Shown here: piece after piece, positions 1-34,055 of the stretch
Position numbering within the stretch: position 1 is the first letter of the stretch
Layout of the letters: every line of letters starts with the position of its first letter
Assembly (NCBI GenBank): GCA_030621915.1
Contig: JAUXGV010000009.1
Location: 1-34,055 of the forward strand
DNA length: 34,055 nucleotides
DNA from: Flavobacteriaceae bacterium
GTDB taxonomy: Bacteria; Bacteroidota; Bacteroidia; Flavobacteriales; Flavobacteriaceae
Direction: 5' to 3'
The notes under the pieces: generated by a model
Databases searched by the model: none
What the model was told of the DNA's origin: nothing
The model's input: the letters and a program-made list of their open reading frames with translations, nothing else
Program-made: the position numbers and the translations under genes

Positions 1-243
1 TATCCAATTTATAATTTTAAATTTGACAAAAAACTAAATGAATAACTAAAATCCTAACAAATTTATACCTCAAATTTATTTTTCGAGATGAGGTAGACAC
101 ACAAAGTTAGACACTACCTACTTTTAAAAGTTATACCATGACGATGCCATGCTAAAACTTTTAAAAAGTTGTATTTTATTGTAGTTTCAACCCTCATTAC
201 AAAGTTCCAATGCATAATTTGAGCTAAATATCAAGAAAAAATG

Positions 244-251
244 TAATTTTG
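244..251 (+). promoter_or_regulatory. Bacteroidota-type -7 element (TAATTTTG, consensus TAnnTTTG) for ileS, with TTG at 219-221
   Basis: TTG-N22-TAATTTTG located 28 nt upstream of the likely ATG at 279. Confidence 0.5.
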
Positions 252-278
252 CAAACCTAATGGAATTTGCAAGAAAAG

Positions 279-3200
279 ATGAGTAAGAAATTTAAAGAAT
301 ATAAAGGCTTGAACCTTGTTGATATAGCAAAAGAAACCCTGGATTTCTGGGAAGAAAATGATGTATTTCGCCAAAGTATCAGTTCGAGAGAAGGGCAACC
401 TCCTTTTGTATTTTTTGAGGGGCCACCATCAGCAAATGGACTACCAGGAATTCATCATATGATGGGAAGAGCCATTAAAGATATTTTTTGTAGGTATAAA
501 ACCATGCAAGGTTTTCAAGTTAAGAGAAAAGCAGGTTGGGATACGCATGGATTACCTATTGAATTGGGTGTTGAAAAAGAATTGGGAATTACCAAAGAAG
601 ATATTGGGAAAAAGATAAGTGTTGAGGATTACAATAAAGCTTGTAAAAAGGCCGTAATGAGATACACTGATATTTGGGAAAATCTTACTCGAAAAATGGG
701 GCATTGGGTTGATATGCAAGATCCTTATGTAACCTATGAGCCCAAATATATGGAAACGCTATGGTGGTTATTAAAGGAGATGTATAAAAAAAATCTTTTG
801 TATAAAGGATATACCATTCAACCCTATTCTCCTAAAGCAGGAACAGGATTAAGTTCACATGAATTGAATCAACCAGGAACTTATCAGGATATTACAGATA
901 CTACGGTTGTCGCGCAGTTCAAAATCCTATCCCCTGCCCTTTCCGAAGGGAAAATAGCAGACTCTTCTTATCCATGGGGAGATATAGAAGGTGATGTTTT
1001 TTTACTGGCATGGACAACAACTCCTTGGACACTTCCTTCAAATACCGCATTGACTGTTGGTAAAAAAATTGATTATGTAATAATAAAAACCTTTAATCAA
1101 TATACTTTCGAGCCTATAAATGTTATTCTTGCCAAGGCATTGGTAAATTATCAATTTGGTAAAAAATTTAAATCTGTTACAAATGAAGCGGAATTAAATA
1201 ATTACAATAATAATGATAAGGTCATTCCATATATGATTGTTGATCAATGTAAAGGCATTGATTTATTAGAAATAAAATATGAACAATTATTACCATTCGC
1301 CATGCCTTATAAAAATGCCGAAAATGCATTTAGGGTGATTGCAGGTGATTTTGTTACCACCGAAGATGGAACAGGTATTGTTCATACTGCACCCACTTTT
1401 GGTGCCGATGATGCTTTGGTAGCTAAACAAGCAAAACCTGAAGTACCACCAATGTTGGTTCTGGATGATAATGACAATCCAATCCCATTGGTTGATTTAC
1501 AGGGTAAGTTCACCAAACATGTGGGCGAATATTCAGGAAAATACGTTAAGAATGAATATTATGATGATGGCGCAGCACCTGATAAATCGGTTGATGTAGA
1601 ACTTGCAATTCAATTAAAAGTAGAAAATAAGGCCTTTAAAGTTGAAAAATATAAACACAGTTATCCCAATTGTTGGAGAACTGACAAGCCAATTTTATAT
1701 TACCCTTTAGACTCCTGGTTTATAAAGGTTACAGATAAGAGGGATAGAATGTATGAATTGAATCAATCTATCAATTGGAAACCAACATCAACTGGTGAAG
1801 GCAGGTTTGGTAATTGGCTACAAAATGCAAACGACTGGAATTTATCTCGATCACGTTTTTGGGGAACACCCTTACCCATTTGGAGAACAGATGACGGAAC
1901 AGAAGAAATTGTGATTGGTTCAGTAGCCGAATTAAAATCGGAAATGCAAAAATCAGTTTCTAAGGGTTATATGAAGCAGGATATTTATGCTGATTTTAAA
2001 ATTGAAGATATGAGTGACGAAAATTATGCAACCATTGATTTGCATAAAAGCATCGTCGATCAAATTATATTGGTATCTCCATTGGGAAAGCCAATGAAAA
2101 GAGAATCTGACTTGATAGATGTTTGGTTCGATTCTGGAGCTATGCCCTATGCCCAATGGCATTATCCTTTTGAGGGTGTTGAAAAAATAGACAATAATAA
2201 ATTTTTCCCTGCCGATTTTATTGCTGAAGGAGTAGATCAAACCAGAGGATGGTTTTATACGTTGCATGCCATATCGGTTATGAATTTTGACACAATTGCT
2301 TATAAAAATGTTGTTTCAAATGGATTGGTATTAGATAAAGAAGGTAAAAAAATGTCAAAAAGATTGGGCAATGCCGTTGATCCATTTATGACCATGGAAA
2401 AATATGGCCCTGATGCTACGCGGTGGTATATGATTTCAAATGCCAACCCATGGGATAATTTAAAATTTGATATGGAGGGCATTGAAGAGGTGCGTAGAAA
2501 ATTTTTCGGAACCTTATACAATACATATTCATTTTTTACTTTATATGCGAACATTGATAATTTTGGATATGATGAAGAAAATATCCACTCAAATAAGAGG
2601 CCAGAGATCGATCGTTGGATATTGTCAGAGTTAAATAGCCTGATTCAAAATGTGGAGAAATTCTATGAAGATTATGAGCCTACCAAGGTTGCTAGAGCTA
2701 TTCAATATTTTGTGTCGGAAAATTTAAGTAACTGGTATGTTAGATTAAGTAGAAGAAGATTTTGGAAAGGAGACTATCAAAAAGATAAGATTTCGGCCTA
2801 CCAGACCCTTTATACATGCTTATTATCTGTTGCAAAATTGGCTTCTCCGATTGCTCCTTTTTTTATGGATAATTTGTATAGAGATTTAACAGAAAAAACT
2901 TCAAAAAATAAATTTAGTTCTGTACATTTGGGTGAATTTCCAAAAGCAGATATATCTCTAATTGATGTAGCATTAGAAAGAAAAATGCAAAAGGCACAAG
3001 CAATATCCTCAATGGTATTGTCTTTGAGAAAAAAGGAGATGATTAAAGTTCGCCAGCCTTTGCAAAGAATTATGATTCCTGTTTTGGACGAACAGGATAG
3101 GGAGGACATTGAAGCTGTGTCTGATTTGATTTCTTCAGAAGTAAATGTTAAGGAAATTGAATTGATTAATGATGCTTCAGGAATATTGATTAAAAATATA

Positions 3201-3710
3201 AAACCAAACTTTAAAGTCCTTGGACCTAGATTTGGTAAAAATATGAGGTTAGCTTCTGCAGCTTTTCAAAACTTTACCGATAGTGATATCTCTAAAATTG
3301 AAAAGGAAGGTAGCTTAGAAGTTGATATAAATGGCAATTTGGAAATCATATTGTTAGAAGAAGTTGAAATAAAAACCAAGGATATTGAAGGGTGGTTAGT
3401 AGCAAATCAAGGCAATTTAACAGTAGCATTAGACGTTTCTATTTCTAAAGAGCTTCGTAATGAAGGGATCGCAAGAGAATTGGTGAATAGAATCCAGAAT
3501 TTAAGAAAAGAAAAAGGTCTTGAAGTTACAGATAAAATAAAATTATATATTAAAAAAGACGGAGTATTGGATGAAGCAGTTTCATCAAATGCATCATACA
3601 TTAAAGATGAAACTCTAACAAAAGAGTTAATTTTAAAAGAAAAAATTATTAATGGGAATAGTATCGAGTTTGACGATGTTAATACAATGCTACTATTAGA
3701 AAAAGTTTAG
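279..3710 (+). CDS. ileS: Isoleucyl-tRNA synthetase; ATG at 279 preferred over the TTG at 267
   Basis: Class I aaRS motifs: GPPSANGLPGIHHMMGR (HIGH-like) and KMSKRLGN (KMSKS); editing domain WTTTPWTLPSNTAL; ~1143 aa. Confidence 0.97.
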   Translation: MSKKFKEYKGLNLVDIAKETLDFWEENDVFRQSISSREGQPPFVFFEGPPSANGLPGIHHMMGRAIKDIFCRYKTMQGFQVKRKAGWDTHGLPIELGVEKELGITKEDIGKKISVEDYNKACKKAVMRYTDIWENLTRKMGHWVDMQDPYVTYEPKYMETLWWLLKEMYKKNLLYKGYTIQPYSPKAGTGLSSHELNQPGTYQDITDTTVVAQFKILSPALSEGKIADSSYPWGDIEGDVFLLAWTTTPWTLPSNTALTVGKKIDYVIIKTFNQYTFEPINVILAKALVNYQFGKKFKSVTNEAELNNYNNNDKVIPYMIVDQCKGIDLLEIKYEQLLPFAMPYKNAENAFRVIAGDFVTTEDGTGIVHTAPTFGADDALVAKQAKPEVPPMLVLDDNDNPIPLVDLQGKFTKHVGEYSGKYVKNEYYDDGAAPDKSVDVELAIQLKVENKAFKVEKYKHSYPNCWRTDKPILYYPLDSWFIKVTDKRDRMYELNQSINWKPTSTGEGRFGNWLQNANDWNLSRSRFWGTPLPIWRTDDGTEEIVIGSVAELKSEMQKSVSKGYMKQDIYADFKIEDMSDENYATIDLHKSIVDQIILVSPLGKPMKRESDLIDVWFDSGAMPYAQWHYPFEGVEKIDNNKFFPADFIAEGVDQTRGWFYTLHAISVMNFDTIAYKNVVSNGLVLDKEGKKMSKRLGNAVDPFMTMEKYGPDATRWYMISNANPWDNLKFDMEGIEEVRRKFFGTLYNTYSFFTLYANIDNFGYDEENIHSNKRPEIDRWILSELNSLIQNVEKFYEDYEPTKVARAIQYFVSENLSNWYVRLSRRRFWKGDYQKDKISAYQTLYTCLLSVAKLASPIAPFFMDNLYRDLTEKTSKNKFSSVHLGEFPKADISLIDVALERKMQKAQAISSMVLSLRKKEMIKVRQPLQRIMIPVLDEQDREDIEAVSDLISSEVNVKEIELINDASGILIKNIKPNFKVLGPRFGKNMRLASAAFQNFTDSDISKIEKEGSLEVDINGNLEIILLEEVEIKTKDIEGWLVANQGNLTVALDVSISKELRNEGIARELVNRIQNLRKEKGLEVTDKIKLYIKKDGVLDEAVSSNASYIKDETLTKELILKEKIINGNSIEFDDVNTMLLLEKV

Positions 3711-3714
3711 AAAA

Positions 3715-4095
3715 ATGAACGAAACAAAAATTAGATATTCTGATAAAGAATTGGAAGAATTCAGATTGATTATTGAAGAAAAAATCAGACATTCTGAAAA
3801 AGATTTGGCATTAATTGAAAGTTCCTATAAAAACGATAGTAACAATGGAACTGATGATACCTCACCTACGTTTAAAGCATTTGAAGAAGGGTCAGAAACT
3901 ATGTCAAAAGAGGCGAATGTTCAATTGGCAATTCGTCAGGAAAAATTTATCCGTGATTTAAAGAATGCCATTTTACGCATTGAGAATAAATCGTATGGAA
4001 TTTGTAGGGTAAGCGGGAAATTAATTAAAAAGGAACGTTTGAAATTAGTTCCTCATGCAACTTTGAGCATTGACGCAAAAAGGCAACAACATTAA
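3715..4095 (+). CDS. TraR/DksA family protein, degenerate zinc finger
   Basis: C-terminal YGICRVSGKLIKKERLKLVPHATLSIDAK matches the short Bacteroidota DksA/TraR-like family; sits directly downstream of ileS. Confidence 0.85.
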   Translation: MNETKIRYSDKELEEFRLIIEEKIRHSEKDLALIESSYKNDSNNGTDDTSPTFKAFEEGSETMSKEANVQLAIRQEKFIRDLKNAILRIENKSYGICRVSGKLIKKERLKLVPHATLSIDAKRQQH

Positions 4096-4783
4096 TAGGT
4101 ACAAATCAAATTTGATTATAAAAGGATTAAGTTTTTTAATCCTTTTGTTTTTTGTTGGAAATGCCTTCGCCCAAAAAATATATAAAAAATCAATATCCAG
4201 TAATTCCAAGGAAATATTTATAGAATTTGATATTATTGATCATCTTGAATTAATTGTTTTAGATGAACAAAATTCGATTACCATCATTGCTGAAAGTGAA
4301 GACAAAATAGCTCAAGATTTTGTATTGGAAGAAGATAGCGGGTTTGTTTTAATAAAAGGAAAAAACAATTCATTTGTAGACAACCAAGAAAATATTAATA
4401 AATTTTGCAATATTCAACCCATCTACAGTTCGTATAAAATCAAAATTCCACCTGATAGAATTTTAAATGTTACTTTTTCTGAAGGCAATTTTTACGCAAA
4501 CTCTTTTAAAGGTAGTTTGAACTTAAAACTAAATGAGGGTATTGTTAAAATAAATGATTTTAAAGGCAATATAAATGTTCAAATGACTGGCGGTAACATG
4601 TATTGTAATGGGATTGAAAATGTAAATATTGATGTTAAGTCAAACCTTGGTTTTGTGTCTTCTGAATTATTTATAGAAGATAAGAATCAACTGACCCACG
4701 AAATTAAGGATCTTTTTGGGAAAGCTCTAAATGAGTTAAAAGTCAGAGCAATTTCAGCAAATATTCATTTAAAAGCTAAATAA
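4070..4783 (+). CDS. Exported hypothetical protein, possibly beta-helical (DUF2807/GIN-like)
   Basis: Hydrophobic signal peptide (LIIKGLSFLILLFFVGNAFAQ) and repetitive beta-strand pattern (LKLNEGIVKINDFKGNINVQMTGGN); the start is uncertain (TTG, overlaps the upstream ORF). Confidence 0.55.
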   Translation: MTQKGNNINRYKSNLIIKGLSFLILLFFVGNAFAQKIYKKSISSNSKEIFIEFDIIDHLELIVLDEQNSITIIAESEDKIAQDFVLEEDSGFVLIKGKNNSFVDNQENINKFCNIQPIYSSYKIKIPPDRILNVTFSEGNFYANSFKGSLNLKLNEGIVKINDFKGNINVQMTGGNMYCNGIENVNIDVKSNLGFVSSELFIEDKNQLTHEIKDLFGKALNELKVRAISANIHLKAK

Positions 4784-4814
4784 TTAGTATCATTGTAAAA
4801 TTTTTAAAAGCACA

Positions 4815-5492
4815 ATGAAAAAAGCTATTTTTATAATATCCATAGTTTTATTGATTGATCAAATAACTAAAATTTATATCAAAACTCATTTTGTATTAAG
4901 TGAGGAAATAAAAGTTTTTGGTTTGGATTGGTTTCGTATTCATTTTTTGGAAAATAATGGTATGGCATGGGGCAAAGAATTTGGTGGAAAATCAGGAAAA
5001 TTATTTCTTACATTGTTTCGATTGGTAGCCATTTCTGGCATTGGATATTGGCTATATGGCGCAATAAAAAATAAAATGCCCAATGTTTTAATTATTGCAA
5101 TATCCTTAATATTTGCAGGCGCTTTTGGTAATATTATAGATTCTGTTTTCTACGGAATATTTTTTAGTGACAGTTATAGACAAATTGCTACTTTTCTTCC
5201 AGCAGAAGGTGGTTACAATCCTCTTTTTTATGGTAAGGTTGTAGATATGATTTATATGCCTGTTATAGACACCATGCTACCAGATTGGATACCAAGTATT
5301 GGTTTTAACTTTCCAGAGTGGTTACCAGCAATTGGAGGTAATCATTTCTCCTTATTTGAAAACAGACATTTTACTTTTTTTGATCCAGTTTTTAATATTG
5401 CGGACATGGCTATAAGTAGTGGTGTAGGAATTTTAATTGTTTTTAACAAAAAAACTTTTCCAAAAAAAGAGAAAAAGGAAGAGATTAATTAG
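4815..5492 (+). CDS. lspA: Lipoprotein signal peptidase (signal peptidase II), Bacteroidota long form
   Basis: IDQITKIYIKTHF, NNGMAWG, GAFGNIIDS, FNIADMAIS: catalytic Asp motifs and TM layout. Confidence 0.93.
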   Translation: MKKAIFIISIVLLIDQITKIYIKTHFVLSEEIKVFGLDWFRIHFLENNGMAWGKEFGGKSGKLFLTLFRLVAISGIGYWLYGAIKNKMPNVLIIAISLIFAGAFGNIIDSVFYGIFFSDSYRQIATFLPAEGGYNPLFYGKVVDMIYMPVIDTMLPDWIPSIGFNFPEWLPAIGGNHFSLFENRHFTFFDPVFNIADMAISSGVGILIVFNKKTFPKKEKKEEIN

Positions 5493-6724
5493 CCATTAAT
5501 ATCTTTCAATTCATTAATTAATTGCATAAGGTTGTCAATTTCAACATGATCCATGATAACCACCTTGTACCAATTATTATTGTTGTTATGTTGTTCTGGT
5601 ACCAAATCATATTTTAATGCTAGATCATGAGGTATGTGGTCAGCGCGCATAGTAACGATGTTCATATTTTCTTCCCGATAATATATAATATTCAAGGCAT
5701 CCAATTGCCTACAGAACCAACGGGTTCTCATTAATAAAACACTTATTTTTTCGTACCATCCATAAGGTCCATAGGTTAATAAGATCATATAAACAGCAAT
5801 GGCATTGGCACCCGAACGACTACCACAAAGGGTCAGATCCATGCCTTCAACATACTCAGCTTCTTTGGTTAAAACATTTTCTATCAATCCTTTTTTACAA
5901 ATAAATATTCCCGTTCCATAAGGAGATTGCAACATTTTATGTGCGTCAATGGTAATGGAACTTATTTTTGGATTTAAAAAGTTAATGGTGGATTTTTTAT
6001 TGCTAAATGGATATACAAAACCGCCATAAGCACCATCAATATGAAGCTTATATTGGAGATTGTGTTTTTCCAATAAATCGGTGTAAATATCTGGATCATC
6101 TACTGAACCAAACATAGTGGTTGCCATATTGGAGATAACGATAAAATATTTTTTACCCTTGTCAGTGGCATTTTTCACAATCTCTTCAAGTGCACTTTCA
6201 TCAATTTTTCTGTTTTCAAAATGAACTGGGACTTGCAATAAATCAATATTTAAAAGATTTGAGCCCTTAGGAATTGAATAATGAGTGTCTTGAGATGCTA
6301 AAATGGCGATTTCATTATTTTGGGCATCAAAATGATGGTTAAAATAGTTCCTAAAAATCCACATGGCTTGAATATTTGCTTCAGTGCCTCCCGGAGAAAT
6401 ATATCCATCAAATTGTTCCGATTTCATTTTAAAAACATCTACAGCCAATATCCGCAATACTTCTCTTTCGATCTCTTGAGTTCCTTTAAAAGCCTTTTCC
6501 GAACTTCCATAAGTATGGCATCCAATATGATTGGGATTGGCAACATAGGTTTTTAATGTTGGAGCATCTTTTAAAAAAGGAGCATCACTGTAAAAAACCT
6601 TATCATCCAATTTTGAAGCGGGATAACCTAATGAAGTATCATTAGAAAAATCAACATTTTCGTTTAGAGCCAATTCAATTCTTTCCTGAATTTTTTGATG
6701 ACTCATTTTTTTCCAATATTTCAT
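5489..6724 (-). CDS. Pyridoxal-phosphate-dependent group II decarboxylase (histidine/aromatic amino acid decarboxylase-like)
   Basis: ISPGGTEANIQAMW, HIDGAYGGFVYPF, SITIDAHKMLQSPYGTGIF (PLP lysine in HK). Confidence 0.8.
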   Translation of the reverse strand: MKYWKKMSHQKIQERIELALNENVDFSNDTSLGYPASKLDDKVFYSDAPFLKDAPTLKTYVANPNHIGCHTYGSSEKAFKGTQEIEREVLRILAVDVFKMKSEQFDGYISPGGTEANIQAMWIFRNYFNHHFDAQNNEIAILASQDTHYSIPKGSNLLNIDLLQVPVHFENRKIDESALEEIVKNATDKGKKYFIVISNMATTMFGSVDDPDIYTDLLEKHNLQYKLHIDGAYGGFVYPFSNKKSTINFLNPKISSITIDAHKMLQSPYGTGIFICKKGLIENVLTKEAEYVEGMDLTLCGSRSGANAIAVYMILLTYGPYGWYEKISVLLMRTRWFCRQLDALNIIYYREENMNIVTMRADHIPHDLALKYDLVPEQHNNNNNWYKVVIMDHVEIDNLMQLINELKDING

Positions 6725-7010
6725 AGTTTAAATATTTTTAGAATATGTCTTATTTATTGGTAAATTTATAATCGTCAAAATTACAAATTCAATATTTTAA
6801 AACCTTCTATTAAAGCAAGTATGCAGTAATTTGTTTGTACTTTTATGAAAAGATATATTATTTATTCGTTAGTTTGTTTTATTGATTTTTTTAAAGACAT
6901 ATTGCTGAATGAAAATGAATTATTTATCATATTTAGTATGGATTTTTCAAATGAAAAAATAATCAACAGAATATAGATTTCTAAATGTTAATATTAAATA
7001 ATAGGTAGAT

Positions 7011-8798
7011 TTGAGTCTAGATGTGCAAATAAAATCCCTACCAAATTTACCCGGTGTTTATCAGTATTATGATAAGGAAGGTAAAATATTGTATGTAGGC
7101 AAAGCCAAGAATTTAAAGAAAAGAGTTGCTTCATATTTTAATAAAAATCATGAAATTGGTAAAACACGGGTACTAGTTAAGAAAATTGTTGAGATCAAAC
7201 ATATTGTGGTAGAAACTGAAACCGATGCCTTACTTTTAGAAAATAACCTAATAAAAAAATATCAACCCCGATATAATATCATGTTAAAGGATGACAAAAC
7301 CTATCCTTGGATATGTATCAAGAAAGAACCTTTTTCCAGAATATTTTTAACCAGAACTTTATTAAAAGATGGGTCTGAGTATTTCGGACCTTTTACCTCT
7401 GTTAGATCCGCTAGAGCATTGTTATCCTTAATTAAGGAGATATATCCATTGCGAACATGTGCTTATAATTTATCCCAACAGAATATTGCAGGTAAGAAGT
7501 ATAAAATATGTTTAGAATATCATATTAAAAATTGCAAAGGGCCCTGTGAAGGATTACAATTAGAAGAAGATTATTTAGAAGATGTTAAGGAAATTAGAAA
7601 TATTATCAAAGGTAATTTTAAAACTTCTCTTAAAAAGTTTGAATCCTTAATGTATGAATTCTCTGCAAAGTCGGATTTTGAAGAAGCTCAAAAAATTAAG
7701 GATAAAATTGACCAATTAAGTAATTATCAATCAAGATCTACAATAGTGAACCCTTCAATCAATAATGTTGATGTATTTTCAATAGTCTCTGATGAGAGTT
7801 TTGCCTATATTAATTTTCTTAAAATTGCAAATGGTTCTATTATTCAGTCCAATACCATTGAAATAAAAAAGAAATTGGATGAAACTGATAAATTATTATT
7901 GGAATTGGCCATTGTTGAGATTAGACATCGATTTAATTCAATTTCAACAGAAATATATGTTCCTTTCAAAGTGGCTATTGGAAATGAAATTAAGGTAACT
8001 ATTCCCAAATTAGGTGATAAAAAAAGAATTGTAGAATTATCCACAAGAAATGCAAAATATTATAGGCAGGAGCAATTCAAACAAATACAAATTATTGACC
8101 CGGACAGACATACAAACCGGATTATGAAACAAATGCAAAAGGATCTGAGGTTACAGGAAGAACCCAGGCATATTGAATGTTTTGATAATTCAAATATTCA
8201 AGGAACAAATCCCGTTGCAGCATGTGTTGTATTTAAAAATGGAAAACCATTTAAAAAAGACTACCGACATTTCAATATTAAAACCGTTCAAGGTCCAGAT
8301 GATTTTGCCTCTATGGAAGAAGTGGTTCACAGGCGTTATAAAAGGCTTATAGATGAAGAGCAGGAATTACCTCAATTAATTGTGATTGATGGCGGAAAAG
8401 GCCAGTTGTCTTCATCAGTAAAAAGTTTAGATATATTGGGACTTAGAGGTAAAATTGCTATTATTGGAATTGCGAAACGATTGGAAGAAATATATTATCC
8501 AGATGACTCAATACCTTTGTACCTTGACAAAAAATCAGAAACATTAAAAATAATTCAACAGTTGAGAAATGAGGCGCATCGTTTTGGAATAATACACCAT
8601 AGAAATAAAAGAAGTAAAGGTGCCATACAAACTGAATTGTCCAATATTGATGGAATTGGCGAGAAAACAATTGTCAAATTATTAAAAAAATATAAGTCAG
8701 TAAAACGGATACAGGAACTTACCATAGATGAATTAAATAAAATAATAAGTGAAGACAGAGCTCATAAAATATTCAATTATTTTCATCGGGAGAAATAG
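7011..8798 (+). CDS. uvrC: UvrABC system protein C (TTG start)
   Basis: GIY-YIG domain (LPGVYQYYDKEGKILYVGKAKNLKKRV), UVR motif, ECFDNSNIQGTNPVAACVVF, DGGKGQL, C-terminal HhH. Confidence 0.97.
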   Translation: MSLDVQIKSLPNLPGVYQYYDKEGKILYVGKAKNLKKRVASYFNKNHEIGKTRVLVKKIVEIKHIVVETETDALLLENNLIKKYQPRYNIMLKDDKTYPWICIKKEPFSRIFLTRTLLKDGSEYFGPFTSVRSARALLSLIKEIYPLRTCAYNLSQQNIAGKKYKICLEYHIKNCKGPCEGLQLEEDYLEDVKEIRNIIKGNFKTSLKKFESLMYEFSAKSDFEEAQKIKDKIDQLSNYQSRSTIVNPSINNVDVFSIVSDESFAYINFLKIANGSIIQSNTIEIKKKLDETDKLLLELAIVEIRHRFNSISTEIYVPFKVAIGNEIKVTIPKLGDKKRIVELSTRNAKYYRQEQFKQIQIIDPDRHTNRIMKQMQKDLRLQEEPRHIECFDNSNIQGTNPVAACVVFKNGKPFKKDYRHFNIKTVQGPDDFASMEEVVHRRYKRLIDEEQELPQLIVIDGGKGQLSSSVKSLDILGLRGKIAIIGIAKRLEEIYYPDDSIPLYLDKKSETLKIIQQLRNEAHRFGIIHHRNKRSKGAIQTELSNIDGIGEKTIVKLLKKYKSVKRIQELTIDELNKIISEDRAHKIFNYFHREK

Positions 8799-8819
8799 AT
8801 TTATTCCTAATTTTATCGG

Positions 8820-11039
8820 ATGAGAAGACTTCTACTTTTAGCATTGATTCTAATACCAATTTTTAGTGTTGCTCAGGAGAAAGATTCGACAAAAAAAAAC
8901 ATTAAAGTTGGTTTGGTATTAAGTGGGGGAGGAGCAAAAGGGTATGCTCATGTAGGAGTTTTGAAGGTTCTGGAAGAAGCTGGAGTACAAATTGACTATA
9001 TTGGAGGAACTAGTATGGGGGCTATAATTGGAGGCCTATATGCTTCAGGGTATAATGCCCGGCAATTAGATTCGATTTTAAGAGTCCATGATTTTTCTGA
9101 ATTAACCAAGGATGAAGTGCCTAGAGAAGCTTATTCTTTTTATCAAAAAGAAAACAAAGGAAAATATGCCATTACCCTTCCTATTAATAAGTGGAAAATT
9201 GAGCTGCCAAAATCTATTTCAAAAGGACAAAATATTTTCAATCTTTTTTCTCAATTAACAGAACATGTTCATCAAGTTGAGGATTTTAGTAAATTACCCA
9301 TCCCATTTTATTGTATAGGAACAAATCTAGAAACAGGAGAAGAGATTGTGATGGATCATGGTTTTTTACCGCAGGCTATTCGAGCCAGTAGTTCTTTCCC
9401 TTCTGTTTATTCACCAGTCAAAATTGGCGGTAAGGTGATTGTAGATGGTGGACTTGTAAATAATTATCCAATTGAAATTTTAGAGAATAAAGATATAGAT
9501 TATATTATTGGTGTAAATGTACAAGGAGAATTGCGTACCAGCGATCAGTTAAATTCTGCTCCTGACATATTAATGCAAATAGCAGGATACCAGATGTATA
9601 GGGGTCTTGACAAGAAGGCAGCAATGACTGATTTGTACTTGAAACCGGAATTGTCGGAATATGGCGAATTTTCGTTTGACGACGTAGATGAAATAATTAA
9701 AGCGGGTGAGGTTGTTGCAAGAGAACATTTAATTGAAATAAATAAAATTGCAAGCGTACAAATTGGAACTAGCCAAGTAAAAATAGTGGATTTGGATTTA
9801 ATTAAGGATGAAAAAGAGATTGATATAAAAGAAATTGAAATTCAAGGAAATGTAAACTATAAGGAAAACTATTTATTGGACAAGCTGAATATAAAAGCTG
9901 GTGAAACGGTAAGCCATAAAAAATTTATTAAAGGAATTGAAGCGTTATCCGCTACAGATAATTTTGAAAGTATTCAATATAAATTTATATCAAAGGATGA
10001 TGGAGTAAAGGTTGAAATTAAATTGGTTGAAAATGAGGTTTCAACATTTATAAAGTTTGGAGCTCATTATGATGATTTGTATAAAACAGGGATATTGGTC
10101 AATCTTACGATGAAACATCCTTTGTTTAAAAATGATTTTTTATCTGCAGATTTTGTTATTGGAGATAATTTAAGATATAACTTGGATTACTTTATGGATA
10201 ATGGTTCTAATTTGAGCTATGGTGTTCATGCATATTTTAATACCTTTGATGTTAACTTGTTTTTTGGTGAAGATCCAGATAATTCTGGATTAAAAGTTCC
10301 TTCAAAATATACCGATATTACCACACAATTTTATCTGCAAACTTCCTTTTTAAAAAATAGTGCATTAAGTGCGGGTGTGGAGTATAAGGAGTTAAAACTT
10401 TACAGGGGTATTGTAGTTGATGGCGTGACAGGTAAACAATATTTCGAAAATAGTGCTTATGGTAATATTTTTGCAAAATTAATTTTTGACAGTTATAATT
10501 CCGATTATTTCCCAAAAAAAGGATTTTATTTTGAAGCTAATTATAGAGCATATTTAATAGCTTTTTATTCAGATTATGATTTCCAATCTTTTTCTCAGCT
10601 ATATGGTAATGCGGGTTATGCCTTTACCTTTTTTGACAAATTGACTTTCCATTTATCAGGGTCAATTGGTGCTACAATAGGTGATAATGGTAAAGAAATT
10701 CATAATTATATATTGGGTGGTAATAATGAAAATTTTATAAACACCTTTGATAAATTTTATGGATATGATGTTGCCGATTTATCTGCTTCCTCTTATATAA
10801 AATCAGATTTTACAGTTCGTTATGAAATTTTTAAAAAGAATTATGTATCGTTTACAAGTAATTTTGTCGAAGTTGATGATAATTTATGGAATGATTTTGA
10901 TTTTTTTCAAAATATAAAAACAGGTTATGCCTTAGGATATGGTATGAAAACTATCATTGGTCCTATTGAAGTAAAATATTCATGGCGGCCAACAGATAAA
11001 CAAAATTTTTGGTATTTTAATTTAGGATATTGGTTTTGA
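8820..11039 (+). CDS. Patatin-like phospholipase with POTRA and outer-membrane beta-barrel (PlpD-like)
   Basis: GGGAKGYAHVGVL oxyanion hole, GTSMGA nucleophile elbow, DGGLVNNYP; C-terminal half barrel-like, ending in an aromatic residue (YWF). Confidence 0.9.
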   Translation: MRRLLLLALILIPIFSVAQEKDSTKKNIKVGLVLSGGGAKGYAHVGVLKVLEEAGVQIDYIGGTSMGAIIGGLYASGYNARQLDSILRVHDFSELTKDEVPREAYSFYQKENKGKYAITLPINKWKIELPKSISKGQNIFNLFSQLTEHVHQVEDFSKLPIPFYCIGTNLETGEEIVMDHGFLPQAIRASSSFPSVYSPVKIGGKVIVDGGLVNNYPIEILENKDIDYIIGVNVQGELRTSDQLNSAPDILMQIAGYQMYRGLDKKAAMTDLYLKPELSEYGEFSFDDVDEIIKAGEVVAREHLIEINKIASVQIGTSQVKIVDLDLIKDEKEIDIKEIEIQGNVNYKENYLLDKLNIKAGETVSHKKFIKGIEALSATDNFESIQYKFISKDDGVKVEIKLVENEVSTFIKFGAHYDDLYKTGILVNLTMKHPLFKNDFLSADFVIGDNLRYNLDYFMDNGSNLSYGVHAYFNTFDVNLFFGEDPDNSGLKVPSKYTDITTQFYLQTSFLKNSALSAGVEYKELKLYRGIVVDGVTGKQYFENSAYGNIFAKLIFDSYNSDYFPKKGFYFEANYRAYLIAFYSDYDFQSFSQLYGNAGYAFTFFDKLTFHLSGSIGATIGDNGKEIHNYILGGNNENFINTFDKFYGYDVADLSASSYIKSDFTVRYEIFKKNYVSFTSNFVEVDDNLWNDFDFFQNIKTGYALGYGMKTIIGPIEVKYSWRPTDKQNFWYFNLGYWF

Positions 11040-11177
11040 GCCAAAAATATATGTAGTTTTTCATATCGAAAATTTGGTTCGGTATTGGTGCTGATAAAAA
11101 ATTACTTTTCGTACTGTTTCCGAGGGCAATTCAAAGAAAATCATTTTGAATACTAAATGAAAGAAATTCTTGGCAAT

Positions 11178-11209
11178 AAAAAAATCCCCAAGAACCAGTC
11201 TTAGGGATA
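11178..11209 (-). terminator. Rho-independent terminator of the RND efflux operon
   Basis: On the - strand ATCCCTAAGA-ctggt-TCTTGGGGAT followed by a T-tract (10-bp stem with one G-T pair). Confidence 0.8.
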
Positions 11210-11242
11210 ATTATTGTCAATAATATTTTTGAGTTAATCAAT

Positions 11243-14200
11243 CTATGATTCTTCGTATACAGTTATAGAAGTTCTTTTATTTTGTATCCAAATTTTAAAT
11301 TTAGTAACTAAATAAAATAAGATTGGAACAACGATTAGTGTTAAAAAGGTAGCAATGATCAATCCATATATTACTGTCCATGCCAAGGGTCCCCAGAAAA
11401 TAACATTGTCTCCTCCAAAATAAATATTTGCATCAAAATCATTAAACAGCGTAAAAAAATTGATATTAAACCCAATTGCTAAAGGTATTAGTCCAAAAAT
11501 TGTGGTAATTGCTGTTAATATTACAGGGCGCAATCGGGCTTTACCTGCTGTAACAATGCTTTCATACACATCATTTAAATTTAAATATGCATTTTCTTCC
11601 AATTTTTGTTCAACTTTTTTTCTGTCAATCAATAATTGGGTATAATCGAGTAAAACAACTCCATTATTAACCACAATTCCGGCCAATGAAATAATTCCCA
11701 TCATGGTCATCATAATAACAAATGAGCTACCCGTAATTACAATCCCTCCAAATACACCTATCAAACTTAAAAAGATTGCAAGCATAATAATTCCGGGTTT
11801 TGAAAATGAATTGAATTGAAAGATTAAGATTAAAAATATCAATCCCAATCCTGTGAAAAATGCACCCATCAAAAAAGTCATTTGTTTATTTTGTTCCTCA
11901 ATTTGTCCAGTATAATCAATTTTTATTTCTTGTGGCAGGTCATAAAATGAGTCCATTTCTGCTTGAATTTCGCCCACTACGGCCGCTGCATCAACATAAC
12001 CTGGTGATAAAGCTGAATATATGGTCACAACACGTCTTAAATCTTTATGTTTAATAGAGCTAAAACCTGAGCTATTTCGTTGTTTGGTAACAGCAGAAAC
12101 TGGAATTTCTTTTATTTTCCCACTAGAAGGGTCTCTAAAGGTTACCTTTTGATTGAAAATAGCATTTTTATTATACCTGTTTTCTTCATTAAACCTCACA
12201 TAAATATCATAATCTTCACCATCTTCTTTATAAATTCCTGCTTTTGCTCCAAAAATTGAGTTCCGTAATTGCTGGCCAACTTGTCCAGAATTTACGCTCA
12301 ATTCACCCGCCTTTTTTCTGTCAATTTCAACCAACATATTGGGTTTAGATTTGTTGACATCTATTTTAAGTTCATCTATTCCGGCAATATTTTTGGAGTT
12401 GATAAAATCACGCATTTTTTCAGCTACAAGAATAAGTTCAGAATAGTCCTTTCCTTCAATTTCAATATTAATGGGTGCACCTGCCGGCGGACCGTTCTGA
12501 TCCTTCTCTACGGAAATTAATACCCCTGGGTAGATACCTACCAATGCTTCCTGCACTTTTTGTCTTAATAATTCACTGTCTTCCCCTTTTCTGAATTTAT
12601 ATTCTCTCATAGAGGCTTTTATTTTGGCTTTATGAGGCATTTCAGAATCTGATCCTCCATCGGTGTTTGGGTTGCCTGCACCTTCTCCAACCTGAGAAAC
12701 CACATTTTCCACCATAAAATTAAAATCACCGTCTTTGTATACGTTGTCATCAAAAATTTGATAAACTCTGGATTCAATTTCTTTCGTAATCCTATTCGTT
12801 TTTTCAATGGCAGTTCCTTCAGGATATTCAATATAAACTATGATTTGATTGGGTTTATTATTAGGAAAAAACTCCACCTTCGTGCGTTGTGAAGCTACAG
12901 AAGCTCCAAAGCCAGCAAAGGCAAATATTAATAATAACACCGTTCCAACAGTTATAATATAGGGTCTCCATCCTTGCAATGCCGATCGAAGCGTTTTTTC
13001 ATAGATTCTTTCCCAAAGAGACAATATATTAGCCTGAAAATATTTTGCCATTTTTCTTAATACAAATCGATAAACCCAAAGCATGATAGCCATCACAATC
13101 ATAAATGTTCCAAATCCTCTGTATTCACCACCAATAAACAATATAAATATTCCAATAAAAGCCATGATGCCAGAAGAAATGATAATTCGTTTTAAAGGCA
13201 TTTCTTCATCTTTAATACTCATAAATTGTGATACCATTACAGAATTAAAGAAAATTGCCACAAATAGAGAAGATCCTAATACAACCGAAAGTGTTATAGG
13301 AAAATAGATCATAAATTGACCCATCATTCCCGGCCACAATCCTAAAGGGATAAAAGCAGCAACGGTAGTAGCGGTAGAAATTATAATAGGAAAAGCAATT
13401 TCACTAATTCCTTTTTTAGAGGCTTGTATCCTGCTCAAGCCTTCTTCATCCATTAAGCGATATACGTTTTCTACTACAACAATTCCGTTATCTACGAGCA
13501 TTCCAAGTCCCATAATCAATCCAAAAAGAATCATGGTATTCATAGTATAGCCCAAGGCATTTAAAATCATCAACGACATAAACATGGACATAGGAATTGC
13601 AAAACCAACAAAAAGAGCATTTCTAAAGCCTAAAAAGAACATTAAAACACCTACAACTAAAATGATTCCAAAAAGTATATTATTTACCAAATCATCAACC
13701 TGTCCAATGGTTTTCGGAGATTGATCGTTGGCTACTGTTATATTAAGATTGGAAGGGAAATAATTGGCTTTTGCATCCGCAATAATAATTTTGATTTTTT
13801 CAGAGGCTGCTACCATGTTTTTACCGGCTCTTTTTTTAACATCAAGCATTACTACGCTGTTGCCATATTCTCTTGCATAGGTAGTTTTCTCCTTATCCTT
13901 GAATGAAACTTCAGCTATATCATTTAAATAAATTGGATTTCCCTTTTCAGATTTAACCACAAAACTTTCAAGCTCTTCAGGTTTTTCTATCTCACCAATA
14001 ATTCTGATTGTACGACGTTGACCACTAGCAACTAAGTTACCGGCAGACATTGTCAAGTTTCCATTATTAATTGCGCCAATTATATCGTCAAAACTTACTT
14101 TGGCGGCCATCATTTTATAGATATCAACGGCAACTTCAACTTCCTTTTCTTGAGCTCCTCTTATGTCTACCTGCTTGATTTCATCTAAACTTTCAATTTC

Positions 14201-14734
14201 TTCCTCTAGATACTCACCAAATTCTTTTAATTTTCTTATAGGATAATCTCCGGATATATTAATATTTAGAATAGGAAATTCTTCACTTAAACTTAAGTCA
14301 AATACATTTGGTTCCACTTTGGCTCCATTAAAGGTAGGCCAATCTTCACTCGAAGTTTCTGTGTCAATTTGGTCTTTGACTTTTTGCTTGGCAGCATCGA
14401 CCGTTATATTTTCATCAAATTCGATAATTACCATTGACATATCTTCCTGAGAAGTTGAGGTAATCTCAACTACATTACTTATGGTTTTTACCTTATCTTC
14501 AATAGGGTCAGTAATTAGTTTTTCGATATCTTCGGAGGTGTTTCCCGGATAAATTGAGCTTACATAAATTTTGGTCTCCTTAATTTCTGGAAAACTTTCA
14601 CGAGGCATACTATTGTAAGCTGATACTCCTAAAAACAAGATCATGATGATCATTGCATAGATAGTTGTCTTATTATTAATGGCCCATGACGATAAACCAA
14701 ATTCTTTGTCAATTCTCTTTTGTTGTTTTGTCAT
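11243..14734 (-). CDS. Efflux RND transporter permease subunit (AcrB/MMPL type)
   Basis: ~1163 aa, 12-TM RND layout; GLIMGLGMLVDNGIVVVENVYR, MGIISLAGIVVNNGVVLLDY. Confidence 0.95.
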   Translation of the reverse strand: MTKQQKRIDKEFGLSSWAINNKTTIYAMIIMILFLGVSAYNSMPRESFPEIKETKIYVSSIYPGNTSEDIEKLITDPIEDKVKTISNVVEITSTSQEDMSMVIIEFDENITVDAAKQKVKDQIDTETSSEDWPTFNGAKVEPNVFDLSLSEEFPILNINISGDYPIRKLKEFGEYLEEEIESLDEIKQVDIRGAQEKEVEVAVDIYKMMAAKVSFDDIIGAINNGNLTMSAGNLVASGQRRTIRIIGEIEKPEELESFVVKSEKGNPIYLNDIAEVSFKDKEKTTYAREYGNSVVMLDVKKRAGKNMVAASEKIKIIIADAKANYFPSNLNITVANDQSPKTIGQVDDLVNNILFGIILVVGVLMFFLGFRNALFVGFAIPMSMFMSLMILNALGYTMNTMILFGLIMGLGMLVDNGIVVVENVYRLMDEEGLSRIQASKKGISEIAFPIIISTATTVAAFIPLGLWPGMMGQFMIYFPITLSVVLGSSLFVAIFFNSVMVSQFMSIKDEEMPLKRIIISSGIMAFIGIFILFIGGEYRGFGTFMIVMAIMLWVYRFVLRKMAKYFQANILSLWERIYEKTLRSALQGWRPYIITVGTVLLLIFAFAGFGASVASQRTKVEFFPNNKPNQIIVYIEYPEGTAIEKTNRITKEIESRVYQIFDDNVYKDGDFNFMVENVVSQVGEGAGNPNTDGGSDSEMPHKAKIKASMREYKFRKGEDSELLRQKVQEALVGIYPGVLISVEKDQNGPPAGAPINIEIEGKDYSELILVAEKMRDFINSKNIAGIDELKIDVNKSKPNMLVEIDRKKAGELSVNSGQVGQQLRNSIFGAKAGIYKEDGEDYDIYVRFNEENRYNKNAIFNQKVTFRDPSSGKIKEIPVSAVTKQRNSSGFSSIKHKDLRRVVTIYSALSPGYVDAAAVVGEIQAEMDSFYDLPQEIKIDYTGQIEEQNKQMTFLMGAFFTGLGLIFLILIFQFNSFSKPGIIMLAIFLSLIGVFGGIVITGSSFVIMMTMMGIISLAGIVVNNGVVLLDYTQLLIDRKKVEQKLEENAYLNLNDVYESIVTAGKARLRPVILTAITTIFGLIPLAIGFNINFFTLFNDFDANIYFGGDNVIFWGPLAWTVIYGLIIATFLTLIVVPILFYLVTKFKIWIQNKRTSITVYEES

Positions 14735-14744
14735 CTCAAATCAA

Positions 14745-15917
14745 TTAATTGTTGATCACTTTTACAGTTTGACCATTGTTTACTCTCCGGGCTCCTTCAA
14801 CTATAATTTCATTTCCAATGTCAATGCCTTTTGTAACTTCCACTACATCACCTTGTGATTTACCCGTTTCAATAATTGTTTGTTCTGCAATTCCTTCACC
14901 AGATTCATTGCTGTTTTTAACAACATAAATATACTGCTCACCTTTTGCATTTTCCGAAATTATACTTTGAGGAATTAATAGGGCAGTGTCATTGGTATAA
15001 TCATTAATTTTAACCTTTGCAGTCAAGTTTGGTTTAATTTGATTGTCCTTGTTTGGCACTGCAATTTCTACTTTAAAAGTCCTGTTTGCCGGATTTATAA
15101 AATCACTTACTTGTCGGATTTTCGAATCAATGGAAATTCCCAAAATTGGAAATTCAACAACCACATTTTTGTTTTTGGTTATATAGGTGATATGTTTTTC
15201 AGGCACATTGGTTTCAATATACATATTGCTGAGGTTTATAATTCTCATTAACTGAGATTGACCCTGAACTACAACACTTCCCTGTTCGGTTAAAATATCG
15301 TCAATGGTTCCTGAAAAAGGAGCTTTAATGAGCGTTTTATCTAGTTGCTTTTGCAATTGTTTGATAGCTTTATCTTGAGCTTCATAATTTGATTTTGATT
15401 GCAAATATTGCATTTCGCTTCCAATTTTTTGATCCCAAAGTCTTTTTCGTCTTTCATAGGTTGTTTTTGCCAAATCAGTTTGAATTTGTAACTGAGCCAA
15501 TTGTTGATTTAAGCCTCCATCATCAATTTTAGCCAAAATTTGATCTTTTTTTACCCATTGTCCTTCTTGAACATATATTTCAGTAAGAATACCGGAAAAT
15601 TCGGGATAGAGAATTAATAGTTCTTTGGTAGTTACACTACCTTGTAATTCCAGATAATGATTAAATTTTTCATCCTTAATTGTAATAGTTGTAATTAAGG
15701 GAACTTTTTTTACTTTGTCTAGTCTGTCAATGGCTTCATCAAGTTGTTTTAATTGATTAGTAATTACTTTCTGATCCTTAATAATTGATGATTTTTTTGC
15801 TCTAATTTCTAAGAGGTTTTCGTCCGCAATTATTTCGGCTAAAGATTTTTTATCGCTTCCTCCACATGAATATAATGTTAAAGCTAGAATGAATATAATG
15901 GTTATTGTGTTTTTCAT
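14745..15917 (-). CDS. Efflux RND transporter periplasmic adaptor (membrane fusion) subunit
   Basis: Lipobox-like LTLYSCGG, lipoyl/hairpin/barrel pattern (GILTEIYVQEGQWVKKDQILAKID, IKAPFSGTIDDI). Confidence 0.93.
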   Translation of the reverse strand: MKNTITIIFILALTLYSCGGSDKKSLAEIIADENLLEIRAKKSSIIKDQKVITNQLKQLDEAIDRLDKVKKVPLITTITIKDEKFNHYLELQGSVTTKELLILYPEFSGILTEIYVQEGQWVKKDQILAKIDDGGLNQQLAQLQIQTDLAKTTYERRKRLWDQKIGSEMQYLQSKSNYEAQDKAIKQLQKQLDKTLIKAPFSGTIDDILTEQGSVVVQGQSQLMRIINLSNMYIETNVPEKHITYITKNKNVVVEFPILGISIDSKIRQVSDFINPANRTFKVEIAVPNKDNQIKPNLTAKVKINDYTNDTALLIPQSIISENAKGEQYIYVVKNSNESGEGIAEQTIIETGKSQGDVVEVTKGIDIGNEIIVEGARRVNNGQTVKVINN

Positions 15918-15918
15918 T

Positions 15919-17256
15919 TTAAAAGATATTAAGGGCGTTTTCTAATTCAACTTTTGATTGTATTATTTCTATTATAGATTGTATATATTCTTGTTGTTTT
16001 GTGTACAATTGATTTTGAGAATTTGTGAGATTAAAACTTGAACTAACTCCTTCAAAAAATTTAATTTGTTCTTTTTTGGCAATGCTCTCTGCTAAAACCA
16101 GGTTTTGTTTTGTAGTTTGAAATAAGTCAAGCGCTAGCTGATACTTATTTCTTGAGGTTGCCACCTGTAATTTCAATTTTTCTGAGGTTTCATTCAATTC
16201 TATTTCTGATTGATCTAAACTTATTTTAGCCTGTTGGGTTCTGGAACTTCTTTGTAAACTACTAAAAATGGGTACTTTAAGACTTAGTCCAAATAATGAT
16301 TGATCAAACCAATTACCGTTATTTTGAAAGAATATGTTATTATCATTATAAGCAGATGTTGAATAATTAAGAAATGCATTTAAAGAAGGGATGGCCATAC
16401 TCTTTTCATATTTCACCAATAATTCATTAGAAACTACTTGATTGTCAGCAATTTTAAAATCAATATGATTATCCAATTCAAATTCTTGATTTACCAGCTC
16501 TAAATCAGTACTATTTAATGCAAGATTCTCTAAGTTATTGGTTAGTGAAACAGAAGTTTCAATAGGAATTCCTAAAGTAAGATTGAACATTTTTTTAGCA
16601 ATTACTTCATATCTCATTGCCCTGTTCAATTGATTTTCAACCGTGATAAAAGTAATTTGTTGTTGTTCAAAATCTTGAACTTCAGCAAACCCTGCATCCA
16701 AAAAAACTTTGGTCTCATTTAAGTTTTTTTCAAGTACATTTTTATTGTTTTCCAAAATTAAGATGGCCTCATGGGCTACAAGTACATTTCCATAGGCATT
16801 AATCACAGCTTCTCTTATTGTTTGTTCTGTTTTCTCTTTAGCTAAAACTGATATCTTTAAATAGGTTTTTGCTGCTTGTAAACCAACAAGGTAGGACCCA
16901 TCAAAAATAAGCTGATTTAAAGTAACCGTGGCATTTAAATTTTCTTTGGTACCAAATGTAACTTCTTCAAATTCACCGGGTGGTCCTCCAAAAATTTCAC
17001 TGGGGATTAATGTTACTCCTTGTTTTAAGAAATTTTGATAGTCTACTTTACCATCTATTTGAGGTAGTCCTATGGTCGTAGTTTCCCATTTCTTTTTTTC
17101 GGCTGCAGTAATGTCTAATTCGGAAGTTTTTATGGAATAGCTATTTTTTAATCCATATTCAATCGCTTCATCTAAAGAAAATGAGATACTCATTTCCTGC
17201 GAAAATAAAACTATAGAAAACAACAAACCAAATATTGTAATTGTAATTCGTTTCAT
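15919..17256 (-). CDS. TolC family outer membrane protein
   Basis: Signal peptide; SLDEAIEYGLKNSYSIKTSELDI; coiled-coil repeats; operon position. Confidence 0.9.
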   Translation of the reverse strand: MKRITITIFGLLFSIVLFSQEMSISFSLDEAIEYGLKNSYSIKTSELDITAAEKKKWETTTIGLPQIDGKVDYQNFLKQGVTLIPSEIFGGPPGEFEEVTFGTKENLNATVTLNQLIFDGSYLVGLQAAKTYLKISVLAKEKTEQTIREAVINAYGNVLVAHEAILILENNKNVLEKNLNETKVFLDAGFAEVQDFEQQQITFITVENQLNRAMRYEVIAKKMFNLTLGIPIETSVSLTNNLENLALNSTDLELVNQEFELDNHIDFKIADNQVVSNELLVKYEKSMAIPSLNAFLNYSTSAYNDNNIFFQNNGNWFDQSLFGLSLKVPIFSSLQRSSRTQQAKISLDQSEIELNETSEKLKLQVATSRNKYQLALDLFQTTKQNLVLAESIAKKEQIKFFEGVSSSFNLTNSQNQLYTKQQEYIQSIIEIIQSKVELENALNIF

Positions 17257-17263
17257 GTCTTAT

Positions 17264-17863
17264 TTAAAAATTTAATAATTGTTGATCTAATTCTTCAATA
17301 CCCTGTGGTGTAGCAATTGATCGTGTGTGATACTCTAATATTTTTAATTCTGTTTTCATAATATCTTCCATTTTACTGCCGAATAAATCTCCTTCATAAG
17401 CTTCAAAAACGAGGGTGAAATATAATTTTATAACCATTTCTTTGTCTATATCTGTTCTGTATAATTTTTCATTAATTCCTTTTTTGAGATTTTCCATAAC
17501 ACATTCTTTGAACGTGCAAATCTCCTGTTCCATTAGTTTCGTATAAGTTTTCGGATAGTATTTTTTTAGTTGAAACATAGGTGAAGTCTTAGACTTTTTA
17601 AATAAATCTTTAAATAGATTTTTAATAGCAAAATTTTCTTCAATGGCATTAAAATTTTGCTCTACTATTTCGTTAATTCTTGTATCCATTGTATGATGCA
17701 TAAAAATGGTGCTAGCATCAACTAGTTCTACCTTGTTTCGAAAATACTTATAGATAGTTTTTTTTGATATTGCCAATTCTTTAGCAATGTCATCCATGGT
17801 GATACTTTTAAACCCATAACTTAAAAATAAATCAACCGCTTTATTTAAAATTTTTTCTTTCAT
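17264..17863 (-). CDS. TetR/AcrR family transcriptional regulator
   Basis: N-terminal HTH KEKILNKAVDLFLSYGFKSITMDDIAKELAISKKTIYKYFRNKVELV; ATG at 17863 preferred over the TTG at 17872. Confidence 0.93.
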   Translation of the reverse strand: MKEKILNKAVDLFLSYGFKSITMDDIAKELAISKKTIYKYFRNKVELVDASTIFMHHTMDTRINEIVEQNFNAIEENFAIKNLFKDLFKKSKTSPMFQLKKYYPKTYTKLMEQEICTFKECVMENLKKGINEKLYRTDIDKEMVIKLYFTLVFEAYEGDLFGSKMEDIMKTELKILEYHTRSIATPQGIEELDQQLLNF

Positions 17864-17879
17864 CGGGAGCAAAAGTAAG

Positions 17880-17915
17880 CTTTGGAAACTTTAAAAACAA
17901 AAAAAGTTTCCAAAG
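17880..17915. promoter_or_regulatory. Perfect 13-bp inverted repeat, putative TetR operator
   Basis: CTTTGGAAACTTT-N10-AAAGTTTCCAAAG in the tetR/polyprenyl synthase divergent intergenic region. Confidence 0.7.
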
Positions 17916-17971
17916 TTTACGTTAATTTATTGTTAAGATTAATTTACTTTTACGGAAAATAGTATTTAAAT

Positions 17972-18943
17972 ATGCAAGATTATAAATCCATTTTTTTGGA
18001 GTATTTGTCTGATGCCATAATGGATTATGGTAGTTCAAATGAGCCTGAAAATCTATACCATCCTATTGAGTATATATTGAAATTGGGAGGAAAACGAATC
18101 AGACCTATTTTAACTCTTATGAGTTGTGATTTATTTGGCGGCGACATTCACGAGGCTTTACCAGCAGCATCAACCATAGAAATGTTTCATAATTTCACCT
18201 TGATACATGATGATATTATGGATAATGCCGATTTAAGAAGAGGTAGCCAAACAGTGCATTCAAAATGGAATGAAAATATTGGAATTCTTTCAGGTGACGC
18301 TTTGATGATTTTATCTTATAAAATGCTAGAGATATATGATGGTGAGATGTTAAAAAAAATATTTTCTATTTTCAATCAAACTGCTTTACAAATTTGTGAA
18401 GGACAGCAATATGACATTGATTTTGAAACAAGAATTGACGTCACATTAGAAGAATATTTAAAAATGATAGGGTATAAAACAGCAGTTTTATTAGCTTGTT
18501 CTCTTCAAATGGGTGCTATTATTTCTAAAACAAATCAAATTAATTTGGATCAGATTTATAATTTTGGGTTTAATTTGGGAATAGCTTTTCAGTTGCAGGA
18601 CGATTATTTAGACGCTTTTGGATCGGAGAATTTTGGAAAAAAATTGGGGGGAGATATATTAGAAAATAAAAAAACCTTTTTATATATAAAAACTATTAAT
18701 CTTGCTTCAAGTATTGATCGTAAAGAGCTATTGAAATTGTATCAAGAAAAGAAAATATCTGAGGATAAAATTGTAAAAGTAACATCTCTTTTTATCAAAT
18801 ATGATATTCCTGATTTGTTGCTTCATGAAATAGAAAAATACACTTTAAAAGCTTTTGAGAATATTGATAAGCTTTCAATTTCAAAATCAAAGAAGGATCA
18901 GTTTATTCAATTTGGTAAAAGTTTGATGCTAAGAAAGAAGTAA
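17972..18943 (+). CDS. Polyprenyl (geranylgeranyl/farnesyl-type) diphosphate synthase
   Basis: GGKRIRPILTL, first Asp-rich LIHDDIMDNADLRRG, second Asp-rich FQLQDDYLD. Confidence 0.95.
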   Translation: MQDYKSIFLEYLSDAIMDYGSSNEPENLYHPIEYILKLGGKRIRPILTLMSCDLFGGDIHEALPAASTIEMFHNFTLIHDDIMDNADLRRGSQTVHSKWNENIGILSGDALMILSYKMLEIYDGEMLKKIFSIFNQTALQICEGQQYDIDFETRIDVTLEEYLKMIGYKTAVLLACSLQMGAIISKTNQINLDQIYNFGFNLGIAFQLQDDYLDAFGSENFGKKLGGDILENKKTFLYIKTINLASSIDRKELLKLYQEKKISEDKIVKVTSLFIKYDIPDLLLHEIEKYTLKAFENIDKLSISKSKKDQFIQFGKSLMLRKK

Positions 18944-19293
18944 TGTCTGATATAAGTGAAAATCATCTGGAATTATTAATAGGTATTCAAAAAAATGAAT
19001 TGCTGAAGGCATTGATTGAACAAATTAATAAAGACATGAATCTAGCTGGAATCAATCATCAAATTGAAACGAATTCTATTCCAAATATTTTATGCGAAGA
19101 TCTTTCAAAAACAATTTTCAAGCTGTTGCATAATAATGATCCAAAACTTCAAAATTTCCTATATCGAGTGGATGTTCCAGAAAACCATGATATCGACATG
19201 CAGAATGATACGATAAGAATCAGATCAAAAAAACTGAGCATAATTATTCTTATAAAGGAATGTCAAAAACTATGGTTTAAAAGTAGAAACTAA
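18943..19293 (+). CDS. Hypothetical protein, 116 aa
   Basis: ORF overlapping the upstream stop by 1 nt (taATG), consistent with translational coupling; no family recognised. Confidence 0.55.
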   Translation: MSDISENHLELLIGIQKNELLKALIEQINKDMNLAGINHQIETNSIPNILCEDLSKTIFKLLHNNDPKLQNFLYRVDVPENHDIDMQNDTIRIRSKKLSIIILIKECQKLWFKSRN

Positions 19294-19897
19294 TAATAGG
19301 GGTAAAGGCAGAGGCATAGGCACTTGTGCGGTCATCATATAGAATATTATATTGAAAGCCAAAGGCCACATTACCTGATCCTGAAACAAAGGATACACCT
19401 AAATAAAGAGCATCATTCCAATATTTTGTGGAAAAATTATCGCCCCCATTATAATTTGTGTATAACTCCTCAAATTCTGCAGATAATTGTAAAAATGGAA
19501 TGGGTCTGTAAACAGCAAGCAAACTTACTCCGGCAGAATTTGAACTATAATCATAAATCTCACTAGGATGATTGACAAAATGCTGAATATATTCACCATT
19601 TGAATATATATAAGTCAAACCAAACCCAGTCATAAATTGAGGAGTTATTTGATAGTAAGCTTTAGGTGCAATCAAAATATCAGTACCACCACTCCAAAAT
19701 GCCAAGCCAATATTCCCACCAAATCTCCATGTTTTTTTAAAAGGGAAAGCTGTTTTCTGTTTTACAACAGACTGTGTTACTGTGCTATCAGATGTGTTTT
19801 TATAATTTGGATTGTCAGGGCTAACCTTCTCTTGGGCGTATATTGATTCGCATAATGAAATGAAAATTACAAGAAATAATATTTTTTTAATATACAT
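19277..19897 (-). CDS. Outer-membrane beta-barrel protein
   Basis: Signal peptide (KKILFLVIFISLCESIYAQ), amphipathic beta-strands, C-terminal ...PIISFYF. Confidence 0.75.
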   Translation of the reverse strand: MYIKKILFLVIFISLCESIYAQEKVSPDNPNYKNTSDSTVTQSVVKQKTAFPFKKTWRFGGNIGLAFWSGGTDILIAPKAYYQITPQFMTGFGLTYIYSNGEYIQHFVNHPSEIYDYSSNSAGVSLLAVYRPIPFLQLSAEFEELYTNYNGGDNFSTKYWNDALYLGVSFVSGSGNVAFGFQYNILYDDRTSAYASAFTPIISFYF

Positions 19898-19972
19898 AAT
19901 GCAGATTGATATTTTATTAATTTCAAAAATAATAAATAATTAGTATTTATTGTACATAACGTAAAAAAGCAG

Positions 19973-19980
19973 TAATATTG
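19973..19980 (+). promoter_or_regulatory. Bacteroidota-type promoter for the tRNA (TTG 19950-19952, N20, TAATATTG)
   Basis: Near-consensus -7 (one mismatch to TAnnTTTG), 12 nt before tRNA position 1. Confidence 0.5.
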
Positions 19981-19992
19981 CACACCATTTTT

Positions 19993-20066
19993 GGACCCAT
20001 AGCTCAGTTGGTTAGAGCACCTGACTCATAATCAGGGGGTCGAAGGTTCGAGCCCTTCTGGGTCCA
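19993..20066 (+). tRNA. tRNA with CAT anticodon (elongator Met, or Ile2 with lysidine); no encoded CCA
   Basis: GGACCCA acceptor pairs with TGGGTCC; D-loop AGCTCAGTTGGTTAGAGC; anticodon arm CTGACTCATAATCAG; T-loop GGTTCGAGCC. Confidence 0.95.
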
Positions 20067-20073
20067 CGGTATA

Positions 20074-20113
20074 AATCACAAGCAATTAATTGTCAATTGT
20101 TTGTGATTTTTTT
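20074..20113 (+). terminator. Rho-independent terminator after the tRNA
   Basis: AATCACAAGCAATT-aattgtc-AATTGTTTGTGATT then TTTTT (14-bp stem, one G-T pair). Confidence 0.85.
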
Positions 20114-20295
20114 ATTTGGATCTTGGTCAAGAGATTATTCAATGTTTTTATATGCGGTTTGAATTGTATTATTTCATTATATTAGAGGATTATATAATAC
20201 TTAAAACAGAATTCCCAATTTAATTTTAGCATACCCTATTAAGTATTAAATTATTTGCCTAATATGATTCTAAAAACAGCAATAAAAGAAATCGT

Positions 20296-21819
20296 ATGAT
20301 TGAAATTAATAAAAAGGAAAAATTAAAATATTTTCTTTTTGCCTTAGCTTTTATTGAAGGTGGAGCTGTAATGTGTATAGAATTATGTAGTGCAAAAATT
20401 CTATCTCCATATTTTGGTACTTCTATTTATGTTTGGGCATCTGTACTTGGTGTTACACTCACTGCATTAATGAGTGGTTATTATTTAGGAGGGTATTTAT
20501 CTACCAATTATAAAAAAATTGAAATTGTATTTTGGATCATGTTGTTGGCAGGATTATTAGTCACCTTAACCCCAATCATTAGTAGCTATATTCTTCCACA
20601 GGCTATACAATTGGATATTTTACCTGGAACCGTTATTTCATTATTATGTATATTATTTATTCCCTTAATGTTATGTGGGTCAACTTCTCCCCTGATTATT
20701 AATATGCTTACCAATCAAGCCAAAGACTCAGGAAAAACCAGTGGAAATGTTTATGCGATATCTACCTTAGGAGGAATCATTGCAACCTTTACTATAGGAT
20801 TTTATACTTTCCCTAATTTTGGTATTACTTTAACCTTATATGTATACGGATTGTTGTTAATATTGATTTCAACAGTATTGTTTTTTATTACAAAAACCTT
20901 TAAGATGAGTGCTGTTGCAATCATAATTATTGCAATTTTAACATTGAGTTTTCAGAAAAAAGTAAACAGCCAAGAAGTTATTCATAAATCAGAAGGTATA
21001 TTAGGAGAGATTAAGGTTGTTGACAGAATAATAATAAATCAAAAAGACAATTCTTCAAAGGAATATAGAGAGTTAATGGTTAATAATATTTCCCAAACAT
21101 TTATGGATAAGAACAATCCAAATAAAAGTTATTGGGATTATGTTAATTTGTTATCAAGTAATATTCTTTCTTTCAAAAAAGGTAATAAATCTTTGTTGTT
21201 GGGATTAGGAGGAGGAACTCTTTATAAACAGTTAAAAAATAATAGTTTACAAGTAGATATAGTTGAACTTGATAAACGAATAGAAATGCTTGCTAAAGAA
21301 TACTTTTATATTGATGGTGATGTTGAGGTCATTATAGATGATGCGAGGCATTTTATCAAAATAACTGAAAACAAATATGATATTATCATTTATGATTTGT
21401 ATCACAGTGAAACTCCTCCCGTACATTTATTGACAAAAGAAGCCTTTGGGGAAATAAGAAATAGACTAAACGAAGGGGGAATTTTAACCATAAATTTTTA
21501 TGGGTTTATTTCCGGTAATAACGGGTTGGCAGCTCGTTCCATTTATAAAACTCTTTTAGATCAAAAATTTCATGTTAAATTATTGGCAACTAAGGGAGAA
21601 GAACAAAGTAGAAATTTAATTTTTATCTGTAAAAAGGGCTCATTCGAGGGAAATTCAAAAAATAGTCCGGAAGAAATTGAAATATCAGAAATTGATACCA
21701 ATGACGCTATAATTTTAACAGATGATAAGCCCATTTTAGAACATATGTATTTAGAAGCGGCCTTATTATGGAGAAGAGGTTATAATGAAACAAATACCAA
21801 AACCTTTATCAATAATTGA
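20296..21819 (+). CDS. Fused MFS / spermidine synthase-like membrane methyltransferase-fold protein
   Basis: N-terminal TM helices (GGAVMCIELCSAKILSPYFGTSIYVWASVLGV); C-terminal LLLGLGGGTLYKQL, VDIVELDKRIEMLAKEYF, DDARHFIK, YDIIIYDLYHSETPP. Confidence 0.88.
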   Translation: MIEINKKEKLKYFLFALAFIEGGAVMCIELCSAKILSPYFGTSIYVWASVLGVTLTALMSGYYLGGYLSTNYKKIEIVFWIMLLAGLLVTLTPIISSYILPQAIQLDILPGTVISLLCILFIPLMLCGSTSPLIINMLTNQAKDSGKTSGNVYAISTLGGIIATFTIGFYTFPNFGITLTLYVYGLLLILISTVLFFITKTFKMSAVAIIIIAILTLSFQKKVNSQEVIHKSEGILGEIKVVDRIIINQKDNSSKEYRELMVNNISQTFMDKNNPNKSYWDYVNLLSSNILSFKKGNKSLLLGLGGGTLYKQLKNNSLQVDIVELDKRIEMLAKEYFYIDGDVEVIIDDARHFIKITENKYDIIIYDLYHSETPPVHLLTKEAFGEIRNRLNEGGILTINFYGFISGNNGLAARSIYKTLLDQKFHVKLLATKGEEQSRNLIFICKKGSFEGNSKNSPEEIEISEIDTNDAIILTDDKPILEHMYLEAALLWRRGYNETNTKTFINN

Positions 21820-22130
21820 TTTTAAATTACAATCAAATGAATCTAAATATATAGATTGGGGAGTAGTGTTAGAACTGACATATTTTTTTAGATTTCGCTT
21901 TTTGAATACTTTGATTATTTTCTGTTAAATTGATAAACTTTTAATAGGATAATAATGAATTAAAATTCATACATTTATAATCGTTAAAATATTTATTTTG
22001 TAATTATAATGTTAACTTTTAAAGATTCAACAAACAAATATTAAATTATTTTAAAGTTGTTAATCCTTTTTATATATTTGCAACAAATTAGGTTTAATTA
22101 CGTTATAAAAATCTATAATAAAGAAATTAT

Positions 22131-22316
22131 ATGGCCAATAAATACCTTAAAGTAATATTTATTACTTCTTTAATATTGAATTCTAGTGCATTATTGGCCG
22201 GAGGAGGGCCTCCACCGCCACCGCCACCGCTACCTATTGATGGTGGTATTATTGGATTATTTTTATTGGCAACTGCATTCGCAATTAAGAAAATAAGAGA
22301 TCATTCTAAAAAATAA
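22131..22316 (+). CDS. Minimal PID-CTERM sorting-domain protein (61 aa)
   Basis: Signal peptide, then GGGPPPPPPPLPIDGGIIGLFLLATAFAIKKIRDHSKK: Pro tract, PIDGG, TM helix, basic tail. Confidence 0.85.
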   Translation: MANKYLKVIFITSLILNSSALLAGGGPPPPPPPLPIDGGIIGLFLLATAFAIKKIRDHSKK

Positions 22317-22907
22317 TTATTGCCTTTTCTCCAAAAGTTTAGCAATATATTTTCCAATTACATCAAATTCCAGATTAACATAATCATTTAATTTAATTTT
22401 ATGGAAATTTGTATTTTCGTAAGTATAAGGGATAATTGCAACGCTAAAACTATTATTTTTTGAATTAACTACAGTCAGACTGATTCCATTGATAGTAATT
22501 GATCCTTTCTCAATGGTTAGATTATTTAGACTGTCATCATATTGGAATGTAAAAATCCAACTTCCCTCAATTTCTTCAATTTTTAAACATTTACCAATTT
22601 GATCAACATGGCCTTGTACGATGTGTCCATCCAATCTTGAACCTAACTTCATGGCTCTTTCTAAATTTATTTTATCATTAATCTTTAAATGACTTAAGTT
22701 AGATTTATCCATAGTTTCCTTAATAGCGGTTACAGTATGTTGGCTGTTATTTAGTTCAACTACTGTTAAGCAAACCCCATTATGAGCCAAACTTTGGTCT
22801 ATTTTAAGTTCTGATGAAATATTACTATTCACTGTAATATGAACATTTTCTCCTTCTGATTTTAAATCAATGACTTGTCCAATTTCTTCTATAATTCCGG
22901 TAAACAT
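22317..22907 (-). CDS. ribE: Riboflavin synthase alpha subunit
   Basis: MFTGIIEEIGQV, NGVCLTV, HIVQGHVDQIG, INGISLTVV duplicated lumazine-binding motifs. Confidence 0.96.
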   Translation of the reverse strand: MFTGIIEEIGQVIDLKSEGENVHITVNSNISSELKIDQSLAHNGVCLTVVELNNSQHTVTAIKETMDKSNLSHLKINDKINLERAMKLGSRLDGHIVQGHVDQIGKCLKIEEIEGSWIFTFQYDDSLNNLTIEKGSITINGISLTVVNSKNNSFSVAIIPYTYENTNFHKIKLNDYVNLEFDVIGKYIAKLLEKRQ

Positions 22908-22995
22908 ATTCTAAATTAAATGATTAAATTTGCCATACTAAAAAGTATGATTGCGATAAAATAATAATCAAAATTAATAATTATTAAGGAGTTGA

Positions 22996-24039
22996 ATGAG
23001 AAAATCTGAAAAAATAAAAGTGGGAATTTCCGTAGGTGATCTAAACGGAATAGGAATTGAAATTATTTTGAAAACATTTCAAGATAACAGGATGTTGGAT
23101 TTCTGTACACCAATAATTTTTGCTTCAACCAAAGCCATAGGATATCACAAAAAAGCATTAAAAAGTAATACGCAGGTTCATGGAATTGAAAACATAAATA
23201 AAGTAATTCATAACAAATTGAATTTATTAAATGTTTGGAAGGAACCTGTCGATTTAGATTTGGGTAAACCAACAAAAGTTTCGGGTAAGTACGCATTTGA
23301 ATCACTTCAAAGAGCTGTGGACTCATTGAATAATGGTGAAATAGATGTTTTGTTGACGGCTCCAATAGATAAGAATAATATTCAATCTGATAATTTCGAT
23401 TTTAGTGGTCATACCGAATTTTTAGAAAACAGGTTAGACGGAGAAAGTTTGATGATTTTAATGACGGATGAATTAAAAATAGGATTGATCACGGGTCACA
23501 TCCCTATTAAAGATGTTGCTGAATCTATTAAACCTGATTTAATTAAAAGAAAAGTTAAAATTATGTTTGATTCCTTAGTGCAGGATTTTAATATTTCAAA
23601 ACCAAAAATAGCCGTATTGGGCTTAAATCCACATTGTGGCGATAAGGGAGTGATAGGGGTTGAAGATGATGAAATTATAAAGCCTACAATAGAAGAAATT
23701 CAAAAAGATGGAAAACTTGTTTATGGTCCTTATGCGGCAGATAGTTTTTTTGGTACCGAAAATTACAAAAAATTTGATGGCGTTCTAGCCATGTATCATG
23801 ATCAAGGGCTGGCACCATTTAAAACGCTTTCATTTGGTAATGGCGTTAATTTTACAGCTGGATTAAGTAAAATTAGAACTTCACCAGATCACGGTACAGC
23901 CTATGAAATAGCAGGTCAGGGAATTGCAAATAATAACTCATTTAAAAAAGCATTATTTAGTGCAATTTCTATTTTTAAAACTCGTGAAGAATATAAGTCA
24001 TTAGTTGAAAATCAATTAATTTCCAGAAAAACAAAATAA
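22996..24039 (+). CDS. pdxA: 4-hydroxythreonine-4-phosphate dehydrogenase
   Basis: VGISVGDLNGIGIEI, FSGHTEFLE, LGLNPHCGDKGVIG, YHDQGLAPFK, RTSPDHGTAYEIAGQG. Confidence 0.96.
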   Translation: MRKSEKIKVGISVGDLNGIGIEIILKTFQDNRMLDFCTPIIFASTKAIGYHKKALKSNTQVHGIENINKVIHNKLNLLNVWKEPVDLDLGKPTKVSGKYAFESLQRAVDSLNNGEIDVLLTAPIDKNNIQSDNFDFSGHTEFLENRLDGESLMILMTDELKIGLITGHIPIKDVAESIKPDLIKRKVKIMFDSLVQDFNISKPKIAVLGLNPHCGDKGVIGVEDDEIIKPTIEEIQKDGKLVYGPYAADSFFGTENYKKFDGVLAMYHDQGLAPFKTLSFGNGVNFTAGLSKIRTSPDHGTAYEIAGQGIANNNSFKKALFSAISIFKTREEYKSLVENQLISRKTK

Positions 24040-24084
24040 AAATAAAATTTATATAAAGATATTTTTTAATAAAGTATAATTGAT

Positions 24085-24092
24085 TAACTTTG
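24085..24092 (+). promoter_or_regulatory. -7 element TAACTTTG upstream of the DUF177 gene
   Basis: Exact TAnnTTTG match, 21 nt before ATG 24113. Confidence 0.5.
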
Positions 24093-24112
24093 CCCGCTCA
24101 AATTTATATTCT

Positions 24113-24649
24113 ATGAAGTTGTTGAAGGAATATGATATATCTTTTTTTGGATTAAAAGAAGGAATACATTATTTCAAATATAAAGTTGAGAACCAGTTCT
24201 TTGAAGCTTTTAATTTTAATGAATATTTAGAGACAAACATTGAAGTAAATGTTGAATTCATTAAGAAAGGTACATTGATTGAACTTAATTTAATGGCTCA
24301 GGGTACGATTAGAGTTGCTTGTGATGTTTCTAACGAGCTTTTTGATCAGCCTGTTAAAAGTGAATTAAGTTTGGTAATAAAGTTTGGCAATGAATATAAT
24401 GATGATAATGAAGAAGTAATAATTATTCCTCATGGAGATCATCAAGTAAATATTGCCCAATTTATCTATGAAATGATTGTTCTGGGGGTTCCTAAAAAAA
24501 AGGTTCACCCGGGAATTGAAAATGGAACCTTGCAATCGCCAGTATTAAAAAAGTTAAAAGAATTAGAACCTAATAAGAGTAAGAATAAAGACACTATTGA
24601 CCCAAGATGGGAAGATTTGAAAAAGTTAATAAAAGATAAAAATAAATAG
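24113..24649 (+). CDS. YceD/DUF177 family protein (ATG at 24113 preferred over the ORF-track start 24080)
   Basis: Position directly 5' of rpm[20 protein letters not shown] and [25 protein letters not shown]-terminal motif; promoter overlaps the longer ORF start. Confidence 0.88.
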
Positions 24650-24651
24650 AG

Positions 24652-24846
24652 ATGGCACATCCTAAAAGAAAAATATCAAAACAAAGAAGAAATAAAAGAA
24701 GAACTCATATTAATGCTGTAGTACCACAAATTGCCAAGGATCCAACAACTGGTGAAGCACATTTGTACCATAGAGCGCATTGGCATGAAGGAAAACTCTA
24801 TTATAGAGGTGAAGTTTTAATTAATACTGAAGAGGCAACCGCTTAG
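24652..24846 (+). CDS. rpmF: 50S ribosomal protein L32
   Basis: [19 protein letters not shown]... ~64 aa, downstream of DUF177. Confidence 0.96.
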
Positions 24847-24865
24847 TACTTTTTAGAAAATATTG

Positions 24866-24906
24866 AACCCATTAAGAGATTTCTTTTAATGGGTTTTCTT
24901 TTTTAA
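24866..24906 (+). terminator. Rho-independent terminator of rpmF
   Basis: AACCCATTAA-N10-TTAATGGGTT then TTTCTTTTTT. Confidence 0.88.
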
Positions 24907-24924
24907 TAGTATTGAGTTTTTACT

Positions 24925-24962
24925 AAAAAAGGGTGCTTATTTTTAAATAAGCACCCTTTTTA
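24925..24962. terminator. Bidirectional terminator
   Basis: Perfect 16-bp arms AAAAGGGTGCTTATTT / AAATAAGCACCCTTTT flanked by A/T tracts, between convergent genes. Confidence 0.85.
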
Positions 24963-24988
24963 TAATTTTTAATAAAATCTGATTGAAT

Positions 24989-25411
24989 CTATTTCTGTGT
25001 CAGAACTTCTTCTGTTTCTTTCTCCTTACTAAATGCTATATATTTACCTCTAAATCCTACGGCATGTTCCAACCATAATTTACCAGTATTCAATTTGTTA
25101 ATGTTGTACATATAGGATTCATCGGGATTTTCAGTATTAACTAGTGTTAATATTCTCTGTTTTATTTCACCATTTTCTGATTTTTCCTCAACAATTTTAT
25201 AACTATAGGTATCTAATAATATACCTTCTAAATAATCATAGCATTTGCCATCATCCTTAAATTGCCACTGGGTATTTGGTGAATCACTAAAAGTCCAGGT
25301 TCCCTGAATAAGTTTGTCTTCAAGTTTTTCCTGTGCATTTGTATAGCCGAAAGCCGTGATAAACAGCAGCGAGGCTAATATGGTTTTGATGGTAGTTTTT
25401 GATTTTTTCAT
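24989..25411 (-). CDS. Secreted lipocalin-like small protein (hypothetical); ATG at 25411 preferred
   Basis: Signal peptide KKSKTTIKTILASLLFITAFGYTNAQ; LIQGTWTFSDSPNTQWQFKDDGKCYDY resembles lipocalin-like domains. Confidence 0.65.
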   Translation of the reverse strand: MKKSKTTIKTILASLLFITAFGYTNAQEKLEDKLIQGTWTFSDSPNTQWQFKDDGKCYDYLEGILLDTYSYKIVEEKSENGEIKQRILTLVNTENPDESYMYNINKLNTGKLWLEHAVGFRGKYIAFSKEKETEEVLTQK

Positions 25412-25842
25412 AACAATTTTTTTATGTTCGTACCTTTTATCTATGATAATCAGCAATTTTTATGGTTCAAATGTATTTCAATTTAATCTTAAATAAAATA
25501 GCAAAAATGGGGATTTTTGAAAATACCATGATTGCACTAGTAATAATTTTAGACATATAATGGCTTGAAAACAACCCTTTATTATCAATAATTTCATCAA
25601 AATTTAATTAGTCTTGATTAATCAGTATTCAATGATTTCATATATAACGTTTAATAGTAGCTTTTAATTGTTCTCATCATCTTTAAATAAAGTTAAAATG
25701 AGTTAAAAATTAGAATGTGGATTCATAATCTGATATTCATGGTAATGGAATGTTTTACGTCAAACGAGTTAGTCAATAATTTAAAGATTTATCAATAATC
25801 GTGTTTATCAAATTTTTATCTTTTAAAACACCTATTAATGTG

Positions 25843-25900
25843 TTGATAAAGAAAAGTAGGCTTTCGGACAATTAATTAATAGGTTCGTCCTAAATCATTT
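25843..25900 (+). promoter_or_regulatory. Spaced 58-bp element, copy 1 (TTGATAAA-N10-CTTTCGGACAA-N10-GGTTnnTCCTAAATCATTT)
   Basis: 43/58 identity with copy 2 at 32662-32719 in ungapped alignment; upstream of the 26021 CDS. Confidence 0.7.
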
Positions 25901-26020
25901 GGTTTTAGTAATTTAAAATCGGTTGTTTATAATAGCCATACACAATTGTGGAAAATCATGGTTGTGTTATTGATAAAAGAAACTAATTATATTCTAAGTT
26001 ATTAATTTAAAACATCCAAA

Positions 26021-26500
26021 ATGAAATCAATCAATCGACTTTTAATTTTGACCACCATTGTTTTGTTATCAATGACCAATTCAGCGTGTGATTCGCCAGA
26101 CCCAGATATAATCATTACACTCTATGTAAATACAAAAGAGGTTAAACATTCACAAACTGAAGACTATTGTTATTTATTCTCAGAAGATAGCAATCCGAAA
26201 AATTCGGGAACCGGTAAAAATAATCTTAAAGATTTTTTAACTGAAGTGGAATTAGGAGACAATGTTTTATGGAATGGAATTTCATCAAACGCTCCTGAAA
26301 CTGATATTGTGAAGATTAAACAAATTATACGTATGGAAGGTCCAAAAATTTTTAAGGGAGATCCAAAAGGAAATCGTACGGTTAATGCAAAGACAGTAAA
26401 AGTTACCCCAGGGAACGATAAATATCGCTATATAATACAATTCACGGTTTCAACAAAATCTGGAGTTTTTACGATAGACCCAAAAATGCAAGTGAATTAA
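26021..26500 (+). CDS. Putative lipoprotein, unknown function
   Basis: Signal peptide with lipobox-like SMTNSAC; no family recognised. Confidence 0.65.
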   Translation: MKSINRLLILTTIVLLSMTNSACDSPDPDIIITLYVNTKEVKHSQTEDYCYLFSEDSNPKNSGTGKNNLKDFLTEVELGDNVLWNGISSNAPETDIVKIKQIIRMEGPKIFKGDPKGNRTVNAKTVKVTPGNDKYRYIIQFTVSTKSGVFTIDPKMQVN

Positions 26501-26564
26501 TGGTTTTTAATTGGTAAATTATTGATTCCAAATGGGAAATTCTGTCTTAAAAATCATATTTATA

Positions 26565-28397
26565 ATGAAAAAAGCCTATATATTTCTAGGCTTTTTTCTT
26601 ATTTATATGGGAATTATTCATGGTCAGAATCAACAATTAGCCGATAGTCTTGAATTGCTTTATTCTCAGGGTAATTTTGAAGAGCATAATCGATTAAAAA
26701 TTCTTGAGCAACTTGCCATTAATCAACTGGATCCTGAAAAAAAACTCAGCCGTAGCGATGAACTAATTAGGTTGGCATTGGAAATGGATTCTACATCTTA
26801 TTTGTGGTCTGGATATATACAAAAAGGCACAGCTTATAAAGTTAAAGCCAACTATGATAAATCTTTGGAAAATTATTTCCATGCAGCTGAATACGCCAAT
26901 AATGAACATCTTTATAAAAAAATTGGTGCTATTAACATAACTATTGCTGATGTTTATTCTTTGATGGGAAATCATCATAATGCAGTTGAATACTATCAAA
27001 AATCAATTAACATTCTACGTAAAGAAAATGATTCAATCACCCTGGCAATATCCTTATTGAATACGGGGGAACATTATTTGCAACAGCAAATTCCTGATAT
27101 CGCTATGGTGTATTTTAGGGAATCGGGTCAAATATTCAAGAATATAGATCATAAAATGGGTATAGCATATAATTTGGGAAATATGGGAATGGTTTATTTC
27201 CAGAAAGGGGAAAATGAATTGTCTGAGGATAATCTTAAAGGAGCTATCGAAATACTGAATGAATTAGGTGATTATTCCCCTATTTGTGAGTATCTGATTG
27301 TTATTTCTCAAATTTATCAAAATAGAAAAGATATAAAAGATATAAAAGAATCTATTAATTATGCGAACAGGAGCCTCCAATTATCTCAACAATATGGCCT
27401 AAAGAAACACATTAGTGATGCAAACTTAAAACTTTCTGAATTATACGAACAAGAAGGAATCATATTAGAATCTTTTGAATATTATAAAAACCATATAATT
27501 TATCGAGACAGTGTTAATAATATTGAAACTGTACAGGAAATTGCTGATTTACGTACGGATTTTGAAGTCCAGAAGAAGCAAGATGAAATTGTGTTTTTAG
27601 AAAAGGAAGCTGAAATTTCTGAATTAAGATCTAGGAAGCAGAAAAATATGACCTATGCCTCGGCAATAACTTCAGTTTTGGTTTTATTGCTGGCTTTTAC
27701 CCTGTTTAGACGCTATAACTATATCAAAAAAACCAGTTATATTATACAACAGGAAACGATTAAGTCAGAAAAATTATTATTGAATATTTTGCCTGAAGAA
27801 ACCGCATTGGAATTAAAATTAAATGGAAAGGTACAGGCGAAACAATTTGATTCGGTAAGTGTAATGTTTACAGATTTTAAAGATTTCACCAAACATTCTT
27901 TGAACTTGACTCCGGAAGTTATTGTGAAAAGTGTTGATTTTTATTTTTCAAAATTTGATGAAATTATAGAAAAATATGAATTGGAAAAAATTAAAACTAT
28001 TGGAGATGCCTATATGTGTGCGGGTGGATTGCCATTTCCTAACAAAAATCATTCAAGGCAAATGATAGAAGCTGCTTTTGAAATTTTAGAATTTGTACAA
28101 GAATCAAAAAAAATAACGAATAAAAATATAGCAAATTTTGATGTGCGAATTGGAATTAACACAGGCCCCGTTGTAGCAGGTGTGGTAGGTGTAAAAAAGT
28201 TTGCGTATGATATTTGGGGTGATACAGTTAATGTTGCCTCAAGAATGGAATCTATGTCAACACCTGGAAGGATAAATGTTTCGGAAAACACTTATGAATT
28301 AATTAAAGATACATTTGATTGTGAATATAGGGGTGAAATTGAAGTTAAAAATAAAGGCTTGATGAAGATGTATTTTGTCAATGGAATCAAAACATAA
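26565..28397 (+). CDS. TPR-containing, membrane-anchored class III adenylate/guanylate cyclase
   Basis: Signal/TM N-terminus, several TPR-like repeats (IGAINITIADVYSLMGNHHNAVEYYQKSINI), TM (YASAITSVLVLLLAFTLF), CHD domain VMFTDFKDFT...KIKTIGDAYMC...YDIWGDTVNVASR. Confidence 0.92.
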   Translation: MKKAYIFLGFFLIYMGIIHGQNQQLADSLELLYSQGNFEEHNRLKILEQLAINQLDPEKKLSRSDELIRLALEMDSTSYLWSGYIQKGTAYKVKANYDKSLENYFHAAEYANNEHLYKKIGAINITIADVYSLMGNHHNAVEYYQKSINILRKENDSITLAISLLNTGEHYLQQQIPDIAMVYFRESGQIFKNIDHKMGIAYNLGNMGMVYFQKGENELSEDNLKGAIEILNELGDYSPICEYLIVISQIYQNRKDIKDIKESINYANRSLQLSQQYGLKKHISDANLKLSELYEQEGIILESFEYYKNHIIYRDSVNNIETVQEIADLRTDFEVQKKQDEIVFLEKEAEISELRSRKQKNMTYASAITSVLVLLLAFTLFRRYNYIKKTSYIIQQETIKSEKLLLNILPEETALELKLNGKVQAKQFDSVSVMFTDFKDFTKHSLNLTPEVIVKSVDFYFSKFDEIIEKYELEKIKTIGDAYMCAGGLPFPNKNHSRQMIEAAFEILEFVQESKKITNKNIANFDVRIGINTGPVVAGVVGVKKFAYDIWGDTVNVASRMESMSTPGRINVSENTYELIKDTFDCEYRGEIEVKNKGLMKMYFVNGIKT

Positions 28398-28472
28398 ATG
28401 CTTAATTTTAATGGAAGGTGATGTCAAAGCTAAATATTAATTTGTATATTGTATTAACAACCAATCTAATAT

Positions 28473-29000
28473 ATGATTCAATCTAATAAAGTTATGATAC
28501 AAGACTCCAATAATTATTGGGAACAATTGGAGAGATTAGAGAAATTAATCAGAGCTTCAGAGCTTAAAGCTGGAGTTATTTTTTCCTTTCACAGTTTAAT
28601 TTTAGGGCTTTTTGCGGATAGATTAGAACATTTCAGCCAGTTATTTAGTGCCAATTTGATTCTGATTATTATAGCCATTTTATGGTTGTCGAGCGTATTA
28701 ATTTCTATTTTTTATTGTTTTAAATGTTTTAGGCCTAGAATAGAATTAAAATATGATAGTAATGTTTTTTTCTTTAGAGATGCGGTATATGAATTCGGTA
28801 ATATAAAGGAATACAGTAAAAAATTGATAGAGATTTGTGGTAGTGAAGAAGAACTATTTATTCAATTAAGTCAACAAATTCATGTGGAAAGTAAAATTAT
28901 TGATCAAAAGTTTAAAAGTGTTAACAGTTCAATTAAATTTTTTGGTTTAAGTTTTATTTTCATCATTGCTATTATAATTGTATCACTGGTATATATATAA
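28473..29000 (+). CDS. Two-TM protein resembling the Pycsar effector domain (PycTM / DUF5706)
   Basis: WEQLERLEKLIRASELKAGVIFSFHSLILGLF ... two TM helices ... CFRPRIE ... C-terminal TM; layout and the 'ELKAG'/'RPR' signatures fit PycTM-type domains. Confidence 0.68.
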   Translation: MIQSNKVMIQDSNNYWEQLERLEKLIRASELKAGVIFSFHSLILGLFADRLEHFSQLFSANLILIIIAILWLSSVLISIFYCFKCFRPRIELKYDSNVFFFRDAVYEFGNIKEYSKKLIEICGSEEELFIQLSQQIHVESKIIDQKFKSVNSSIKFFGLSFIFIIAIIIVSLVYI

Positions 29001-29020
29001 GTTAGGAACAAAAGAGTATT

Positions 29021-29605
29021 ATGAAAGGATATAACAAAATACGAAAAGAGATATTGGGAATTTTGCATACAAAATTACCTAAAGGATTATATTATCATGG
29101 ATTACATCATACTCTTGATGTTTTAAAAGTTTGTAATCAATATATAAAAAGAGGAAACTTTGATGATCATACTTCAAAAATCTTAAGATTAGGTGCATTG
29201 CTTCACGACATAGGTTTTACGGTTTCAATTAATGATCATGAGCTGAGGGGAACTGAAATTGCAGAGGAATTGATGACAAAGTATGACTTCTCGGGAAAAG
29301 ATATTGATAGGGTTAGAGGAATTATTATGGCGACTCGTGTACCTCAAAAACCCTTGAATATTTTAGAGGAAATGATATGCGATGCTGATTTGGATTATTT
29401 GGGAAGAAAAGATTTTTATGTTATAAGTAATCAGTTATATAAAGAATTAAAATTTAATTCAGTCTTGTCAACTAAATTAGAATGGGATAAAATTCAAATT
29501 AAATTTTTAGGTGCTCATAAATTCCATACAGATTTTGCCAAGATTTATAGACAACCAGAAATGCAAAACCGGATTGAAGAATTAAAAATGCTGGTTGAGA
29601 AATGA
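29021..29605 (+). CDS. HD-domain phosphohydrolase
   Basis: YHGLHHTLDVL, ALLHDIGFT (HD), NDHELRGTEIAEE, ICDADLDYLGRKDF; resembles the N-terminal HD module of Bacteroidota HD-PycTM fusion proteins. Confidence 0.88.
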   Translation: MKGYNKIRKEILGILHTKLPKGLYYHGLHHTLDVLKVCNQYIKRGNFDDHTSKILRLGALLHDIGFTVSINDHELRGTEIAEELMTKYDFSGKDIDRVRGIIMATRVPQKPLNILEEMICDADLDYLGRKDFYVISNQLYKELKFNSVLSTKLEWDKIQIKFLGAHKFHTDFAKIYRQPEMQNRIEELKMLVEK

Positions 29606-29696
29606 AACTAGGTTTAAAATTAATTAAAAAAACATTTCATATAAATAATATTCTTTAAATAGATATCAATAATTGAACCTATATCTACCAAGTTTT

Positions 29697-30713
29697 ATGA
29701 AAAATAATAATAAAACTCTAGTATTGATCTGTATGTCATTTATATGGTTCGGAATGAATTCTAGAGTATCCGCTCAAAAAACTAAAATCAGAGGTTTTGC
29801 AGATGTTAGTGCTTTTTATCATGATGACAAACTTAGCTTTGGAATTGGCGAATTCGATTTATTTTTTACCTCCGAACTGAGTGATCGAATTTCTTTTTTA
29901 GGTGAAGTAGTATTTAAATATTCCCCACATTCTGAGAGTCATTTTGCTGTAGGTGTTGAGAGAGCTATTATAAATTACAATTATCATGGCAATCATAGTT
30001 TGCTTTTTGGAAAGCACCATACACCTATCAATTATTGGAATGATACTTATCACCATGGTCGTGTTTTTTTTCCTACGATTAATCGTCCAATTTTGTTTTC
30101 TGAAGGCATTATTCCAATTCATACAACTGGAATAGCAGCTCAAGGATTAAATCTTGGAAATTTAAGATTTGGATATAATTTAATGATTGGAAACGGCATA
30201 GGATCTGGAGATTTGGTTGATAATAATAAATATAAAAGCGTGACAGCTGCTGTTCATATCAAGCCTTGGGAAAATTTTCAAGTAGGTGTGTCATTTTATA
30301 ATGATGTTATTTCTGAGGGTGATGAAGATGATGGAGAAATAATAGATGAAAAGGTAAATCAACAAATATTTACGGGGTCAATTGTCTATTTCGGAAATAG
30401 GTTTGAATTTCTTACAGAATCAAGTTTCATTAATAATGAAACCGAAAGTACAGGTAATGTAAAATCACTTGCTGCTTATGTTTATGGTGGAGTGATTATT
30501 AAAGAACAATGGGTGCCATATTTTCGATATGATTATTTATCATATGAAGATGAAGAGCCCTATTTTGATAATGAAGATGTCAACTCTATAATTCTAGGCT
30601 TGAGATATGAAATAAATTATTTAATGGTCGTCAAATTAGAATATCAATATTTAGAACGAGATTTTTCCGGAACCGACAATAGAATAACCGCCCAATTTGC
30701 CATAGGGTTTTAA
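29697..30713 (+). CDS. Porin-like outer-membrane beta-barrel protein
   Basis: Signal peptide ...SRVSAQ, alternating beta-strand pattern, ends FAIGF; ATG at 29697 preferred. Confidence 0.75.
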   Translation: MKNNNKTLVLICMSFIWFGMNSRVSAQKTKIRGFADVSAFYHDDKLSFGIGEFDLFFTSELSDRISFLGEVVFKYSPHSESHFAVGVERAIINYNYHGNHSLLFGKHHTPINYWNDTYHHGRVFFPTINRPILFSEGIIPIHTTGIAAQGLNLGNLRFGYNLMIGNGIGSGDLVDNNKYKSVTAAVHIKPWENFQVGVSFYNDVISEGDEDDGEIIDEKVNQQIFTGSIVYFGNRFEFLTESSFINNETESTGNVKSLAAYVYGGVIIKEQWVPYFRYDYLSYEDEEPYFDNEDVNSIILGLRYEINYLMVVKLEYQYLERDFSGTDNRITAQFAIGF

Positions 30714-30725
30714 TAAATAGAGCTT

Positions 30726-31181
30726 ATGAAAATATTAATTATAAACTTTTCTCTTTTCTTGACTATCATAATGGCCTCAATGAATGGATCTATTATATAT
30801 GGGCAAGAAGTTGAATTGACCATTGTGGGTAATTCGCAATCTGTACCACAAGAAATGGATATGAGTCAGCTAAAATCCGTGTTAAGAGGTGAGCAATTGA
30901 GATGGAATGATGGATCAAAAGTAATTATTGCTTTGATGAAAACAACTACACCCATTGGATCATCTACCTGTGATAAAATATTCAATATGTCAGGTAATCA
31001 GGTTTCAAAATATTTTTTGGCCTTAGTTTTTCAAGGTAAAATGAAAGCGCCAACCTTTTTTGATTCTGTTGACGAATTGGAAAATTTTGTTTCCAAAACC
31101 CCTGGCGCAATTGGTGTCTTGCAAGTTACTGATGATGATGAATTGATAACTATTTCTGTTGATGGTAAAACACAAATCTAA
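30726..31181 (+). CDS. Short PstS-like periplasmic substrate-binding-type protein (~151 aa)
   Basis: MSQLKSVLRGEQLRWNDGSKVIIALMKTTTPIGSSTCDKIF...PGAIGVLQV resembles the PBP-like phosphate-binding fold; signal peptide. Confidence 0.65.
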   Translation: MKILIINFSLFLTIIMASMNGSIIYGQEVELTIVGNSQSVPQEMDMSQLKSVLRGEQLRWNDGSKVIIALMKTTTPIGSSTCDKIFNMSGNQVSKYFLALVFQGKMKAPTFFDSVDELENFVSKTPGAIGVLQVTDDDELITISVDGKTQI

Positions 31182-31233
31182 ATCTCATAATAACAATTAT
31201 GACTATAATTATTAAATTTTCTAGATTGAATAA

Positions 31234-32619
31234 ATGAAACTTTCTGTAAAAAGCAAAATATTATTAACAGTCCTATCGGTAGTGCTGATGTTCGCCCTAT
31301 TTATTCTATTTTATTATCCGGCAAAACAGCAACGTTTCCGTATGGAAAGCTATCATAAGGAGATTCAAAATTTTTCTAGTACAGTTGCTTTGGGTGTAAA
31401 AATTGCACTTACAGAAGAAAATTTTGAAGGAGTTGAAACGGCCTTAGATTTTGTGAGAGATGATAAGAGATTGCAATTTGTTAGTTTGATTACAATCGAT
31501 ACAGTTTGGAAAAAAGATAAAATTAATTTTGAGCTCAAGAAAAAGGTTTTTATGACTTATCCTGATTCTATTTTGGTGGATACAGAAGGAAACTCAAACA
31601 ATGACTTTATCATTAAAAGATCATCTTTTGAAACTCCCCTAATGAATGGTGAGATTATGCTTAGTTTTTCAACTACTGAAATAATGGAAGCATTATATGA
31701 AATAAGAGTTGCTTCTGGTATTGCGAGTTTAGCCGTATTTTTAGTCGGACTTTTTTTTGGTTTTAGATTGGCAAAAAATATTTCTGTTCCGGTATTGGCA
31801 TTACGAGATGCAGCAAATAAGGTGGGAGAAGGTGATTTAACTCAATTTGTTAGTAATAAATCTGGCGATGAAATTGGAGAATTGGGTATAGCATTTAATA
31901 AAATGGTAAAGGATTTGGGCTTCGCTAGAAAACAGATTAATCAACGTAATGTTGAATTAAAGAAAGAGAAACAAAAGTCGGATGAATTGTTACTTAATAT
32001 CTTACCTTCAAAAACAGCAGAAGAAATAAAAAAAACAGGTAAAGCGAAGGCTCAGTATTATGAATCTGTAACAGTAATGTTTACTGATTTTAAGGATTTT
32101 ACTGCTATTACAAAAAATATGAGCCCGGACAAGATTGTGGAAGAATTACATTATTGTTTTAGTGAATTTGATAAGATTATCAAAAAACACAATATTGAAA
32201 AGATCAAAACTATTGGTGATTCCTATATGTGTGTTGCCGGTTTACCCGTTATTAATTCTACCCACCCTTTTGATGCTGTTAATGCTGCAATTGAAATAAG
32301 AGATACGATGCTGCAATATAAAAAAGACAAAGAAGCCAAAGGTGATATTTCATTTGATTTAAGAATAGGAATACACACCGGACCCGTAGTTGCAGGAATT
32401 GTAGGTATTAATAAGTTTGCTTATGATATTTGGGGGAGCACCGTTAATGCTGCTTCGCGTTTAGAGGGATGTAGTGAATCAAATAAAATCAATATTTCTG
32501 AATCTTTATTTGAGATCGTTAAAGAGAAATACGATTGTACTTCACGTGGAAAAAAATCTGTAAAAGGACTTGGTAAAATACCGATGTATTTTCTTGAGGA
32601 ACTAAAAGTTAAAAATTAA
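31234..32619 (+). CDS. HAMP-domain class III adenylate/guanylate cyclase with periplasmic sensor region
   Basis: Two TMs flanking ~130 aa, HAMP (NISVPVLALRDAANKVGEGDLTQFVSNKSGDEIGELGIAFNKM), CHD VMFTDFKDFT...KIKTIGDSYMC...YDIWGSTVNAASR. Confidence 0.94.
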   Translation: MKLSVKSKILLTVLSVVLMFALFILFYYPAKQQRFRMESYHKEIQNFSSTVALGVKIALTEENFEGVETALDFVRDDKRLQFVSLITIDTVWKKDKINFELKKKVFMTYPDSILVDTEGNSNNDFIIKRSSFETPLMNGEIMLSFSTTEIMEALYEIRVASGIASLAVFLVGLFFGFRLAKNISVPVLALRDAANKVGEGDLTQFVSNKSGDEIGELGIAFNKMVKDLGFARKQINQRNVELKKEKQKSDELLLNILPSKTAEEIKKTGKAKAQYYESVTVMFTDFKDFTAITKNMSPDKIVEELHYCFSEFDKIIKKHNIEKIKTIGDSYMCVAGLPVINSTHPFDAVNAAIEIRDTMLQYKKDKEAKGDISFDLRIGIHTGPVVAGIVGINKFAYDIWGSTVNAASRLEGCSESNKINISESLFEIVKEKYDCTSRGKKSVKGLGKIPMYFLEELKVKN

Positions 32620-32661
32620 AAATTTCAACCTCCACTATTTGAGATGGAATGATTTATTCCT

Positions 32662-32719
32662 TTGATAAAAATAGATACTCTTTCGGACAAAGAAATGGGG
32701 GGTTAATCCTAAATCATTT
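32662..32719 (+). promoter_or_regulatory. Spaced 58-bp element, copy 2
   Basis: Same spacing as copy 1; 52 bp upstream of the SDR ATG at 32772. Confidence 0.7.
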
Positions 32720-32771
32720 TTTAATTGCAATAATAATGTTTAGTATTGGGAGAAATCTTAAACAAATCATT

Positions 32772-33641
32772 ATGAAATCAGCAATTATTACAGGTGCGAA
32801 TAGAGGAATTGGGCTCGAAACTACTTTGTTTTTTGCCAGAGGAGGTTATCATGTTTTTGCAACTATGCGTAAACCTGATAAAGCAAATGAATTAAAACAA
32901 AAAATTCTTGATGAAAATTTATCTATCTCTCTATTGGAAATGGATGTTAATTCAGATGAATCCGTAAAAAAGGCTTTTGAAATAATTCATGAACAAAATG
33001 TTCAATTAGATGTTCTTATTAATAATGCAGGTATTGAACGTCATGGAGCTATAGAAGAATTGGATTTGTCAGTTTTTAAAGATGTCATGGAAACAAATTA
33101 TTTTGGAGCCATAAGATGTATTAAGGCAGTTATTGCTCATATGAGAGAAAATAAAAGTGGATGTATTATAAATGTGGCATCCGTTGCGGGACATATTTCA
33201 AGTTCACCTTTGGCACCCTATTCTGCTTCTAAATTCGCCTTAGAAGCCTTAAGTGAGGCCTTGGCACAGGAAGTTAAGCCTTTTAATATAAGAGTTGGAA
33301 TTATTGAACCAGGCATCATAAATACGGATATGGCGCAAGATATTCAGCATGCCCAACCCAATACAAACTATCCACAAGCATTTCGTTTTGGGGGTATGTT
33401 CAAAGCATCATTGGAAAACCCCACCAGTCCTTCGCTAGTGGCTAAAATAATTTTAGATTTTGTAGAAAGTGAAACTTGGGAGCTGAGACATCCTGTAGGT
33501 CCGGATGCCATTCCATTTTTAGATTGGCGAGCTTCAATGACTGATGAGCAGTGGGTAGATTGGAATGCAGCTGATGATGATACTTGGTATGATGCTGTTC
33601 AGGAAAGTTTTGGATTAGATGCAAGAGATAAGGTTGTGTAA
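32772..33641 (+). CDS. SDR family oxidoreductase (ATG at 32772; the ORF-track start 32649 extends through the regulatory element)
   Basis: AIITGANRGIGLETT (TGxxxGIG), NNAGIERHG, YSASKFALEAL catalytic YxxxK. Confidence 0.93.
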   Translation: MKSAIITGANRGIGLETTLFFARGGYHVFATMRKPDKANELKQKILDENLSISLLEMDVNSDESVKKAFEIIHEQNVQLDVLINNAGIERHGAIEELDLSVFKDVMETNYFGAIRCIKAVIAHMRENKSGCIINVASVAGHISSSPLAPYSASKFALEALSEALAQEVKPFNIRVGIIEPGIINTDMAQDIQHAQPNTNYPQAFRFGGMFKASLENPTSPSLVAKIILDFVESETWELRHPVGPDAIPFLDWRASMTDEQWVDWNAADDDTWYDAVQESFGLDARDKVV

Positions 33642-33763
33642 TGAGTTTTCCGGATTATTGAATGGTCATCATGATTTTTTCATTGGGTAATAGTCTATTA
33701 ATTTACTGAGGAATATTTATTTTTAATTGATATAATTATTGATTGATATACAGTGTTCAAAAC

Positions 33764-33797
33764 AAACCACTTATGAACTTCGATAAGTGGTTTTCTC
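33764..33797. terminator. Probable rho-independent terminator downstream of SDR
   Basis: AAACCACTTAT-gaacttcg-ATAAGTGGTTT (perfect 11-bp arms), then a short T-rich run. Confidence 0.7.
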
Positions 33798-33870
33798 GTT
33801 TCTTGAATCAATGACATTCCATGTCGTATTTAATGACCCTTTGCCAAATTACCTTTGTAAAAAATTCAAT

Positions 33871-33966
33871 ATGAAGTCGGCAATAGATATAAAACTTTTC
33901 TTAATGAGGCTGGAAGCACAACTTAGAAAAAAAGAGAAGGAAGATGAGAAAAAGAAGAAAGAATAG
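33871..33966 (+). CDS. Candidate small protein, 31 aa (MKSAIDIKLFLMRLEAQLRKKEKEDEKKKKE)
   Basis: Intact ATG-TAG frame preceded by an exact TAnnTTTG element (TACCTTTG, 33850-33857) 13 nt upstream; charged coiled tail. Confidence 0.4.
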   Translation: MKSAIDIKLFLMRLEAQLRKKEKEDEKKKKE

Positions 33967-34009
33967 ATTCATTCCACATACACTCCCAGTAAGTGATTTT
34001 TTAATCCTC

Positions 34010-34044
34010 CTTCTCCGCCTCAGGCGGATTCGGCGGACGAGAAG
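34010..34044. repeat. GC-rich nested palindrome, REP/intergenic-repeat-like
   Basis: CTTCTCCGCCTCAGGCGGATTCGGCGGACGAGAAG, strongly GC-rich in an AT-rich context, nested inverted repeats (CTTCTC/GAGAAG, CCGCC/GGCGG). Confidence 0.55.
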
Positions 34045-34055
34045 ATATGGTTTAA

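Follow-up and report, generated by a model that had tools for sequence, protein, structure and literature searches.

A conserved adenylate cyclase, PycTM and HD operon of marine flavobacteria suggests a cAMP-like signalling role for Pycsar effectors

Marine flavobacteria conserve a small operon in which a class III adenylate cyclase is encoded ahead of a PycTM membrane protein and, often, of an HD-domain protein that may degrade the messenger. Its make-up suggests a second role for "Pycsar effectors", in cAMP-like signalling outside Pycsar. To our knowledge, PycTM has been described in no other capacity than as membrane effector of Pycsar, a defence system built on pyrimidine cyclases. The operon lies in a 34,055-nucleotide stretch of a Flavobacteriaceae genome (GenBank assembly GCA_030621915.1, contig JAUXGV010000009.1), referred to here as the window, and its genes are listed in Table 1. 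A literature search, with subscription papers and preprints outside its reach, returned no described system in which PycTM, HD and an (adenylate) cyclase come together. The components themselves were already known; what appears to be new is their combination, its conservation and the adenylate-cyclase-linked PycTM clade.

Table 1. Genes of the conserved cassette and of the neighbouring downstream set, with window coordinates.
Feature	Position	Strand	Basis
Small exported protein, 159 aa; cassette gene 1	26021..26500	+	Family weakly matching PixA/AidA inclusion-body protein (PF12306)
TPR-transmembrane-class III adenylate cyclase, 621 aa	26532..28397	+	PF00211 198.6 bits, TPR_12, K/D residues
PycTM membrane protein, 168-175 aa	28473..29000, start more probably 28494	+	PF18967, PADLOC PycTM
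HD-domain putative phosphodiesterase, soluble, 194 aa	29021..29605	+	PF01966, AlphaFold/Foldseek, invariant motifs
Porin-like outer-membrane protein, neighbouring set gene 1	29673..30713	+	Weak OMP_b-brl match; outside conserved cassette
Small PBP-like periplasmic protein, neighbouring set gene 2	30726..31181	+	Weak PF12849 match; L067 homologue 2e-84
TM-HAMP-class III adenylate cyclase, neighbouring set gene 3	31234..32619	+	PF00211 177.7 bits, HAMP 42.7 bits, K/D signature

An earlier, sequence-only reading of this DNA had drawn attention to the membrane and HD frames, 20 bp apart and lying between two class III cyclases. Both frames are confirmed with this spacing and both cyclases are real. 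The linkage that is conserved, however, is to the upstream TPR-cyclase, whose gene ends 75 bp before the 28473 frame. The downstream HAMP-cyclase was considered as the partner and rejected: the porin/PBP/HAMP-cyclase set, in the same gene order, recurs behind PycTM-HD only in a Maribacter MAG (L067:9410-12328), and it is therefore treated as a separate set.

Assignment of the 28473 frame to PycTM, proposed from the letters alone, is borne out by PF18967, which scores the frame at 39.9 bits (40.6 bits when the whole genome was scanned) where its gathering cut-off is 27.2, and by PADLOC PycTM models, which match it at up to E = 2.5e-23. The protein is 52-69% identical to 14 orthologues, whose aligned N-termini read 'M-x-Q/H-D-P/S-N-N-Y-W' and make 28494 a likelier start than 28473. 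Two strong hydrophobic segments agree with the two transmembrane segments originally described, and a weaker one at 'ELKAGVIFSFHSLILGLFA' makes a third possible. A sequence search of solved structures gave no match, and a fold search with the PycTM model (pLDDT 82) gave no PDB match of value; a recognisable cNMP-binding domain is absent from the protein. PycTM proteins studied to date respond to cUMP or cCMP (PMC11224242).

A profile scan of the named genome collection with PycTM recovered 66 relatives, nearly all from Flavobacteriaceae (Lutimonas, Muriicola, Winogradskyella, Mangrovimonas, Eudoraea, Robertkochia, Psychroflexus, Polaribacter and Croceitalea), with others in Mangrovivirga and in one Verrucomicrobiae genome. 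Only loci whose sequence extends 1 kb or more upstream of PycTM and 0.7 kb or more downstream were counted, 59 in all, or 60 with the window. PycTM is immediately preceded by a same-strand class III cyclase in 45 of these 60, so that the linkage to cyclases, for which the earlier reading had proposed a neighbourhood survey, is indeed conserved; HD follows PycTM in 27, and all three genes are present in 22, with most gaps shorter than 100 bp. The gaps between cyclase and PycTM range from -26 to 95 bp, except for two of 200 and 770 bp, the latter enclosing a small gene. As the whole assembly (2.9 Mb, 77% complete) holds only three class III cyclases, and the adjacency recurs so widely, the pairing of cyclase and PycTM is not a matter of chance. 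The same HD family also follows TPR-cyclases without PycTM at six loci (L041-L044, L046, L048), which indicates that HD goes with the cyclase; together, the PycTM and HD surveys found three forms, namely cyclase-PycTM-HD, cyclase-PycTM and cyclase-HD. PycTM lacks a cyclase directly upstream in 15 of the 60 loci, and five Eudoraea-type genomes carry it alone at one fixed place. Locus flanks are common to four genomes of the window's genus (L022, L023, L027, L055), one contig holding only the end of HD.

Single loci add further variants. In Verrucomicrobiae bacterium DG1235, a lone cassette-type PycTM (L105:8001-8501), with no cyclase match in about 8 kb on either side, was likely acquired by horizontal transfer. 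At L120:8001-8503 the PycTM gene is broken into two overlapping frames, probably through decay or an error of sequencing. In another family of the order, HD, a TonB-dependent receptor (with a Plug domain in L049) and a TPR-cyclase form one same-strand run (L049:3155-8410, L050:2881-8156).

The account first given of the locus did not mention the small gene that heads the cassette. Its family lies directly upstream of the cyclase in 30 of the 45 cyclase-PycTM loci, comprising all 23 without HD as against 7 of the 22 with HD, a contrast that may reflect ancestry. Some members of the family pass the threshold of the PixA profile (PF12306); the window copy has no Pfam match. Its proteins, seen at L058, L059, L074, L117 and other loci, with several tandem copies in L117, end in 'IDPK', and the PixA-like protein could be a ligand or co-sensor.

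The cyclase product is the firmest step in the proposed circuit. The upstream protein consists of an N-terminal hydrophobic segment, TPRs, a transmembrane segment at residues 372-395 and a class III cyclase domain (window 27804-28394), an arrangement predicted to place the TPR sensor in the periplasm and the cyclase in the cytoplasm. The solved structures that match it best are adenylate cyclases, and it carries the residues expected of a class III adenylate cyclase: two metal-binding Asp, the K and D/T base residues, and the transition-state N and R. Among 89 cassette cyclase ORFs, which include duplicates (some genomes appear under two locus ids) and are not 89 independent cases, the base-site Lys is present in all, the second site is D in 85 and T in 4, and the catalytic Asn and Arg are invariant. 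Against the PADLOC PycC models the window cyclase reaches at best 50.3 bits, compared with 265-476 for five PycCs that adjoin PycTM in the phylum sample; these have D, R, R, S and S at the Lys site, and Lys replaces Arg wherever aligned. Pycsar proper is ruled out by this low score together with the adenylate-cyclase active-site residues (K + D/T): of the features that define the system, the cassette has the operon-encoded effector (here PycTM; PycTIR would also qualify), and has neither a PycC-clade cyclase, which would score hundreds of bits against a PycC model, nor a pyrimidine-selecting active site. Published pyrimidine-selecting residues vary among PycC clades (PMC11224242), and the residue-based exclusion of cUMP and cCMP is for that reason a prediction, not proof.

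The downstream frame was correctly read as an HD protein, with 24.1 bits against PF01966 (cut-off 22) and an AlphaFold model of high confidence (pLDDT 96.8). Its family is marked by the invariant motifs YH-x3-H, HD, HE, D-x-D and W-x3-Q-x2-F, and the presumed catalytic ligands H26, H30, H62, D63, E74, D121 and D123 are nearly strictly kept. All 76 family members contain the pattern YHxxxH-x(25-35)-HD, against 0 of 698 background ORFs of comparable length. This pattern fits the motif that PMC4222275 quotes for class I phosphodiesterases, H(X)3H(X)25-35D/E, which is not exclusive to phosphodiesterases and is shared in part by related HD hydrolases. The direct match to PDEase_I (PF00233; E 0.038, 14.1 bits) stays below the cut-off of 24.8. 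In the HD protein, Q159 (window 29495-29497) precedes the invariant F162 by three residues, and a HMMER register of non-significant score sets it on the 'QVGFI' of PDE5. Phosphodiesterase base pockets use a glutamine/phenylalanine pair, which Q159 and F162 presumably recall. Of the standalone HDs, 53 of 55 have Gln at position 159, and of the fused HDs 17 of 21 have Asn there (duplicate records included); the difference between the cyclase-linked HDs and most fusions would be compatible with a possible switch in base preference.

The fused proteins are those in which HD and PycTM form one chain. That such fusions exist in Bacteroidota, as the sequence-only reading stated, is illustrated by the host itself, which encodes one of 407 aa on another contig (L001), and frames of about 400 aa are the commonest form of PF18967 in the phylum sample. 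The further proposal that the window pair represents the separated halves of such a fusion does not survive the phylogenies. In a maximum-likelihood tree of HDs, a branch supported at 99/92 parts the fused HDs (with five unlinked ones) from the standalone, mostly cyclase-linked HDs, and in the PycTM tree a branch at 100/99 has the fused PycTMs on one side and every standalone one, whether from the cassette or from Pycsar, on the other; long branches in the latter blur the inner order of the Pycsar rows, not the fused/standalone split of the densely sampled groups. True split halves do occur elsewhere: L196 is arranged cyclase-PycTM-HD and L197 HD-PycTM, and the PycTM of each sides with the fusions in the tree. 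The first of these, in another Bacteroidota family (L196:1777-5103), has a cyclase-TPR protein, a fusion-type PycTM and an HD in tandem, and is apparently a trio independent of the cassette.

The company kept by related PycTMs also bears on the role of the cassette. Its PycTM clade joins, on a branch supported at 96/94, PycTMs whose neighbour is a response-regulator cyclase (L178, L210) or a GAF cyclase (L179); both are signalling architectures. At L178:4004-5637 and L210:3885-5560 the class III cyclase lies directly beside a cassette-type PycTM; a response-regulator receiver is fused to the cyclase in L178, where two-component control of a PycTM module is probable, and the L210 cyclase is of the same length. 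Carriage by phages or plasmids was rejected, as a scan of viral contigs yielded no confirmed cassette homologue and tblastn against phage and plasmid records yielded none.

Taken as a circuit, these parts would work as follows. The TPR domain, predicted to be periplasmic, would respond to an envelope signal, perhaps together with the small PixA-like protein, and would switch on the class III adenylate cyclase on the cytoplasmic side; the messenger made, a cyclic nucleotide and most likely cAMP, would act on the inner-membrane PycTM and change its oligomeric or permeability state; and the soluble HD protein, resembling class I cyclic-nucleotide phosphodiesterases, would hydrolyse the messenger and thereby reset the circuit or set its threshold. 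PycTM is cast as the receptor on the strength of Pycsar precedent and linkage, and HD as the phosphodiesterase on the strength of fold, motif and linkage. Whether the whole chain holds, from TPR-sensed cyclase activation through cAMP acting on PycTM to its hydrolysis by HD, we regard as evenly balanced. Counting against it are the cUMP or cCMP responses of the PycTMs studied to date, the absence of a recognisable cNMP-binding domain, the 15 loci whose PycTM has no cyclase directly upstream, and the CRP-type receptors of the host, through which cAMP may act as well. A fuller reading, in which a periplasmically sensing adenylate cyclase, a cAMP-gated PycTM and a class I-type HD cAMP phosphodiesterase make up a non-Pycsar circuit in one operon, and PycTM is the older element later re-used by Pycsar, is advanced tentatively, as a possibility that falls somewhat short of that balance.

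The step assigned to HD admits two other readings. Instead of a cyclic-nucleotide phosphodiesterase, the protein could be a YpgQ-type nucleotide pyrophosphatase or another nucleotidase that tunes nucleotide pools, since the best Foldseek E-values fall on the HD hydrolases 2pq7 and YpgQ, ahead of human PDE5 and other class I phosphodiesterases (PDE4, PDE2), and 2pq7 is also the best profile match among solved chains. However, the TM-score is higher to PDE5 (up to 0.73) than to YpgQ (0.60-0.62), the genomic linkage of HD to cyclases is tight, and the conserved Q-x2-F tells cyclase-linked from fused HDs, so that this function appears unlikely, if still a serious contender. Caution about any such assignment comes from SpdA: its cyclase locus had led to the prediction of a 3',5'-cAMP phosphodiesterase, yet the enzyme cleaved 2',3'-cNMP (PMC4222275); by that example, the phosphodiesterase guess for HD could fail as well. 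The protein might also serve as a second receptor or regulator, its metal site binding the messenger and its contact with PycTM or the cyclase, not hydrolysis, exerting control. A stoichiometric operon would suit this role, and the fused HD-PycTM proteins of the phylum show that both domains can act as one unit; the almost strict retention of the presumed catalytic ligands argues the other way and makes it distinctly improbable.

For the locus as a whole, fission of a Bacteroidota HD-PycTM fusion would account for the 36% identity between the window HD and the fusion HD of the same genome and for the distant similarity of their PycTMs. Both trees speak against it, and the fusion is moreover retained in the same genome, HD with cyclase alone and PycTM with cyclase alone both occur, and no cyclase match was found in 51 fused loci of about 3 kb each; we attach hardly any credence to it. 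Pycsar-like abortive infection deserves more weight: a phage would trigger the cyclase, PycTM would permeabilise the membrane, and HD would prevent accidental firing. PycTM is the named Pycsar effector family, and an effector that kills would be well matched with a messenger hydrolase encoded in its own operon. Against this stand a cyclase that falls outside the PycC models and bears the adenylate-cyclase signature, an exported TPR-sensor architecture, the level of orthologue conservation given above, the lack of phage, plasmid or confirmed viral-contig homologues, and window neighbours such as ileS, lspA, uvrC, an RND efflux set, ribE, pdxA and other non-defence genes. Vertically kept signalling is favoured by these neighbours, by the missing phage and plasmid homologues, by the shared flanks and by the fixed place in Eudoraea-type genomes; the suspicion voiced at the outset, of signalling rather than anti-phage defence, is strengthened accordingly, with defence left as a minority reading that we consider doubtful.

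Should a clade of PycTM proteins prove to be wired to canonical adenylate cyclases, the ligand range and role of the family would be wider than assumed, and "Pycsar effector" annotations would mislead defence surveys. The operon in addition supplies a candidate, open to testing, for a class I-like cAMP phosphodiesterase of bacteria that is encoded together with a cyclase of its own, and it brings within reach of experiment the question whether Pycsar effectors arose in signalling or in defence.

Among known systems, Pycsar (PycC + PycTM; PMC11224242) shares with the cassette the operon pairing of a class III-fold cyclase and a PycTM membrane protein. The cassette differs in a cyclase that is TPR-TM-anchored, carries adenylate-cyclase residues and scores far lower against PycC models, in the added HD gene and small exported gene, and in a neighbourhood that is not one of defence. 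The HD-PycTM fusions, annotated as "Pycsar system effector family", are built from the same two domain families, whereas the cassette has them as separate genes in the opposite order, linked to a cyclase and placed in other clades of both trees, with Q in place of the N that mostly occupies HD position 159 in the fusions. Class I phosphodiesterases (PDE5, PDE4, PDE2) resemble the HD protein in the H(X)3H(X)25-35D metal-site motif, in overall fold by TM-score and in a Q-x2-F near the C-terminus; they differ in catalytic domains of about 320 aa against 194 aa, at 11-15% identity and with no significant sequence match, the activity of the HD protein being putative. The upstream cyclase, finally, is one of the TPR-sensor class III adenylate cyclases of Bacteroidota.
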